From contig NZ_KB900536.1 in the NCBI RefSeq assembly GCF_000378965.1, positions 1,728,052-1,792,051 on the forward strand: DNA of 64,000 nt. The letters are read 5' to 3'. This DNA comes from Thioalkalivibrio thiocyanodenitrificans ARhD 1 (GTDB lineage Bacteria; Pseudomonadota; Gammaproteobacteria; Ectothiorhodospirales; Ectothiorhodospiraceae). A program made the translations under genes and the position numbers. Below are positions 1 through 64,000 of this stretch, piece after piece. The number at the start of each line of letters is the position of its first letter. Position 1 is the stretch's first letter. The notes under the pieces are model-generated. The model did no database searches. It was not told where the DNA came from and was given only the letters and a program-made list of their open reading frames with translations.

Positions 1-43
1 GCGCCTTCAGCCGCCGCTGCAGGAACCAGTTCATCACTGCCAT
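1..43 (-). CDS. Start of an unidentified gene running off the left edge
   Basis: Reading leftwards on the minus strand, an ATG at 43-41 opens a frame coding MAVMNWFLQRRLK before the window ends. A purine-rich GGCGGAAA stretch lies just upstream and could be the ribosome binding site. Only 14 codons are visible, so no product can be named. The frame is divergent from the gene at 204. This may be a real start or chance. Confidence 0.35.
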   Translation of the reverse strand, partial: MAVMNWFLQRRLKA

Positions 44-203
44 GACATTTCCGCCGCCTCTGTCTTGAACCCTAGGACGCAACATGCCGGATGCTTATTC
101 CGACAATTTTCAGATCCGCCCCCGGAGGCAGCCGATCTTGCGGTCTGATCACCCGATCAACGACGAAGACGAACACTGACGGAACACCCGTCGAGGATGC
201 CTC

Positions 204-1652
204 TTGGGCCAGGAAATACACCATACACGCTTTACCGACAGGGACTTCCAGGCATTCCGGGAACGCCTGGAGGAGGAAACCCGTCTGTGCCGGGACCTGG
301 AAGCCGCCGGTCGCTTTGACGACCGCCACCCCGTGGCGGGCTTCGAGATCGAGGCATGGCTGGTGGACGCCCACCGGCAGCCCGCACCGGTCAACGAGGC
401 CTTTCTGCGGGCCTTCGACAACCCGTTGGCCACACCGGAACTGGCCCGCTTCAACGTGGAACTCAACACCGAGGCCCACGGGCTGAGCGGCAGGACGCTG
501 TCGAACCTGCACCGGGAGATGAAGGAAACCTGGACCCGGGCCCGGGTCGCGGCAGGCCAGGCCGGGGCGGAACTGCTGCTCACGGGCATTCTACCCACCC
601 TGCGCCCCGAGCACCTGTGCCTGGAAAACATGTCGAACATGAAGCGTTACCGAGCCCTGAACGAGCAGGTGCTGCGTTCGCGCGAGGGTCGCGCCCTGAA
701 ACTGGACATCGTCGGCCGGGAACACCTGCATCACGAACATCGTGACGTGATGCTGGAAGCGGCCACCACGTCATTCCAGATCCACCTCCAGACACCGATT
801 TCCGTGGCCCACAAGGTCTACAACGCTTCCATACTGGCCAGCGCGCCGGTGGTGGCACTATCGGGCAACTCGCCCTACCTGTTCGGCCGGGACCTGTGGG
901 ACGAAACCCGCATCCCCGTGTTCGAACAGTCGGTGGAGGTGGGCGGTTACCATGGTGCCGCCCGGGGGCCCCTGCGCCGGGTCAGTTTCGGATCGGGATT
1001 CGCGCGAGAGTCCATCCTGGAATGTTTCCAGGAGAACCTGGAACACTTTCCCCCGCTGCTGCCCATCCGCTTCGACGATCCCCCCGAGCGTTTCAGCCAC
1101 CTGCGCCTGCACAACGGCACCATCTGGCGCTGGAACCGCCCGCTGATCGGCTTCGACGACCACGGCCGCCCCCATGTCCGCATCGAACACCGCGTGGTGC
1201 CGGCCGGCCCCACCCTGGCGGACAGCATCGCCACCGCCGCCTTCTACTACGGACTGGTGGAGGAACTGGTGAAAATCCCGGGTGGGCCGGACGGATTGAT
1301 GGATTTCCCCCGGGCGAAGGACAATTTCTACGAGGCGGCACGCCTGGGACTGGATGCCCAGGTGGAATGGCCCGCCGGGGAACGCCGGGCAGTGCGGGAT
1401 CTGGTCCTGGACACACTGCTGCCCGCGGCCGGGGCGGGACTGCTCCGGCTGGGACTGGACGAGACCGATGTGAGCCATTATCTGGGCATCATCGAGGCGC
1501 GGGTCAGGCTGGCGCGGACGGGCGCCGCGTGGGCGCGGCGATTCATGGCGGCACATGATCGGGATGAACGGGCGCTGGTGGATGCCTATCTGTCACACCA
1601 ACTCACCGACCGCCCGGTGCATGAATGGCCAGTGGAGGACGCTTCATGCTGA
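204..1652 (+). CDS. GCS2-type glutamate-cysteine ligase family protein
   Basis: A 482-residue protein of the carboxylate-amine ligase (GCS2/YbdK-like) superfamily, which couples ATP to glutamyl-amide bond formation. Seen: FEIEAWL near residues 47-53, FNVELNTE near 83-90 and TSFQIHLQ near 189-196, all acidic or metal/ATP-site type motifs of this fold. The start is TTG at 204: the frame is closed by TGA at 177-179, there is no in-frame ATG, and GAGGA at 193-197 is well placed. The gene overlaps the next one (an M14 deacylase) by a few bases, so the two are translationally coupled. True gamma-glutamylcysteine synthesis is not proven, because many family members have unknown substrates. The coupled hydrolase suggests the pair makes or remodels a glutamyl or acyl-amino-acid compound (inference). 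Confidence 0.82.
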   Translation: MGQEIHHTRFTDRDFQAFRERLEEETRLCRDLEAAGRFDDRHPVAGFEIEAWLVDAHRQPAPVNEAFLRAFDNPLATPELARFNVELNTEAHGLSGRTLSNLHREMKETWTRARVAAGQAGAELLLTGILPTLRPEHLCLENMSNMKRYRALNEQVLRSREGRALKLDIVGREHLHHEHRDVMLEAATTSFQIHLQTPISVAHKVYNASILASAPVVALSGNSPYLFGRDLWDETRIPVFEQSVEVGGYHGAARGPLRRVSFGSGFARESILECFQENLEHFPPLLPIRFDDPPERFSHLRLHNGTIWRWNRPLIGFDDHGRPHVRIEHRVVPAGPTLADSIATAAFYYGLVEELVKIPGGPDGLMDFPRAKDNFYEAARLGLDAQVEWPAGERRAVRDLVLDTLLPAAGAGLLRLGLDETDVSHYLGIIEARVRLARTGAAWARRFMAAHDRDERALVDAYLSHQLTDRPVHEWPVEDASC

Positions 1653-2653
1653 GGGAATGGGATCACTTGCCCGAGGGCTTTCTCTCCGCACGCCCAGGGG
1701 ATCTGGAGGGGCTGCTGGGCGGCCCGGGCCTGATCCATCTGCCCGGCCGGCGGCCGGAACCTCTGTTTGTCTCGGTCCTGCTGCACGGCAACGAACCCGC
1801 CGGTCTCGAGGCGATACAGGCAGTCCTGCGGGACCCCCCGCCCGGCGGCCTGCCCCGCAGCCTGTCCCTGTTCGTGGGCAACGTCAGCGCCGCCCGGGCG
1901 GGCGCGCGCCGCCTGGACGGTCAGCCCGACTACAACCGGGTCTGGCCGGGCGGCGACGGCGACGACTCTCCGGAGCACCGGCTCATGGCTCGCGTGACGG
2001 AACGCATGCGTGAACTCGCGCCGTTCGCCAGCGTGGACGTGCACAACAACACGGGCCTCAACCCCCACTATGCATGCATCAACCGCCTGGAGAACCGGTT
2101 TCTGCAGCTGGCCACACTGTTCGGCCGCACCGTGGTCTATTTCATTCGCCCCCGGGGGGTGCAGTCCCTGGCCTTCGCGGAATTCTGCCCTGCCGTGACC
2201 CTGGAATGCGGCAAGGCCGACGATGCCCGCGGCGTGGAACATGCCCGGGATTTCATCGCGGCCTGTCTGCAGCTCGCGGAGATTCCGTCTCACCCGGTGG
2301 CACACCATGACATGGACCTGTTCCATACGGTTGCAGTGGTCAAGGTGCCGGAAACCGTGTCTTTCAGCTTTTCGCCCGGTGCCGAAGACCTGACCCTCGA
2401 CCCCGACCTGGACCGCATGAACTTCCGTGAACTGCCCGCCGGCACGGCGCTCGCCAGCGTACGCCCCGGCAGTCCGGTGCTCATCGAGGCCCGCAGCGAA
2501 ACCGGCGAGGACGTGACCGCCGAGTACTTCGCCGTGCACCAGGACCGCCTGGTCCTGCGCCGGCCCATGATGCCCTCGATGCTGACCCTGGACGAACGCG
2601 TGGTGCGCCAGGACTGCCTGTGCTACCTGATGGAGAGAATGGGGATGCAGTGA
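1646..2653 (+). CDS. M14-family zinc deacylase (succinylglutamate desuccinylase/aspartoacylase-like)
   Basis: A 335-residue protein of the AstE/AspA group of zinc carboxypeptidase-fold hydrolases, which remove an acyl group from an N-acyl amino acid. The HGNEPAG motif gives the zinc pair His47-x-x-Glu50, and a second zinc His lies in SVDVHNNTG. The late ECGKAD segment fits the catalytic-side loop of the family. The start was set at ATG 1646 because GGAGGA sits about 7 nt upstream. An earlier in-frame ATG at 1625 lacks such a site. It overlaps the end of the GCS2-like gene, giving a two-gene operon. The substrate is unknown; arginine-succinyl pathway neighbours are absent, so astE is not assigned. 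Confidence 0.8.
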   Translation: MLREWDHLPEGFLSARPGDLEGLLGGPGLIHLPGRRPEPLFVSVLLHGNEPAGLEAIQAVLRDPPPGGLPRSLSLFVGNVSAARAGARRLDGQPDYNRVWPGGDGDDSPEHRLMARVTERMRELAPFASVDVHNNTGLNPHYACINRLENRFLQLATLFGRTVVYFIRPRGVQSLAFAEFCPAVTLECGKADDARGVEHARDFIAACLQLAEIPSHPVAHHDMDLFHTVAVVKVPETVSFSFSPGAEDLTLDPDLDRMNFRELPAGTALASVRPGSPVLIEARSETGEDVTAEYFAVHQDRLVLRRPMMPSMLTLDERVVRQDCLCYLMERMGMQ

Positions 2654-2945
2654 GAAGGGTGAATTGGGAAGTGGGAAGTTAAGGCCGTTCCATTTCCCAG
2701 TTCCCAGTTCACCCTTCTCACTTCCCCGATCTCAGTAGGTGGAAGAATGAAGGATGAATACGGCGGCTAATCCGTATGATGGGTCAAGCGCAGCGGACCC
2801 ATGCGGTCGCCGTGGTGACAAGTTACAGACTCCCAGCAACACACTCTTGCGGGAAGCATCCCGGGCCCGGCAACTCGTTTGCAGGGGCCGGCCAAAAAGG
2901 CCCGGGTCTTATTCATCCTTCATCCTTCCGCCTTCATCCGTGTCT
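2654..2945. repeat. Two nested inverted heptamer-word repeats between genes
   Basis: Just after the M14 gene, 2654-2683 carries GGGAAGT-type words, and 2690-2725 carries the complementary ACTTCCC/AGTTCCC words. Further out, GAATGAAGGATGAATA at 2744-2759 faces TTCATCCTTCATCC at 2915-2928. Both pairs are built from 7-nt units in opposite orientation and could fold into hairpins between the convergent genes. The right arm encodes the last residues of the lipoprotein gene on the other strand. No protein-coding signal is visible in 2654-2908. Confidence 0.65.
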
Positions 2946-3511
2946 TCAACCCGCCACCCCGCCCAGATGGGCCGCCGGTTCACGCCCGCCCCGAGTTCGA
3001 TGAGCCAGTCGGCGATGACGGCATTGGAATTGTGGCGCAGCGTATAGGGTTTCGGATGGGCCACGAAGCTCAGGTCCACCTCGGGGGACTCAAGGACCAG
3101 ACCCGTTTCAAACCACGCATCCAGTTGCATGCGCAAGGTCTCCGCCCGCACGGCCTCCACGCTGAGCGCATGGATCTCCTGCACGCGCACCCGCACCTGC
3201 GCGAGCACCGCCTCCTCCGTGGCCGGGCCCGGGAGCTGCCGCCGCCCCAGGGCCGATTCCGTAGGCCAGAGAACGGCCGCCAGCGCCCGCCCGATGCCGG
3301 TCTCGCGCTCGGCGTAGAAGCGCCAGTCCCCATAGGCGTAGCGAACCGACGTTCCGTCCGGTACCGGGAGCACCAGGCTGGTGTGCCTCCCGTGATCCAG
3401 CAGGAACACAGGCACAGGATCCGCGGGGGACTCCGGCGGAATCACCACGGTCGTACCGCATCCGGCGAGCCACAGAACCACCAGGATCACCAGAGCGTAG
3501 CGGCCGGGCAT
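2909..3511 (-). CDS. DUF2459-like lipoprotein
   Basis: A predicted lipoprotein of about 200 residues. The N-terminus MPGRYALVILVVLWLAGCG is a signal peptide with an LAGC lipobox, so the mature protein would be membrane anchored in the periplasm. The segment HGRHTSLVLP followed by YAYGDWRFYAE resembles the DUF2459 family, often seen as a conserved lipoprotein of unknown function; that assignment is from memory and moderate. The start was placed at ATG 3511, giving a compact signal peptide. An upstream in-frame ATG at 3559 would add 16 residues that are partly repeat-encoded. The C-terminal EGGRMKDE is encoded by TTCATCC heptamer repeats, so the repeat has invaded the 3' end. Confidence 0.7.
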   Translation of the reverse strand: MPGRYALVILVVLWLAGCGTTVVIPPESPADPVPVFLLDHGRHTSLVLPVPDGTSVRYAYGDWRFYAERETGIGRALAAVLWPTESALGRRQLPGPATEEAVLAQVRVRVQEIHALSVEAVRAETLRMQLDAWFETGLVLESPEVDLSFVAHPKPYTLRHNSNAVIADWLIELGAGVNRRPIWAGWRVEDTDEGGRMKDE

Positions 3512-3564
3512 GGGGCGCCGGACCGTCGGCAGGAAGGTGCTATGCGGGATGAAGGCCATGTGCC

Positions 3565-3699
3565 GTTGTCAGTTGTCAGTTGTCAGTTGTCAGTTGTCAG
3601 TTGTCAGTTGTCAGTTGTCAGTTGTCAGTTGTCAGTTGTCAGTTGTCAGTTGTCAGTTGTCAGTTGTCAGTTGTCAGTTGTCAGTTGTCAGTTGTCAGT
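3565..3699 (+). repeat. Perfect 7-bp tandem array (TCAGTTG, about 19 copies)
   Basis: About 19 essentially perfect head-to-tail copies of TCAGTTG span 135 bp, with no spacers. A short complementary remnant (CAACTGACAACCGACC) lies at about 3739-3754. Because 7 is not a multiple of 3, every frame stays open and reads QLSVVSC repeatedly, which creates spurious ORFs. The perfect homogeneity suggests recent slippage expansion, so copy number should vary between strains. Confidence 0.95.
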
Positions 3700-3765
3700 A
3701 GCGTGATCCTGCCAGCGGGGGTGTCAAGCGGTTTTCTGCAACTGACAACCGACCATTACCTGCCA

Positions 3766-4863
3766 TCAAAACAGATCCATCTGCCCGTCTCTCGACGACT
3801 TGCGGGGCGGCGTGAATCGGCCCGTGTCCAACGCCGGCATCCGGTCGGCGAGCCCCGCCCGGCGCCGGGCGAGCCGGAATCGCTGGCGCAGCAGTTGCGC
3901 ATAGGGACCGTCTCCGGTCATGCGCTTGCCGAAACGGGCATCGTAGAGTCGGCCGCCGTGGCTGTCGCGAAGGCGGGAGAGCACATGTCCGGCCCTGAGG
4001 GGCTCGTGGGTGCGCAGCCACGACTCGAAGATCGGAGCCACCTCCCCGGGCAGGCGCAGCAGGACATAGCCCGCTGCCACTGCACCGGCCCCGGCGCCGG
4101 CCTGCAGCAGGTCCTCGGTTTCCGCATCCGTAAGCACTGGAATGAGCGGCGCCACCAGCAGGCTCACGGGGACGCCCGCGTCGGTCAGCCGTCGAATGGT
4201 CTCGATCCGGCGCTGCGGGGCCGCCGCCCGGGGCTCCATGCGTCGGGCCAGTCCCCGATCCAGTGTGGTGACGGATACCGCCACCTGGGCCAGTCCAGCC
4301 TGCGCCATGGGGGCCAGCAGGTCCAGGTCCCGCTCCACCAGGGAGGACTTGGTGACGATGGTGACCGGATGATGCGTCTCGTGGAGCACCTCCAGGAGTT
4401 CGCGCGTAATGCGCAGGCGCCTTTCCAGCGGCTGGTAGGCGTCGGTGTTGATGCCGAGTGCGATGGGGCGGCACACATACCCCGGCCCGGCCAACTCCTC
4501 GCGCAGGCGTGCCGCGGCCCCCGCCTTGGCAAACAGTTGTGTCTCGAAATCGAGCCCCGGGGAAAGCCCCATGTAGGCATGGGTCGGGCGGGCGAAACAG
4601 TACGCGCAGCCATGCTCGCAGCCCCGGTAGGGATTGATGGACAGTTCGAAGGGGACATCCGGCGAGTGGTTGCCGGAGATGACGCTGCGCGCGCGCTCCA
4701 TGGTCACCCGGGTGCGCACGGGCGGGGCGTCCGCGTCGTCCCGGCGCCAGCCGTCGTCCACGGGTTCGCTGTGCGTGGACTCGTAACGGGCGAACGGCCG
4801 AATAGTGGCGCCACGGCCGCGAACCGCCCGGTCTGCGCTGGTCGGCCGGTGGTCGCCGCTCAC
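3766..4863 (-). CDS. PA0069-type radical SAM protein (SplB-like)
   Basis: A 365-residue radical S-adenosylmethionine enzyme. The cluster-binding motif is visible as GCEHGCAYC (Cys-x3-Cys-x2-Cys) around residue 80, preceded by SINPYRGC, the signature of the SplB-like group named after Pseudomonas PA0069. Downstream come ALGINTDAYQPLE and VTIVTKSSL, typical of this group's barrel. The reaction is unknown; DNA photoproduct repair is the activity of the distant relative SplB. Its start overlaps the stop of the isoaspartyl peptidase gene by 4 nt (ATGA), so the two form an operon. The C-terminus QMDLF is usual for the family. Confidence 0.88.
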   Translation of the reverse strand: MSGDHRPTSADRAVRGRGATIRPFARYESTHSEPVDDGWRRDDADAPPVRTRVTMERARSVISGNHSPDVPFELSINPYRGCEHGCAYCFARPTHAYMGLSPGLDFETQLFAKAGAAARLREELAGPGYVCRPIALGINTDAYQPLERRLRITRELLEVLHETHHPVTIVTKSSLVERDLDLLAPMAQAGLAQVAVSVTTLDRGLARRMEPRAAAPQRRIETIRRLTDAGVPVSLLVAPLIPVLTDAETEDLLQAGAGAGAVAAGYVLLRLPGEVAPIFESWLRTHEPLRAGHVLSRLRDSHGGRLYDARFGKRMTGDGPYAQLLRQRFRLARRRAGLADRMPALDTGRFTPPRKSSRDGQMDLF

Positions 4864-5720
4864 AGGCCGCGGCTCACACGGCCGTCACCCCGGCCGTCGA
4901 TGCGACAGAACGCCATGTGGGGCGCGTTGTGCACGACCGCGCTCTCGCCCCGGGGATCCAGCAGGATCAGGCCCGCCTCGGCGCCGGTATGTCGGGCGAG
5001 CCAGCGCAGGGCCTGATCCGCCGCCTGACGGGGGCCCGCCGCCGGCGACAGGCAGGACAGGGCGCGCAGCGCCAGCCCGGCACGCATGATGGCCTCGCCG
5101 CGGCCCGTGCAGGAGACCGCGCCCCGCTCGTCCGCATACGTGCCGCAACCGATGAGCGCTGAGTCCCCCACGCGGCCCGGCGGTTTGCCGAACACCCCGC
5201 CGGTGGAGGTGGCCGCCGCCAGCCGCCCGAGCTCGTCCAGCGCCACACACCCCACAGTCTCGTGGGCGTCCTGCCAACGGGCCCGCTGGCGGTCCGTGAC
5301 GTGGCTGTCCGGGTCCACGGCCTCGAGGCCCTGTTCCCTGGCGAAGTCCTCGGCGGCGGGTCCCACCCGAAGGACGGTCTCGCCCTGGTCCAGGATCAGG
5401 CGTGCCAGCTGCACCGGGTTGCGCACCGTGGAGACGGCACCCACCGCGCCGGCAGCGAGCCCCGAACCCTCCATGATGGAGGCATCCATCTCCACGCGGC
5501 CCCGCGCGTTGAGCACCGAGCCGGTGCCCGCATTGAACCGGGGATCGTCCTCCAGGACCATCACGGCCACCTGCACCGCGTCCAGGGCACTGCCCCCGTC
5601 ACGCAGGACCATCCACCCCCGGCGGGCGGCCGCCTCGCAGCCCGCCAGCACATCCTCGTGTTCGGCCTCCGGATGGCGGCCCGCGCCGCCGTGGACGATC
5701 AGCACGGGCGCAGTCTGCAT
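4860..5720 (-). CDS. iaaA: Isoaspartyl peptidase / plant-type L-asparaginase
   Basis: A 286-residue Ntn-hydrolase precursor that cuts itself into two chains and then hydrolyses isoaspartyl dipeptides and asparagine. Seen: N-terminal VHGGAGRH, FNAGTGSVLN, and the autocleavage site HETVGCVALD, with the Thr as the new N-terminal nucleophile. TSTGG follows downstream. The residue before the ET pair differs from the GTVG of many homologues, which is within family variation. It lies upstream of, and overlaps, the radical SAM gene on the same strand. The symbol follows the E. coli orthologue type and is used by analogy. Confidence 0.87.
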   Translation of the reverse strand: MQTAPVLIVHGGAGRHPEAEHEDVLAGCEAAARRGWMVLRDGGSALDAVQVAVMVLEDDPRFNAGTGSVLNARGRVEMDASIMEGSGLAAGAVGAVSTVRNPVQLARLILDQGETVLRVGPAAEDFAREQGLEAVDPDSHVTDRQRARWQDAHETVGCVALDELGRLAAATSTGGVFGKPPGRVGDSALIGCGTYADERGAVSCTGRGEAIMRAGLALRALSCLSPAAGPRQAADQALRWLARHTGAEAGLILLDPRGESAVVHNAPHMAFCRIDGRGDGRVSRGL

Positions 5721-5776
5721 CGCTCACCCACCCCCGCTTTTCGGCGCCGTTGCGCCCGCGGTCACACGGCACGACC

Positions 5777-6148
5777 TCATCGGCGTGTCTCCATGCGCAC
5801 ACACAGCGCCTCGAAATAACCGGACTCGGCCATGAGGTTTACGTGGGTGCCGCTGCGGCTCAGGCGTTCGAGCAGCAGGCGCAGCCGGCGGGCGTGACTG
5901 GCACGGACGGCCTCGTCGTGCGCCGCTCGCAGCAGATCCTCAGCCTCACGGATCCCGCCGCGCAGGCGCAGTTCGTCCGGCAGGTAGCCGGCATTCTTCA
6001 ACAGCCGATGGGCGGTTCGCAGTGTCTCGGGCACCAGCGGATCGTCGTCCGGCGGCAGGGGCCGCCCCGCCCCGGGCAGATCATCCATCTCACCGCGGGC
6101 GGTGGCCTGCGCCACCCGCGCCTCCACCAGTTGATCAATCAGCCACAC
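5777..6148 (-). CDS. DUF1992 (DnaJC28-like) small protein
   Basis: A protein of about 123 residues carrying the DUF1992 domain found in DnaJ homologue C28. Typical features are WLIDQLVEARV, an acidic DDLPGAGRPLPPDDDP stretch and AHRLLKNAGYLPDE. It is probably cytosolic; its role is unknown. Two GTG starts compete. GTG at 6148 is preferred because GGGAG at 6160-6156 is 7 nt upstream and the protein then begins M-W-L-I-D as in relatives. GTG at 6154 would add two residues. It sits upstream of the asparaginase on the same strand with a short gap. Confidence 0.8.
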   Translation of the reverse strand: MWLIDQLVEARVAQATARGEMDDLPGAGRPLPPDDDPLVPETLRTAHRLLKNAGYLPDELRLRGGIREAEDLLRAAHDEAVRASHARRLRLLLERLSRSGTHVNLMAESGYFEALCVRMETRR

Positions 6149-6242
6149 CCGCACACTCCCGCCATGCTTCTGGCTTCATCGCTGTTCGTGGGCGCCGGGC
6201 AGGCCGTATCCGGGCCACAACCGACCCCGAGTCGTTCATCCT

Positions 6243-6470
6243 TCATCCTTGGCCTCGTGCATTCCCTTCCACCTTCTCCAGCACCTGGCTGATCACGTCG
6301 CCCCGGCGGTAGTAGGGGGGCGGATGCTGCATCTCCTCGAACGCCCGATCTCGGGCTTCGGCGGATTCGAACCAGCGGTACTGCTCCCAGCCGTCACCCA
6401 GCAGGTGCGGGGCGCGCATGGGATCGCCTTCGGGCAGGGTGATGCGAATGCCGTAGCGTTTCATGGTCAC
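6243..6470 (-). CDS. Small conserved protein, function unknown
   Basis: A 75-residue protein beginning MTMKRYGIRITLPEGDP and ending with RRGDVISQVLEKVEG. I recognise the pattern as a short conserved gammaproteobacterial family without known function (moderate recall). It has no signal peptide or membrane segment and contains aromatic/charged motifs such as WEQYRWFESAEARD. The start is GTG 6470, with GGAG about 6 nt upstream. ATG two codons later is possible. TTCATCC repeat words lie just past its stop. Confidence 0.62.
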   Translation of the reverse strand: MTMKRYGIRITLPEGDPMRAPHLLGDGWEQYRWFESAEARDRAFEEMQHPPPYYRRGDVISQVLEKVEGNARGQG

Positions 6471-6841
6471 TGAGATCTCCGGGTTCCGGTGGCGTCATTA
6501 TAGGCGTTCACGCCGCCGGGCAAAGCCGGGGGGATCATGAAGGGATTATTGGCCACAGAGGGCACAGAGGGCACAGAGGAAAGAGAATGCGAGCAACACG
6601 CCCGGAATGGGCCATCCGCACGATCGGGATCCAGAGTGCGCTTCAGACCTTCCCTCTGTGTCCTCTGTGATCTCTGTGGCAAGAAAAGATCCATCCAGGC
6701 ACAGACGGCAAGACCAGTCTCTGAACTACGGGTGCCACCAAACATGCCACTTAATGAATTGTTTTCAAACAGGTAATGTATATTCGATATTCTTGATACC
6801 CCCAATGTTACCCCCTGCATCCGATCGTACCTAAGCGGTAA
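6471..6841. repeat. Intergenic stretch with inverted 9-bp-word repeat
   Basis: The gap holds an inverted repeat made of 9-nt words. Three GGCACAGAG-type copies (6551-6580) face three TCTCTGTGG/CCTCTGTGT copies (6653-6680). This is the same architecture as the heptamer elements elsewhere but with a longer period. The 6690-6840 part is AT-rich, unlike the rest of the island. No gene could be supported here. Confidence 0.6.
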
Positions 6842-7252
6842 TTGGTCATGGTAATCAGAGTTGCATCACCGCTTTTTACCACCACTGCTTCTACCTCGTC
6901 CTATTGCTGTGCGGCTGCCTTGGAGCATTCGGGGCTCAGGTACGTCCATATGGTGGGACTCGGCTGCCCCAAGCCGATCCGCGACCAACACCGGCGGGAC
7001 GGAGACTGGGTGCGCTATACAAGTGGGTATCTGAAACACCTGAAAGGCCAGGATACTGCCATCGCCCGATTGGCGGATTTTGCCGCATCCTCCAACTGCG
7101 CCCTTATGTGTTATGAGGCCGACCACAACGACTGCCACCGTTCCATGGTCGCGCACGCGTTGGCCCGGCGCTCGAGCACCGGGATCAAGCACATCCGGGC
7201 GTCGGGCGTCAAAACAGGGTGTGCTGCCCCCCGTCGTGTGGCGTGCGCATAG
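6842..7252 (+). pseudogene. N-terminally truncated DUF488 protein remnant
   Basis: The C-terminal two thirds are convincing DUF488: LRYVHMVGLGCPKPIRDQ, then CALMCYEADHNDCHRS near the end, including the conserved Cys-Tyr-Glu and CHR motifs. The expected N-terminal part (a Thr-Ile-Gly type strand plus the first conserved arginine) is missing and replaced by an unrelated, serine/threonine-rich stretch. The gene is therefore probably decayed. It lies about 60 bp from the IS256 element, in an accessory region. An intact short variant is less likely but not excluded. Confidence 0.55.
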
Positions 7253-7314
7253 GCGGATAGATCAGGCTGACGATTAACCACTGATCCTGGAATCGATGCT
7301 GGTGCCTCATGAGG

Positions 7315-8627
7315 GGGACTGTAATTAAATCTGTGTAACTGCTTGTTTCTGTTTATGGTAGCTGAAACGGGAGGCAAGCAGATGCAAGAACAAGAGAAGA
7401 AGGAGTTGGCGGCGCGCCTGGCCAAGGGGATCAAGACGGAGAAGGATCTCAGTGATTTCAGCGCTGAGCTGATGAAGCTGGTGGTGGAAACCGCGCTGGG
7501 CGCGGAGATGGAGGCGCACCTGGGCTATGCCAAGCACGACCCGGCTGGGCACCACAGCGGCAACAGTCGCAACGGATTCAGCCGCAAGACGCTCAAGGGC
7601 AGTCACGGGGAGGTCGAGATTGCCACGCCCCGGGATCGCAACGGCAGCTTCGAGCCGCGGCTGGTGGGCAAGGGCCAGACGCGGCTGACACAGTTTGATG
7701 ATCAGATCCTGGCGCTCTATGCCCGGGGCATGAGCACGCGCGACATTGTCTCGGCCTTTGAGCAGATGTACGGGGCGCAAGTGTCTGCGAACCTGGTCTC
7801 GCGGGTCACCGAGGCGGTGATCGAGCAGGTTGAGGCCTGGCAGAACCGGGTGCTCGACGAGGTCTATCCCATTGTTTTTCTGGATTGTGTGGTGCTCAAG
7901 GTGCGCCAGGACCGGCGCATGGTGAATAAATCGATGTACCTGGCGCTGGGCATCAACACCGAGGGCGAGAAGGAGTTGCTGGGGCTGTGGCTGGCCGAAA
8001 CCGAGGGGGCGAAGTTCTGGCTCTCGGTGCTCACCGAGCTTCAGAACCGGGGGGTCAAGGAGATCTTCATCGCCTGCGTGGACGGGCTGAGCGGCTTCCC
8101 CGATGCCATCGAGGCGGCCTTCCCCCATGCGCGGGTGCAGCTGTGCATGGTGCACATGGTGAGAAACAGCGTGCGCTACGTCTCCTGGAAGGAGCGCAAG
8201 GCGGTGTGCCGGGACCTGCGCCAGATCTACCACAGCGCGAGCGCCGAGCAGGCCGAGGCGCAGCTTGCTGCCTTTGAGGCCGTCTGGGGCGAGCGCTATC
8301 CCAGCATTGGGCCGATCTGGCGCCGGCACTGGGCACAGGTGATCCCGCTGTTTGATTATCCGCCCGAGATCCGCAAGGTGACCTACACCACCAACGCCAT
8401 CGAATCGCTCAACAGCGTCATCCGCAAGGCCACCAAGAACCGGCGTGTCTTCCCCAGCGATGCCTCGGCGATGAAGGTGGTATTCTTGGCCGTGCAGAGC
8501 GCCTCAAAGCGCTGGACCCGGCCCATCCAGAACTGGAAGGCCGCCATGCATCGATTCGAAATCGAACATGGCGAGCGAATCCGGGCCACTCAGGGATAGG
8601 CAGTTACACAAAAAGAATTACAGACTC
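7315..8627 (+). mobile_element. IS256-family insertion sequence, complete, 1313 bp
   Basis: The ends are inverted repeats. The left tip is GGGACTGTAATT followed by GTGTAACTGC a few bases inside. The right tip, read inwards, is GAGTCTGTAATT, then GTGTAACTGC. The flanks TCATGAGG (7307-7314 and 8628-8635) form a perfect 8-bp target duplication, which fits the 8-9 bp of this family. The transposase gene fills the element and is intact, so the copy looks recent and potentially active. Confidence 0.93.
7382..8599 (+). CDS. IS256-family transposase
   Basis: A 405-residue Mutator-type (IS256) DDE transposase. The catalytic acids fall in FLDCVVLKVR, IACVDGLSGFPDAI and TTNAIESLNSVIRK, the last being the family's signature helix. 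A conserved C-x2-H follows in QLCMVHMVRNSVRY. ATG 7382 is chosen because GGGAGG lies 7 nt upstream. An in-frame TTG at 7343 would extend into the terminal repeat region. The frame has no stops or gaps, so it appears functional. Confidence 0.95.
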   Translation: MQEQEKKELAARLAKGIKTEKDLSDFSAELMKLVVETALGAEMEAHLGYAKHDPAGHHSGNSRNGFSRKTLKGSHGEVEIATPRDRNGSFEPRLVGKGQTRLTQFDDQILALYARGMSTRDIVSAFEQMYGAQVSANLVSRVTEAVIEQVEAWQNRVLDEVYPIVFLDCVVLKVRQDRRMVNKSMYLALGINTEGEKELLGLWLAETEGAKFWLSVLTELQNRGVKEIFIACVDGLSGFPDAIEAAFPHARVQLCMVHMVRNSVRYVSWKERKAVCRDLRQIYHSASAEQAEAQLAAFEAVWGERYPSIGPIWRRHWAQVIPLFDYPPEIRKVTYTTNAIESLNSVIRKATKNRRVFPSDASAMKVVFLAVQSASKRWTRPIQNWKAAMHRFEIEHGERIRATQG

Positions 8628-8823
8628 TCATGAGGAACATCATTTCCCGATTCCGCATTTGCACCTCCAGCTTCTCCCTGAAAGGCTTTTCCCAGTCGTC
8701 GTGGTAGCTGCTTTTGCAGTCCCAGAAAAGCGCACCCGCCTCCCAATCCACTATCTTGTGGAGGTACTCCTTCTCTCCCTCAGGGGTCTCACAGACATAG
8801 CGGTAACAAGAATCGAATGGCAT
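8628..8823 (-). pseudogene. Small gene split by the IS256 insertion
   Basis: On the minus strand, ATG 8823 opens MPFDSCYRYVCETPEGEKEY and continues to the IS right end. If the IS and one copy of the target duplication are removed, the frame continues into 7314-7209 and stops at TGA (7211-7209). That gives a 97-residue protein (294 nt including stop) in perfect frame. The family is not recognised. The protein is acidic with several aromatic residues. No strong ribosome binding site is visible. The reconstructed tail overlaps the DUF488 remnant antisense, so this may be a chance frame, but the clean joining is suggestive. Confidence 0.4.
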
Positions 8824-8829
8824 TTTACG

Positions 8830-9368
8830 TAGCTTCGCCGCCTGTTTCTGGATCTGTCGGCAATCCTGGAGTGCTATACCGAAGGGCGTGGGTTTCCGCC
8901 GTATGACCCGACCATGATGACGGCCTTGCTGCTGTATGCCTACTGCTAGTGTCGTGTCTCGTGCCGCATTGCCAGGGCCTGCGAGGAGCGGGTGGTTTTC
9001 ATGGCCGTCACGGCGATACAGAAGCCGGATCTTCGCACGCTCAGCGACATTCGCAAGCGCCACCCAGTGGCGCTGAAGGGGCTGTTTGTACAAGTGCTGC
9101 GGCTGTGCCAGCAGGCGTGGCTGGTCAAGCTCGGCCATGTGGCTCTGGAAGGGACCAAGATCCGGGCCAACGCCGGCAAGCACAAGGCGATGCGCTACGG
9201 GCGGATGAAGAAGGGCGAACCGGAGTTGGCCGTTGAGGTCGAGCGTTGGCTGCGTGAGGACCAAGTCTACTGGGCGAGCTGTCGCGGCGATGAACTGCCC
9301 CAAATGGGTCGCCAACAACCAAGAGCGCCTGGAAAAGATCCGCGCGGCCGGCATCAGAGGGCAGGAAC
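8830..9368 (+). pseudogene. IS1182-family transposase remnant
   Basis: Translated pieces match the N-terminal part of IS1182-type transposases: YTEGRGFPPYDPTMMTALLL, then IARACEERVVFMAV, IRKRHPVALKGLF and LEGTKIRANAGKHKAMRYG. The frame is broken by an in-frame TAG at 8947-8949, by apparent small deletions, and by a frameshift near 9290, after which WVANNQERLEKIRAAG continues in another frame. The catalytic C-terminal half is absent, so it is a dead fragment. Confidence 0.75.
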
Positions 9369-9520
9369 TTGCCGGTGCATGTCGAACAGGAGTTCGAGGA
9401 TTACCTCAAGTGCGGCCGCCGCGAACATGGATACCTGCGCGTGCGCTGTGACGGTTGCCCTCCAGAATATCTGGTGGCGTTCAGCCGCTGGCCCCGCGGC
9501 TTGCGGCTGTGTTTGATTCC
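9369..9520 (+). pseudogene. IS91-family transposase N-terminal fragment
   Basis: The segment reads LPVHVEQEFEDYLKCGRREH then RVRCDGCPPEYLVAFS. This is the zinc-finger N-terminus of IS91-type rolling-circle transposases, with the cysteines of the first finger partly kept and the later Cys pair degraded. It abuts the IS1182 remnant directly, implying deletion or one-ended transposition joined two unrelated elements. Nothing of the catalytic Tyr domain remains. Confidence 0.65.
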
Positions 9521-9954
9521 TCTCTTGCGCTTTGCAGCGTGCGGGTGGTCGCATCTACGCACGACGGCCCGTTCATTTTTGCGCGGTTTCAAGGCTCCAA
9601 TCGGTGTCACGTTCACCGTTATGCAGGCACTTTGGCCCAATTGCAGAATCCCGAATCCCTCCGGGAGCCTTGCGATATGCAATGCTGCCGTCGTCATGCA
9701 TTTTGCCTAATAACATGATTCCCAGCTCTTTTTCTGCCTGGCACGCGACATGCCTGCTCGGTTTCCCTGTGCGCCGCGCTTCATGAAGGGAACTCCGCAT
9801 AGAAGGAAGCGCCGCATAGCCCGGCAACGCAACACCAAACACAACGGGCGTGATAGATCCATCAGCACATTGGTCAAGGTGTGGGGCATGCGGTGGACGC
9901 CAAGTACCCTGGCGCAACCTACACCCGGACAGCCAGAAAAGGGGGAACCATGTT
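9521..9954. other. Gap upstream of the rhodanese lipoprotein
   Basis: I see no supportable gene in this stretch. Short open frames exist on both strands but lack family resemblance and ribosome binding sites. The last ~100 bp should contain the promoter of the gene starting at 9955, but I cannot point to a convincing -35/-10 pair. Confidence 0.5.
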
Positions 9955-11643
9955 ATGAAGTACCGAACAACAAACTTTAATTCATTCAGGACTCACGGAC
10001 CGGCGGCGATTATCGCCGCATTGGGCTTGGCATTGGCGGGTTGTGGCGGCGGAAGCTCAAGCGGCGGCACTGATATGGACAGCAGCATCCAACCCAACAC
10101 GCCGCTGCAGATCGCCCAGGAATCGGCTGAAAACTACAATGACAATGAGAACGGTGTAATCACTGGTGAGACACTGAGTCGGTGGCTGAATGACTGGGAA
10201 AATGAACGTCCTCAGGGAGTCACCGGCCGTCTGGTCATCCTGCAACAAGGTGAGGGCCCGGAAGGAGTGGAATACATCAGGAGCGATGCATCCGATGTCT
10301 ATACGTACGCGCTAAGCGCCAGCGAGCTTCGCATGGATCGCAGCAACGGCGTGATTGTCACGCGCACCATCGTAGGCGACGGCCCTACCATGGACGCGCT
10401 CTTTGAAAAGTACGCCATTGATCCACGTGAGGACATGATCGTTTGCGCGCGGGGCAGTGGGGGAAGCCCGAACAACCAGGGCCGTTGCTGGTACACCCTG
10501 CGTTACTGGGGTGTTCCCGCGAGGAATCTGGCCTTCCTGAACGGATCCTACGACTGGCAGGTCGATCCGGGCAATCCCTACCCGATGCTGGCTACGGATT
10601 TCTCCACCTCGCCCGCCACGCCACCCGGGAACGGCACCGTCAGTGTCCGGGACATGCCGGAGGACAACTTCGCGCTGATAGCCACCATAGAGGACATCAT
10701 GGCCATTGCCACCCCGAGTCCGCAGAACGACACGGGCGATGGGGTTCTGGTATGGGACGCCCGGGGGCTCAATCAGTATTCTGCGGGAGAGGCGCATGAG
10801 TTGGGACAGTATGGCTGCGCCCAAGCCTATTGCGGAGCCGTTGACGACTACATGGCTACGTTTCAAAACAACGCCACGCGCCAGGGGCACCCGCATGGAA
10901 CGCTGCAGCTCCAGTTCACACGGATGCTGGTCGCGGAGGAGGGTAACCGTTTCAGGGACAAAGCCGAACTGGCCGCTTACATACATGGCGAGACCGATGC
11001 CAACGGGTTGGGGTTCGTGGATTACACCTACCAGCCCGTGGGGGTTGGAAATGCATATCAGCCCGGTGACACGGTCTATGTGTACTGCGAGACCACCCAG
11101 CGCGCGCAGACCACCGGTTTAGTATCGGTTGCGATCCTTGGGATTCCCACGCGCTACTACGATGGTGCGATGGTGGAATGGAACTCTCTGTCCCACATTG
11201 TGGCCGAGAATGGTCTGCCGATTTTGCCTCACGATTCACAGTGGCGCACCGATCTGGATGACATTTCTTTCTTCCGTGCGTCAAATGATCCGTCGAAGAT
11301 TGCTCAGCGCGATATAGTTGACCCGTACGCGGAGCGAAGCAACGCGCACCTTGTTGAAGACCAAGCCTATAAGTATGACGACGGATCTGACGGGGATACC
11401 GGCGGGGATACCGGCGGGGATACCGGCGGAGATACCGGCGGAGATACCGGCGGGGATACCGGCGGAGATACCGGCGGGGATACCGGCGGGGATACCGGCG
11501 GGGATACCGGCGGAGATACCGGCGGAGATACCGGCGGGGATACCGGCGGAGATACCGGCGGAGATACCGGCGGGGATACCGGTGGGGATACCGGTGGGGA
11601 TACCGGTGGCGGCGTAGAGCCGCCCGCCAATCCGTGCGGTTGA
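9955..11643 (+). CDS. Tandem rhodanese-like lipoprotein with GDTG-repeat tail
   Basis: A 562-residue exported lipoprotein. ATG 9955 follows GGGGGA by 8 nt, and the signal peptide ends in LAGCGGGSS. Two rhodanese-type modules are visible. The first has IVCARGSGG (Cys164), then RCWYTLRYWGV. The second has VLVWDARGLNQYS and a catalytic-type loop YCETTQRAQTTG (Cys378), followed by LGIPTRYYDGAMVEWN. Family knowledge: such cysteines carry a persulfide in sulfur transfer. Residues 480-551 are 18 near-perfect G-D-T-G units, acidic and flexible, then a short end PPANPCG. It should act at the membrane or cell surface. It stands alone in an IS-rich region. A sulfur, selenium or tellurium oxyanion role is only inference. 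Confidence 0.8.
   Translation: MKYRTTNFNSFRTHGPAAIIAALGLALAGCGGGSSSGGTDMDSSIQPNTPLQIAQESAENYNDNENGVITGETLSRWLNDWENERPQGVTGRLVILQQGEGPEGVEYIRSDASDVYTYALSASELRMDRSNGVIVTRTIVGDGPTMDALFEKYAIDPREDMIVCARGSGGSPNNQGRCWYTLRYWGVPARNLAFLNGSYDWQVDPGNPYPMLATDFSTSPATPPGNGTVSVRDMPEDNFALIATIEDIMAIATPSPQNDTGDGVLVWDARGLNQYSAGEAHELGQYGCAQAYCGAVDDYMATFQNNATRQGHPHGTLQLQFTRMLVAEEGNRFRDKAELAAYIHGETDANGLGFVDYTYQPVGVGNAYQPGDTVYVYCETTQRAQTTGLVSVAILGIPTRYYDGAMVEWNSLSHIVAENGLPILPHDSQWRTDLDDISFFRASNDPSKIAQRDIVDPYAERSNAHLVEDQAYKYDDGSDGDTGGDTGGDTGGDTGGDTGGDTGGDTGGDTGGDTGGDTGGDTGGDTGGDTGGDTGGDTGGDTGGDTGGDTGGGVEPPANPCG
11392..11607 (+). repeat. In-frame 12-bp tandem repeat (18 copies) in the rhodanese gene
   Basis: Eighteen copies of GGRGATACCGGY encode Gly-Asp-Thr-Gly. 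Variation is confined to wobble positions (GGG or GGA, GGC or GGT). The silent differences form higher-order blocks, suggesting past multi-unit duplications. The length is a multiple of 3, so expansion or contraction keeps the frame. Confidence 0.95.
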
Positions 11644-11667
11644 CGTGAGGCAAAGCGACCGGCAACC

Positions 11668-11696
11668 GGAGCCCGCCTTGTGCGGGCTCCTTTTTT
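11668..11696 (+). terminator. Rho-independent terminator
   Basis: GGAGCCCGC, a 5-nt loop CTTGT, then GCGGGCTCC and six T residues, 25 bp after the stop codon of the rhodanese lipoprotein gene. The 9-bp stem is perfect. Confidence 0.9.
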
Positions 11697-12194
11697 GGTC
11701 CTTTGGGACTTCAAGACGAGGCGGATTACGGCTTTGACCCCTTGATATCCGCAAGTGGTCGAGCTTTGGAGCGAACGCCAGGGCTGCCCGGGCCCACTGC
11801 TCTCACCGTACCCCTTTACACCGAACTATGAGCCCGTCCGAGTAATAGTTGATAGCATTGCATACGATCTGCGAGGCATATGAGAGTCGCTCGATGCCCC
11901 GACCTACGCCTCATGGCTCAATCAGGTTGACCGTCGGTTCGGCCTGATCACCCAACAGGCGCACTCCGCTCATACCTGCTGGAGGGTACTTGGGTTATAC
12001 CCCGATTTCACGGGCACACCATCAACACGCTGTTGAGAAACCCTCGGGTGGTGCCACGCTGCGGTGGAAAGCGGCACGGAATGCTCATGCACTCACATGC
12101 GCACCGCGGTTTTTCGCGGCTTTCCGCCTTGCCTGGCATCCGCCGGCGACTTCTTCAACAACCTGCTGGGCGCGGCGTACCCGGCGTCAATCCG
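11697..12194. other. Gap with no recognisable gene
   Basis: About 500 bp without a supportable ORF on either strand. It lies between the rhodanese lipoprotein and the integrase/antitoxin debris and is probably remnant accessory DNA. A weak resemblance to the CAACAGCCTGCTAG palindrome of 45.2 kb is seen near 12146-12170 (CTTCTTCAACAACCTGCTGG). Confidence 0.45.
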
Positions 12195-12401
12195 CTATCC
12201 GCTCGCACGTTCCATCGTGAGCTTTAACCGCTGACCAGTGGCTTCGGCGTAGCGGTGCAGGCTTCTCAGGTTCGGGATGGTCCGCCCGCCTTCCATGCGT
12301 GCAACCACGGACTGCGTGGTGCCCATGCGTTCGGCCACCTCGCCCTGGGTGAGACCGGCGCGGGTACGGGCCTCGATCAGTGTATTGACGATCTCGAACT
12401 T
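12195..12401 (-). pseudogene. Truncated Xre/HigA-type antitoxin
   Basis: The frame reads KFEIVNTLIEARTRAGLTQ, then GEVAERMGTTQSVVARMEGG and RYAEATGQRLKLTMERA. This is a helix-turn-helix antitoxin of the HigA/Xre kind, about 68 residues. The usual N-terminal 25-30 residues and a start codon are missing, because the coding sequence is joined directly to an integrase fragment. No toxin gene is visible next to it. It is likely inactive, although expression from an upstream in-frame TTG through integrase DNA is formally possible. Confidence 0.65.
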
Positions 12402-12637
12402 AGGGCCGAGCCGTCGGCCAGCAGCTTCCGCGCCTCGTCCCGGCCTTCTCGGGCCTCCTTGAGGCCTACATCGGGTTAGACGCCAAGGGATAGCGGCTTT
12501 TCCTTGCGGGCGTAGCGGTACTTGAGGCACCACCACTTGCCGCCTGATGGGGTGACCCGCAGGAACAGCCCCCTCTCGTCGTCTATCTTGTAGGGCTTCG
12601 CCTTGGCGTTGCGGATCGCCGACTCTGTGAGTGCCAT
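12402..12637 (-). pseudogene. Tyrosine integrase N-terminal remnant (P4-type)
   Basis: ATG 12637, preceded by GGGGGAGAG, opens MALTESAIRNAKAKPYKIDD, and TPSGGKWWCLKYRYARKEK follows, the DUF4102 domain of P4-like prophage/island integrases. A TAA replaces the tyrosine codon expected after LSLGV. The frame then resumes with PDVGLKEAREGRDEARKLLA before ending at the junction with the antitoxin fragment. The catalytic domain is gone. Its position beside tRNA-Met, a usual target, marks the scar of a lost genomic island. Confidence 0.8.
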
Positions 12638-12723
12638 CGGTTCTCTCCCCCAGAAATTACTCCCGGCCAACCGAGGATTACCCCCCACAATTGCCCCCGA
12701 TTACCCTCGGGTGTCAACGGACG

Positions 12724-12800
12724 CCTCTGGACGAAGCTGGACAGAAAAGCCAATAAAAAAGCCCGCTTAGGCGGGCTCCGTGGACTTCTCTGGACTTGCT
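12724..12800. promoter_or_regulatory. Possible integrase arm-type site cluster
   Basis: Four copies of TGGAC, three of them as TCTGGAC or GCTGGAC, occur in two clusters at about 12727-12742 and 12780-12795 between the integrase start and the tRNA 3' end. Repeated short words in this position are typical of integrase arm-binding sites. This is inference from position only. Confidence 0.3.
12754..12778 (-). terminator. Terminator downstream of tRNA-Met
   Basis: On the minus strand GAGCCCGCC, loop TAA, then GGCGGGCTT-type pairing (GCGGGC) is followed by TTTTTT. It lies about 35 bp beyond the tRNA 3' end in the tRNA's direction. Confidence 0.8.
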
Positions 12801-12812
12801 CAGACGAGTTAA

Positions 12813-12889
12813 TGGTGGCTACGGGTGGACTTGAACCACCGACCTCAGCATTATGAGTGCCGCGCTCTAACCAGCTGAGCTACGTAGCC
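12813..12889 (-). tRNA. tRNA-Met (anticodon CAT)
   Basis: The 77-nt cloverleaf begins GGCTACGTAGCTCAGC and ends in an encoded CCA. The 7-bp acceptor stem GGCTACG/CGTAGCC is perfect, the T-arm has GGTTCAAGTCC, and the anticodon CAT lies at 12855-12853. The acceptor starts with a paired G, as in elongator tRNA-Met. The 3' end faces the integrase remnant, so it probably served as an attachment site. Confidence 0.96.
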
Positions 12890-13000
12890 GCATTGCGGAA
12901 AGGGCGGAATTTTGGCCCGCCCCCCCGTTCCTGTCAAGGCAGCGGGCTGATCACGCGGCCTTTTCTTGCCTCTTGTATCCGGCCACTTGTCTCTGCGCCC

Positions 13001-14092
13001 TTATACATTGAACCGGAAGTGGACCACGTCCCCTTCTTTCATCACGTACTCCTTGCCCTCCAGGCGCCATTTGCCGGCATCCCTGGCCCCCTGCTCGCCC
13101 TTGCAGGCGATGAAATCGTCGTAGGCAACCACCTCGGCGCGGATGAAGCCCTTCTCGAAGTCGGTGTGGATCACGCCCGCGGCCCGGGGTGCGGTCGCGC
13201 CGCGCTTGACGGTCCAGGCGCGCACCTCCTTGTCGCCGGCGGTAAAGAAGGTCTGCAGGCCCAGCAGGTCGTAGGCGGCACGGATCACCCGGTTGAGTCC
13301 CGGTTCGTCGAATCCCATCTCTGCCAGGAACTCTGCCTTCTCGTCGTCCGCCAACTGGGCGATCTCCGCCTCGATGGCGGCGCACACGGGCACCACCTGG
13401 GCGTTCTCGGCGACGGCGTACTCCCGCACCCGCTCCAGCAGCGGATTGCCCTCGAAGCCGTCCTCGTTGACGTTGGCGATGTACATGGCGGGCTTGGCGG
13501 TGATCAACTGAAGTTCCCGCAGCAGCACACGTTCGTCCTCGTTCAGATCCGCGGCCCGGGCGGCCCTGCCTTCGGCGAGCACGGCCTGCACCTTCTCGGC
13601 CACGGCCTTGCGTGCGATGGCCTCCTTGTCCCCGGACTTGGCGGTGCGGGTCAGCCGGGTGAGGGCCTTTTCCGTGGTCTCCAGATCGGCCAGCGCCAGT
13701 TCGGTATTGATGACCTCGATGTCGGAAATGGGGTCCACCCGGCCGGCCACGTGCACCACGTCGTCGTTCTCGAAGCAACGCACCACGTGGGCCACGGCAT
13801 CTGTCTCACGGATATGTGCCAGAAACTGGTTGCCCAGACCCTCTCCCTGGGACGCACCGGCCACCAGCCCGGCAATGTCCACGAATTCCATGGCGGTGGG
13901 GATCACCTTCTCCGGCCTGACGATGGCCGCCAGCGCATCCAGCCGCGGATCCGGCACCGGCACCACGCCCACATTGGGATCGATGGTGCAGAAGGGATAG
14001 TTCTCCGCCTGGATACCCGCGCGGGTCAGGGCGTTGAACAGGGTGGACTTCCCTACATTGGGAAGCCCGACAATTCCACATTTCAGAGACAT
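13001..14092 (-). CDS. ychF: Ribosome-binding ATPase YchF
   Basis: A 363-residue Obg-like P-loop protein. It starts [20 protein letters not shown], with the Walker A motif at about residues 10-17. The G-domain is followed by a coiled-coil insertion and a C-terminal TGS domain ending FRFNV. The family binds ribosomes and hydrolyses ATP rather than GTP, and in E. coli it dampens the oxidative stress response. Length is standard. It follows pth on the same strand, an arrangement common in gammaproteobacteria. Confidence 0.97.
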
Positions 14093-14197
14093 AAGGAAAG
14101 CGCCAGATACAGGTTGAAAGAGGCCAGTGCCAGGACGGAGACAAGGATACGCCGCGGTCCCAGGTGAGGCCCGCTCTTTTATCCTGAATCCTGTCTC

Positions 14198-14779
14198 TTA
14201 TTTCGAATGAAGTTGATGCATTGCCCGTTCGAGTTCGCCGGCCACCACCTCGGGCATCACGGCAAGCGCCCGGTCGATGGACTCGCGGATGCCTGCCTCT
14301 TCGTCCCGTGAGGGGCGATGCAGCACGTAATCCACCACTTCGTCCTTGTAGCCGGGATGACCCACGCCGATGCGCAGGCGCAGGAAGTCCCTGCCCAGGT
14401 GGGCCATGATGTCCCGCAGTCCGTTGTGACCGCCGTGGCCGCCGCCGCGTTTGAGGCGCACCTCTCCCGGCGGCAGATCGATCTCGTCGTGCACCACCAG
14501 GATTGCCTCCACGGGGATCCTGTAGAAACCGGCCAGCAGCTTGAGCGACTGGCCGCTGCGGTTCATGAAGGTCTGGGGCTTGAGCAGCCGGGTCTCCCGT
14601 CCGTCCAGAACGATGCGGGCCACCTCGCCGGCGAACCTGTTCTCAAGCCGCAAGTCCGCGCCATGCTGCCGCGCCAGGGCGTCCACAAACCAAAACCCGG
14701 CGTTGTGCCGGGTCTCGGTGTATCGGGGGCCGGGATTTCCCAGCCCCGCCACGAGTTGAACGGGGATCTGACCCGCCAC
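14198..14779 (-). CDS. pth: Peptidyl-tRNA hydrolase
   Basis: A 193-residue cytosolic enzyme that frees tRNA from peptidyl-tRNA released by stalled ribosomes. Seen: VAGLGNPGPRYTETRHNAGF with the catalytic His of RHN, FMNRSG, and VVHDEIDLPPGEVRLK with the catalytic Asp. It lies 13 bp downstream of rplY and upstream of ychF, giving the usual rplY-pth-ychF order. Confidence 0.97.
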   Translation of the reverse strand: MAGQIPVQLVAGLGNPGPRYTETRHNAGFWFVDALARQHGADLRLENRFAGEVARIVLDGRETRLLKPQTFMNRSGQSLKLLAGFYRIPVEAILVVHDEIDLPPGEVRLKRGGGHGGHNGLRDIMAHLGRDFLRLRIGVGHPGYKDEVVDYVLHRPSRDEEAGIRESIDRALAVMPEVVAGELERAMHQLHSK

Positions 14780-14792
14780 GGTGAAGCCTCCG

Positions 14793-15443
14793 TCAGGAGG
14801 CCTCCGCTTCCTCGCCGCCCTCCGCGGCCTCGCCGCCGGCCTCTTCCTCTTCCACGGCAGCGCCGCGCGGCTTGAGGATGCTCACCACCGGCAGGTCGTG
14901 GTCGGGGCCATGGGACAGGGCCACGATGCTCACACCTTCCGGGAGATCGATCTCCGACAGGTGCAGGGAATCGCCCACCTTGAGGTTCGCCACGTCCACC
15001 GAGAGGAACTCCGGCAGGTTCCTGGGCAGGCATTCCACTTCCACTTCCACCATCTGGTGGCTCACCATGCCCCCGCCGGTCTTCACGCCGACACAGGTGT
15101 CTTCGTTGACGAAGTGCAGGGGCACGTGCACCCGGATGGCCTGATCCTCACTCACCCGCAGCAGGTCAATGTGCAGGATAAAAGGCTTGCAGGGATGGCG
15201 CTGCACGTCGCGCAGGATCGCCTTCTCCGTCCTTCCCTCCATCTGGACGCTGAGAACATGGGAGTAGAAGGCCTCATGCTCCAGGCTGAGCTTCACCGCA
15301 TTGTGATCCAGGGTGATGCTCTGCGGATCCTTGCCGGCCCCGTAGAGGATGGCGGGCAGCTTGCCGGCGCGGCGCAGGCGGCGGCTCGCACCCTTGCCCT
15401 GGTCCGCACGCGGTTCTGCCTGCAGTTCGAAAGTCATGCTCAT
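14793..15443 (-). CDS. rplY: 50S ribosomal protein L25 (Ctc type)
   Basis: A 216-residue L25/TL5/Ctc protein that binds 5S rRNA. The N-terminal L25 domain contains [20 protein letters not shown], and the Ctc-type C-terminal beta domain is followed by an acidic tail rich in E and A ([19 protein letters not shown]). ATG 15443 is used because GGAGA lies 6 nt upstream. A GTG-type start eight codons earlier overlaps the ribosome binding site and is rejected. The symbol follows the general bacterial name. A terminator-like hairpin precedes it, separating it from prs. Confidence 0.93.
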
Positions 15444-15464
15444 GATGTTTCTCCAGTCAAACGA

Positions 15465-15495
15465 CAAAAAACCCGTCCCGCGACCAGGACAGGCG
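15465..15495 (-). terminator. Terminator-like hairpin between prs and rplY
   Basis: On the minus strand CCTGTCC, loop TGGTCGC, then GGGACGG(G) and TTTTTT lie immediately upstream of the rplY ribosome binding site. The 7-bp stem includes one G-U pair. It may end prs transcripts or attenuate read-through into rplY. Confidence 0.6.
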
Positions 15496-15496
15496 G

Positions 15497-15720
15497 TTTG
15501 GAAGGGGGAAGTGTGAATTTGGAAGTGGGAATGAAACGACCCTCACCCCAGCCCTCTCCCTGAGGGAGAGGGTGAAAAGCCACTGTACCGCCTTGGTCCC
15601 CTCCCCCTGAGGGGGAGGGCCAGGGAGGGGTGGTTTCACTTCGTACTTCCCGATTCACCCTTCCTACTTGAATTCTCACTTCCCAATTCGCACTTCCCAC
15701 TTCCCACTTCCCACTTCCGG
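15497..15720. repeat. Inverted heptamer arrays enclosing two CCCTCTCCC-type palindromes
   Basis: GGAAGTG-type words (15497-15535) face an array of complementary CACTTCC/CACTTCCC words (15640-15720). Between them lie two further palindromes: CCCTCTCCCTGAGGGAGAGGG (written here as CCCTCTCC / GGAGAGGG about a central TGAG) near 15555-15572 and CCCTCCCCCTGAGGGGGAGG near 15600-15620. Such CCTCTCCC palindromes are common proteobacterial dispersed repeats. The whole 250-bp gap between prs and rplY is therefore repeat DNA; no gene is present. Confidence 0.75.
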
Positions 15721-15721
15721 G

Positions 15722-16696
15722 TCAGTCGATGAACAGCGAACTCACCGACTCTTCCCGGTTGATGCGCCGGATGGTCTCGGCCAGCATGCCGGCCACCGTC
15801 AGCTGGCGTATCTTCCCGCAGGCCCGGGCCTCCGGGCGCAGCGGAATGGTATCGGTCACCACCAGTTCATCCAGGCCCGACTTCTCGATATTGGAGATCG
15901 CCGGACCCGAGAGTACCGCATGGGTGGCGTAGGCCATCACCTTCGCGGCACCGTGGTCCTTCAATGCTCGTGCCGCCTCGCAGAGCGTGCCTGCCGTATC
16001 CACCAGGTCGTCGATGATCACGCAGCTCTTGCCCTGCACATCGCCAATGATGTGCATCACGCGCGCCTCGTTGGCCTTCGGCCTGCGCTTGTCGATGATC
16101 GCCAGTTCCGCATCATCCAGGCGCTTGGCCATGGCCCGGGCACGCACCACGCCGCCCACGTCCGGCGACACCACGATCAGGTTCGGGTGCTTCTGGCGCC
16201 AGATGTCACCCAGCAGGATCGGCGAGGCGTAGACGTTGTCCACGGGCAGGTTGAAAAAACCCTGCACCTGATCCGCATGCACATCCACGGTCAGGACCCG
16301 GTCGGTGCCCACGGCCTCGAGCATGTTGGCCACCACCTTGGCGGAGATGGGCACCCGCGCCGAGCGTACCCGGCGGTCCTGGCGGGCATAGCCAAAATAC
16401 GGGATCACCGTGGTGATCCGCCCCGCCGACGCGCGGCGCAGGGCATCCACCATGATGAGCAGTTCCATCAGGTTGTCGTTGGTGGGCGCGCAGGTGGACT
16501 GCAGGATGAACACGTCGCGGCCGCGCACGTTCTCCAGAATCTCCACCTGGATCTCGCCGTCGCTGAAACGGCCCGCGATCGCCTTGCCCAGGGGGATGTT
16601 GAGGTTGTTCACCACATCCTGCGCAAGTTGCGGGTTCGCATTGCCCGCAAAGATCATCATCCTGCTTAAATCCGCCACGGTAACCCTTGATGACAT
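15722..16696 (-). CDS. prs: Ribose-phosphate pyrophosphokinase
   Basis: A 324-residue enzyme making phosphoribosyl pyrophosphate from ribose 5-phosphate and ATP for nucleotide, His and Trp synthesis. Seen: [15 protein letters not shown], the PRPP loop region [19 protein letters not shown], and [23 protein letters not shown] 16696 is preceded by GGGAGG at 9 nt. The protein is slightly longer than usual at the N-terminus, and internal ATGs at the MMIF position lack a spaced binding site. It sits between tRNA-Gln and rplY, the normal order. Confidence 0.96.
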
Positions 16697-16750
16697 TTTC
16701 GCTTGCCTCCCTCACGCCAGTGCCATCGGCGCAGGGCAGTGCTTTCAATT

Positions 16751-16880
16751 GGCTGGGCCGGCAGGATTACGCCGGGCGTCCTGCCCGGCGCCCCTGCGGG
16801 GCCAGCGCTCCGCGGGCGCTGTTCCGAAACGCTCCCGGCGTTTCGGTCGAACCTCTTACGGTTCAAATCCTGCCGGCTTG
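16751..16880. other. tRNA-Gln-derived multi-hairpin element
   Basis: GGCTGGGCCGGCAGGATT at 16751-16768 copies the 3' end of the adjacent tRNA-Gln. An inverted copy of the same T-arm/acceptor (GGTTCAAATCCTGCCGGC) lies at 16860-16877. The two pair perfectly over 11 bp (GCCGGCAGGAT with ATCCTGCCGGC). Inside are five consecutive hairpins: CGCCGGGC/GCCCGGCG, CCCC/GGGG, CAGCGC/GCGCTG, CCGAAACGC/GCGTTTCGG and GAACC/GGTTC. The whole forms a closed multi-arm structure between tRNA-Gln and prs. Coding is excluded by size and structure. Confidence 0.7.
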
Positions 16881-16924
16881 CCTCCCACACACCGATGCCA
16901 CTGATGGGCGGAAGTGTCTCTATC

Positions 16925-16999
16925 TGGCTGGGCCGGCAGGATTCGAACCTGCGAATGCCGGGATCAAAACCCGGTGCCTTACCACTTGGCGACGGCCCA
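16925..16999 (-). tRNA. tRNA-Gln (anticodon TTG)
   Basis: A 75-nt gene starting TGGGCCGTCGCCAAGTGGT and ending GCCA, with CCA encoded. The acceptor TGGGCCG/CGGCCCA is perfect, the anticodon loop is TTTTGAT, and the T-loop is GTTCGAATC. It lies between ispE and prs on the same strand, as in many gammaproteobacteria, 11 bp after the ispE stop. Confidence 0.96.
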
Positions 17000-17010
17000 A
17001 GAAATCCCGG

Positions 17011-17886
17011 TCACGACCCGGGGTTCCGGGCCTCGGCCCGGTCCCGCCGATCCAGCAGGGGCGAACGGTTGAGCCCCCGGGCCACGAAGCCCCGCCACGG
17101 CGCCGGAAGCCGATCCAGCAGCTTCCCGGCATCGTCGGGCCCCGGCATCTCGGCGAAAAAGCATGCGCCGGTGCCGGTCAGTCGCGCATGACCCGCGGCC
17201 TGCTCAAGCCAGGCCATGGCCCGATCCAGTTCCGGATACCGGGCACGCGCCAGCGGCTCGAAAATGTTGACACCCCTGCCGGAAAGAAAGTCGGCTATTG
17301 TGATTGGCGGGCAGTTTCGTGTCAATTCCGGGGCCGAGAACAGCGCGGCCGTGGACACCGGCACACCCGGGTCGATCACCAGGAACCAGGACTCTGCCAG
17401 ATCCATCGGCGTGAGCAGCTCGCCCACCCCTTCCGCCCAGGCGGCCCAGCCCCGTACGAACACCGGCACGTCGGCACCCAGCGCCAGACCCATGGCCGCC
17501 AGCCGGTCCGTGCCCAGGCGGAGGTCCCACAGGTGATCAAGGGCCACCAGGGTAGTGGCCGCGTCGGAACTGCCGCCCCCCAGTCCGCCGCCCATGGGCA
17601 GGCACTTGTGGACGCGGATCGCCACGCCTGCGCCGCAGCCCGTACCGGCCTTGAGATGCCGGGCGGCGCGCACGACCAGGTCCTGTTCGGGCGCCACCCC
17701 GGGCAGTGGCGCCTCGAGACGGACCTCGTCGGAGCTCAGGGGCAGGAAGTCCAGGGTGTCGCCCACCGAGAGCGGCTGAAAGACGGTCTGAAGCAGGTGA
17801 TAGCCGTCAGCGCGGCGGCCGGTGACATGCAGGAACAGGTTGAGCTTGCCCGGCGCAGGCCAGCCGGTGCTCCAATCCTCGCTCAC
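17011..17886 (-). CDS. ispE: 4-diphosphocytidyl-2-C-methyl-D-erythritol kinase
   Basis: A 291-residue GHMP kinase of the non-mevalonate isoprenoid pathway. Seen: APGKLNLFLHVTGRRADGYH near residue 11, with the substrate Lys and Asn, and the ATP-binding glycine motif LPMGGGLGGGSSDAATTL near residue 95. The start overlaps the lolB stop by 4 nt. Length is normal. Confidence 0.96.
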   Translation of the reverse strand: MSEDWSTGWPAPGKLNLFLHVTGRRADGYHLLQTVFQPLSVGDTLDFLPLSSDEVRLEAPLPGVAPEQDLVVRAARHLKAGTGCGAGVAIRVHKCLPMGGGLGGGSSDAATTLVALDHLWDLRLGTDRLAAMGLALGADVPVFVRGWAAWAEGVGELLTPMDLAESWFLVIDPGVPVSTAALFSAPELTRNCPPITIADFLSGRGVNIFEPLARARYPELDRAMAWLEQAAGHARLTGTGACFFAEMPGPDDAGKLLDRLPAPWRGFVARGLNRSPLLDRRDRAEARNPGS

Positions 17887-18530
17887 GGCTCAACGTCCCA
17901 CTGGTCCACGAGCACCCGCACCCGGATGTCCTCATAGCGGAGTTCGAGACGGTCCGGCAACGCCGGACCCGGGGAATTCCTGTAGCGCTGAAACGCCACG
18001 GTCCAGCCGGACTGCGTCAGTTCCGCCAGCCGCCCGGCCCCGTCCAGCTGCGGGATATAGGGCAACCCCGGGGCGGGCAGCCCCATCACCCAGTAGCGCA
18101 TGCCGCTCACCGGCAGACGCCAACCCAAGGCCTCGATCACCACCCGGTCCACGTCATCCGCCTCGAACTGTTCGCCGTCCGGCGCCCGCAGCCGCACCCA
18201 CCCCTCATCGCCCTGGACACGTCCCGCATCCCTGCCGAAGGGGCCGAACAGGCGGATATCGTAGGCATCGCCCGCCTGCCGCCAGCGCACGTTGGTGTGC
18301 CACTGCTGACCGTCGGCGTCCAGTGCCAGGCGACCGGTCATCGTCCAGGGATCCAGGGTCTGAACCCGGGCCTGGTGGCGCTTAAATGCGTCCGTCGGGT
18401 CATCCACCACGGGCGCGGGCGGGCGGACGGCGCACGAGGACAGCACCAGCATGAGCAGTATCACGCCACCCCCCGGTGCCAACCGGCCGGGCCGGAAGCC
18501 GTCTGCCATGAAGAGGATGAACCGCTTCAC
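17883..18530 (-). CDS. lolB: Outer-membrane lipoprotein insertion protein LolB
   Basis: A 215-residue lipoprotein. The hydrophobic N-terminus ends in a LSSC lipobox near residue 33, and the body has the LolB beta-barrel pattern, for example WTMTGRLALDADGQQW and YRNSPGPALPDRLELRY. It receives lipoproteins from LolA at the outer membrane. The GTG start at 18530 overlaps the TGA of the TPR gene (GTGA), giving tight coupling. An internal ATG at codon 8 would still leave a signal peptide. The gene is followed by ispE in the classic order. Confidence 0.92.
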   Translation of the reverse strand: MKRFILFMADGFRPGRLAPGGGVILLMLVLSSCAVRPPAPVVDDPTDAFKRHQARVQTLDPWTMTGRLALDADGQQWHTNVRWRQAGDAYDIRLFGPFGRDAGRVQGDEGWVRLRAPDGEQFEADDVDRVVIEALGWRLPVSGMRYWVMGLPAPGLPYIPQLDGAGRLAELTQSGWTVAFQRYRNSPGPALPDRLELRYEDIRVRVLVDQWDVEP

Positions 18531-20263
18531 CGTCCGATGCGGTCCTTGAGACGCAACAGACGGTCGTGGTCCGGATCTTTGGACAGGGCGTCACCCAGCA
18601 CATCCCAGGCCTCTTCCCGGTGCCCCTGGGCCCACAGCAGGGCGGCCAGGTTGCTGGCGATCTCGGGGTCGTACATCTTCTCGTAGGCGCGGCGCAGAAA
18701 GGGCTCGGCCTCGTCGTAGCGGCCCATTCGGTAGAGCACCCAACCCATGCTGTCGAGAATGGCCGCGTCATCGGGCCGCAGCTCGTGGGCACGGGTGATG
18801 TACTCGTAGGCCTCGTCCAGCCGGTCCGTGCGATCCGCCAGCGTGTAGCCCAGGGCGTTGAGGGCGGCGGAATTGTCGGGATCCCGGTTCAGGATGGTGC
18901 GCAGATCGGACTCCAGCATGTCCAGGCGATCCATCCGCTCGGCAATCAGCGCGCGGGCATAAAGCAGATCGTTGGAGTCCGGTTGTTCAAGCAACGCCTG
19001 ATTCAGCAGGTCCATGGCACGCTCGTACTCGGAGGCCTCCCTGAGCACCTGGGATTCGGTCAGATACAGGCGCATGCGCCATTCCGGCTCGTCGGCATCG
19101 CGCCTGAGGTCCCGGAGCAGGCGCAACGCCTCGTCCACATCCCCCGAACGCCCCATGATCATGGCCTTGCGAAGGCGCGCCTCCTCGAAATGCTCACCGT
19201 CACCCACACCCCTGTAGCGACGCAGCGCCTCCTCGGTACGGCCGTCGGTCTCGGCAATTCGGCCCAGATAGAAATTGGCGTCGTTGCTGCGTTGGCCGGT
19301 GGCCAGCAGTCGCTCCAGATAGGACTCCGCGTCCTCATATTGCTCCACCTCGATACTGAGCAGGCCCAGTGTATAGAGCAGATCCACATCGTCCGGACGC
19401 ATGGAGATCAGGCGCTCGAATGTCTGGCGGGCGGCATCATAATCCCGGGCCTGTATCAGCATGCGCCCATAGGCCAGACCCAACTGCCCGTGCTCCGGGT
19501 TGGCGGCCACGGCCTCGCGAAGGATCCCGAGCGCCCCATCCAGGTCGCCCTGCCGGGCCGCTGCCTGGGCATACAGCACCCGGGCATCGTGCAGGTCGGC
19601 ATCCAGATCCAGGGCACGGCGCGCGGCCTCCCCGGCCTGTTCCGGCCGTTCCATGTGAAGGGCCAGCCGTGCCAATGCCAACTGGGCGGCCGCCGATTCC
19701 GGGTACCGCTCGACAAGCCCCTGCATGGCGGATACCGCGGCGTCGGGGTTCGGGGAGCGCGACAGCAGATTGCCGACGGCCCCGAAGGCGGCGGATTCCC
19801 CGGTGACCGAGGCGCGCACCACGTGATGAAGGGCCTCGACGGCCTCCTCCACCTGACCCGCGTTGACCAGCAACGCCGCCAGCACCTGGCGGCCCTCCAT
19901 GTTGCCTGGGGCCAGAAAGATCCAGCGCTGCGCCGCCGCCAGGGCCTGCTCCCGCTGATTGGCGAACAGGGCGATGCGCGTTGCCCGTTCGGCCACGGCC
20001 GGATCCCGGCTGGCCATGGCCGCCGACACGTAGTGATCCACCGCCACTTCCAGCTCACCCATGTGGCCGGCGATCTCACCCACGAGCAGCTGGTACAACA
20101 GGTCACCTTCCGGGTCATCCTCTCCCGTGGGCAGCGGCGCGACGCCCTGCTGTGCGGCCGGCATCGGTCCGCCGTTGCCGAAATCGTTCATCGCGGGCCG
20201 CTGTGCGCAGGCAGCGAAAATGGCAGCGGTCAGGAGGAGAATGATAAATCGAAGATTACGCAT
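18527..20263 (-). CDS. Tetratricopeptide-repeat lipoprotein
   Basis: A 578-residue protein with a lipoprotein signal (FAAC lipobox near residue 19), then about a dozen TPR-like helical pairs through the C-terminus, for example SNDLLYARALIAERMDRLD and LNALGYTLADRTDRLDEAYE. Orthologues upstream of lolB are usual in Pseudomonas and relatives. It is probably a periplasmic scaffold on the outer membrane; its partner is unknown. It is divergent from hemA. Confidence 0.88.
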   Translation of the reverse strand: MRNLRFIILLLTAAIFAACAQRPAMNDFGNGGPMPAAQQGVAPLPTGEDDPEGDLLYQLLVGEIAGHMGELEVAVDHYVSAAMASRDPAVAERATRIALFANQREQALAAAQRWIFLAPGNMEGRQVLAALLVNAGQVEEAVEALHHVVRASVTGESAAFGAVGNLLSRSPNPDAAVSAMQGLVERYPESAAAQLALARLALHMERPEQAGEAARRALDLDADLHDARVLYAQAAARQGDLDGALGILREAVAANPEHGQLGLAYGRMLIQARDYDAARQTFERLISMRPDDVDLLYTLGLLSIEVEQYEDAESYLERLLATGQRSNDANFYLGRIAETDGRTEEALRRYRGVGDGEHFEEARLRKAMIMGRSGDVDEALRLLRDLRRDADEPEWRMRLYLTESQVLREASEYERAMDLLNQALLEQPDSNDLLYARALIAERMDRLDMLESDLRTILNRDPDNSAALNALGYTLADRTDRLDEAYEYITRAHELRPDDAAILDSMGWVLYRMGRYDEAEPFLRRAYEKMYDPEIASNLAALLWAQGHREEAWDVLGDALSKDPDHDRLLRLKDRIGR

Positions 20264-20540
20264 TGATGTCTTCCGTGCGGAGTGAGGACAGAGCGCAGGC
20301 TGCGGGGGAGTGCACCTCGCAACTATAAACCTTTTGGCGGGAGCCCTTCATCCGGCCGGCTCTGACGGACGTGTCCACAGTTAGTGTCCCCGAGCCCGTC
20401 CGGGTTCCTCCGAGGATCCGGCAACTCGCCGGAAACTGGAGGATTTCTTCCGTCCGCTCAACGATTTGTCAGGGGGCTTTCGCTTGTCAGCGCGGGCGCC
20501 ATGGCGCAAAATCTGCCGTTGCCCAGTGATTTACTCGTCC
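20264..20540. other. Divergent promoter region of the TPR gene and hemA
   Basis: This 277-bp gap should hold promoters for both directions. I find no convincing sigma-70 hexamer pair. An open extension in the hemA frame from TTG 20466 exists but is not conserved HemA sequence. Confidence 0.4.
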
Positions 20541-21824
20541 ATGCTGTTCACCGTCGGCATCAATCACAAGACCGCTCCGGTGGGAATCCGGGAGCGCGTG
20601 GTCTTTCCCCCTGAACGCATGGGGGAGGCCCTGCGGCGCCTGCATAAGATGGGCGTCGACGAGGCCGCGATCCTGTCCACCTGCAACCGTACGGAGGTCT
20701 ACTTTCGGCAGAACCCGGCCACGGACGATGAGCGCGTGGCGCACTGGCTGGGGGAGTACCACCACGTCGCACCCGCCGATCTGGAGCCCTATCTCTACCA
20801 TCACAGGGAGGAGGATGCGGTGCGCCACACCCTTCGGGTGGCCTGCGGCCTGGACTCCCTGGTGCTGGGCGAGCCCCAGATCCTCGGGCAGATGAAGCTG
20901 GCCTACCAGAGCGCCAGCGAGGCCGGCACCCTGGGCAGGGAACTGGGGCGGCTGTTCCAGCACGCCTTTTCGGTGGCCAAGAACGTGCGCACATCCACGG
21001 CCATCGGCGCGAGCCCCGTATCCGTCGCCTTCGCGGCGGTGAGCCTGGCCAGGCAGATCTTCGGTGACCTGCATCCGCTCACCGCCCTCATGATCGGCGC
21101 CGGTGAAACCATCGAACTGGCCGCCCGCCACCTGCACAGCAATCAGATCGGCCGCATCCTGGTGGCCAACCGCACGCTGGACCGTGCCCGCGGCCTGGCC
21201 GATCAGTTCGACGGCGAGGCCATCACGCTCACCGAGATCGCCACCCGCCTGGCCGATGCGGACATTGTCATCTCCTCCACCGCAAGCCCGGTGCCCGTGC
21301 TGGGCAAGGGAACGGTGGAACGGACCCTCAAGGCCCGCAGGCACAAGCCCATGTTCATGGTGGACATCGCCGTGCCCCGGGATATCGAGCAGGAGGTGGG
21401 GGATCTGGATGACGTGTATCTCTATACCGTGGACGACCTGGAGGAGGTGATCCAGGAGAACCTGAAGTCCCGGCGGGAAGCGGCCCACCAGGCGGAAGAG
21501 ATCATCGAAACCCAGGTGCTCGATTTCATGGGATGGCTGCGGGCCCAGGACGCGGTGGACACGATCCGCGCCTTCCGGGACAAGGCGACCCATATCCAGC
21601 AGGAGGTGCTGGACAAGGCAGTGCAGATGGCCGCTCACGGCAAGGATCCGGAAGAGGCCCTTCGTTATCTGGCCCACACGCTCACCAACAAGCTGCTGCA
21701 CGACCCCTGCACCGGGCTGAACCATGCGGCCCGTGAGGGCCGGCTGGATCTTCTCGACGCCGCCCATACCCTGTTCAATCTCCCCCAGACCCGGCGGCCC
21801 CCGGGCACGGACGACGACGCGTGA
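20541..21824 (+). CDS. hemA: Glutamyl-tRNA reductase
   Basis: A 427-residue enzyme converting glutamyl-tRNA to glutamate-1-semialdehyde, the first step of C5-pathway haem synthesis. Seen: [20 protein letters not shown] at the N-terminus, the catalytic STCNRTEVY near residue 50, the [20 protein letters not shown] signature, the NADPH domain, and the C-terminal dimerisation helix. The start is ATG 20541 by homology, although no clear ribosome binding site precedes it. It overlaps prfA by 4 nt (GTGA). Confidence 0.96.
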
Positions 21825-22906
21825 AGGCCTCCATGCTGCATCGCCTGGAGGACATCTCCGAACGTTTCCGGGAACTGGCGGGCCTGTTGGCCGACCCGGA
21901 CATCATTGCCGACAACAACCGGTTCCGGCGCCTGTCCATGGAGTACAGCCAGCTGGAACCGGTGGTGAACACGTTCCGGGATTATGAGGCTGCCGCCCGG
22001 GACCTGACCGCGGCCCGGGCGATGCGCCAGGACCCGGATCCCGACATGCGCCAGATGGCCGAGGATGAAACCCGGGCCGCCGAGACGCGCCTGGAGGCCC
22101 TGGAACAGGATCTGCAGAAGCTGCTGATCCCGAAGGACCCCCACGATCACGGCAACCTGTTCCTGGAGATCCGCGCCGGCACCGGCGGGGACGAAGCGGC
22201 CATCTTCGCCGGGGATCTGTTTCGCATGTACAGCCGCTATGCGGAGATCCGGGGCTGGCAGGTGGAGATCCTGTCCCGAAGCGAGGGCGAGCACGGCGGC
22301 TACAAGGAGGTGATCGCGCGGCTGATCGGCGAGGGCGCCTACGCCCGGCTCAAGTTCGAGTCCGGCGCGCACCGGGTGCAGCGGGTCCCGGAGACCGAGT
22401 CCCAGGGGCGGATCCACACCTCGGCGGCCACCGTGGCGGTGATGCCCGAGCCCGACGAGGTGGAGGCCCCCGAGATCAATCCGACCGACCTGCGCGTCGA
22501 CACCTACCGGGCCAGCGGGGCGGGCGGTCAGCATGTGAACAAGACCGATTCTGCGGTACGCCTCACCCACCTGCCCACGGGCCTGGTGGTGGAATGCCAG
22601 GACGAGCGTTCCCAGCACAAGAACAGGGCCAGGGCCATGAGCCTGCTGGCCGCCAAACTCTTCGAGGCGGAGCAGCACCGCCGGCAGACGGAACAAAGTG
22701 CCGCACGCAAGAGCCTGGTGGGCAGCGGCGACCGTTCGGAACGCATCCGCACCTACAACTTCCCCCAGGGGCGGATCACCGACCACCGCATCAACCTGAC
22801 GCTCTACAAGCTGGATGCGGTCATGGCCGGCGACCTGGACCCGGTGATCGAACCGCTCATCAACGAGCACCAGGCCGGGCAGTTGGCGGCGCTGGCCGAT
22901 GAGTGA
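21821..22906 (+). CDS. prfA: Peptide chain release factor 1
   Basis: A 361-residue RF1 recognising UAA and UAG. The GGQ loop ([20 protein letters not shown]) is present. GTG 21821 is the start: the protein then begins MKAS, as MKPS does in E. coli, and the codon overlaps the hemA stop. ATG four codons later has AAGG upstream and is an alternative. RF1 competes only at UAG/UAA, so it would not affect the UGA-encoded residue of the peroxiredoxin further on. Confidence 0.96.
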
Positions 22907-22913
22907 AGACGAT

Positions 22914-22992
22914 TCAAAATTCAAAATTCAAGATTCAAGGGTCGCGGGGCATTCGGGTTACCCCTTTGAATCTTGAATCTTGAATCTTGAAT
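22914..22992. repeat. Inverted heptamer element (ATTCAAA words) between prfA and prmC
   Basis: The left arm has four 7-nt words ATTCAAA/ATTCAAG. A GC-rich loop of about 20 bp follows, then four words CTTGAAT in the opposite sense. It begins 7 bp after the prfA stop and ends about 15 bp before the prmC ribosome binding site. It could form a ~28-bp imperfect stem inside the operon. Confidence 0.85.
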
Positions 22993-23018
22993 TTCGATTT
23001 TCAACCAAGGAAGCTGAC

Positions 23019-23867
23019 ATGCAAACGGTTCGCAGCCTGCTGGCCGAGGCCGCCCCGGGCGAGCCGCGCCGGGACGCGGAGATCCTGCTGCAGCATGTGC
23101 TGGGATGCGAGCGGTCCTGGCTGGCGGCACACGACACCGACCCGCTGCCCCGGGAACAGGCCGCCCGGTTCCGTGCCCTGTGGGCCCGGCGCCTGGCGGG
23201 TGAACCGGTGGCCTATCTCACCGGGCGGCGCGGCTTCTGGACCCTGGACCTGTCCGTCAACGCCGATGTGCTCATTCCCCGCCCGGAGACCGAACTGCTG
23301 GTGGAGACCGCCCTTGCACGGATCCCCGGCGACGCCGCGTGGGACCTGGCGGATCTCGGCACCGGCAGCGGCGCCATCGCCCTGGCCCTGGCCCGGGAGC
23401 GGCCGGCCTGTCGTGTACTGGCCACGGACCGCAGCGCCGAGGCCCTGACCGTGGCGAGGGCCAATGCCCGGCGCCACGGCATCGGGAACGTGGACTTCAG
23501 GGAGGGCGGCTGGTGGGCACCGCTCGAAGGTCTGCGCTTTGACCTGATCGTATCCAACCCACCCTATGTGCCCGCCGCCGACCCGCACCTCTCCCGGGGA
23601 GACGTACGCTTCGAGCCACGAGGCGCGCTGGCATCGGGACCCGAGGGGCTGGACGATCTGCGCACCATCATCGCCGGCGCGCCCGCCCGCCTGCATCCGG
23701 GCGGCACCCTGCTGCTGGAGCACGGCTACGATCAGGGCGGGGCGGTGCGAGCGCTGCTGCGGGCGGCGGGTTTCACGGACGTGCGGACCTGGCGCGACCT
23801 GAACGGCCACGAACGCGTCAGCGGGGGGCGTTCAGTGGCAAGTGGCGAGTCTCAAGTGGCAAGGTAG
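23019..23867 (+). CDS. prmC: Release factor N5-glutamine methyltransferase
   Basis: A 282-residue SAM-dependent enzyme that methylates the Gln of the GGQ motif in RF1/RF2. Seen: PETELLVETAL, DLGTGSGAIALAL and the catalytic NPPY (DLIVSNPPYVPAADPH). ATG 23019 is preceded by AAGGAAG. The adjacent position to prfA is functionally logical. The usual end (ERVSGGR) is extended by SVASGESQVAR, which is encoded by AGTGGCA-type heptamer repeats that also supply the stop codon. Confidence 0.96.
   Translation: MQTVRSLLAEAAPGEPRRDAEILLQHVLGCERSWLAAHDTDPLPREQAARFRALWARRLAGEPVAYLTGRRGFWTLDLSVNADVLIPRPETELLVETALARIPGDAAWDLADLGTGSGAIALALARERPACRVLATDRSAEALTVARANARRHGIGNVDFREGGWWAPLEGLRFDLIVSNPPYVPAADPHLSRGDVRFEPRGALASGPEGLDDLRTIIAGAPARLHPGGTLLLEHGYDQGGAVRALLRAAGFTDVRTWRDLNGHERVSGGRSVASGESQVAR
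23831..23866 (+). repeat. AGTGGCA heptamers at the prmC 3' end
   Basis: AGTGGCA, AGTGGCG, AGTCTCA and AGTGGCA words follow one another in 7-nt register, starting inside the prmC reading frame and running to its TAG. No inverted partner is seen close by. Confidence 0.75.
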
Positions 23868-23926
23868 GTCGGACCCGGATCGCTGCGACAATCGATCGGC
23901 GATGGTTTGCCGGCCCCTTTCCCTAC

Positions 23927-23953
23927 TTGATTAATCCATGCCCGGGTCTAGTA
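23927..23953 (+). promoter_or_regulatory. Candidate sigma-70 promoter
   Basis: TTGATT, 16 bp, then TAGTAT, ending about 10 nt before the ATG at 23963. If used, transcription would start at or within a few bases of the start codon, giving a leaderless or near-leaderless mRNA. Confidence 0.4.
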
Positions 23954-23962
23954 TGGGGTTTT

Positions 23963-24373
23963 ATGGACTCGGCCGAAGAATTCATCCGCCACCGGGAGCT
24001 GGCGTTTCGCGATCCCCACCCGGAATCCGACCAGGCCCGCTCCGCCTGCCTGCTGCTGGCCGACACCGACGTGGTGCATGAGGTGCGCGTCCTGGGTCCG
24101 AACCGGCTCGTGGTGACCTACGATGTGCGTCAGGTGACCTACGCGGAACTGGAATCCGCACTGATGGAGCTGGGCTTTCACCTGGACAACAGCCTGGTCA
24201 TGAAGCTCAAGCGCACCCTTTACAACTATTCCGAAGACACCATCCGCGCCAACCTGGGCCTGCCCAACCGGTGCTTCGGCAACTGTGCGCGCAAGATCTT
24301 CATCAATCATTACCGTACCCATGCCCACGGCTGCCGGGATACGCGGCCGCCGCATTGGCGGCAGTACCTTTGA
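23963..24373 (+). CDS. Conserved small protein with Cys/His-rich C-terminus
   Basis: A 136-residue protein starting MDSAEEFIRHRELAFRDPHP. The middle (VVHEVRVLGPNRLVVTYDVR, then QVTYAELESALMELGF) has the strand-helix-strand-strand-helix pattern of a small ferredoxin/HMA-like fold, but no CxxC metal loop. The tail carries Cys, Cys, His, His, His, Cys and His in about 35 residues (RCFGNCARKIF, HYRTHAHGC), possibly a metal site. Function unknown. It sits between prmC and moeB on the same strand. ATG 23963 is preferred over an upstream GTG/ATG frame for lack of conserved sequence there. Confidence 0.68.
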   Translation: MDSAEEFIRHRELAFRDPHPESDQARSACLLLADTDVVHEVRVLGPNRLVVTYDVRQVTYAELESALMELGFHLDNSLVMKLKRTLYNYSEDTIRANLGLPNRCFGNCARKIFINHYRTHAHGCRDTRPPHWRQYL

Positions 24374-24374
24374 G

Positions 24375-24507
24375 ATGGTTCAAGGTTCAAAGTTCAAAGT
24401 TCAAAGTTCAAAGTTCAAGGTTCAAGGTTCAAGGTTCAAGGGGGCAGTGTTGGCGGCGCCGGTGGTCTTCCTTTGAACCTTGAACTTTGAACTTTGAACC
24501 TTGAATC
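24375..24507. repeat. Inverted heptamer element (GTTCAAA words) upstream of moeB
   Basis: The left arm has about nine 7-nt words GTTCAAA/GTTCAAG starting at the stop codon of the preceding gene. The loop is about 30 bp. The right arm has TTTGAAC/CTTGAAC words. The arms could pair over roughly 35 bp. moeB begins 31 bp later without a clear ribosome binding site. Confidence 0.88.
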
Positions 24508-24538
24508 CTAATCCTCTCTTTTCTGTTATCTTCCCCCC

Positions 24539-25285
24539 ATGAACGATGACCAGCTCCTGCGCTACAGCCGCCAGATCATGTTGCCCCAGGTGGAAGTGGC
24601 GGGTCAGCAACAGCTGATGGACGCACACGCGCTGATCATCGGCGCGGGCGGGCTGGGCGCGCCCACGGCGCTGTACCTGGCGGCTGCCGGGGTGGGCACC
24701 ATCACCATCGCGGATCCGGACACGGTGGAGCTGTCCAACCTGCAGCGCCAGATCATCCACCACACCGCCGATATCGGGCGTCTCAAGGTGGCATCGGCCG
24801 CGGACAGGCTGGCTGCCATCAATCCCGAGGTGAAGGTGAGGACCATCGACGCGCTCATGGAGGGCGAGGCCCTGGACGCGGCGGTTCGCGAGGCCACGAT
24901 CGTGCTGGACGGTACCGACAACTTCGCCACGCGTTTCGCCGTGAATGCCGCCTGCGTGCATCACGGCAAGCCGCTTGTCTCCGCCGCGGTGATCCGCTTC
25001 GAGGGTCAGATCACAGTGTTCGAACCGGCACACCCGGAGAGCCCGTGCTATCGCTGCCTGTACAAGGAAGGCGAGGAACTGGGCGAGCGCTGCAGCCAGA
25101 CCGGCGTGCTCGCCAGCCTGCCCGGCGTCATGGGCACCCTGCAGGCCACCGAGGCCTTGAAGACGATCATCGGACTGCCCAATCTGCGCGGCCGCCTGAT
25201 GGTGCTGGATGCCATGCTCATGGAATGGCGCACCATGAAACTGAAGAAGGATCCCGGGTGCCCGGTTTGCGGCAATGGCCGCTGA
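24539..25285 (+). CDS. moeB: Molybdopterin-synthase adenylyltransferase (MoeB/ThiF/HesA family)
   Basis: A 248-residue E1-like enzyme that adenylates the C-terminal glycine of a small sulfur carrier (MoaD or ThiS). Seen: the nucleotide loop ALIIGAGGLGAPTALYLAAA, DTVELSNLQRQIIH, DGTDNFATR, and the zinc cysteines CYRC and CPVC. ERCSQTGVLA carries a likely functional Cys. MoeB is the best name by length and by its position after hemA-prfA-prmC, but ThiF cannot be excluded. Confidence 0.9.
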   Translation: MNDDQLLRYSRQIMLPQVEVAGQQQLMDAHALIIGAGGLGAPTALYLAAAGVGTITIADPDTVELSNLQRQIIHHTADIGRLKVASAADRLAAINPEVKVRTIDALMEGEALDAAVREATIVLDGTDNFATRFAVNAACVHHGKPLVSAAVIRFEGQITVFEPAHPESPCYRCLYKEGEELGERCSQTGVLASLPGVMGTLQATEALKTIIGLPNLRGRLMVLDAMLMEWRTMKLKKDPGCPVCGNGR

Positions 25286-25431
25286 CATCAGGGGCGCCGC
25301 GACGCAAAAGCGCGAGAAGACGCGGCAAATCGGCAGGAAGCCTTTCCCGCGTTCTCCTTGAAGGCATTCCGCAAGCGCCGGACCCGTCCCCGGGCACCCG
25401 GCGGCAAGGAACGGCACCAGGCCCGCGGGCA

Positions 25432-26151
25432 TCAGCGCTTGCCGCGGGCGACCTCCTCCATCTCGTCCAGCGAGATATGGCGCACATCCTTGCCCCTGAC
25501 CAGATAGATGACGTACTCGCACATGTTGCGGGCATGGTCACCGATGCGTTCCAGGGCGCGGATCGCCCAGATCACGTCCATGGCCCGGCTGATGGTACGC
25601 GGGTCCTCCATCATGAAGGTGATGCTCTGGCGCATGATGGATTCGTAGTCATTGTCCACGGCCACGTCGGATCGGGCCACAGCCACGGCGGCCTCCACGT
25701 CCATGCGCGCGAAGGCATCCAGCGCGCCGTGCACCATGGCCAGCACACGCTCGCCCAGGGCCACCACGTCGGCGTACTGGTTCCTGGGCCGGTCCTTCTG
25801 GGCCAGTTGCAGGGCCATGCGCGCCACCCGCTCGGCCTGGTCGCCGATGCGCTCGAGATCGGTGATGGTCTTGATCACCGCGATCACGAAACGCAGGTCA
25901 CTTGCGGCGGGCTGATGCCGGGCCAGGATCTGGGAACACCTCTCGTCGATGGCCACCTCGAAGCCGTTGACCTTCACGTCGTCCTGAACCACCGATTCGG
26001 CCAGAGCGATGTCCCCGCTGCCCAGCGCGCCGATGGCGCCGCTGATCTGGCTTTCCACCAGCCCGCCCATGGAGAGCACTCGGTTGCGAATGGCCTCCAG
26101 TTCCTCGTCGTACTTCTCAAGATAATGACCGCCAAGACGGTTCTTTTCCAT
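25432..26151 (-). CDS. phoU: Phosphate-signalling protein PhoU
   Basis: A 239-residue all-helical protein with two PhoU repeats. The acidic metal motifs are EAIRNRVLSMGGLVE and ERIGDQAERVARMAL (repeat 1) and ERIGDHARNMCEYV (repeat 2). It links the Pst transporter to PhoR, keeping the kinase quiet when phosphate is plentiful. It is the last gene of the pst cluster, 65 bp after pstB. Confidence 0.97.
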   Translation of the reverse strand: MEKNRLGGHYLEKYDEELEAIRNRVLSMGGLVESQISGAIGALGSGDIALAESVVQDDVKVNGFEVAIDERCSQILARHQPAASDLRFVIAVIKTITDLERIGDQAERVARMALQLAQKDRPRNQYADVVALGERVLAMVHGALDAFARMDVEAAVAVARSDVAVDNDYESIMRQSITFMMEDPRTISRAMDVIWAIRALERIGDHARNMCEYVIYLVRGKDVRHISLDEMEEVARGKR

Positions 26152-26215
26152 GACTCGATTCTCCGGATGAAATCAGTGATGGTTCGCACGACCCGTGCCG
26201 CGGAGTCACCATGGC

Positions 26216-27055
26216 TCAACCGTAACGCCCGGTGATGTAATCCTCGGTGGCTTTCTGGCCGGGGTTGGTGAATACCGACAGGGTGTCGTCGAACTCGATC
26301 AGCTCGCCCATGTACATGTAGGCGGTGTAATCGGATACGCGTGCGGCCTGTTGCATATTGTGTGTCACGATGGCAATCGTGTACTGATCCTTCAGCTCGT
26401 AGATCAGCTCCTCGATCTTGGCCGTGGAGATGGGATCCAGGGCCGAGGCGGGTTCGTCCAGCAGCAGCACCTCGGGCTCAATGGCGATGGCCCTGGCGAT
26501 CACCAGGCGCTGCTGCTGGCCGCCCGACAGGCCAAAGGCGTTCTCGTTGAGCCGGTCCTTCACCTCGTCCCACAACGCGGCGCTCCTGAGCGCGCGCTCC
26601 ACCACCTCGTCGAGGACCCGCCGGTTCCTCACGCCCTGCAGGCGCAGGCCGTAGGCGATGTTCTCATAGATGCTCTTGGGGAAGGGGTTGGGCTTCTGGA
26701 AAACCATGCCCACCCGGCGGCGCAGCTCGGCCACGTCGGTGCCGCGCTCGTAGATATTGGCGCCATCCAGAAGGATCTCACCCTCGATCCGGCAACTGTC
26801 GATCAGGTCATTCATGCGATTGAAGCAGCGCAGCAGCGTGGATTTTCCGCAGCCACTGGGACCGATGAAGGCCGTCACCCGGTTTCGGGCAATCCTGAGG
26901 CTCACCCCCTTCAGGGCATGATCATTGCCGTAGAAGAGATTCAGGTCCTTCACCTCCACACAGATACTCTCATTGGCGATATCAAGCTCGGTGCGCTCCG
27001 CGCCTTCGAAGAGCTTCTCGCCCATGCCGTGGGTCAGGGTGCCTTGCTGGCTCAT
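26216..27055 (-). CDS. pstB: Phosphate ABC transporter ATP-binding protein
   Basis: The ATPase of the Pst high-affinity phosphate importer. Seen: Walker [21 protein letters not shown], signature LSGGQQQRL and Walker [17 protein letters not shown] 27055 (MSQQGTLT) is used, with GGGAA about 8 nt upstream. The open frame extends to 27124, but the added residues are Cys-rich and unlike PstB. The position after pstA is standard. Confidence 0.96.
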
Positions 27056-27131
27056 ATTGCTGTTCCCGTCCATATCCAGGATCTCGTATTCGATGCAGTC
27101 GGCGCATGCGCCGCAGGCTCGCATCGTTCAG

Positions 27132-28784
27132 TTAATCGGATTCACTGCGATACTTCTCGCGCAGGTGATTGCGGATGGTGATGGCCGTCAGGTTAAGCGC
27201 CACGATCAACAGCACAAGTATCAGTGCCGTGGCATACACCAGCGCTTCGGCGGCCTCGGCGTGGGGACTCTGGAAGCCCACGTCGTAGATATGGAAACCC
27301 AGATGCATGATCTTGCGCTCAAGATGCACGAAGGGAAAGTTCCCGTCGATGGGCAGCGTGGGGGCGAGCTTGACCACACCCACCAGCATCAGAGGCGCCA
27401 CTTCACCGGCTGCACGCGCAATGGCGAGGATCAACCCCGTCATCATCGCCGGAGTAGCCAATGGCACGACCACCTTCCACAGGGTTTCACCCTTGGTGGC
27501 ACCCAACGCCAAAGAACCCTGGCGGATGGTGGAGGGGATGCGCGCAAGTCCCTCCTCGGTGGAGACAATCACCACAGGGAGGGTCAGCAGGGCCAGCGTC
27601 AGGGAGGCCCAGAACAGACCCGGGGTGCCGAAGGTGGGTGCCGGCAGGGCCTCAGGGTAGAACATCCGGTCTATGCCACCACCCAGCACGTAGACGAAGA
27701 AACCCAGGCCGAACACGCCGAACACGATGGAGGGCACGCCCGCCAGATTGTACACGGAGATGCGGATGGTCCTGAGCAGCGGGCCCTGTTTGGCGTACTC
27801 GCGCAGGTAGATGGCCGCCAGCACACCGAAGGGGGTCACAATGATGGACATCACCAGCACCATCACCACGGTGCCGAAGATGGCCGGGAAGATGCCGCCC
27901 TCCGTGTTGGCCTCCCGCGGATAGCCGAAGATGAAGTCGAAGAAGGCGCGCACATAGAAACCTACCTTCGCGGGGATCGACATGTTGTTGGGCTGCCATG
28001 CGTTGACGATGCGATCCAGGCGCACGGTGACTTCCTGGCCGCCGGCCACGCGCATGACGATGGAGTCGCGGCGCGCCTCGGCGATAAGCTTGTCGAGGCG
28101 CTCCTGAAGCACTGCGTATTCCTGGTTCAGGGCTTCACGGCGTTCGGCGAACTCTTGCTCCAATGCCGGGGTCAGCGTGTCGCGTAGCTCTGCGCGGCGC
28201 TGATCCAGGCGCACCCGCTCCAGGCGGAAGTTGATGTTGCCGATGTCCCGGCGCTCAATCTGGCGGATCTCGTCGAGCAGGGCGTTGCTGCGCTTGAGCC
28301 GCTCCCGGAACTCCCGCCACAGCCCCTCGCCCTCGGCCACGGTGGCGTTGCGCTCCAGCAGGCGCAGAGGCTGGCCGTAGAAGTCGCCCCATTCCCGGCG
28401 TTCCAGGACGGTCATGTCCTTCGGATAGCGCCATTCGCCCATGAGGTCGTCGATGAAATAGGTAAAGTCCCGGCCGGTGATGTCCCGGTTGCCCAGCTTG
28501 AGCAGGTGACGGGTGACCACCAGCTGATCTTCGGGGATCGGTGCGCCGGCCTCGCGCATCGCCTGCCCGGTGAGTGTCTCCGAACGGCGCAGTTCACCCA
28601 CCACTTGTACCCGGTCCATGCCGGGGACCTCGTAGGTGGTCTCGATCACCACGTGGGGCCAGAAGTGCCCGAAGCCGCGCACCAGGATCAGCATCAGCAG
28701 GCCGAACACCATGATCATGCTGATGCTGATGGCGCCGCCGGTCAGCCAGATCCAGGGAGAACCGCTCTTCCACCACTCTTTCAT
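27132..28784 (-). CDS. pstA: Phosphate ABC transporter permease PstA (long form)
   Basis: A 550-residue inner-membrane permease. One N-terminal membrane helix (ISISMIMVFGLLMLILVRG) is followed by a ~230-residue periplasmic insert with a charged coiled-coil part, then the six-helix permease domain containing the EAA-type loop near IPSTIRQGSLALGATKGET. The long form is usual in Pseudomonas-like gammaproteobacteria. It partners PstC and PstB. Confidence 0.95.
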   Translation of the reverse strand: MKEWWKSGSPWIWLTGGAISISMIMVFGLLMLILVRGFGHFWPHVVIETTYEVPGMDRVQVVGELRRSETLTGQAMREAGAPIPEDQLVVTRHLLKLGNRDITGRDFTYFIDDLMGEWRYPKDMTVLERREWGDFYGQPLRLLERNATVAEGEGLWREFRERLKRSNALLDEIRQIERRDIGNINFRLERVRLDQRRAELRDTLTPALEQEFAERREALNQEYAVLQERLDKLIAEARRDSIVMRVAGGQEVTVRLDRIVNAWQPNNMSIPAKVGFYVRAFFDFIFGYPREANTEGGIFPAIFGTVVMVLVMSIIVTPFGVLAAIYLREYAKQGPLLRTIRISVYNLAGVPSIVFGVFGLGFFVYVLGGGIDRMFYPEALPAPTFGTPGLFWASLTLALLTLPVVIVSTEEGLARIPSTIRQGSLALGATKGETLWKVVVPLATPAMMTGLILAIARAAGEVAPLMLVGVVKLAPTLPIDGNFPFVHLERKIMHLGFHIYDVGFQSPHAEAAEALVYATALILVLLIVALNLTAITIRNHLREKYRSESD

Positions 28785-28812
28785 GCCGCCAGGCCTCGAA
28801 TCGGTTCCGGGA

Positions 28813-31119
28813 TCACAGGGACGCGTAGCGCTTGCGCAGGCGCTGGCGGACGATTTCCGCCGCCGTGTTGAGCACGAAGGTCAGCACCAGCAGCACCAGG
28901 GCGGAGAGAAACAGCACCCGGAAGTGGGTGGAGCCCACCGCCGTCTCCGGCAGCTCCACGGCGATGTTGGCGGCCAGCGTGCGCATGCCCTCGAACAGGT
29001 TGAAGTTCACGATGGGGCTGTTGCCCGAGGCCATGAGCACGATCATGGTCTCGCCCACGGCGCGGCCGAAGCCGATCATCACCGCCGAGAAGATGCCGGG
29101 GCTGGCCGTGGGCAGCACCACGCCCACCACCGTCTGCCACGGGGTGGCGCCCAGGGCCAGGGAACCCTGGGTGAGATGCCTGGGCACGTTGAACACCGCA
29201 TCCTCGGCAATGGAGAAGATGGTCGGGATCACCGCGAAGCCCATCGCCAGGCCCACGATGAGCGCGTTGCGCTGGTCGTAGGGGATGCCCACATCGGTGA
29301 GCCACTGGCGCATGGAGCCGTCGAAGAAGGCCACCTCGATCCAGGGGCTGGCGCTCACCGCCACCCAACCCAGCAGCAGCATCACCGGTACCAGCAACGC
29401 ACCCTCCCAGCCCGGCGGCACACGATGGCGGATCTGGCCCGGGAGGCGGGTCCAGCCGTAGCCGAAGGCCAGCATACCCAAGGGCAGGAGCACCAGCACG
29501 GTCACGAGGATCGGCAGGTTGTTCTCGATGTAGGGGGCCAGCCAGATGCCGGCGAGGAAGCCGAGAATCACGGTGGGCAGCGCCTCCATCAGTTCGATGG
29601 AGGGCTTGACGATGCGCCGCATGGGACCGGCCATGAAGTAGGCCGTGTAGATGGCGCCCATGATGGCCAGCGGCGTGGCCAGCAGCATGGCGAACAGGGC
29701 AGCCTTGAGTGTGCCCACGGTCAGGGGCACCAGGGACAGCTTGGACTCAAAGGCGTCGTCAGCGGAGGAAGACTGCCAGATGAACTCCGGCTGGGCACGC
29801 CCCTCGTACCAGACCCTGCCCCACAGCCCGCTCAGGGAGGTCTGGGGATGGGGGTTGTCGATGGCCAGCACCCGCAGCACCTCGGAGCCCTCGCTCTTGA
29901 CCAGGGCCATGCGGTTGATGGGCGAGATGGCGATGCGGTTGACGGGCCACTGCGCGACGGGCAGGAACTTCAACGACACGCTGGAGGTGGCGTAGTGCAG
30001 TCCCACGGTACCGGTGGCATCCCCGGCCAGGAAGCCCTTGCGGGTGTACTCCGGCTCGATGAAGGTGATGGCGCCGGCATGGTCGCGGAAGCCGCGGATA
30101 CGAGTCAGGTTGACCTCGTTGGTGGCATCGTCACGCACCAGCATCCACTGATTCAGGCTGCCGTCGGAACCGCCCACGATCAGGGAGCGGGAGCCCACCA
30201 GGAACTGCGCGACGGTGACCGTGACGCCTTCCGGCACCAGGGTCACCCGCTCCACCAAACGTGGCTGGTTGCGGTCCACGATATCGAAGTGAAACAGCGT
30301 GCCCTGATCGTCGATGGCGAACAGGTCGCGCAGGGATTCATTGACCAGCAACTGGCGCACCGGGCGATTGATGGAGGGCAGCGCATAGTCCTGACGGCTG
30401 ATCTGCACCGCGCCGGTCATCATGTTGGTACGGGTGGTGAACAGGGCCATGGCGATCTCGCCCCCGCGGGTGCCGCCGGCCACCACGAAGCCGCCGCGCC
30501 CCTCGACCACGGTGAGCGCCGAATAGCCCTCGGCAGTGCCGTCGCCGATCCGCATGGGCTCCTCACCCAGCGGGAAGCTCAGCCTGGGAGTGATGACGCG
30601 CACGCCCTCTCGGGGGAAACTCTGCTGGTACTCCACCTTCAGCGGCAGCACCGAGCCGTCGGTGAAGCCATATACGAACAGGCTCCGCCTGCTCTCGGAG
30701 CGACCAAACGCATTGATGGACTCGCCTTCCGGAATCGTCACCTGCTCCCGGAACAGGATGCGGCCATCGGCGGAGGAGAAGAAGGTGATGGCGCCGGATT
30801 CGGAAAAACGGCCGCCGATTTCCTCGAAGCGGTCCAGGGTGAGATGCACGGTGGGGGCCGGGGCCTCGTCACCGGGCACGGAGATCTCTATGCCCACCTC
30901 CATGCTCACAGGCTTGAGCAGGGGGAAGGTCTCGTAGAAAAGATAAAAGAAGATCAGCGCCAGGGCGAAGATCACGCCGAGGCCGGCCGCGCCCACGCCG
31001 TAGAGCGAGACACCATCCCGGATGCCGCGGATCTTGCGCAGCTTTTCGCGACGTTCCGCGCTGGGCAGGAGGGATGCGGGCGGGGCAGTCTGTTCAGGCG
31101 CGGTCGCCGACATGCTCAT
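28813..31119 (-). CDS. pstC: Phosphate ABC transporter permease PstC (long form)
   Basis: A 768-residue permease. After a first membrane helix near residues 40-62, a large periplasmic domain of about 380 residues has repeated beta-strand blades (for example LFVYGFTDGSVLPLKV and LIVGGSDGSLNQW), suggesting a propeller-like fold. The C-terminal part is the ABC permease with RHLTQGSLALGATPWQT as its coupling loop. It sits between pstS and pstA. Confidence 0.94.
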   Translation of the reverse strand: MSMSATAPEQTAPPASLLPSAERREKLRKIRGIRDGVSLYGVGAAGLGVIFALALIFFYLFYETFPLLKPVSMEVGIEISVPGDEAPAPTVHLTLDRFEEIGGRFSESGAITFFSSADGRILFREQVTIPEGESINAFGRSESRRSLFVYGFTDGSVLPLKVEYQQSFPREGVRVITPRLSFPLGEEPMRIGDGTAEGYSALTVVEGRGGFVVAGGTRGGEIAMALFTTRTNMMTGAVQISRQDYALPSINRPVRQLLVNESLRDLFAIDDQGTLFHFDIVDRNQPRLVERVTLVPEGVTVTVAQFLVGSRSLIVGGSDGSLNQWMLVRDDATNEVNLTRIRGFRDHAGAITFIEPEYTRKGFLAGDATGTVGLHYATSSVSLKFLPVAQWPVNRIAISPINRMALVKSEGSEVLRVLAIDNPHPQTSLSGLWGRVWYEGRAQPEFIWQSSSADDAFESKLSLVPLTVGTLKAALFAMLLATPLAIMGAIYTAYFMAGPMRRIVKPSIELMEALPTVILGFLAGIWLAPYIENNLPILVTVLVLLPLGMLAFGYGWTRLPGQIRHRVPPGWEGALLVPVMLLLGWVAVSASPWIEVAFFDGSMRQWLTDVGIPYDQRNALIVGLAMGFAVIPTIFSIAEDAVFNVPRHLTQGSLALGATPWQTVVGVVLPTASPGIFSAVMIGFGRAVGETMIVLMASGNSPIVNFNLFEGMRTLAANIAVELPETAVGSTHFRVLFLSALVLLVLTFVLNTAAEIVRQRLRKRYASL

Positions 31120-31157
31120 CTATCCTGATGGTTTGGAACCGATCTTTTGCACTGCCC

Positions 31158-31198
31158 AAAAAAGGCAGGACCCCGCAGCCGTGGCTGCGCGGTCCTGC
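31158..31198 (-). terminator. Attenuating terminator between pstS and pstC
   Basis: On the minus strand, two near-perfect 16-nt arms (GCAGGACC-G-CGCAGCC and GGCTGCG-G-GGTCCTGC) flank a 2-nt loop and are followed by TTTTTT. Position between the pstS stop and pstC start suggests partial termination, so that the binding protein is made in excess over the membrane subunits. Confidence 0.85.
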
Positions 31199-31218
31199 TG
31201 CTTGGGACCGGAGCACTC

Positions 31219-32190
31219 TCACTCCAGACCCTTTTCCTTGCGGAAGCGCTCGACCAGGGGGGCAGGCAGGGTCACGTAGCCATCACGATGGACCACTTCC
31301 TGTCCTTGCTTGGAGAGCACCATTCTGAAGAACTCGCGCTCCAGCGGGTTCCAGCCGGTGTTGGGGTTACGGTTGCCATAGACGTACAGGAAACGGGCCA
31401 ACGGATACTCTCCGGAGGCGGCGTTCTCAGCGGTCGCCTCCGCGGGGGTCTGACCGTGTTCCTTGGCCAGGGGCACCACGCGCACGCCGGAGGTACGGTA
31501 GCCGATGCCTGAGTAACCGATGCCGTTGATGGTCTGCTCAACACCGCGCACCACGGCGGAGGAACCCGGTTGCTCGTTGACCGTGGAGCGGAAGTCACCG
31601 CCGCACAGGGCGTGTTCCTTGAAGTAGCCATAGGTACCCGACACGGCATTGCGGCCATAGATGGTGATGTCACGATTGGCCCAGGCGCCGGTCAGACCCA
31701 CCTGGCCCCACGTGGTGATGTCCTGGCCGAAACCGCAGGAACGGGTGGCGGAGAAGATCGCGTCCACCTGGGGAATGGACAGGCCCTCGATGGGATTGTC
31801 CTTGTTCACGTACACGGCGATCATGTCCACGGCCACGGGCACGTCGGTGGCGGGGTAGCCATAGCGGTCCTCGAAGGCGCGCATTTCGGAATCGCGCATC
31901 GGGCGGCTCATGGGACCGAAGTTGGAGGTCCCCTCGACCAGGGCCGGGGGGGCCGTCGAGGTGCCGGCACCCTGGATCTGCACGGCCACGTTCGGGTAGA
32001 ACTTGGCGAACTCCTCGGCCCACAGGGTCATCAGGTTGTTCAGGGTATCGGAACCGATGGAGGTCAGGTTGCCGGAAATACCCGAAACACGCTGATAGTC
32101 GGGCAGACCCGGGTCGACCTCGGCCTGAACCGTGGCGGCGCCCAGACCGGCGGCAACGATGGCGCCGAAAACAAGACTCTTGTTGAACAT
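31219..32190 (-). CDS. pstS: Phosphate-binding periplasmic protein PstS
   Basis: A 323-residue PstS-like protein with a cleavable signal peptide ([20 protein letters not shown], then VQA cleavage region). Phosphate-site motifs are [31 protein letters not shown] and [20 protein letters not shown] 32190 has AGAGGAA 8 nt upstream; longer open frames upstream are non-coding. A candidate Pho box lies about 90 bp upstream. Confidence 0.95.
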
Positions 32191-32264
32191 GATGGAAATT
32201 CCTCTGATTTGAACAGGTTCACGACTCGACTCACCGTGTGCAGGACATCGCGAATCGTGATGCA

Positions 32265-32309
32265 GAGTATCCGGGCCTCGTATGACAAGGATGTGAACGA
32301 CCCGTGACA
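32265..32309 (-). promoter_or_regulatory. Candidate Pho box and promoter of pstS
   Basis: On the minus strand TGTCAC, GTTCAC and TGTCAT start at exact 11-bp steps (32309, 32298, 32287). This matches the 11-bp direct-repeat design of PhoB sites. GATACT follows about 12 bp later and could be the -10 element, with the last PhoB half-site replacing the -35. Confidence 0.7.
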
Positions 32310-32329
32310 CCCTCATGAAATATCCGGCC

Positions 32330-32887
32330 TCAGCGAAGTCCGGGCACCGGTTGTTGCAGCGGATCATGTGCCACGACGACCGGCGGCGATGCGATGCCGA
32401 GCAGTTCGATCTCAAAGATAAGCGTCTCCTGCGGGCCGATGCGGCCGCTGCCGGTGGCGCCATAGGCAAGATCCGGCGGCAGGACCACGCGCACGTGACT
32501 GCCCACGGGAACCGAGGTCAGCACTTTCTGCCACCCGGGAATGGTGCGTTCCACGGGCACGGTGCCCGGCACGCCCAGGCGGTAGGTGCTGTCGAACAAC
32601 CGGCCATCGGCATGCCAGCCACGGTAATGGACTTCGACCCTGTCATCGGACCCCGGCGTTTCTCCGTCACCGGCGCGCAGCATCTCGACCTGCATGCCGC
32701 CGGGCAGCACCACGACGCCGGGGCGGCCGGCATTGCGCCGCAGGAGTTCGTCACCCTCCTGGCGGTTGAGCTCTGAAAGCAGGGCGCGGTCCTGCGCCTG
32801 CTCCGGGGTCATCCCGACCCCCTGTACCAGCAGGTAGATCCCCGCCAACGCCAGTACACTCAGAGTCAGCACACGTATCATGGTCAC
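32330..32887 (-). CDS. FKBP-type peptidyl-prolyl isomerase, exported
   Basis: A 185-residue protein with an N-terminal hydrophobic signal/anchor ([18 protein letters not shown]) and a C-terminal FKBP domain: [19 protein letters not shown], then [20 protein letters not shown] and [20 protein letters not shown]. It should accelerate proline isomerisation in the periplasm. It overlaps the Sel1-like gene by 4 nt and lies between phoBR and pstS. The nearby Pho box points away from it, towards pstS. Confidence 0.88.
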
Positions 32888-33735
32888 GACTCCGGCTGTT
32901 GCGAGGCCCAGCGCAGCGCCCGGCTGCGCGCCTCGACCAGTTCCGTCTCACTCAGGACCGCCCGATGGTGCTGCTCAAGCCGCCGCCCGAGCCCGTCTTC
33001 ACCGGCAGCGGCCAGCATCGCCCACTTCGCAGACTCCACCGGGTCGACCGCCACCCCCTGGCCCTGCGCGTACATCACCGCCAGCCAGCCCTGCATGCGC
33101 GGATGGCCATGCTCACTGCCATACCTGACATACGGCAGGGCACGATCGTGGTCGACGGGCTGCGTGCCGATCCCTTCCAGATGGATGCGCGCCAGGAAGT
33201 ACGCGGCGACCGGCAGACCCTTGTCGAGCGCCGACTCCAGCAGATCACGCGCCTCGTCCACGCGCTCCGGCGCCTTGCCGCCCAGGGCATCGGCGATCAG
33301 CACCGATGCGAGCGCCACGTTGCCCTCCGGATTTCCGGCATCGATGACGCGCCGGAACCAGCGCTCGGCCAGTTCCCTGTCGCGCACCGTCTCGTCGCCG
33401 CCCAGGTGGAGCCAGCCGAGTTTCAGTGCCAGCTCCCCGGCCCCGGATTCGACGGCACGGGTGTACCAGATCACCGCCAGAGGCAGGCTCACCTCCACCC
33501 CATGGCCCAGCTCATGGATCCAACCCAGGCGGGCCATTGCCGTCGGCGAGCCGTCCCGCGCGGCGTCGGCCAACAGTTCACGGACCGCGCCCCAGTCGAC
33601 AGGCTGACGCTCCATGTGGCGGTGCGCGGCGATTTCGGCCGGATGAAGCCCCTCCACCAGGGGCTGTGCGGCCGGCGGGGCTGCCCAGAACAGCAGCACG
33701 AGGAGCGCGAAGGAAGGCAGGCGTCTGCAAGTCAT
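32884..33735 (-). CDS. Sel1-like repeat protein, exported
   Basis: A 283-residue protein with a signal peptide (LPSFALLVLLFWAAPPAAQ) and five or so Sel1/TPR-like repeats, for example AMARLGWIHELGHGVEVSLP, NVALASVLIADALGG and AAYFLARIHLEGIGT. It is probably a periplasmic interaction scaffold. ATG 33735 gives a normal signal peptide. The longer frame to 33792 overlaps phoR and adds charged residues before the signal. It follows phoR closely, suggesting a phoBR-Sel1-FKBP transcript. Confidence 0.8.
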   Translation of the reverse strand: MTCRRLPSFALLVLLFWAAPPAAQPLVEGLHPAEIAAHRHMERQPVDWGAVRELLADAARDGSPTAMARLGWIHELGHGVEVSLPLAVIWYTRAVESGAGELALKLGWLHLGGDETVRDRELAERWFRRVIDAGNPEGNVALASVLIADALGGKAPERVDEARDLLESALDKGLPVAAYFLARIHLEGIGTQPVDHDRALPYVRYGSEHGHPRMQGWLAVMYAQGQGVAVDPVESAKWAMLAAAGEDGLGRRLEQHHRAVLSETELVEARSRALRWASQQPES

Positions 33736-33775
33736 CTGCACCAGTCTAGGCACGGATTGTGACGTTTTTATGAAA

Positions 33776-35086
33776 CTACGGGGACGGCGCATCGAGCGCC
33801 AGCGCGAGCGGAAAACGGCAGGTGAACGTGCTGCCTTGTCCCGGCTGGCTGGCGATGTGCAGCCGGGCGCCGTGGTGGTTGAGCACGTGCTTGACGATAG
33901 CCAGCCCGAGACCCGTGCCTCCGGTTTCCCGCGAGCGTGCCACGTCGATGCGGTAGAAACGTTCGGTCAGACGCGGGATGTGGTGCGCCGCGATACCGAT
34001 GCCGCTGTCCCGGACAGAGAACAGCGGTGCCCCCGCCTCGTCTCGCGCCCAGCGCACCACGATCTCCCCGCCTGCCGGCGTGTACTTGACCGCATTGAAC
34101 ACCAGATTGGAGAACGCACTGCGCAGCTCCTCGCCATTGCCGCGCAGCCACAGCCGGGCATCGACATCGAAGTGGATACTGTGTCCGGCGGAGCCGCTGA
34201 GCAGGCGCGCATCCTCGTGGATTGCCGACAGCAGCACCGGCACCGCAACCTCCTCCTGAAGCGCGTCGGAGCCGGTCTCCAGACGGGACAACAGCATGAT
34301 GTCCTCCACCAGGCGCTGCATGCGTGTCGCCTGCTGCTGCATCAGCTCCAGCTCCCGCGCCCACTTGCGGGCACACTCGTCATCGCCGTCATGCATCGTC
34401 TCCAGGAACCCGACCACCACGGTCAACGGCGTACGCAGTTCATGAGAGACGTTGGAGATGAAGTCGCGGCGCATCTGCTCAAGGTCGCGGATGCGCGTGA
34501 TATCACGCGCAATCAGCAGGCGCTGCTGCCTGCCATACGGCACGATGCTGAGGGAGAGGGTACGGCGCTTGTCCTCGGGTGAGGGCATCTCGATGGCGCG
34601 CCTGAAATCGTTGCCCTTGAGCCAGGCGACAAAACCGGGATGGCGCACCAGGTTGTCGATGCGCTGCCCGATGTCCTGTGGCAGGCGCAGGCCGAGGGCA
34701 TCACATGCGGCATCGTTGATCCACTCAATACGCCAGTCCGCATCGATCACCACCGTGGCATCCGGCATCGCCGCGGCCGACTGTCTGAACCGGTCGAGCA
34801 GTGCAGCGAGCTTGCGCTTGCGCTCGCGATTGCGCTGCTGGAGGCGAAAGATATCATCGAAGATATGGCCCCAGATGCCGCGGGCCTGCGGCGGCGCAAA
34901 CTTTCTGCCCCGATTCAGCCAACGGTACAGACGCCACACGTGGAGCAGGTGCCAGCCCAGATAGGCCACCAGCCCCATCAGCAGCGCCAGGCCCGGTCGG
35001 CCGGCGAGCCAGCCGATCAGCAACAGCGCCAGGGCACCAAGGACGACGCCTGTCAGCTCGGCCAACCAGACCCTGGAGACGGGCAT
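33776..35086 (-). CDS. phoR: Phosphate regulon sensor histidine kinase
   Basis: A 436-residue inner-membrane kinase. Two N-terminal helices are followed by a charged linker, a PAS domain (ATVVIDADWRIEWINDAACD), and the H-box FISNVSHELRTPLTVV with the phospho-accepting His. The ATPase domain has NLVFNAVKYTPAGG and GGTGLGLAIVKH. It phosphorylates PhoB when Pst/PhoU signal low phosphate. It lies 15 bp downstream of phoB. Confidence 0.96.
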   Translation of the reverse strand: MPVSRVWLAELTGVVLGALALLLIGWLAGRPGLALLMGLVAYLGWHLLHVWRLYRWLNRGRKFAPPQARGIWGHIFDDIFRLQQRNRERKRKLAALLDRFRQSAAAMPDATVVIDADWRIEWINDAACDALGLRLPQDIGQRIDNLVRHPGFVAWLKGNDFRRAIEMPSPEDKRRTLSLSIVPYGRQQRLLIARDITRIRDLEQMRRDFISNVSHELRTPLTVVVGFLETMHDGDDECARKWARELELMQQQATRMQRLVEDIMLLSRLETGSDALQEEVAVPVLLSAIHEDARLLSGSAGHSIHFDVDARLWLRGNGEELRSAFSNLVFNAVKYTPAGGEIVVRWARDEAGAPLFSVRDSGIGIAAHHIPRLTERFYRIDVARSRETGGTGLGLAIVKHVLNHHGARLHIASQPGQGSTFTCRFPLALALDAPSP

Positions 35087-35101
35087 TACGGTGCGATCCG
35101 C

Positions 35102-35797
35102 TCAGGTCTGCGTCGAGAAGCGATAGCCGCTGCCCCGCACCGTCTGGACAAGGGCATCGTGACCCTTACCGCCGAGCGCCTTGCGCAGACGGCGGATATG
35201 CACATCGATGGTACGCTCCTCGATATAGACATTGCCGCCCCAGACATGGTCCAGCAACTGCGAGCGGCTGTAGACCCGCTCGGGATGCGTCATGAAGAAG
35301 TAGAGCAAACGGTACTCGGTGGGACCCACATCGATCCTGCACCCGTTGATCGTAACGCGATGACTGGCCGGGTCGAGTACCAGGCCGTTGGCCTCCAGGA
35401 CCTCTTCTTCCCCGTGCCCGCTGGTACGGCGCAGCACCGCCCTGATCCGGGCGATCAGTTCGCGCGGCGAGAACGGCTTGGTGACATAATCGTCGGCACC
35501 GACATCCAATCCGCGCACGCGATCGTCCTCCTCGCTTCGGGCAGTGAGCATGATGATCGGCACTTCGCGGGTCAGTGCCTCCTTCTTCCACCGCCGTGCC
35601 AGTTCGACGCCGCTGATTCCCGGCAGCATCCAGTCCAGCAGGATCAGATCGGGCACTTTCTCCGCCAGCCTTTCCTGGGCCTGCTGCCCATCGGCCGCCT
35701 CGGCCACCTCGAAGCCTTCCCGCTCCAGCGCCATATGCAGCATCTCGCGGATGGCGGCTTCATCTTCGACCAGCAGGATTCGCCTTGCGGTCATCAT
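35102..35797 (-). CDS. phoB: Phosphate regulon response regulator
   Basis: A 231-residue OmpR-class regulator. The receiver has the acidic pocket DE, the phospho-Asp in [10 protein letters not shown] and the Lys in [11 protein letters not shown]. The C-terminal winged helix shows [20 protein letters not shown] and [16 protein letters not shown]. It activates genes with Pho boxes. A candidate box upstream suggests autoregulation. Confidence 0.97.
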
Positions 35798-35830
35798 TCA
35801 ACTCCCGGTCCTCGTCGTGTGATTGTCGCA

Positions 35831-35862
35831 TTACAACCTGCGATTGTGACAGGGAGGTTACA
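35831..35862 (-). promoter_or_regulatory. Candidate Pho box and promoter of phoB
   Basis: On the minus strand TGTAAC and TGTCAC begin exactly 11 bp apart (35862, 35851), as in a PhoB site. TGTAAT, one base from the -10 consensus, follows 10 bp after the second half-site. The arrangement matches that upstream of pstS. Confidence 0.65.
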
Positions 35863-35954
35863 CCGGCCCGTCCGGAAACGCCGGGGGCCCGGAAGACATG
35901 CAGAAGGGCGGAGGCCGGCCGGCACCGCATTCTTGCGAGACGAGGCCTGCGGCC

Positions 35955-36821
35955 TCAGTGCCGCGTCCGGGTACCCGGCGGTTGCTCGCCCTCGGCAAAC
36001 AACTGTTCGGCATCGACCGCGTCGAAGCGGTAGCCCGCGTTGCAGAACTCGCAGTGCACTTCCACCACGCCATCATCGGCCAGGATGCCTTCCACCTCGG
36101 CACGGCCCAGGTTGCGCAGCATGTCCGCCACCCGCTCCCGGGAACAGCCGCAACGGAAGCTCACCGGGCCGCCTTCCAGCAGGCGCACATCCTCCTCGTG
36201 GTAGAGACGGTGCAGCAGGGTCTCCACGGGCCACTCCAGCAACTCCTCGTCCGCGACGGTATCCGCCAGGATGACGGCACGGTCAAAGGCATCCGGGTCC
36301 CGCTGTTCACCCGGCAGCGCCTGCAGCAGCAGACCCGCCGCCCGCTGACCGTCGGCCGCCAGCCACAACCGCGTGGGCAGCTGCTCCGATCGGGTGAAGT
36401 ACCCTTCCAGGGCCTCGGACAGGCTCGAGCCCTCCAGAGGAACGACACCCTGGTAGCGCTCACGCCCCTCTCCCGGATCGATGGTGATGACCATGCGCCC
36501 GTCACCGAACTGGGCGGAGAGATCCGCGTCGGGCACTTCCGACCGCCAGCGCGCCAGGCCCCGCACGGTGCCGTGGGCGCCGGCCTGCACCACCAGCAGG
36601 TTGAGCGGCCCGTTGCCGGTGACCTGGAGAATGAGAGAACCCTCGAACTTGATGGTGGCCGACAGGAGGGCCACGGCGGCCAGCGCCTGGCCCAGGAGGC
36701 CGCGCACCACCGGCGGATAGTCGTAGCGCTCCAGCAGGGCCTGCCAGGTGGCGTCCAGATGCACCCACTCGCCGCGCACGTGGGTGGTTTCGAGGATGAA
36801 GCGGTTGATCGTGTCAGTCAT
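35955..36821 (-). CDS. hslO: Redox-regulated holdase chaperone Hsp33
   Basis: A 288-residue cytosolic chaperone activated by oxidation and heat. The redox switch cysteines are intact: CGCSRERV (C-x-C) and CEFC (C-x2-C) near the C-terminus, which bind zinc when reduced. The bases directly before ATG 36821 are AGTGGCA-type repeat DNA, with no recognisable ribosome binding site. Confidence 0.95.
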   Translation of the reverse strand: MTDTINRFILETTHVRGEWVHLDATWQALLERYDYPPVVRGLLGQALAAVALLSATIKFEGSLILQVTGNGPLNLLVVQAGAHGTVRGLARWRSEVPDADLSAQFGDGRMVITIDPGEGRERYQGVVPLEGSSLSEALEGYFTRSEQLPTRLWLAADGQRAAGLLLQALPGEQRDPDAFDRAVILADTVADEELLEWPVETLLHRLYHEEDVRLLEGGPVSFRCGCSRERVADMLRNLGRAEVEGILADDGVVEVHCEFCNAGYRFDAVDAEQLFAEGEQPPGTRTRH

Positions 36822-36823
36822 GT

Positions 36824-36913
36824 GAGTGGCAAGTGGCTGGTCTCAAGTGGCAAGGAAAACCGGTCTATTGTCTTTGATGTTCCTGGCCACTTGAGACTTG
36901 CCACTTGAAACTG
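36824..36913. repeat. Inverted heptamer element (AGTGGCA words) between gatB and hslO
   Basis: AGTGGCA, AGTGGCT, GGTCTCA and AGTGGCA words at 36825-36853 face CCACTTGAGACTTGCCACTTGAAAC words at 36887-36911. The loop is about 30 bp of AT-richer DNA. On the hslO side the repeat touches the start codon. On the other side it ends next to the gatB stop. Confidence 0.85.
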
Positions 36914-36915
36914 AC

Positions 36916-38349
36916 TTACTGAAGCTTGCGCTTCAGCAAGTCATTGACCTGCCCTGGGTTGGCCTTGCCGCCCGTTGCCTTCATGACCTGCCCCACGAAG
37001 AAACCGAACAACTTGTCCTTGCCGGCGCGGTACTGCTCCAGCTGACCCGGGTTGTCGGCCATCACCTTGTCGATGATCGCTTCGATGGCGCCGGTGTCGG
37101 TGATCTGCTTGAGGCCCTTCTTCCCGATCACCTCATCGGCCGTACCCTCGCCGTTCCACATCGCCTCGAACACGTCCTTGGCGATCTTTCCGGAGATGGT
37201 GTTGTCCTCGATACGCGCAAGCATGGCACCCAGGGCTTGCGCCGAGACCGGGCATTCGGTGATCTCCCGGTTGTCCTTGTTGAGCGCGCCGGAGAGTTCA
37301 CCCATCACCCAGTTGGCGGCGAGCTTGGCGTGGCCGCCGCAGGCCTTGACCGCGGCCTCGTAGTAGTCGCCCATCTCGCGGCTGGCCGTGAGCACGCCGG
37401 CGTCGTAGGCGGACAGGCCGTAATGGGTCATGAAGCGGTGCTTCTTCTCGTCCGGAAGCTCCGGCAGGGTGCCCCGCACACCCTCGATGAACTCACCGGT
37501 GATCTCCAGCGGAAGCAGGTCCGGATCCGGGAAGTAACGGTAGTCATTGGCCTCCTCCTTGGAGCGCATGGAACGGGTCTCGCCCTTGTCCGGATCAAAC
37601 AGCCGGGTCTCCTGCACCACCGCGCCTCCGCCTTCCAGGATGTCGATCTGACGCTCCACCTCGAAGTTGATGGCGCGCTCCACGAAGCGGAATGAGTTGA
37701 TGTTCTTGATCTCGGCGCGGGTGCCGAACTTCTCTGTGCCCATGCGGCGCACGGAGACATTGGCATCACAGCGGAAGGAGCCCTCCTGCATGTTGCCGTC
37801 GCAGATCTCAAGGTAGCGCACCAGGGCGTGCAGCTTCTTCAGGTATGCAACCGCCTCCTTCGCGGAACGCATGTCCGGCTCGGACACGATCTCCAGCAGC
37901 GGCGTGCCGGCGCGGTTGAGATCAATTCCGGTCATGCCGTGGAAATCCTCGTGCAGGCTCTTGCCCGCATCCTCTTCCAGGTGGGCCCGGGTGACGCCGA
38001 CGACCTTGGTCTCGCCGTCCTCCATTTCGATCTCCAGACGGCCGAGCCCCACCACCGGCAGCTCGTACTGGGAGATCTGATAACCCTTGGGCAGGTCGGG
38101 ATAGAAGTAGTTCTTGCGGGCGAACACCGAACGCGGCGCAATCTCGGCGCCGATCGCCAGGCCGAACTTCACCGCCATGCGCACCGCCTCGCGATTGAGC
38201 ACCGGCAGCACCCCCGGCAGCCCCAGGTCCACCGCACAGGCCTGGCTGTTGGGGGATGCCCCGTAGGCGGTGGATGCACCGGAGAAGATCTTGCTCTTTG
38301 TCGCGAGCTGGGCGTGAACCTCGAGCCCGATGACCGTTTCCCAATCCAT
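36916..38349 (-). CDS. gatB: Asp-tRNA(Asn)/Glu-tRNA(Gln) amidotransferase subunit B
   Basis: A 477-residue GatB. It starts [20 protein letters not shown] and contains the family signature [17 protein letters not shown] and the C-terminal YqeY-like helical domain. It phosphorylates the misacylated tRNA substrate in the GatCAB complex. ATG 38349 has GAGG 8 nt upstream; the longer open frame runs into repeat DNA and is rejected. It is the last gene of gatC-gatA-gatB. Confidence 0.96.
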
Positions 38350-38366
38350 TATCTGAACCTCGAATG

Positions 38367-38462
38367 ACGTAAGGTGTGAGGGGTTAGAAGTCAGGGGTGA
38401 AAGACGAAACCGAACCGGGTTGTCCGGCTTGCGCCTCACACCTCACGCCTGACCCCTTACGC
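38367..38462. repeat. Inverted heptamer element between gatA and gatB
   Basis: GTAAGGT, GTGAGGG, GTTAGAA, GTCAGGG and GTGAAAG follow in 7-nt register (38370-38404). CCTCACA, CCTCACG, CCTGACC and CCTTACG lie opposite (38434-38461). The loop is GC-rich. The right arm overlaps the last codons of gatA. The words differ from those of other loci, yet the period is again 7. Confidence 0.82.
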
Positions 38463-39911
38463 GAATCCTTCAGGGATTCGCCGATGCCAATCGGTCACCG
38501 ACTGATACTGATGTGCCACTCCCAACAGGCGCGCTTCATCGAAATAGTTTCCGATCAGTTGCAGGCCCACGGGCAGACCGTCGCTGAATCCGGCGGGGAT
38601 CGACATGCCCGGCAGGCCCGCCAGGTTCACGGCGATGGTGTAGATGTCCGAGAGGTACATGCTGACCGGATCACCGGTCTTCTCGCCGAGCCTGAAGGCG
38701 GCGCCCGGCGCGGTGGGGCCCATGATCACGTCCACCTCTTCGAAGGCCTTGCTGAAATCCTCGGCGATGAGCCGGCGTACCTTCTGGGCCTTGAGATAGT
38801 AAGCATCAAAGTAACCGGCCGAGAGCGCGTAGGTCCCCACCATGATGCGGCGCTTCACCTCGGCCCCGAACCCCTCGCCCCGGGAGCGGGTGTAGAGATC
38901 CATCAGATCCTTCGGATCCTCGCAGCGGTGGCCGTAACGCACACCGTCGAAACGCGCCAGATTGGACGAACACTCCGCGGGGGCCACCACGTAGTAGGCG
39001 GGCACGGACAGGGCCGAGTTGGGCAGACCCACCTCCTGCACCCGGGCACCGAGCTTCCTACATTCGTCAATGGCCGCTTCAACCGCCTTTGCCACACCGG
39101 CATCCATACCCTCGCCGAAGAACTCCCGGGGAAGACCGATGCGCAGCCCCTTGAGCGGCTCGGCGAGCCGCGCGGTGTAGTCCTCGTCCGGGCGCTCGAT
39201 GCTGGTGGAGTCCCTGGCGTCGAAGCCGCACATGGCGTTGGCCAGCAGGGCACAGTCCTCGGCGCTGGCCGCCATGGGGCCTCCCTGGTCGAGACTGGAG
39301 GCAAAGGCGATCATGCCCCAGCGGGAGACGCGCCCGTAGGTGGGCTTGAGTCCCGTGACGCCGCACAGGGCGGCCGGCTGACGGATCGATCCGCCGGTGT
39401 CGGTGCCGGTGGCCGAAGGCGTGAGGCGGGAGGCCACGGCGGCGGCGGAACCTCCGGAAGAGCCGCCGGGGACACGCTCGGCGTCCCAGGGGTTCTTCAC
39501 CGGACCGTGGAAGCTGGTCTCGTTGGAGGAGCCCATGGCGAACTCGTCCATGTTGGTCTTGCCGAGCATCGGGCAGCCCGCGGCATTGAAACGCTCCACC
39601 ACCGAAGCATCGTAAGGGGCGATGAAGTTGTCCAGCATCCTCGAGCCGCAGGTGGTTCTCACGCCCTCGGTGCAGAAGATGTCCTTGTGGGCCATGGGCA
39701 CACCGGTCAGCGCGCCGGCCTCGCCCCGCGCGCGCCGGGCGTCCGCTTCGCGCGCCGCCGCGAGCGCCTGCTCTGCGGTGACGGTCACGAAGCTGTTCAA
39801 TCCCCCGTCCAGGGACTCGATGCGCTTCAGATAGTGTGCGGTCAGTTCGACGCTTGAGACCTCCCCCCGGTCCAGGGCGGCGGAAAGTTCGGCGATGGTT
39901 TTATCGTGCAT
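38457..39911 (-). CDS. gatA: Asp-tRNA(Asn)/Glu-tRNA(Gln) amidotransferase subunit A
   Basis: A 484-residue amidase-signature glutaminase that supplies ammonia to GatB. The catalytic triad is visible: Lys in PMAHKDIF, the cis-Ser in [13 protein letters not shown] and the nucleophile Ser in [12 protein letters not shown]. Length is standard. gatC lies 69 bp upstream. Its presence implies indirect tRNA-Gln and/or tRNA-Asn charging. Confidence 0.97.
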
Positions 39912-39980
39912 GATGGGAACCAGGGCAAGGGAATAAGGTGCGAACGGACGGGCGTGCCGCCTCCGGGAAGCGGGCCGTGC

Positions 39981-40268
39981 TCACTCGATGACCTTGGGCA
40001 CCAGGTACAGGCCGGCATCCACGGCCGGTGCGATGGCCTGGAAACGCTCCCGCTGGTCGGTCTCGCTGACCACGTCCTCGCGAAGGCGCTGCGCGGTGTC
40101 CTGGGGGTGGGCCATGGGCGTCACATGGTCGGTGTCCACCGATTCCATCTGCTCCACGAAGTCAAGGATGCTGGTGAGATTGCGGGCATAGGCGTCCACG
40201 TCCGCGTCGCTCACGGCGAGGCGGGCCAGGTGGGCGATCTTGCGCACATCATCATGGGACAGGGACAT
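39981..40268 (-). CDS. gatC: Asp-tRNA(Asn)/Glu-tRNA(Gln) amidotransferase subunit C
   Basis: A 95-residue GatC starting MSLSHDDVRKIAHLARLAVS and ending with VPKVIE. It wraps around GatA and GatB to stabilise the complex. ATG 40268 has AGGAG 6 nt upstream. The open frame continues towards mreB, but those residues are not GatC. It is divergent from mreB with a 128-bp gap that should hold both promoters. Confidence 0.95.
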   Translation of the reverse strand: MSLSHDDVRKIAHLARLAVSDADVDAYARNLTSILDFVEQMESVDTDHVTPMAHPQDTAQRLREDVVSETDQRERFQAIAPAVDAGLYLVPKVIE

Positions 40269-40357
40269 GCAGGGCTCCTGACGGGTCCGGTCGGGTTCTG
40301 TGAAGCGATCAAAAGTAGCACAAACCGCGCCTTGCCCAAACCCCACCCCGTTGCTAG

Positions 40358-41446
<1,089 letters not shown>

Positions 41447-41470
41447 CGGCATCGTTACGGGGGGCGCACT

Positions 41471-42361
41471 ATCAAGAAGCCGCTGTTCAACCTGGGCCCG
41501 TCCCCCGCAGCCCGGCTGGCGCTGCTGGCCCTGCTCTCCATCGGGCTCATGTGGGCCGATCACCGCCACCAGCACGTGGAAACCCTGCGCTCCGCCCTGG
41601 CCCTGGTGGTCTACCCGGTGCAGGTGGGCGTGAACCTGCCGGTCCAGGCCGCTTCCTGGCTCACCGAACAGTTCAACACCCACCAGCAGCTGGTGGCCGA
41701 GAACAGGCGTCTGCGCGACGAGAAACTTCAGCTCAGCGCAATGATGCTGCGTTTCGAGGCCCTGGAAGAGGAGAACACCCGCCTGCGTCAGCTGCTGGAC
41801 ACATCCACCCGGCTGCGTGACCCGCTGATGATCGCGGAGATCATGGCCGTGGACCTGGATCCCTTCCGCCAGCAGATCCTCATCAACCGGGGACACATGC
41901 ACGGCACCTACCCGGGCCAGCCCCTGATCAACGCCCAGGGGGTGGTGGGTCAGGTCCTGGAGAGCCACCCCCTGCACAGCGTGGTCCTGCTGATCTCGGA
42001 TCCCGGCCATGCACTCCCGGTACTGGTCAACCGCACGGGACTGCGCACGCTGGCCGTGGGCACAGGCAACCCCCACCGGCTGGAACTGCGCTACATCCCG
42101 CCCGCCGAGGACCTGGAACCCGGTGATATCATCAGCACCTCCGGCCTGGGGGGACGGTTCCCGGCCGACTACCCGGTGGCGGAGATCACCCGCGTGGAGC
42201 GTATCCCGGGGGAGGCCTTCGCCCATGTGGAGGCACGGCCGCTGGCCAGGCTGGACCGTTCCCGGGAGGTGCTGCTGCTGACCCCGGCACGCCACCCGGA
42301 GACGATCGAGGCGCTGCCCCGGCCCGATGAGGGGCCGGTGCCCGGAGACATCCAGCCATGA
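41471..42361 (+). CDS. mreC: Rod-shape-determining protein MreC
   Basis: MreC has one N-terminal membrane helix, a coiled coil and a periplasmic beta domain. The usual (M)IKKPLFNLGPSPAARLAL start is present in frame, but its first codon at 41471 is ATC, preceded by ACT. No ATG, GTG or TTG lies between mreB's stop (41444-41446) and ATG 41549. Starting at 41549 would delete the membrane helix (ALLALLSIGLMWADH is cut). GGGGGG at 41459-41464 is well placed for ATC 41471. I therefore use 41471; 41549 is what a standard caller would report. It overlaps mreD by ATGA. Confidence 0.88.
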   Translation: MKKPLFNLGPSPAARLALLALLSIGLMWADHRHQHVETLRSALALVVYPVQVGVNLPVQAASWLTEQFNTHQQLVAENRRLRDEKLQLSAMMLRFEALEEENTRLRQLLDTSTRLRDPLMIAEIMAVDLDPFRQQILINRGHMHGTYPGQPLINAQGVVGQVLESHPLHSVVLLISDPGHALPVLVNRTGLRTLAVGTGNPHRLELRYIPPAEDLEPGDIISTSGLGGRFPADYPVAEITRVERIPGEAFAHVEARPLARLDRSREVLLLTPARHPETIEALPRPDEGPVPGDIQP

Positions 42362-42849
42362 GCGACTCCCTGGCCTGGCGCTGGATCATCCCGCTGACCT
42401 TCATCATCGCGCTCGCCCTGACGGTGGTGCCGCTGCCCGACTGGGCCGCCCCCTGGCGTCCGGAGTGGCTTGCCATGACCCTGATCTACTGGAGCATGGC
42501 CCTGCCCAGACATTTCGGCGTGGGTGTGGGCTGGGGTCTGGGCCTGCTGCTTGACGTGGCCAAGGGGGCGGTCCTGGGTCAGCACGCGCTGGGCTTCGCC
42601 ATCATCGCCTACCTGAGCATGCGGCTGCACCAGCGGGTTCGGGTATTCCCCCTCTGGCAGCAGGCCATCACCGTGGGCCTCCTGCTGGCCGTCTATCTGC
42701 TGCCGGTGCTGTGGGTCCATGGCATGACCGGACAGGCGCCGGGTACCTGGCTCTTCTGGGCGCCGCTGGTCAGCAGCATGATCCTCTGGCCCTGGCTGTT
42801 CGTGCTGCTCCGGGACGTTCGGCGGCGCTGGTGCCTGGCATTGAGCTAG
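42358..42849 (+). CDS. mreD: Rod-shape-determining protein MreD
   Basis: A 163-residue inner-membrane protein with five or six helices, starting MSDSLAWRWIIPLTFIIALA. HFGVGVGWGLGLLLDVAKGA and LGQHALGFAIIAYL match the family's core. It works with MreC in the elongasome. It overlaps mreC by 4 nt. Its TAG stop is the first part of an AGTGGCA heptamer array. Confidence 0.93.
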   Translation: MSDSLAWRWIIPLTFIIALALTVVPLPDWAAPWRPEWLAMTLIYWSMALPRHFGVGVGWGLGLLLDVAKGAVLGQHALGFAIIAYLSMRLHQRVRVFPLWQQAITVGLLLAVYLLPVLWVHGMTGQAPGTWLFWAPLVSSMILWPWLFVLLRDVRRRWCLALS

Positions 42850-42909
42850 TGGCAAGTGGCAAGTGGCAAGTGGCAAGTGGCAAGTGGCAAGTGGCAAGTG
42901 GCAAGTGGC
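42848..42909 (+). repeat. AGTGGCA tandem array (about 8.5 copies)
   Basis: A perfect head-to-tail array of AGTGGCA begins inside the mreD stop codon and runs about 60 bp. No inverted partner is seen. The 200 bp that follow, up to the DUF1244 gene, contain TATAAT at about 43046-43051 but no good -35 hexamer. Confidence 0.92.
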
Positions 42910-43118
42910 CGGGAGGATGGCCTGGATGGCATACCGGGTGCAAGCAGGCGTGACACCTGCCACCCGCCGGGTTCGGGCGGAAATCCGCCGGGTCCGGCGG
43001 AGGGACTCGTTGCAGAAGATGGCCGGGTATAGGCATTGGCTCGTGCGTATAATGTGGCCATCGCGACCCGGCCGATCGGGTTCACCCGACAACATCAAAT
43101 CCCCCGAGGAGTCGCCCT

Positions 43119-43418
43119 ATGGACGACAAGACCCGTACCGAGATCGAGGCGGCCGCCTTCCGCCGCCTGCTCGAGCACCTGGACAGCCGCAAGGATGTCC
43201 AGAACATCGACCTGATGAACCTGGCCGGCTTCTGCCGCAACTGCCTGTCCAAGTGGTACAGTGCCGCCGCCGGGGAGCGCGGAGAGAGCGTCGATTACGA
43301 AACGGCCCGCGAGATCGTCTACGGCATGCCTTATTCCGAGTGGAAATCCCGCTATCAGCGGGAGGCGAGCGCCGACCAGCTGGAAGCCTTCCAGAACAAC
43401 CGACGCCGGGATCACTGA
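43119..43418 (+). CDS. DUF1244 family protein
   Basis: A 99-residue protein matching DUF1244: AFRRLLEHLDSRKDVQNIDL, then MNLAGFCRNCLSKWY with its Cys-x2-Cys, and ETAREIVYGMPYSEWKSRYQ. It is cytosolic, of unknown biochemical role. ATG 43119 follows GAGGAG by about 8 nt. The RNase D gene starts 3 nt after its stop, so the two are co-transcribed. Confidence 0.9.
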   Translation: MDDKTRTEIEAAAFRRLLEHLDSRKDVQNIDLMNLAGFCRNCLSKWYSAAAGERGESVDYETAREIVYGMPYSEWKSRYQREASADQLEAFQNNRRRDH

Positions 43419-43420
43419 CG

Positions 43421-44581
43421 GTGACCGGTGAGATCCGCTTCATCGACACGGCTCCTGACCTGGAGGCCTTCTGCCACGAGATCGCCGATGCCGGGTGGGT
43501 CGCCCTGGACACCGAGTTCATTCGCGAAAAGACGTACTACCCCCGGCTTTGCCTGATCCAACTGGCCACCGACACCGCCCTCGCCTGCATCGACCCCATG
43601 GCCCTGCCGGATCTCGGCCCCCTGGCGGAGTTGCTCCACGACCCCTCGGTGACCAAGGTGGTGCATGCCGCCCACCAGGATCTCGAGATTCTGCTCCAGG
43701 AGACCGGGCAGGTGCCGGTGCCGGTATTCGATACCCAGGTGGCCGCGAGTCTGCTGGGCTACGGCGACCAGATCGGCTACGCCCGGCTGGTGGAAGCGGT
43801 GCTGGGCCGCAGCCTGGAAAAGGGACATGCGCGCACCGACTGGTCCTTGCGGCCGCTCGAGCCCGAGCAGCTGACCTATGCCGCCGACGACGTGCGCTAC
43901 CTGGCCGAGGCCTATCCGATCATGGTGCGCACCCTCCGGGACCTGGGGCGGCTCGCCTGGCTCGAGGAGGACTTTCGGGCGCTCGGCGAACCGGATCGTT
44001 ATCGGCCCGACCCGGACGCGGCCTGGCTGCGCGTCAAGGGCTATCAGCATCTCAAACCTCAGCAACTGGCGGTGCTCCGGCATCTCGCGGCCTGGCGCGA
44101 ACGGCAGGCAATGAGCCGCGACCTGCCCCGCCGATGGGTGTTGCAGGATGACGTGCTGCTGGAACTGGCGCGCCGCCAGCCGGGCGACATGCGCGCCCTG
44201 GGCAAGGTGCGGGGGCTGGACGAACGCACGCTCGGCCGCCTGGGCAACGACCTGTTGTCACTGATCAGGGAAGGCGCCGGCCTTCCCCGGGGAGACTGGC
44301 CCAGACTGCCTGATCGTCGGACGCTGGAGCCGGAGCAGGAGGCCCTGGTGGATGTGGCCATGGGCATCCTGCGCCACCAGGCCAGAAGCAACGAGATCAG
44401 CCCCGCCGCGATCGCCGCCCGGCGCGACGTGGAGGCCGTGGTCTGCGGGGACCGGGAGTCGGATCTGCTGCACGGCTGGCGGGCGCGGCTGGCCGGTGAC
44501 GCCATCCGGGCCTGGCTCGGCGGAGACATCCGGCTCCGGGTCCGGGAAGGCCGGCTGGTACTGGATCAGGGGGCCGGGTGA
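43421..44581 (+). CDS. rnd: Ribonuclease D
   Basis: A 386-residue 3'-5' exoribonuclease for tRNA maturation. The DEDD motifs are seen as VALDTEF (Exo I), HAAHQDLEIL (Exo II) and YAADDVRYL (Exo III), followed by one HRDC domain (HLKPQQLAVLRHLAAWRERQ). GTG 43421 is chosen because it follows the DUF1244 stop directly and gives the normal N-terminus. Upstream open frame is repeat DNA and antisense to nothing known. Confidence 0.93.
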   Translation: MTGEIRFIDTAPDLEAFCHEIADAGWVALDTEFIREKTYYPRLCLIQLATDTALACIDPMALPDLGPLAELLHDPSVTKVVHAAHQDLEILLQETGQVPVPVFDTQVAASLLGYGDQIGYARLVEAVLGRSLEKGHARTDWSLRPLEPEQLTYAADDVRYLAEAYPIMVRTLRDLGRLAWLEEDFRALGEPDRYRPDPDAAWLRVKGYQHLKPQQLAVLRHLAAWRERQAMSRDLPRRWVLQDDVLLELARRQPGDMRALGKVRGLDERTLGRLGNDLLSLIREGAGLPRGDWPRLPDRRTLEPEQEALVDVAMGILRHQARSNEISPAAIAARRDVEAVVCGDRESDLLHGWRARLAGDAIRAWLGGDIRLRVREGRLVLDQGAG

Positions 44582-44643
44582 CGCATGGTGCCACGCGGGT
44601 TAAACTGCCCGCTCATTCATTGCCCCCGCGGAGCACTCCCCCC

Positions 44644-45132
44644 ATGCAGATCAGCAAGAACAAGGTCGTGAGCCTCGACTACGTGCTCACCAATGGCCAG
44701 GGCGAGGTCATCGACCGTTCCGATGAAACCAGCACCTTCGCCTATCTCCATGGCGCCAACAACATCATCCCGGGCCTGGAACAGGCGCTGGAGGGGCACC
44801 AGACCGGCGACAGCGTGCAAGTGACCGTGCCGCCGGAAAAGGCTTACGGTGAACGTGACGACAACCTGACCCAGACCCTGGACCGCAGCCAGTTCCAGGG
44901 CGTGGACGAGCTTCAGGTGGGCATGCAGTTTCACGCCGGTAACGCCGACGGCACCAACATCCAGGTGGTCACTATCACGAACCTCGACGGAGATGTGGTC
45001 ACCATAGACGCCAACCATCCGCTGGCGGGTGTCACGCTCAATTTTGATGTCACCGTACGCGACGTGCGCGAGGCCACCGCCGAGGAACTGGATCACGGCC
45101 ACGTTCACGGCCCGGGTGGCCACGGGCACTGA
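44644..45132 (+). CDS. slyD: SlyD-type FKBP peptidyl-prolyl isomerase
   Basis: A 162-residue protein. The FKBP core (SLDYVLTNGQGEVIDRSDE, PGLEQALEGHQTGDSVQVTV) is interrupted by the chaperone insert-in-flap near residues 70-120 and ends in a short His-rich tail HGHVHGPGGHGH, which can bind nickel. ATG 44644 has GGAG 10 nt upstream. It acts in the cytosol in folding and, in relatives, in nickel delivery. Confidence 0.93.
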   Translation: MQISKNKVVSLDYVLTNGQGEVIDRSDETSTFAYLHGANNIIPGLEQALEGHQTGDSVQVTVPPEKAYGERDDNLTQTLDRSQFQGVDELQVGMQFHAGNADGTNIQVVTITNLDGDVVTIDANHPLAGVTLNFDVTVRDVREATAEELDHGHVHGPGGHGH

Positions 45133-45162
45133 AGGCGCCGCTCCTCCCTCGCCCCGGCAAAA

Positions 45163-45188
45163 GAAACCCCGCCTTGAGGCGGGGTTTT
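45163..45188. terminator. Bidirectional terminator after slyD
   Basis: AAACCCCGCC, loop TTGA, GGCGGGGTTTT. The stem is a perfect 10 bp with A-tract and T-tract on the two sides, about 30 bp after the slyD stop. Confidence 0.9.
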
Positions 45189-45201
45189 CGATAGCCCGGA
45201 C

Positions 45202-45230
45202 CTAGCAGACTTTTTCAACAGCCTGCTAGC
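45202..45230. repeat. CTAGCAG...CTGCTAG palindrome
   Basis: CTAGCAGACTTTTTCAAC, then AGCCTGCTAG: outer arms CTAGCAG and CTGCTAG pair perfectly around an AT-rich centre. It directly precedes, and shares its last bases with, the MITE-like element. Confidence 0.7.
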
Positions 45231-45506
45231 CCGCATACCTCACCCCCCTTCCACTGCGGCCGCCGATATGCTCGCTGTGACGAGGCGTCTGCTGCGCTGC
45301 GCAGTCCCTGCTCCGCTGGCAGTCCAGGGCGTGCGTCCTGCACGCCCGCTCGGCGGACTGCGAAGGTCCACCGGACCTTCGGTTCCGCCTCGCCCCTCCA
45401 GGCGGCTTGACGTAGTGTCGGCTACGCTGGCGCCGTCTTCCGGTCCGCGCGCCCCGTCACAGCGGCATCCCGACGCCCTCGCTACGAACGGTGGTGAGAT
45501 ATGCGG
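45229..45506. mobile_element. MITE-like element, about 278 bp, non-coding
   Basis: The ends are inverted: GCCCGCATACCTCACC at 45229-45244 and, read from the right, GCCCGCATATCTCACC at 45506-45491 (15 of 16 match, with weaker pairing continuing inward through CCxTTC). No plausible gene lies inside. The interior is GC-rich with further small palindromes such as GGTCCACCGGACC. It sits between slyD and a convergent cold-shock gene. Confidence 0.6.
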
Positions 45507-45519
45507 GCAGCGGGCCGAT

Positions 45520-45726
45520 TCAGCCCTGGGGGACCACGTCCACGGCCTGCAGGCCCTTCGGGCCCTGCTGCACCTGGAAGCTGACGCGCTGCCCCTCGGC
45601 CAGGGTCTTGAAGCCCTCTGCATTGATGGCGGAATAGTGCACGAACACATCCGCGCCGCCTTCTTCAGGCGCGATGAACCCGAACCCCTTGGACTCGTTG
45701 AACCACTTGACGATACCGGTAGACAT
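45520..45726 (-). CDS. Cold-shock protein (CspA family)
   Basis: A 68-residue CSD protein starting [20 protein letters not shown], with RNP1 (KGFGFI) and RNP2 (DVFVHYS) motifs for single-stranded nucleic acid binding. It has GAGG 9 nt before ATG 45726. A second, closely similar gene lies at 58903. Which is cold-inducible cannot be told from sequence. Confidence 0.93.
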
Positions 45727-45870
45727 TGAACTTGACCTCAACTCTGTTTTTGGACTCTTTCTTCTGATTCTGAGGCACACCGCCGGGATCACAGCGCCCG
45801 GCTGATTGACCACAGAGGGCCAGTCTAGCCACTCGCGCCACCGGATACCAGACAGGCGGGCGGGTGTCCG

Positions 45871-47055
45871 TCAGGCGTCCGGAACGGCCGCCTCCCCGCA
45901 CTGCCAGCGAAAGACCGGCAAGGGGCGTGTCCTGCCTTTTAAAAACAACGGGTTGTCGAGACGTTCACAGGCAGAGGCCCGCTCCGGCGCCAGCGCCTCG
46001 TGCACCCGGTCGGACAACAGGATTTCGCCTCGCCCCGCCTGTTCCTGCAGGCGGTCGGCCACGTTGACCGGATCACCCACTACCGTGTAACTCATGAACG
46101 CCTCGGAGCCCACGTTGCCGACCACCACCTCCCCGCGGTTGATGCCGATGCCGAGGCCGCTCTCCACCTGCCACTCGGCCTGCCACTGATCCCGCAGGTC
46201 GCGGAAGCCCCGGTGCATCCCGCACGCGCAGTCGAAGGCGCGATCCGCGGCATCCGGCTGCGCCAGGGGAACCCCGAATCCCACCAGAAGGCCGTCGCCC
46301 GCCATACTGAACACGGTGCCCTGATGGGCATGGGCCACCCCGATGGCCATGGCAAAGAAGCCATTGAGCAGTTCCACCACCCGGTCCGCTTCCAGCTGCT
46401 CGGCGAGACAGGTGAACCCGCGCAGATCCGCGAACATGACCACCGCTTCGCGGCGCTCGGACCGGTTCAGCAGATCCGCCGCCCGCCCGTCGCTGGATGC
46501 GAGCAGATCTTCCACCAGTTCAGGACACAGGTAGCGGCTGAACAATCTCCGCACCTGAGCAAGGCGCGCCTCCTCCAACGCCTCCCGGGCCTCACGCCAG
46601 CGCATCAGGGAGCGGATGCGCGCGCTCAACTCCTCGGGATACACGGGCTTGGACAGAAACTCGTCGGCACCCGCCTCCATGGCCCGCACCCGATCGGCCT
46701 GATTATTCAACACCGTGACCATGACCACGGTGATCGACCACGTGGCGGGATCCGCTTTCAGGCGCCGGCAAACCTCGAAACCGTCCATGCCCTGCATCAC
46801 AACGTCCAGGACCACCCCGTCCACCCTGTGTTCCCGGACGCGCTCCAGCGCCTGCGGCCCGCTCTCGGCCGTGATGACCCGATGTCCGAGCAACTCCAGG
46901 TGCCGAGCAAGAATGCGGCGGTTGACCTCCTGATCGTCCACCACGAGCAAGGTACGCGCGCGCGGCCGCGGCGGGGCCGGGGCATCGCCGGCACCGGAGC
47001 CATGGGGTCCATGCGCATGAATGGAAAGCGGTCCGTCCAGCATGTCGGCAGTCAT
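45871..47055 (-). CDS. Response regulator with class III adenylate/guanylate cyclase domain
   Basis: A 394-residue two-domain protein. A receiver (RTLLVVDDQEVNRRILARHL, phospho-Asp in VVLDVVMQGMDG, Lys in LSKPVYPEEL) is followed by a short helix linker and a class III cyclase (REAVVMFADLRGFTCLAEQL, SMAGDGLLVGFG, SYTVVGDPVNVADRLQ). The metal Asp residues FADLRGF and GDG are present, so it is probably active. The product should be cAMP unless specificity residues differ. ATG 47055 gives a compact start; a GTG at 47085 is an alternative. No partner histidine kinase is adjacent. Confidence 0.88.
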   Translation of the reverse strand: MTADMLDGPLSIHAHGPHGSGAGDAPAPPRPRARTLLVVDDQEVNRRILARHLELLGHRVITAESGPQALERVREHRVDGVVLDVVMQGMDGFEVCRRLKADPATWSITVVMVTVLNNQADRVRAMEAGADEFLSKPVYPEELSARIRSLMRWREAREALEEARLAQVRRLFSRYLCPELVEDLLASSDGRAADLLNRSERREAVVMFADLRGFTCLAEQLEADRVVELLNGFFAMAIGVAHAHQGTVFSMAGDGLLVGFGVPLAQPDAADRAFDCACGMHRGFRDLRDQWQAEWQVESGLGIGINRGEVVVGNVGSEAFMSYTVVGDPVNVADRLQEQAGRGEILLSDRVHEALAPERASACERLDNPLFLKGRTRPLPVFRWQCGEAAVPDA

Positions 47056-47304
47056 GAGCAGGTTCGCCCCGGGGTATGGGCACACGCCACGCCCGGCACA
47101 AATCCCGGCGCAGTCAATTCGATAGAGGGCGCGAATGCGTGATCTTCGGCGGGTCTTCCGTGGCCTCGCGGAAACGCGAATCTCGATTCAGCGCTTCGTT
47201 GGCTAACCAGTGAATATAGGCGGTAATGAACTGAGGGTTGCGGCGAAATCAGACTTCGGACGACAAGGGGGCCCGCATGGCCGACAGGCGGAAAGGCTGG
47301 GGAG

Positions 47305-47493
47305 TTACTCGGCGCTGATCCACTCCACATGGATGTATAAGCGGCGATCGGGTATGCGGCGCCGATCCTCATGGATCAGGCGTCCCTCGAAATCAAAACA
47401 CGGGAAACGGGGCTCCAGATCCTGGCATCGTCGGTCCCGACGCCGCCGCTCCCCCTCCCCTGAACAAGCCAGATTTTCTGCTTTATTATTCAT
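47305..47493 (-). CDS. Small arginine-rich conserved protein
   Basis: A 62-residue protein, MNNKAENLACSGEGERRRRD, then PCFDFEGRLIHEDRRRIPDR and HVEWISAE. Two DRR motifs frame the centre. I recognise the pattern as a short conserved protein in sulfur-oxidising and related gammaproteobacteria, function unknown (moderate recall). AAGG lies just upstream of ATG 47493. It faces no operon partner. About 250 bp before it holds no gene. Confidence 0.6.
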   Translation of the reverse strand: MNNKAENLACSGEGERRRRDRRCQDLEPRFPCFDFEGRLIHEDRRRIPDRRLYIHVEWISAE

Positions 47494-47655
47494 GCCCTTA
47501 CGCTAGAAACCTAGCCTTGATAGCAGAAATTAGACGTAACGGCTTGAGCTTATGACAAAATTACCACCACCACAAGCTGAATCGCTCAACCCGCCCGAAG
47601 GCGGGCCCTGCGTGTACACTCTCCATGATTGCCTGAATCCGGAGGGTCATGCGCG

Positions 47656-48114
47656 ATGATGCCCGTCTACCGCCAGTTGCTCGTGTGCCTCGATCTGTCA
47701 CCGGTATCGGGACAGGTGCTTTCACGCGCAGCGGCCCTTGCCGCACAGGCCGGTGGCCGGATGACCCTGCTGCATGTGGTGGAGCAACGGCCATTGCCGG
47801 ACCTGGACTACGGACTGGGGTCGCTGCCCGGTTATGACATGGATCCGGACGCCGCGCTGCAGGACGCGCGATCGCGGCTGGAGCGCCTGCTGACCCATAC
47901 GGATGAAGCCCGGCTGCCCCGCGAGGTGGTGACGGGCGTCCCGCACCTGGAGATCACCCGGATTGCCGAGCAGCTGTCCGCCGATCTGATCGTGCTCGGG
48001 TCCTCGTCACGCACCGGACTGGGGCGCCTGCTGGGCTCGACCGCCCGTTCCCTGTTCAACCATGCCCCCTGTGATGTGCTGGCCGTGCGGGTGTCGCCGG
48101 ATGAGGAACAGTGA
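47656..48114 (+). CDS. Universal stress protein (UspA family)
   Basis: A 152-residue Usp domain protein: YRQLLVCLDLSPVSGQVLSR, TLLHVVEQ, then the ATP-binding motif VLGSSSRTGLGRLLGSTARS and the end DVLAVRV. The glycine-rich loop is intact, so it may bind ATP. ATG 47656 has GGAGG 10 nt upstream. It overlaps the next gene (TGATG). Confidence 0.92.
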   Translation: MMPVYRQLLVCLDLSPVSGQVLSRAAALAAQAGGRMTLLHVVEQRPLPDLDYGLGSLPGYDMDPDAALQDARSRLERLLTHTDEARLPREVVTGVPHLEITRIAEQLSADLIVLGSSSRTGLGRLLGSTARSLFNHAPCDVLAVRVSPDEEQ

Positions 48115-48398
48115 TGGCCGGATGCGGGGGAGAAACCGTGTGGCATACCTTCCGGGAGCTGGACGAACTGGAGGGCACGCCCAAGGGGCACGCGTTCAGG
48201 CGCTTCAAGGCCCTGCGCGGGCAATGGCGGGAAGGACGGGAGTTCGTGGTGCTGGATGCCCGGCATGATGCCGGACGCATTGCACAACTCAAACGGGAGG
48301 GTCGGCTCTACGGCAGCACCCTGAACGCCGTCCTGCTGTCACCGGAGGCGGCCCGGGCAATCCGGGCGGCCGGGCGGACACCGGCCGGCGACGGATGA
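48114..48398 (+). CDS. Conserved small protein coupled to the Usp gene
   Basis: A 94-residue protein: VWHTFRELDELEGTPKGHAF, RRFKALRGQWREGREFVVLD, and RREGR-like LKREGRLYGSTLNAVLLSPE. It has no signal or membrane segments. I recall similar proteins in Pseudomonas-type genomes but no function. ATG 48114 overlaps the Usp stop, so translation is coupled and a shared stress role is possible (inference). Confidence 0.65.
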   Translation: MAGCGGETVWHTFRELDELEGTPKGHAFRRFKALRGQWREGREFVVLDARHDAGRIAQLKREGRLYGSTLNAVLLSPEAARAIRAAGRTPAGDG

Positions 48399-48446
48399 CG
48401 CCACTCCGGGATCCGGACCCGCTCGGCCTGCAAAACCGGCCGCACG

Positions 48447-48863
48447 TTACGCGGCCGCGTATACCCCCCGCCCACGGGACTTGAGCCGGCCGGTGCGCTT
48501 CAGATACGCCAGCGTCTGGCCGAGGTTCCTGACGTTCACGCCGCGGCCCTCAAGCTGCTCGCGCAGCTCCGCCGTGCTGATCTTGCCGGCCGCCGTCACC
48601 GCATCCAGCACCACCTGGCTCAGGCCCGAGCCGCCACGACCGCGGCCGCGGCCGGCACGACCGCCAAGGGCACGGATCTGCCGATCCAGGGCCGCCAGCT
48701 CAGAGCGCTGACGCGCAACCAGGGCGCGGCGCTCTTCCCGAAGGGCCTGGAGCTGCTCGCGGCGCGCCTCTTCCTCGCGGAGCCGTTCCTCCTCCTCCCG
48801 CTGACGGGCGATCTGGTACAGTTCCTCGGAAGACAGATTCTCGAGCGACTTGCGTTTTGCCAT
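48447..48863 (-). CDS. Coiled-coil/winged-helix DNA-binding-like protein
   Basis: A 138-residue protein. After MAKRKSLENLSSEELYQIAR comes a long charged helix very rich in E and R (residues about 20-65), then a flexible GGRAGRGRGRGG linker and a C-terminal module (SQVVLDAVTAAGKISTAELR, GQTLAYLKRTGRLKSRGRG) with the look of a winged helix ending in a basic wing. This resembles a nucleoid-associated design, with an oligomerising coil plus a DNA-binding domain, but no named family is certain. ATG 48863 has AGGGG 8 nt upstream. The upstream DNA is AT-rich (TATATATAAAAA near 48914-48925), a likely promoter. Confidence 0.72.
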   Translation of the reverse strand: MAKRKSLENLSSEELYQIARQREEEERLREEEARREQLQALREERRALVARQRSELAALDRQIRALGGRAGRGRGRGGSGLSQVVLDAVTAAGKISTAELREQLEGRGVNVRNLGQTLAYLKRTGRLKSRGRGVYAAA

Positions 48864-49045
48864 TGGGAAAACCCCTTTTGAAAAATAAAACAAGTTACGT
48901 GACGAGCAGGATTATATATAAAAACTCCAGGCTGAATGATCACATTGCATCAAACAACTCATTCACATATTACAAACATGATCATGATTCCCGGCAGACG
49001 GAAATACCGCGCGGGTGCCGGACCGGATCCTGGTGAAAGGTTGCG

Positions 49046-49600
49046 ATGAAACGCGCACAGGAACCTGATGCCGGACCTCGCCACGACAAGTCGGACGGAC
49101 TTGATGCCGTGAAGCGCCTGGAGATTGTAAGACTCGTCGGCGATCTTTACCGGATCGCTGCTCAACACTTCGATTGCAGCGGCGACACCGTGCCCGTGCG
49201 TTTCACCCTGCGCGGCCTTGCGGCGGGCCAGTGGCGCCTGCGCAACGGCAGCGAGAGCCTGCATTTCAACGAGCGCCTGTTTGCCGCCGCACCCGAGCAG
49301 CACATGCCCGACACGGTCGCGCACGAAGTGGCCCATTCGGTGGTTTATCGGTGTTTCGGTCGAGGCCTGCGGCCGCACGGGCGGGAGTGGCGCATGGTCA
49401 TGGAAAAACTGGGCTGCAGAGCGCAGGTCACCCACCGCACGCCACCGGAGATCCTGGCCCGAACCCTGAATCGTCATCTCTACCGCTGCAGCTGCCGCAT
49501 TCACGCCCTGGGACCTCGCCAACACAAGCATGCCATCCACGGCAGGCGGAGCTATCAGTGTCGGGTCTGTGGCGACCGGCTCGTGCCGGCGGACCGATAG
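49046..49600 (+). CDS. SprT-like zinc metalloprotease-domain protein
   Basis: A 184-residue SprT-family protein. The zinc motif HEVAH (DTVAHEVAHSVVYRCF) is followed by a second His and a C-terminal zinc ribbon with Cys and His pairs (YRCSCRIHALGPRQHKH, YQCRVCGDRL). Related SprT-like domains act on DNA-protein crosslinks in eukaryotes; bacterial roles are poorly defined. ATG 49046 has AAAGG 5 nt upstream. It is divergent from the coiled-coil gene. Confidence 0.88.
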   Translation: MKRAQEPDAGPRHDKSDGLDAVKRLEIVRLVGDLYRIAAQHFDCSGDTVPVRFTLRGLAAGQWRLRNGSESLHFNERLFAAAPEQHMPDTVAHEVAHSVVYRCFGRGLRPHGREWRMVMEKLGCRAQVTHRTPPEILARTLNRHLYRCSCRIHALGPRQHKHAIHGRRSYQCRVCGDRLVPADR

Positions 49601-49695
49601 TCAGGTCATCCGGCTCGGGCGCCGATCTGTTCGCTGTGGCGGGACGCAGGCGCCCGGGACGAGGGGGAGAGATGCGGGTTGGCGCCGTGCCCGCC

Positions 49696-50193
49696 CTACA
49701 TGGCGAAATCCAGACGTTCCTGAACCGTCTCGATCGCCTTCAGCGCGCAGATCTCGTCCAGATGGCCTCCCGGCGCCCCGGAGACGCCCACGGCACCCAC
49801 CAGGGAGCCAGCCGCTTCGATGGGCGCCCCGCCCTCCAGCACCAGGATCCCATCCACGTGATTCATCTCCATGCGGATATCGTCGCGGTTTGCGCGAAAG
49901 TCCGATGACTTCACGCCGGAGAGAATCACCGCGGCGGCCTTGTCCCGGGCAATCTGGTAGGTGAACCGTGGAGCCAGGACATCGCGCAATACCGCCTGGA
50001 CATCGCCGCTGCGATCCACCACCACGGCAGTCACCTGGTATCCCTCCGCGCGGCAGGCCTCCACGGAGGCCTGGGCCATGTCGCGGGCCAGTTCCATGGT
50101 CATGCGCTTCACGGAGATCACGTCGTTGGCGGAGAGCGCGGCGGATGCCGCGGCCAGGGCTGCTCCGGCAATTAAAGTTGCAAACCGTCTCAT
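49696..50193 (-). CDS. Exported GlcG/HbpS-type haem-binding-like protein
   Basis: A 165-residue protein with a Sec signal peptide (MRRFATLIAGAALAAASAAL) and a GlcG/HbpS domain: ACRAEGYQVTAVVVDRSGDV, LAPRFTYQIARDKAAAVI and VGAVGVSGAPGGHLDEIC. Family members bind haem or cofactors; the ligand here is unknown. ATG 50193 has AGGAGG 7 nt upstream, settling the start against the longer frame into repeat DNA. Confidence 0.85.
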   Translation of the reverse strand: MRRFATLIAGAALAAASAALSANDVISVKRMTMELARDMAQASVEACRAEGYQVTAVVVDRSGDVQAVLRDVLAPRFTYQIARDKAAAVILSGVKSSDFRANRDDIRMEMNHVDGILVLEGGAPIEAAGSLVGAVGVSGAPGGHLDEICALKAIETVQERLDFAM

Positions 50194-50260
50194 CGGGTTT
50201 CCTCCTATGGTTCCATGTACAGACATCTCCCGGGCTCCGCGGGCGCAGATCGACAAGCCG

Positions 50261-50393
50261 GGTTCAAAGTTCAAAGTTCAAGGTTCAAGGTTCAAAGGGT
50301 GAATGGCATCATCTTGTTGAACTTTGAACTTTGAACTTTGAACTTTGAACTTTGAACTTTGAACTTTGAACTTTGAACCTTGAACCCCGACCC
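50261..50393. repeat. Inverted heptamer element (GTTCAAA words)
   Basis: Five GTTCAAA/GTTCAAG words (50261-50299), a ~27-bp loop, then about ten TTTGAAC/TTGAACT words (50328-50388). The two arms have different copy numbers, so the complementary side has expanded independently. It lies between uup (which ends at 50403) and the HbpS-like gene. Confidence 0.88.
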
Positions 50394-50402
50394 ACACCCT
50401 TC

Positions 50403-52283
50403 TCATCCTTCCAGCTTCTCCCAGCGCGCATAGCACTGCCCCAGTTCGGCCTCGATCTCGGCCAGCCTGCCCTGGGCCTCCGCGATCCTCTCCGGCTGCT
50501 GCCGGTACAACGCGGGGTCCCCCAATGTCGCGGTGAGGGCTGCCTGCTCAGCCTCCAGGGCCTCGATACGTCCGGGCAGCATCTCCAGCTCCCGCTGATC
50601 CTTGTAGCTGAGCTTCCTCTCTCTTGCCGGCTTCGCCGGTGCGGGCCGGGATGCGGGAACAGCCGCCGGCGCGGGCTGCGCCGCGACCGCGCGCTGGCGC
50701 TGCCAGTCCGAATATCCGCCCACATACTCATTGACCTGCCCGGGCCCCTCAAACGCGATGATGCTCGTGGCCACGTTGTCCAGGAAGGCCCGGTCGTGAC
50801 TCACCACCAGCACCGTGCCGGGAAACTCCACCAGGCGCTCTTCCAGCAGTTCCAGGGTCTCCGTGTCCAGATCATTCGTGGGTTCGTCCAGCACCAGCAG
50901 GTTGGCGGGACGGGTGAACAGCTTTGCGAGGAGCAGGCGATTGCGTTCGCCGCCCGACAGGGCCTTCACCGGCTGGCGCGCTCGGGCCGGTTCGAACAGG
51001 AAGTCCTGCAGGTAGGAGATGACATGGCGGGACTCCCCCCCGACCTCCAGCCGGTCGCGGCCCTCGCCCACGTTGTCGAAGACGCTGGCGTCCTCGTCGA
51101 GGGCCGCCCGGTGCTGGTCGAAGTAGGCGACCTCCAGGTTCGTGCCCAGCCGCACGCGGCCGCTGCCGGGCTGGAGCTGGCCAAGCAACAGACGCAACAG
51201 GGTCGTCTTCCCGGCGCCGTTGGGACCCACGATGCCCACCTTGTCACCGCGCAGGATGAGAGTGGAGAACGCCCGGATCACCGGCTGGCCGTCGTATTGA
51301 AAGCCCACGTCCTCTGCCTCGATCACCAGGCGCCCGGAGCGTTCGGCGGCCTGGATGTCCAAACGCGCGGTGCCCGCGCGGACGCGGCGCCCGGCCCGCT
51401 CTGCCCGCAGGGCCTTGAGCGCGCGCACCCGCCCCTCGTTGCGGGTCCGGCGGGCCTTGATGCCCTGGCGGATCCAGGCCTCTTCCTGGGCCAGTTTCCT
51501 GTCAAACAGCGCGTTGGCACGCTCCTCGGCCTCGAGGGCCTCGGCCTTGCGGCGCACGTAGGCGTCATAGTCTCCGGGCCAGTCGGTCAACTGCCCGCGA
51601 TCCAGTTCGATGATGCGCGTGGCCAGACGCCTCAGAAAGGCGCGGTCGTGGGTGATGAACAGCAATGCGCCACCGAACCCCAGGAGAAACGACTCCAGCC
51701 AGTCGATGGCCTCGATGTCCAGATGGTTGGTGGGTTCGTCCAGCAGCAACAGGTCCGGCTCGGTGACCAGGGCCCGGGCCAGCAGCACGCGGCGCTTGAG
51801 CCCGCCGGAGAGGGCGCGGAAGTCCGCGTCGGCGGGCAGGTCGAGCCGCGAGATCACCGTCTCCACCCGCTGTTCCAGGCTCCATCCTTCGTCGGCCTCC
51901 AGCGACTGCTGGGCACGTTCAAGTTCCACCATGGCGCCGGCATCGTCCGGCCGTTCGGCAAGCACATGCACCGCCCGGTGATAGCGCCGCACCCGCTCTC
52001 CCGTGGCGCCCAGGCCTTCGGCCACCACGTCGAACACGCTGCCCCGGGTCCCTGCGGGCACCGCCTGCTCAAGCATGGCCACCCGCAGACCGTCCGCATG
52101 CACCAGCTCGCCGCCGTCCGCATGAACCTCGCCGGCCAGTACCCGCATCAGGGTGGACTTGCCTGCGCCATTGCGCCCCACCAGGCACAGGCGCTCACCG
52201 CTCTCGATGGACAGATTCACGCGATCCAGCAACGGCGCGTCGCCGTAACTCAGGACCACATCGCGCAGGGTCAACAGGGGCAT
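50403..52283 (-). CDS. uup: ABC-F ATPase Uup
   Basis: A 626-residue soluble ABC-F protein. Two ATPase cassettes are seen: Walker A GRNGAGKSTLMR (first) and GPNGAGKTTLLR (second), signatures LSGGLKRRVLLARAL and LSGGERNRLLLAKLF, and Walker B LLLDEPTNHLD and LVLDEPTNDLD. The C-terminal coiled coil of Uup is present. Roles include ribosome-associated quality control and, in E. coli, limiting transposon excision. The ATG at 52283 is 35 bp from the diguanylate cyclase stop. Confidence 0.94.
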   Translation of the reverse strand: MPLLTLRDVVLSYGDAPLLDRVNLSIESGERLCLVGRNGAGKSTLMRVLAGEVHADGGELVHADGLRVAMLEQAVPAGTRGSVFDVVAEGLGATGERVRRYHRAVHVLAERPDDAGAMVELERAQQSLEADEGWSLEQRVETVISRLDLPADADFRALSGGLKRRVLLARALVTEPDLLLLDEPTNHLDIEAIDWLESFLLGFGGALLFITHDRAFLRRLATRIIELDRGQLTDWPGDYDAYVRRKAEALEAEERANALFDRKLAQEEAWIRQGIKARRTRNEGRVRALKALRAERAGRRVRAGTARLDIQAAERSGRLVIEAEDVGFQYDGQPVIRAFSTLILRGDKVGIVGPNGAGKTTLLRLLLGQLQPGSGRVRLGTNLEVAYFDQHRAALDEDASVFDNVGEGRDRLEVGGESRHVISYLQDFLFEPARARQPVKALSGGERNRLLLAKLFTRPANLLVLDEPTNDLDTETLELLEERLVEFPGTVLVVSHDRAFLDNVATSIIAFEGPGQVNEYVGGYSDWQRQRAVAAQPAPAAVPASRPAPAKPARERKLSYKDQRELEMLPGRIEALEAEQAALTATLGDPALYRQQPERIAEAQGRLAEIEAELGQCYARWEKLEG

Positions 52284-52316
52284 GAACGGACAATGGGTAT
52301 GAACGAACCGGTCATT

Positions 52317-53618
52317 CTACGCCATGGGGATGTTCTCCACCGCAACCACGTGCGGGTGAATCACCTTGCCGGGGCCCGAGGGCCCGTAGAAGGAGTAGCC
52401 GTTGCGGCCCGCACGCTTGACCTCGTACATGGCCCGGTCTGCATGATTGATCGCCTCTTCGGGCGTATCGGCCAGTGCCGGGAACTCGCACACGCCGATG
52501 CTCGCCCCCAGCAGGGCACGGGCGCCGTCCGGCCGGGACGCGTCGATGGGGATCGGGGTGGACAGGACCTCGATGATGCGCAGTGCCACTTCGCGAATCC
52601 GCTCGGCACTGCTGAGGTCCTCGAGCAGCACGAAGAACTCGTCCCCGCCCATGCGGGCAACGGTGTCGCTTTCGCGCACACAGGCCTGCAGGCGCCGTGC
52701 TACCTGGCGCAGCACGCGGTCACCCGCTTCATGACCGTGGAGGTCGTTGACCGGTTTGAAGTTGTCCAGATCGATGAAAAGCCCAGCCCCGAGCAGTCCG
52801 TGCCGGCGTGCCCGGGCCATGGCCTGGTCCAGCCGCTGTTCCATCTGGTAGCGGTTGGGCAGATTGGTCAGGTGGTCATGCAGAGCCTGGTCCCGATGCC
52901 GGTTGCGTTCGGTCTCCAACTCCTTGCGGCGAAGATACAGCTGCCGGCGCTGGCGCTCCAGCGCGTAGGCGGAAATGCCGCAGATCAGCACGGTGGAGAG
53001 CAGGTAGAAATTGTACCTGGCCACGGATTCGCCCATGGGCTGAAGACCGGCGATGAACAGCCCGTTGAAAACAGCGAGCACCAGTGAATTCACGGCCAGC
53101 GCACGAATGAAGGACAGGCCGATGAACAGGAAAGTCCATATCGTGACCAGCATCAGGCCCGCCAGGTACTCCATGAACGACGACCCGGACAGGGATGCCA
53201 TCATGACAACCAGGCCGATGCCGGGCACCAGGGCGGTCCAGGTCAGGATTCGCCTGCCCGCCTGCACGAAGGACGCGCGGAAGGTAGACAGCAGCGCGGC
53301 CAACCCGGCAGCCATGACCAGGGCGCGGACATACCAGAAGTGAGGCTGGTGATCGCCCTGCAGCCACATATCCATCCAGCCGTGGACTCCGTAGAGCACA
53401 ACGCCCACCACCAGGGCGGCCCGCGCCTGGTCCCGCTGGATGACGGCGGTTTCGATCTGATAGTCGCGTTCCATCCCCGGATCCCGGAACCACAGCAGGA
53501 AGCGATGCATGCGCACACTTGAGTTGGCGAATGAGTCGTTCACAGGCTGCGGATCACCCTGGGTGTCGGCCGGTACCGTTTTCCACGCATAATAGTCAAT
53601 AATCCCTTGCAGTTTCAT
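52317..53618 (-). CDS. Membrane diguanylate cyclase (GGDEF)
   Basis: A 433-residue protein. About six membrane helices (residues 70-215, for example ALVVGVVLYGVHGWMDMWL and LVTIWTFLFIGLSFIRALA) are followed by a short coil and an intact GGDEF domain: HLTNLPNRYQMEQRL, LFIDLDNFKPVND, RMGGDEFFVLLE. An RxxD inhibitory site (RESD) lies five residues before GGDEF, so feedback by c-di-GMP is expected. No EAL domain. ATG 53618 is chosen over a longer frame. It is divergent from mltF. Confidence 0.92.
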   Translation of the reverse strand: MKLQGIIDYYAWKTVPADTQGDPQPVNDSFANSSVRMHRFLLWFRDPGMERDYQIETAVIQRDQARAALVVGVVLYGVHGWMDMWLQGDHQPHFWYVRALVMAAGLAALLSTFRASFVQAGRRILTWTALVPGIGLVVMMASLSGSSFMEYLAGLMLVTIWTFLFIGLSFIRALAVNSLVLAVFNGLFIAGLQPMGESVARYNFYLLSTVLICGISAYALERQRRQLYLRRKELETERNRHRDQALHDHLTNLPNRYQMEQRLDQAMARARRHGLLGAGLFIDLDNFKPVNDLHGHEAGDRVLRQVARRLQACVRESDTVARMGGDEFFVLLEDLSSAERIREVALRIIEVLSTPIPIDASRPDGARALLGASIGVCEFPALADTPEEAINHADRAMYEVKRAGRNGYSFYGPSGPGKVIHPHVVAVENIPMA

Positions 53619-53686
53619 CGCCCCGCAGCCCGATCGGCCCGGATGCATCCGGCGACCGGATAACAAGCAGAAACGGGAATTGCATC

Positions 53687-55060
53687 ATGCCGGATACGTT
53701 GACGACGCGACTCGCACCGGGCCTGGCGCTGTGCCTGGGGCTTGCGGCCTGTGGTGAACCGGCGCCCTCTGCAGAGATGGAAGCCATCGCCGAACGCGGT
53801 GAACTGATTGTACTTACCCGCAACGCGCCGACCACCTATTTCTTCGGGCGCGACGGCGAGGCCGGCTTCGAGTACGACCTGGCGAGCGCCTTTGCCGACC
53901 ATCTTGGTGTACGGGCCCGTTTCGTGCTGCTGGACAGCGTCGACGACGTGGTCCGGGCCCTGGACGAGGGCAAGGGGGACCTGGCCGCCGCCGGGCTGAC
54001 CCACACCCCCGGCCGCGACGGGCGCTTCACCTTCGGCCCCGGCTACTTCCTGGTCCAGCAGCAGTTGATATGCCGCCGGGGGGGCGCCAGTCCGGAATCC
54101 CCGGAGGACCTGGCCGATGTGCAGATCATGGTCACCGCCTCCAGCAGCTACGTGGAGCGCCTTGAGGAACTGCGCGCGCAGGTGCCCGGGCTCACCTGGG
54201 AGGCCCGTGCCGATCTGACCACGGAACAGATCCTGGAAAAGGTGTGGCGGCGCGAGGTGGATTGCGCGGTGGCGGACTCCAACATCGTGGCTGTCAACCG
54301 TCGCTATTTTCCCGAATTGAAGGTCATCATGCCGCTGACCGAAGAGGAATCACTGGCCTGGATGCTGCCGCCGGACTCGCGGGGTCTGCAGCGCGAACTC
54401 AACCACTGGTTCGCGGGCCTGGAGGACAACGGGCTTCTGGCCATCCTGCAGGGCCGCTACTATGGGCACGTGGAGATCTTCGACTACGTGGATCTGGCCC
54501 GCTTCCGCCGGCGCATCGACTCCCTGCTGCCCCGGTTCCGCCCGCTCTTTGAGGAGGCCGCCGGCACGCATGATCTCGACTGGACCCTGCTGGCCGCACA
54601 GGCCTACCAGGAGTCGCACTGGGACCCGACGGCACGCAGCCCCACCGGCGTGCGCGGCATGATGATGCTCACACAACTCACCGCCGGTGAGTTGAACGTC
54701 AATGACCGCCTGGATCCGGCCCAGAGCATCCGGGGCGGCGCCCGCTACCTGGCGGCGCTACGCGAACGCCTCCCCGATTCCATTCAGGAACCGGACCGCA
54801 CCTGGATCGCACTGGCAGCCTACAACGTGGGCATGGGCCATGTGTTCGATGCGCGCGGACTCGCCCGGGAACTCGGGCACGACCCGGACACCTGGGTGGA
54901 GTTGCGCGAAGTGCTGCCCCTGCTCGCCCAGCCCCGCTACCACCGCCGTCTGCGCTACGGCTATGCGCGGGGCAGCGAGCCGGTCGAGTACGTCAGGCGA
55001 ATCCGCAACTACCAGGACATACTGATTGAGAGATTGTCCGTTGTCAGTGGTCAGTTGTAA
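53687..55060 (+). CDS. mltF: Membrane-bound lytic murein transglycosylase F
   Basis: A 457-residue outer-membrane lipoprotein (lipobox LAAC near residue 22). An N-terminal solute-binding-like domain (residues 35-270, TYFFGRDGEAGFEYDLASAF) regulates a C-terminal lysozyme-like transglycosylase with catalytic Glu in AQAYQESHWDPTARSPTG and the AYNVGMGHV motif. The normal end (YVRRIRNYQDIL) is followed by IERLSVVSGQL, encoded by TCAGTTG heptamer repeats that also provide the TAA. Confidence 0.95.
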   Translation: MPDTLTTRLAPGLALCLGLAACGEPAPSAEMEAIAERGELIVLTRNAPTTYFFGRDGEAGFEYDLASAFADHLGVRARFVLLDSVDDVVRALDEGKGDLAAAGLTHTPGRDGRFTFGPGYFLVQQQLICRRGGASPESPEDLADVQIMVTASSSYVERLEELRAQVPGLTWEARADLTTEQILEKVWRREVDCAVADSNIVAVNRRYFPELKVIMPLTEEESLAWMLPPDSRGLQRELNHWFAGLEDNGLLAILQGRYYGHVEIFDYVDLARFRRRIDSLLPRFRPLFEEAAGTHDLDWTLLAAQAYQESHWDPTARSPTGVRGMMMLTQLTAGELNVNDRLDPAQSIRGGARYLAALRERLPDSIQEPDRTWIALAAYNVGMGHVFDARGLARELGHDPDTWVELREVLPLLAQPRYHRRLRYGYARGSEPVEYVRRIRNYQDILIERLSVVSGQL

Positions 55061-55112
55061 GCAGACCCTGCCTTTACAACTGACGATTGACGACTGACCA
55101 CTGACAATCTCT
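55032..55112. repeat. Inverted heptamer element (TCAGTTG words) at the mltF 3' end
   Basis: TTGTCCG, TTGTCAG, TGGTCAG and TTGTAAG run through the mltF stop codon (55035-55062). CAACTGA, CGATTGA, CGACTGA, CCACTGA and CAATCTC lie opposite (55078-55112). The loop is about 15 bp. It is the same word family as the pure array at 3565. Confidence 0.85.
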
Positions 55113-55149
55113 TACAATACAAATCCGTTTCAATCATCCGGAGTGCGAC

Positions 55150-55989
55150 GTGAAACTCACCCGCCAGGAATTCCGCGACTGGCCGCACAAGAGCATCACC
55201 CTGATGGGCATGTCCGGCGTGGGCAAGACCCGCCTCGCCAACCTGCTTCGCCGCAGGCACTGGTTCCACTACTCCGGGGATTACCGCATCGGTACCCGGT
55301 ACCTCGACGAGCCCATCCTGGACAACATCAAGCACCAGGCCATGCAGGTTCCCTTCCTGAAGGAGTTGCTGCGTTCGGACTCCATCTACATTCTCAACAA
55401 CATCACCGTCGACAACCTTCAGCCGGTATCCAGCTTCCTGGGCAAGTTGGGCAATCCCGAAGCCGGGGGCCTGCCGCTGACGGAGTTCAAGCGCCGTCAG
55501 GCACTGCATCACGCCGCCGAAGTGGCGGCCATGCGCGACGTGCCGGAATTCATCGGCAAGGCACGCACGATCTACGGCTATGAGCATTTCGTGAACGACG
55601 TGGGCGGCAGCGTATGTGAACTGGACGATCCGGACACCCTGCAAATGCTGGCCGACCACACGCTGATGCTCTATATCAAGGCCAGCGAGGCCGATGAGCA
55701 GGCGCTGATCCAGCGCGCCGAATCGAGCCCCAAGCCGCTCTACTACCGGGAGGACTTCCTGGATTCGCAGCTGCGCGACTACAAGCAGACCTACGGCATC
55801 GAGTACGTGGCGCAGATCGACCCGGACGACTTCGTGCGCTGGATGTTCCCGCGCCTGTTCCGGTCCCGCATCCCCCGCTACGAGGCCATCGCCCGGGAAT
55901 ACGGCTACACCGTCACCACGGATGAACTGGCGAAGGTGCACACCGAGGAGGACTTCCTGGTGCTGGTGGAAGACGCCTTGGAGAGATAA
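55150..55989 (+). CDS. Conserved P-loop ATPase-like protein
   Basis: A 279-residue protein with a clear Walker A motif early (ITLMGMSGVGKTRLANLL). Later conserved-looking blocks are HYSGDYRIGTRYLDEPILDN and DFVRWMFPRLFRSRIPRYEA. The early glycine loop resembles shikimate/adenylate-kinase-like folds, but no acceptor motif is recognised. Function unknown. GTG 55150 has GGAG 6 nt upstream. It precedes metA across a heptamer element; I recall such a gene near met genes elsewhere, weakly. Confidence 0.72.
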   Translation: MKLTRQEFRDWPHKSITLMGMSGVGKTRLANLLRRRHWFHYSGDYRIGTRYLDEPILDNIKHQAMQVPFLKELLRSDSIYILNNITVDNLQPVSSFLGKLGNPEAGGLPLTEFKRRQALHHAAEVAAMRDVPEFIGKARTIYGYEHFVNDVGGSVCELDDPDTLQMLADHTLMLYIKASEADEQALIQRAESSPKPLYYREDFLDSQLRDYKQTYGIEYVAQIDPDDFVRWMFPRLFRSRIPRYEAIAREYGYTVTTDELAKVHTEEDFLVLVEDALER

Positions 55990-56075
55990 GTACGAAGTGG
56001 GAATTGGGAAGTCGGAACGAAAAGATTAGAATCAATACCATTCCCACTTCCCAATTCAGACTTCCCACTTCAAAA
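55985..56075. repeat. Inverted heptamer element (GGAAGTG words) before metA
   Basis: AAGTACGAAGTGGGAATTGGGAAG-type words begin inside the stop codon of the preceding gene (55988) and face TTCCCACTTCCC, AATTCAGA and CTTCCCACTTC words at 56040-56071. The right arm ends four bases before the metA ATG. Confidence 0.85.
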
Positions 56076-57155
56076 ATGCCTCTCGTCGCCCATTCAGATC
56101 TGCCCACCTTCGCACGCCTCGCCGAGGAGGGGGAGACCGTACTTTCCGGAAACCTGGCGCTGCAGCAGGAGATCCGCGAGCTGCACGTCGGCCTGCTGAA
56201 CATGATGCCCGACGCGGCGCTGCGGGCCACGGAGCGCCAGTTTTTCCGGCTGGTTGGCCAGAGCAACCAGATAGCCCAGTTCTACATGCACCCGTTCACC
56301 CTGGATGCGCTGCCCCGCGGCGAGGAAGGGCGCGCCCACGTGGCGCGCTATTACGAGACCTTCGACCAGATCAAGCGCGACGGCCTCGATGCGCTCATCA
56401 TCACCGGCGCCAACGTCACCGAGAGCGATCTGTCCCTGGAGCCCTTCTGGGAGCCGCTGATCCAGGTGATCGACTGGGCCTGCGAGAATGTCACCTCGAC
56501 CCTGTGCTCCTGCCTGGCCACCCATGCGGTCATGCAGTTCCGCTACAGCCAGAAGCGCCAGCCGCTGGGCTTCAAGCGCTGGGGGGTCTATCCGCACCGG
56601 GTGCTGGACCGCCGTCATCCGCTGGTGTCCGGCGTGAACACCCGCTTCGACGTGCCCCACTCGCGCTTCAACCAGATCCATCGCAGCCAGTTCGAGGGCC
56701 AGGGACTCAAGGTGCTGGCGGAAAGCGAGGTCGCGGGACCGCATCTTGCCGTGAGCGAGGACGGCCTGCGTCTTGTGTTCTTCCAGGGGCACCCGGAGTA
56801 CGACATCATCTCCCTGCTCAAGGAATACAAGCGGGAGGTCAGGCGCTTCGCGGCGGGGGCCATCGACGTCTACCCGCCCTTCCCGGAGCACTATTTCACG
56901 CTCCGCACCCAGGCCATCCTGGATGAGCATCGGGAGCGCGTGGAAGCGGCGCTGGCCCGGCGCGCCCCGGTACCCGAGCTGCCCGAGGCCCTGATCGCCT
57001 CCAGCCTCGACAACACCTGGCACGACAGCGCCGAGGCGGTGATCAACAACTGGGTGGGCATAGTCTATCAGCTCACCCACATAGATCGGCGCCTTCCCTT
57101 CAAGGATAACGTGGACCCCGCAAACCCCCTGGGCGCCCTGCGCGAAACCTCATAG
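56076..57155 (+). CDS. metA: Homoserine O-succinyltransferase (MetA family)
   Basis: A 359-residue enzyme of the MetA type that acylates homoserine in methionine synthesis. The catalytic Cys lies in TLCSCLATHAVMQF and the catalytic His/Glu in FFQGHPEYDIISLL. Succinyl rather than acetyl transfer is assumed from lineage. The homologous start MPLVAHSDLPTF is ATG 56076, yet the bases before it are repeat DNA (CCCACTTCAAAA) with no ribosome binding site. The upstream open frame to 56004 is repeat-encoded and not conserved. Confidence 0.9.
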   Translation: MPLVAHSDLPTFARLAEEGETVLSGNLALQQEIRELHVGLLNMMPDAALRATERQFFRLVGQSNQIAQFYMHPFTLDALPRGEEGRAHVARYYETFDQIKRDGLDALIITGANVTESDLSLEPFWEPLIQVIDWACENVTSTLCSCLATHAVMQFRYSQKRQPLGFKRWGVYPHRVLDRRHPLVSGVNTRFDVPHSRFNQIHRSQFEGQGLKVLAESEVAGPHLAVSEDGLRLVFFQGHPEYDIISLLKEYKREVRRFAAGAIDVYPPFPEHYFTLRTQAILDEHRERVEAALARRAPVPELPEALIASSLDNTWHDSAEAVINNWVGIVYQLTHIDRRLPFKDNVDPANPLGALRETS

Positions 57156-57257
57156 TGCCATGTCCCGCAAATATCCTGCATGTCAGCATGGCTGCGGGCC
57201 TTGCCTTTGCGCTATTGCGGGGATCTGAAATGCAGGATACTCACGGGGCACGACACT
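57154..57257. mobile_element. Mini inverted-repeat element, about 104 bp
   Basis: AGTGCCATGTCCCGC...TATCCTGCAT at 57154-57181 matches the reverse complement of 57230-57257 in 22 of 28 positions; the inner 10 bp TATCCTGCAT are perfect. The left tip overlaps the metA TAG stop, and the right tip (ACTAGTG) provides part of the start region of the MFS gene. The centre is non-coding. Confidence 0.55.
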
Positions 57258-57258
57258 A

Positions 57259-58584
57259 GTGCATCCCCCAGGCCACCCACCGCGCCCCGTGGTCAGCCTC
57301 TACGACCTGGTCGCGGGCGACGAGGACGCCCGGGTCTGCAAGGACATCCCGGAAAGCGCCTGCCGGGAGATGCCGCGCAACTTCTTCCTGCACATCGTCT
57401 CCAACACCGCCAGCAAAATCGGCGACGAGCTGGCCAGCGCCAAGCTGGTACTGGCCTGGCTCATGTCCGCGCTGGGCGCGCCGGCCTTCCTCGCCGGCTT
57501 CCTGGTGCCGGTACGCGAATCGGGGTCTTTGCTGCCGCAGCTGTTCGTGGCCAGCCATATCCGGCGTGCCGCCGTCCGCAAGTGGTTCTGGGTGGGTGGC
57601 AGCATCGGACAGGGAGTCTCCGCGCTGGGCATGGCCGTGGTGGCCCTGACCCTCTCGGGCGCCGCCGCCGGCTGGGCGCTTCTGGGCCTGCTGGCCCTGT
57701 TTGCATTGTCGCGGGGCGTCAGCTCCGTGGCCTCCAAGGACGTGCTCGGCAAGACCATCTCCAAGACACGGCGGGGCACCGTGATGGGCTATGCGGCGGC
57801 ACTCGCCGGATTTGCCACACTGGGGGTTGGCGGTTGGGTGACCCTGCAGGCGGAGCAGGCCGCCAGCACCGGATTCTTCGCCCTGCTGCTGGTGGCTGCC
57901 GGGGTGCTGTGGTTCGCCGCCGGCGGCATCTTCGCAGCGGTCAAGGAGGTCCCCGGTGCCACCGAAGGCGGCGGCAATGCGGTCAGCGAGGCGATCCGCT
58001 CGCTGGGTCTGATGAAGCACGATCCTCTGTTCCGGCATTTCGTGCTCACCCGCTCTCTGCTCATGAGCACGGCGCTGGCCATGCCCTTCTATGTGATGCT
58101 CGCCCAGCGGGAGACGGACGGAGATCTGGGCAGTCTCGGCCTGATGATCATTGCCACCGGCCTGGCGGGCGGCTTGAGCGCACCCGTCTGGGGCCGGTTG
58201 TCAGACCGCTCCAGCCGACTGGTGCTGGTGGCCTCGGGCGTGCTGGCCGGTGTCCTGGGCCTGATGGTGTTCGCGCTCACCTGGCTCGACGCCGCGTGGA
58301 CCCGGAGTCCCTACCTGTTCGCCGCATTGTTCCTGGTGATCGGGATCGCCCATTCCGGGGTGCGGCTGGGCCGCAAGACCTACCTGGTGGACATGGCCAC
58401 CCAGGACACCCGGGCCGCCTACGTGGCGGTGAGCAATACGGTGGTGGGCGCGCTGCTGCTGGTCGGTGGGCTGTTCGGTCTCGTGGCCGATATCGCCGGG
58501 GTGGCCGCGACCATTGCGCTGCTTGGCCTCATGGGACTGGCCGGCTCGGCGGCCGCGTGGCGCCTGGAGGAAGTACAGCGGTAA
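57259..58584 (+). CDS. Major facilitator superfamily transporter
   Basis: A 441-residue permease with about 12 membrane helices. The soluble N-terminus (SLYDLVAGDEDARVCKDIPE) and VPVRESGSLLPQLFVASHIR, then GRLSDRSSRLVLVASGVLAG as the loop between halves, fit a poorly characterised MFS subgroup. The substrate is unknown. GTG 57259 lies within the end of the inverted-repeat element; later Met codons would cut conserved sequence. No clear ribosome binding site is seen. Confidence 0.85.
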   Translation: MHPPGHPPRPVVSLYDLVAGDEDARVCKDIPESACREMPRNFFLHIVSNTASKIGDELASAKLVLAWLMSALGAPAFLAGFLVPVRESGSLLPQLFVASHIRRAAVRKWFWVGGSIGQGVSALGMAVVALTLSGAAAGWALLGLLALFALSRGVSSVASKDVLGKTISKTRRGTVMGYAAALAGFATLGVGGWVTLQAEQAASTGFFALLLVAAGVLWFAAGGIFAAVKEVPGATEGGGNAVSEAIRSLGLMKHDPLFRHFVLTRSLLMSTALAMPFYVMLAQRETDGDLGSLGLMIIATGLAGGLSAPVWGRLSDRSSRLVLVASGVLAGVLGLMVFALTWLDAAWTRSPYLFAALFLVIGIAHSGVRLGRKTYLVDMATQDTRAAYVAVSNTVVGALLLVGGLFGLVADIAGVAATIALLGLMGLAGSAAAWRLEEVQR

Positions 58585-58902
58585 ACCGGTCATGATCGCG
58601 CGCCCGAATGGTCACGCCCGCGATGCCCGCCGCACTGGAGCCGGTCGTACCTTGCGGGAACACCTTCAGCCGTAGCCCATCCATCGACATCTTCGCCGAA
58701 CGCCAGGTGCCCGGAGTTCCCGAAACATTTTACTGGCGATCGCCGCAGCGGCAGCGTATAGTGCGGGCTGCAGTCTGTTCTTGCAGTCAGAGTCGGAAGT
58801 CCCCTGTAGTTTCGTTACCGCAGTCACTCCCGCCCGTCGTTCTCCAGGAATTCGCTGCATCAACGTTTGTTTTCCTGATTATTTTTTGAGGTTGATTCAA
58901 TT
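58585..58902 (+). promoter_or_regulatory. Promoter and long leader of the second cold-shock gene
   Basis: The gap has no gene. TATAGT at 58757-58762 with TGGCGA 17 bp upstream is a candidate promoter. Transcription from there would give a leader of roughly 135 nt before ATG 58903, typical of cspA-type mRNAs whose structured leader responds to cold. The last 40 bases are AT-rich and include TTGAGG before the start. Confidence 0.5.
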
Positions 58903-59106
58903 ATGTCTACAGGCACTGTGAAGTGGTTTAACGAAAGCAAGGGCTTCGGCTTTATCACCCCCGAAGATGGCAGCAAGGATGTGTTCGTGCATTTCTCCGC
59001 CATCGAGGCCAGCGGTTTCCGCACCCTGGCCGAAGGCCAGCAGGTCTCCTTCGAGGTGACCAACGGTCCCAAGGGTCTGGCCGCAGCCAACGTCAAGCCC
59101 CTGTAA
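58903..59106 (+). CDS. Cold-shock protein (CspA family)
   Basis: A 67-residue cold-shock-domain protein, [20 protein letters not shown], with RNP motifs KGFGFI and DVFVHFS. It is very similar to the protein at 45520-45726, especially in the first 18 residues. It has its own promoter, long leader and terminator, so it is monocistronic. It binds single-stranded RNA/DNA. Confidence 0.95.
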
Positions 59107-59133
59107 GATCAGTCTGCCGAAAGCAGATACCCC

Positions 59134-59163
59134 GAACCCCGCCTCGTGCGGGGTTCTCTTTTT
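59134..59163 (+). terminator. Terminator of the cold-shock gene
   Basis: GAACCCCGC, loop CTCGT, GCGGGGTTC, then TCTTTTT. A perfect 9-bp stem 27 bp after the stop codon. Confidence 0.92.
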
Positions 59164-59333
59164 GGGCTCCTCGACGTTCCCGGTGGCTTCGATCCTCGCA
59201 GAGGATCCATGGACATCCACGCGATCACGTCACCCCGCAGGAACCCGGGCCGCTGGGCGAAACCCGCCCAAAACCCCGTTCCCCGGGCGAATGGGCCGTT
59301 GCCGACAAAGGCTTTCCATTCGTTACTTGAAGA

Positions 59334-59804
59334 TCATGCATCCTGCCAGAAGCGCAGGACATAGTCCCGGGATTCGTCGCGCACCGGCAGGCGCTCCAGG
59401 CCCTGCTTCTCGAAGAACGGCTCGGCATCCGACTGGGCCTTGATCAGCACACCATCCAGACCCAGTGCGCGGGCGCGTTCCACGCAGGCGCCGAGCAGGC
59501 GGTTGCCGATCCCCCGGCGCTGCCGCTCCGGGTCCACGTAGAGACCGTGCAGCAGCAGACCGCGCCGGTCCGCCGGCAGGTCCGACGTCTCCGCAGGCTC
59601 CCAGGCGGCCACGCCCGCGATGCGCGCTTCGTCCTCCGCGACGCACACCTCCAGGTGCCCCAGGTCCGTCTCGTCGTAGCGGTACAGAGGCAGACTCAGC
59701 CGCTTGACCCGTTCAGGCAGCCGCCACGTCATGACGGCACGCTCGATGACGCCGTTGATATCAGGCAGTTCCGCCCTGCTGGCGATACGCAGCGTGGTGC
59801 TCAT
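59334..59804 (-). CDS. GNAT-family N-acetyltransferase
   Basis: A 156-residue acetyltransferase. The acetyl-CoA pyrophosphate loop is DPERQRRGIGNRLLGACVER, preceded by the strand GLLLHGLYV. The N-terminal part is RIASRAELPDINGVIERAVM. The substrate is unknown. ATG 59804 gives the typical GNAT start with AGGA nearby. It lies between a cold-shock gene and DUF2061. Confidence 0.88.
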   Translation of the reverse strand: MSTTLRIASRAELPDINGVIERAVMTWRLPERVKRLSLPLYRYDETDLGHLEVCVAEDEARIAGVAAWEPAETSDLPADRRGLLLHGLYVDPERQRRGIGNRLLGACVERARALGLDGVLIKAQSDAEPFFEKQGLERLPVRDESRDYVLRFWQDA

Positions 59805-59913
59805 GGTGTCCTGTCCATCCCCGGCGGCCCACTCTCGGGCCGATCGCATTTGGTCATGGAAAAACCAGACCGCAGGAGGCGCATATCTGTGCGCCCTTCA
59901 CGGTTCGCTTGCT

Positions 59914-60135
59914 TCAGGCGACCATCATGGGCCCCTGGGAGCCGGGAGACACCCGGGCCGCCCGACGGGCACGGATGCGCTCCCAGACCTTCTCGTGGAA
60001 GTGGTAGGCCACGGTGTTGACCATGGGTTCCACCAGTGCCACCAGGCCACCGATCACCACGCTGCCGGTCAGCGCGAAGGCGACCCCGAAGGCCACGCTG
60101 AAGTGCACAACGGCAAAGCTTGCTGTCTTGATCAT
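59914..60135 (-). CDS. DUF2061 small membrane protein
   Basis: A 73-residue protein, MIKTASFAVVHFSVAFGVAF, then VIGGLVALVEPMVNTVAYHF and HEKVWERI. This is the DUF2061 pattern: two short hydrophobic helices with a conserved ExxxNTxxYxxHExxW motif. Function unknown. The C-terminal basic tail is variable. The AT-rich DNA upstream (60170-60240) with GATAATGATT-like words (AATGAGAATCGTTACT at 60184-60199) could hold a Fur-like site; this is speculative. Confidence 0.82.
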   Translation of the reverse strand: MIKTASFAVVHFSVAFGVAFALTGSVVIGGLVALVEPMVNTVAYHFHEKVWERIRARRAARVSPGSQGPMMVA

Positions 60136-60261
60136 GGCGGCATTTCCTCATCAGTTCTGTTTCCTTGATGATGAGCCTAGCCAAATGAGAATCGTTACTG
60201 AAGTTGATTGTTTGAATTATTATGATAGCCATCATCTATCATGGCGTCGGGAGGTCCAGTG

Positions 60262-60348
60262 ATGAGATACAAGAGGCAAGATACAGGCGGGTGAAGGCCG
60301 ATGTCTCTTGCTTGTATCTTGTATCTTGCCTCTTGCCTCTGACCGCCC
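60262..60348. repeat. Inverted heptamer element (ATACAAG words)
   Basis: ATACAAG, AGGCAAG and ATACAGG words face TCTTGCT, TGTATCT, TGTATCT, TGCCTCT and TGCCTCT words. The loop is about 20 bp. It ends 14 bp before the stop of the glutamate synthase-like gene. Confidence 0.82.
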
Positions 60349-60361
60349 CGCAGGGTCGGTC

Positions 60362-61870
60362 CTACTCCAATGCCGTCAGCTCGCGCATGTCCCGCTTCCA
60401 GGCGGTCAGGTCATTGCGGTTGAACCCGGACAGGTGATCATGGCCGCAGGCGCGGGCCATCACCTGCATGAGCGCCACGGCGCTTTCCAGGAATCGCGCA
60501 AGCCGCTCGGCCCCCTCGTCCACATCGAGCCGCCGGCGCAACGCCGGGTCCTGGGTGGCGACGCCGGAGGGGCACTGGTTGGTGTGACACATGCGCGCGG
60601 CGACGCAGCCCACCGCCTGGATGGCGCTGTTGGCGATCGCAATGCCGTCTGCCCCAAGGGCCATCGCCTTGATGAAATCCTCCGGAAGGCGCAGTCCGCC
60701 GGTGATGATGAGAGTGACATCCTCCGCCCCGCGTTCATCCAGATGCCGGCGGGCGCGCACCAGGGCGGGGATGGTGGGCACGGAGATATGATCCCGGAAC
60801 AGCCGCGGCGCGGCCCCGGTGGCACCGCCCCGCCCATCCAGGATGATGTAGTCGGCCCCGGCCTCAAGGGCGAAATCGATGTCCGCTTCGATGTGATTGG
60901 CCGAGAGCTTGAAGCCGACGGGGATACCGCCGCTGACCTCGCGCACCCGGTCGGCAAAGCGCCGGAAATCATCGGGAGTGATCAGGTCGGTGAACGTGGG
61001 CGGGGAGATGGCATCCTGACCGGGCGCGAGACCGCGCACCCTGGCGATCTCCTCGGTGACCTTGCGCCCGGGCAGGTGGCCGCCGGTGCCGGTCTTGGCC
61101 GCCTGTCCGCCCTTGAAATGCAACGCACTGATCTTCTCCGGCAACGACTCGTCATACCCGAACTTCGCCGATGCGAGCTCATACAGGTAATCGGGATTGG
61201 CCTCGCGTTCCCCTGGCATCATGCCGCCCTCGCCGGAGCAGATGCCCGTACCGGCCTTGCGCGAACCCTTCGCCAACGCCAGCTTGGCCTCCCTGGACAG
61301 CGAACCGAAACTCATGTCGGAAACGAACAAGGGGATATCGAGCCGCAACGGACGTTGCGCTCGCGGGCCGATCACGAGTTCCGTGCCCACACCCGCATCT
61401 TCGGCTAACGGCCGGGTGGCCAACTGGGCGGTGAGGATCTGGATGTCGTCCCAGCGGGGCAAGTTGATCCGGGGCACACCCATGGCCACGGTCTCGCCGT
61501 GGGGTCCGGTTCGCTCCAGGCCGTGGCGGGCCAGTTCGTGGATCCGTTCGAGGGTGGGTTCCTCGCGGGTGGCCTTTACGGATGCGCGATCGCTGTCCGA
61601 TCCCTCGCCGCCGCCGGAATCTTCTTTGTCGTCGAGCCCGGCATGGCTGCCGTCGCAGTAGGGCGGATTGCCGGTATGCTTGCAGCGGCACAGATGTGCC
61701 TCACCGTCCTCGTCCGGGGTGAATGCCACAGGGGTGAAATCCGTGCCCGCATGGGAGCCGTCGCAGAAGGGCTGGTTATTTGATCGGCCGCAACTGCACC
61801 AGTAGTACTCCTTGCCGGCCTTGAGCTCGACGGCGATGGGCGTACGGGCAGCGCTCCTGGGCTGGGTCAT
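60362..61870 (-). CDS. Fusion of two CDGSH iron-sulfur domains with a glutamate synthase-like FMN domain
   Basis: A 502-residue protein. Two CDGSH motifs are intact near the N-terminus, CSCGRSNNQPFCDGSH (residues ~25-40) and CRCKHTGNPPYCDGSH (~61-76), each able to hold a 2Fe-2S cluster with three Cys and one His. The rest is the FMN-binding core of glutamate synthase large subunit: KAGTGICSGEGGMMPGER, HFKGGQAAKTGTGGHLPG, YIILDGRGGATGAAP and VAARMCHTNQCPSGVATQDP. There is no glutaminase domain. The reaction is unknown; electron transfer from the CDGSH clusters to FMN is plausible (inference). Confidence 0.88.
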   Translation of the reverse strand: MTQPRSAARTPIAVELKAGKEYYWCSCGRSNNQPFCDGSHAGTDFTPVAFTPDEDGEAHLCRCKHTGNPPYCDGSHAGLDDKEDSGGGEGSDSDRASVKATREEPTLERIHELARHGLERTGPHGETVAMGVPRINLPRWDDIQILTAQLATRPLAEDAGVGTELVIGPRAQRPLRLDIPLFVSDMSFGSLSREAKLALAKGSRKAGTGICSGEGGMMPGEREANPDYLYELASAKFGYDESLPEKISALHFKGGQAAKTGTGGHLPGRKVTEEIARVRGLAPGQDAISPPTFTDLITPDDFRRFADRVREVSGGIPVGFKLSANHIEADIDFALEAGADYIILDGRGGATGAAPRLFRDHISVPTIPALVRARRHLDERGAEDVTLIITGGLRLPEDFIKAMALGADGIAIANSAIQAVGCVAARMCHTNQCPSGVATQDPALRRRLDVDEGAERLARFLESAVALMQVMARACGHDHLSGFNRNDLTAWKRDMRELTALE

Positions 61871-61993
61871 CTATGGCTCCGGATGTGGGCGTCGCGGCCC
61901 AGCATAGCGCACGGGCGTTGACGATAAGAACCCGGGGGGCGGATAGGAGGAGCCAGCAAGCGCAGGAGGTCACAGCCGGCGAATCAACCACAT

Positions 61994-62021
61994 GAAAACC
62001 CCGCCTCGGGGGCGGGGTTTT
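61994..62021. terminator. Terminator after the peroxiredoxin gene
   Basis: AAAACCCCGCC, loop TCGGG, GGCGGGGTTTT: a perfect 11-bp stem with T- and A-tracts on either side, 27 bp past the stop of the minus-strand peroxiredoxin gene and upstream of the CDGSH gene. Confidence 0.9.
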
Positions 62022-62047
62022 CATCCTCGCGTGCCGGAACGATCCGG

Positions 62048-62653
62048 CTATTCCATGGATGGGTTCCAGACCTTCCAGACCTTCCCGACCAGGTCCGGCC
62101 CCGGCTTGAGGGTTGGCTTGCCCGGCTCCCAGCCGGCGGGGCAGGCCTCTTTGCCTCCGGTAGCACGTATGTGCTGGAACGCCTGAATCTGACGTATGGT
62201 CTCGGCAAGTTTGCGTCCGACCGGCGGTGTCATCACCTCCATGGCCTGGATCACGCCATCGGGATCAATGATGAAGCGGCCGCGGAGTTCCACCCCCTGA
62301 TTTTCGTCCCAGCACCCGTACGCGCGACCGACATGACCTGCCTGGTCGGCGACCATGTGGAAGGGCACGCCCCCTTCCACCATTTTGTCCAACTCCTCCT
62401 CATTCCAGATCTTGTGGACGAAATGACTGTCCACGCTGACCGAGATGACTTCGACACCCAGATCCTGCAGCTTCTGATAGTTTGCGGCGACCGCCGACAC
62501 TTCAGTAGCTCAGACGAAGGTGAAATCACCTGGATAGAAACAAAGCATCACCCACTTGCCCGCATACTCCGACAGCGTCACGCTGGTGAAACCGCCCTTG
62601 TAATGGGCGGGTGCGGTGAAGTCGGGCGCCTTCTGTCCGACACGCACACTCAT
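62048..62653 (-). CDS. Selenocysteine-containing peroxiredoxin (AhpC/Prx type)
   Basis: A 201-residue 2-Cys-type peroxiredoxin if the in-frame TGA at 62512-62510 is read as selenocysteine. The sequence before it is [10 protein letters not shown] and after it ATEVSAVA, exactly where Prx enzymes have FTFVCPTE; codon 48 is thus the peroxidatic residue. The resolving Cys171 is kept in [23 protein letters not shown] 62653 ([12 protein letters not shown]) has GAGG 8 nt upstream. Both halves are conserved with no other defect, which argues against a pseudogene. It should reduce peroxides with very high reactivity, using a thioredoxin or AhpF-like donor. A SECIS-like hairpin follows the TGA. Confidence 0.88.
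62485..62496 (-). promoter_or_regulatory. Candidate bacterial SECIS hairpin
   Basis: In the mRNA, CGGC-GGUC-GCCG forms a 4-bp stem with a GGUC loop. The loop starts 17 nt after the UGA, nearly the same place as the GGUC loop of the E. coli fdhF SECIS. Lower-stem pairing is weak, which is common in bacterial SECIS elements. Confidence 0.6.
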
Positions 62654-62871
62654 CCTGATCACCTCTTCTCTGCTGGTTGATTCGCCTGACCCGGGGGCAT
62701 CAGACGGCTGCCCGCCGGCAACCGTGCCGGATACCCGGGCACACGTCAGTGGTTCATCTGCCATGACAGGTCCTCCCGACTGGCGTCGTTGACACTCATC
62801 ACCTTAACCTTAATAGTTGGCACCTGCGCCCGCGTCAACCAGACAGCAGAAACGCACAGGGCCCGCGGTAT

Positions 62872-64000
<1,129 letters not shown>

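Follow-up and report, generated by a model that had tools for sequence, protein, structure and literature searches.

The Sec peroxiredoxin of Peptoclostridium (Eubacterium) acidaminophilum is cited (Sohling et al. 2001) in passages of the reviews PMC9312934, PMC8533274, and PMC13188914, and the PxxxTxxU motif of PrxU used in this work is taken from a passage of the last of these. Sec peroxiredoxins with a TxxU motif are also known from genome and metagenome surveys, as described in passages of PMC1088965 and PMC1794560. The window, i.e., the whole stretch of 64,000 nucleotides of Thioalkalivibrio thiocyanodenitrificans ARhD 1 DNA analysed here, carries a gene of the PrxU family, which has already been named and described. 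As a selenoprotein, its product is one more member of that family. The analysis presented below concerns the reading of its UGA codon, its translation starts, and the thiols available to the selenocysteine.

The prxU Gene and Its Relatives

The following coding features were located:

62048–62764, minus strand: long coding region of prxU, 238 amino acids plus stop, composed of a flexible arm (residues 1–37) and the peroxiredoxin core
62048–62653, minus strand: short coding region of prxU from an internal ATG, 201 amino acids plus stop
62510–62512, minus strand: UGA codon at the peroxidatic position within TFVU, Sec48 in the short and Sec85 in the long numbering; TGA in 97 of 98 family loci

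The initial annotation had noticed a single TGA in an otherwise open frame. Both the sequence and the translation bear this out: the codon (62512–62510, minus strand) lies between FTFV and ATE, and reading continues to the stop at 62050–62048. With the TGA read as a residue, the product scores 374.1 bits against NCBIfam NF040737 (peroxi_PrxU; cut-off 270), and its 197.1 bits against the AhpC profile TIGR03137 stay below the cut-off of 272. The protein is of the AhpC/Prx1 fold, with Pfam matches to AhpC-TSA, Redoxin, and 1-cysPrx_C, and the PxxxTxxU motif with the in-frame UGA at the peroxidatic position is found as P-GDF-T-FV-U. Among plasmid records, the best match is prxU of P. acidaminophilum (66% identity over 97% of the query). 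A putative use in peroxide defence follows from membership of the PrxU family. The expectation of two broken genes in the output of a standard caller was right for a mechanical caller, as a plain ORF listing cuts prxU into 62510–62764 and 62048–62500, but not for the two annotated relatives examined, whose CDS spans the TGA.

Relatives were collected in several steps. A scan of species genomes yielded at least 481 confirmed relatives, of which the best 80 were kept, a selection in which Cys forms may be under-sampled. Together with three loci of the window's own bacterial family (L025, which is the window's locus, L026, and L027) these form the first 83 loci, and TGA occupies the Sec codon in all 83. 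The plasmid loci L140 and L141 likewise carry TGA, which makes 85. In addition, 400 genomes were sampled from the phylum to which G449 belongs (titled Anaerolineae and carrying L061). A search of these at E 1e-62 gave 16 matches in 14 genomes: three repeats, 12 new TGA loci, and one locus with TGC, L157, which also exceeds the NF040737 cut-off. The total is thus TGA in 97 and TGC in one of 98 distinct loci, the window's included, in a set that contains the best 80 of 481. The named records in this set represent 13 phyla, and 26 loci are without assignment. MAG bins can contain foreign contigs; L056, labelled Phycisphaerales and 92% identical, may be one.

Since TGA is present in 97 of the 98 distinct loci, a sequencing error in the window is very unlikely. 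The alternation of Cys and Sec expected among homologues was seen in a single case, L157, with all the other loci having TGA. L157, which is devoid of the SECIS, Cys38, and a called arm, may represent a Sec-to-Cys replacement. Its genome, G547, carries a TGA-containing prxU (L145) in addition to this diverged TGC relative.

Translation Starts and the N-Terminal Arm

Two start regions have to be considered:

62772–62777, minus strand: Shine-Dalgarno sequence GGGAGG of the upstream start, 7 nt before the ATG at 62764; −10.3 kcal/mol to the anti-SD
62741–62743, minus strand: arm Cys8 (long numbering) in a TCAR motif, which is GCAR in most relatives
62660–62667, minus strand: Shine-Dalgarno-like sequence AAGAGGTG of the internal start at 62653; −10.1 kcal/mol

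The gene start at 62653 given in the initial annotation calls for correction, as translation of prxU very probably begins at 62764. The NF040737 match runs upstream of 62653, to about 62746, and a motif of the [GS]C[AG]R type is found repeatedly in the in-frame upstream sequence of the relatives. To call an arm, a start was sought near this motif and the best-scoring candidate was taken, strong Shine-Dalgarno sites being favoured. An arm of 30–38 codons with a Cys was called in this way in 90 of 98 loci (again a set including the best 80 of 481). All 90 called arms contain the arm Cys by construction, as a Cys was part of the calling pattern; its codons, however, are divided between TGC (46) and TGT (44), which suggests that the residue rather than the DNA is kept. 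No arm was called in L112, L113, L114, L121, L122, L123, L125, and L157. In L125, the title of which mentions fivefold coverage, part of the arm motif is present and the Cys there is absent.

In 97 of the 98 loci, all but L065, the Shine-Dalgarno energy at the internal ATG or GTG reaches −6 or better; among the other in-frame ATG codons of the core in the first 85 loci, 89 of 472 do so. When synonymous codons were resampled, the energy summed over 85 loci was −790 kcal/mol observed versus −474 kcal/mol expected, although individually 21 of the 85 loci reached P 0.05 (median P 0.17). The evidence for the internal Shine-Dalgarno site is therefore collective and not per-locus, and the loci are related, so the counts are non-independent. 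The lowest degree of structure in the scanned region falls just before the internal start, which would fit a plain linker as well. Judged from these sequence comparisons, we lean towards the use of both starts, which would give a long and a short form of PrxU of about 26 and 22 kDa.

Translation from the upstream start alone seems rather unlikely, with the internal AAGGAG being then either a by-product of a conserved Lys-Glu or an element with a pausing-type role. It would agree with the mostly non-significant per-locus tests, with the listed CDS of both annotated relatives, which begins at the corresponding upstream site, and with the 59 Lys-Glu pairs encoded by the last seven codons before the internal start in 85 loci. 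Nevertheless, these pairs use AAG in 58/59 and GAG in 56/59 cases, far from the usage of the same genes (AAG 576/1109, GAG 451/1045), and other codon pairs at this place often retain a purine-rich site. Moreover, the mean Shine-Dalgarno energy is strongest at the internal-start offset among 184 tested, with the overlapping offsets +3 and +6 close behind, and an internal-type site is retained in all seven TGA loci for which no arm was called.

The opposite possibility, translation from the internal start alone with an untranslated leader upstream of it, is highly improbable. These seven of the 97 TGA loci, in which the internal start is the only one found, speak in its favour. The arm motif, however, varies like protein-coding sequence: differing codon pairs are synonymous in 57% of cases in the seven-codon motif as opposed to 8% in the linker (91% in a core stretch). 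The two-codon usage at the pattern-required Cys also argues against a leader, as do the 83 of 90 armed loci in which the upstream Shine-Dalgarno energy is −6 or better, the best candidate start having been chosen in each.

Searches of the open-licence literature, outside which the 2001 PrxU paper lies, turned up nothing relevant on Sec peroxiredoxins with two starts or an N-terminal resolving Cys. Within the literature searched, the two putative conserved starts combined with the arm Cys thus appear to be unreported; the claim of novelty for the arm is restricted because the NF040737 profile already includes the arm region. Confirmation of the two conserved starts and of the arm Cys would alter the way in which PrxU is expressed and assayed, as a construct starting from the internal ATG would be without a conserved thiol.

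Candidate Resolving Thiols

In general peroxiredoxin chemistry, the peroxidatic residue attacks the peroxide; with Sec in this place, a thiol then resolves the selenenic acid formed, and the enzyme is reduced by thioredoxin. Besides the arm Cys, two thiols of the core are relevant:

62540–62542, minus strand: Cys38 in the short numbering (Cys75 in the long), ten residues before Sec
62141–62143, minus strand: Cys171 in the short numbering, at the classical C-terminal resolving Cys position; not general in the family

Cys38 is a Cys in 96 of 98 loci and Phe in L123 and L157. In alignment A1, with 55 rows chosen among armed loci, arm Cys8 and Cys75 are the invariant Cys columns apart from Sec. 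The statement that the resolving Cys171 is kept applies to the window protein but not to most relatives, as 23 of the 98 loci examined, which include the best 80 of 481, carry a Cys at this position. Four rows outside the Cys171 pattern (L098, L123, L130 with Thr, and L157) were counted here as non-Cys; L157 has ATPAC at this site, a Thr with a Cys three residues on.

A replacement of the arm by Cys171 was considered and is statistically unsupported, the two showing no complementarity (Fisher p 0.35). Of the seven TGA loci in which no arm was called, three have Cys171 and four do not, and neither element is present in L112–L114 and L123. Both the armless loci and the lack of complementarity indicate that the arm Cys is not indispensable. 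Across the 98 loci, the arm Cys and Cys38 are commoner thiols than Cys171, which makes them candidate partners of Sec. That the arm Cys acts as the resolving thiol is conceivable, if somewhat doubtful.

The AF2 model has a mean pLDDT of 82.9 with a confident core, values below 50 being given for residues 1–3, 10–13, and 17–36, which make up most of the arm; the best PDB matches are 2-Cys peroxiredoxins. We tentatively propose a division of roles between products of the two ribosome binding sites. In the long form, the Cys of the disordered arm might resolve in place of the lost C-terminal Cys, forming a Sec-Cys pair of new geometry; the short, one-Sec form might differ in reductant use or regulation. 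If true, selenium-using bacteria of many phyla would adjust how they deal with peroxide through the ratio of long to short form.

The SECIS Hairpin

Downstream of the UGA the RNA may fold into the following elements:

62485–62496, minus strand: SECIS apical hairpin CGGC-GGUC-GCCG, 13 nt after the UGA, indicated by fold and covariation
62463–62515, minus strand: extended SECIS stem-loop around the UGA, −21.8 kcal/mol, z −2.47; covariation covers the apical part only

The GGUC loop had been placed 17 nt after the UGA, and indeed it starts at nucleotide 18, leaving 17 nt between. Folding of the nucleotides after the UGA, suggested as a check, produces the hairpin, but its stability alone is modest: the 42 nt fold has a z of −1.37 (18 of 200 shuffles as stable). 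For the 53 nt fold, four of 200 shuffles were as stable. The evidence beyond chance for the SECIS is conservation and covariation, the fold alone being not striking.

Pair 15–24, counted after the UGA, joins two third codon positions in the apical stem. It is Watson-Crick in 97/97 TGA loci (a set including the best 80 of 481), the 12 newer ones without exception, and occurs in all four forms, which number G-C 52, A-T 24, C-G 5, and T-A 4 in 85 loci. In these 85 loci the normalised mutual information of the pair is 1.0, and over a 70-codon stretch it ranks first among 2080 variable third-position pairs and 5305 variable column pairs. A tree built from 97 protein rows, without L151, shows 15 changes of the pair and likewise 15 on either side taken alone. 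The loop-closing pair 18–21 is G-C in 84 and A-T in 12 of 96 loci, with five changes on the tree. Exceptions in the rest of the stem (85 loci) concern pair 14–25 in one locus, 16–23 in one, and 13–26 in 24.

A selection of 31 loci from the set has 94.1% of its stem cells paired, with 21 cells showing a double change as compared with a shuffled mean of 5.0, a value that none of 500 shuffles reached. The covariation score was lower in every slid version of the stem; two of the five measures, those for double-change pairs and for additional pair types, were not above the shuffles. Where Cys replaces Sec the hairpin is lost, in one case only: L157 (TGC) has A-C at 15–24 and C-C at 18–21. A third-codon pair that is Watson-Crick in 97 genes and lost in the sole Cys relative found makes this an unusually clean bacterial SECIS. 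An Rfam scan gave no relevant match and no catalogued SECIS. Its best match, Pseudomonas sRNA P9 at 61997–62034, was rejected, as it sits on the terminator hairpin after the gene and scores far below the gathering score.

Selenocysteine Machinery and Distribution of PrxU

The absence of selB, selC, and selD from the host genome had been set beforehand as a refutation of the selenoprotein reading, and all three were found. SelB (445.7 bits) and SelD (305.5 bits) exceed their curated cut-offs, and tRNA-Sec (selC; 80.7 bits, above cut-off) follows directly after selB. A selA-like ORF directly upstream of selB was assigned by eye, as was a formate dehydrogenase operon that adjoins selA/selB/tRNA-Sec and contains a second Sec codon, an in-frame TGA in fdhA. 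The fdhA operon and the sel cluster are located at G000:C1:1076002-1084963 (in L055), about 0.7 Mb from prxU. Several matches resembling tRNAs cluster on the second contig, G000:C2, at about 28959–33426 and 116329–120554.

Among 47 genomes of the window's bacterial family, PrxU is over the cut-off in three and selB in eight, and all three PrxU genomes lie within the eight (Fisher p 0.0035). Outside this group, selB is over the cut-off in 14 of 15 PrxU genomes tested, picked from the best 80 of 481 loci, and had no match in the remaining one. PrxU was found in one of 398 genomes sampled from the phylum, namely the window's own.

The family-wide TGA, the covarying hairpin, and the sel genes of the host bear out the selenoprotein reading of the initial annotation, and prxU almost certainly encodes a selenocysteine peroxiredoxin, with the UGA at 62512–62510 predicted to be read as Sec. 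That the TGA is a true stop of a pseudogene or an erroneous base, as the two pieces given by a mechanical ORF caller might imply, has a negligible probability and was rejected in view of the TGA and the Watson-Crick hairpin pair kept across family loci in named records spanning 13 phyla, and of the sel genes and the fdhA Sec codon in the host.

Gene Surroundings

One further element was found at the end of the gene:

61998–62013, minus strand: intrinsic terminator-like hairpin just after prxU (consensus scan)

Because of this hairpin and of a thiC-like ORF upstream (assigned by eye), prxU may be transcribed alone. A search for a sigma-70-like promoter before prxU on the minus strand found none. 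With 3.5 kb searched on each side, no neighbour family occurred in more than seven loci, i.e., no conserved partner gene emerged. A selA homologue (by eye) lies directly downstream of prxU on the same strand in L056, L060, L063, and L071, Thauera and Marinobacter included, which hints that prxU can travel with Sec genes. ATP-binding proteins with ferredoxin-like motifs are encoded upstream of prxU in L083, L141, and L153; on the downstream side (L140), a gene of the Mrp/NBP35 family follows prxU in P. acidaminophilum.

Proposed Mechanism and Comparison with Known Systems

In the model that we propose, the ribosome would read the UGA at 62512–62510 as selenocysteine with the help of SelB, tRNA-Sec, and the SECIS hairpin 13 nt downstream. 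Sec48 would attack the peroxide, a thiol would resolve the selenenic acid, and thioredoxin would reduce the enzyme. The long form would add a flexible arm with a conserved Cys, and the short form would be without it. The arm Cys, together with Cys38, might serve as a resolving or protecting thiol in a family whose examined members mostly lack the classical resolving Cys.

Typical 2-Cys peroxiredoxins, AhpC and Prx1-4 (1we0, 5zte, 7kiz), share the fold and the active-site loop with PrxU. They differ from it in that PrxU has Sec in place of Cys, an extra Cys-bearing arm, and Cys38, and that most PrxU relatives are missing the C-terminal resolving Cys. The surveyed Sec peroxiredoxins (PMC1088965, PMC1794560) have the TxxU motif in common with the window protein (TFVU), although the arm and the second start are absent from the passages describing them. 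P. acidaminophilum PrxU comes from another host lineage and has Ala where the window protein has Cys171, but it shares the TGA at the same codon, an arm with GCARP, an internal AAGGAG start, and the same SECIS plan.
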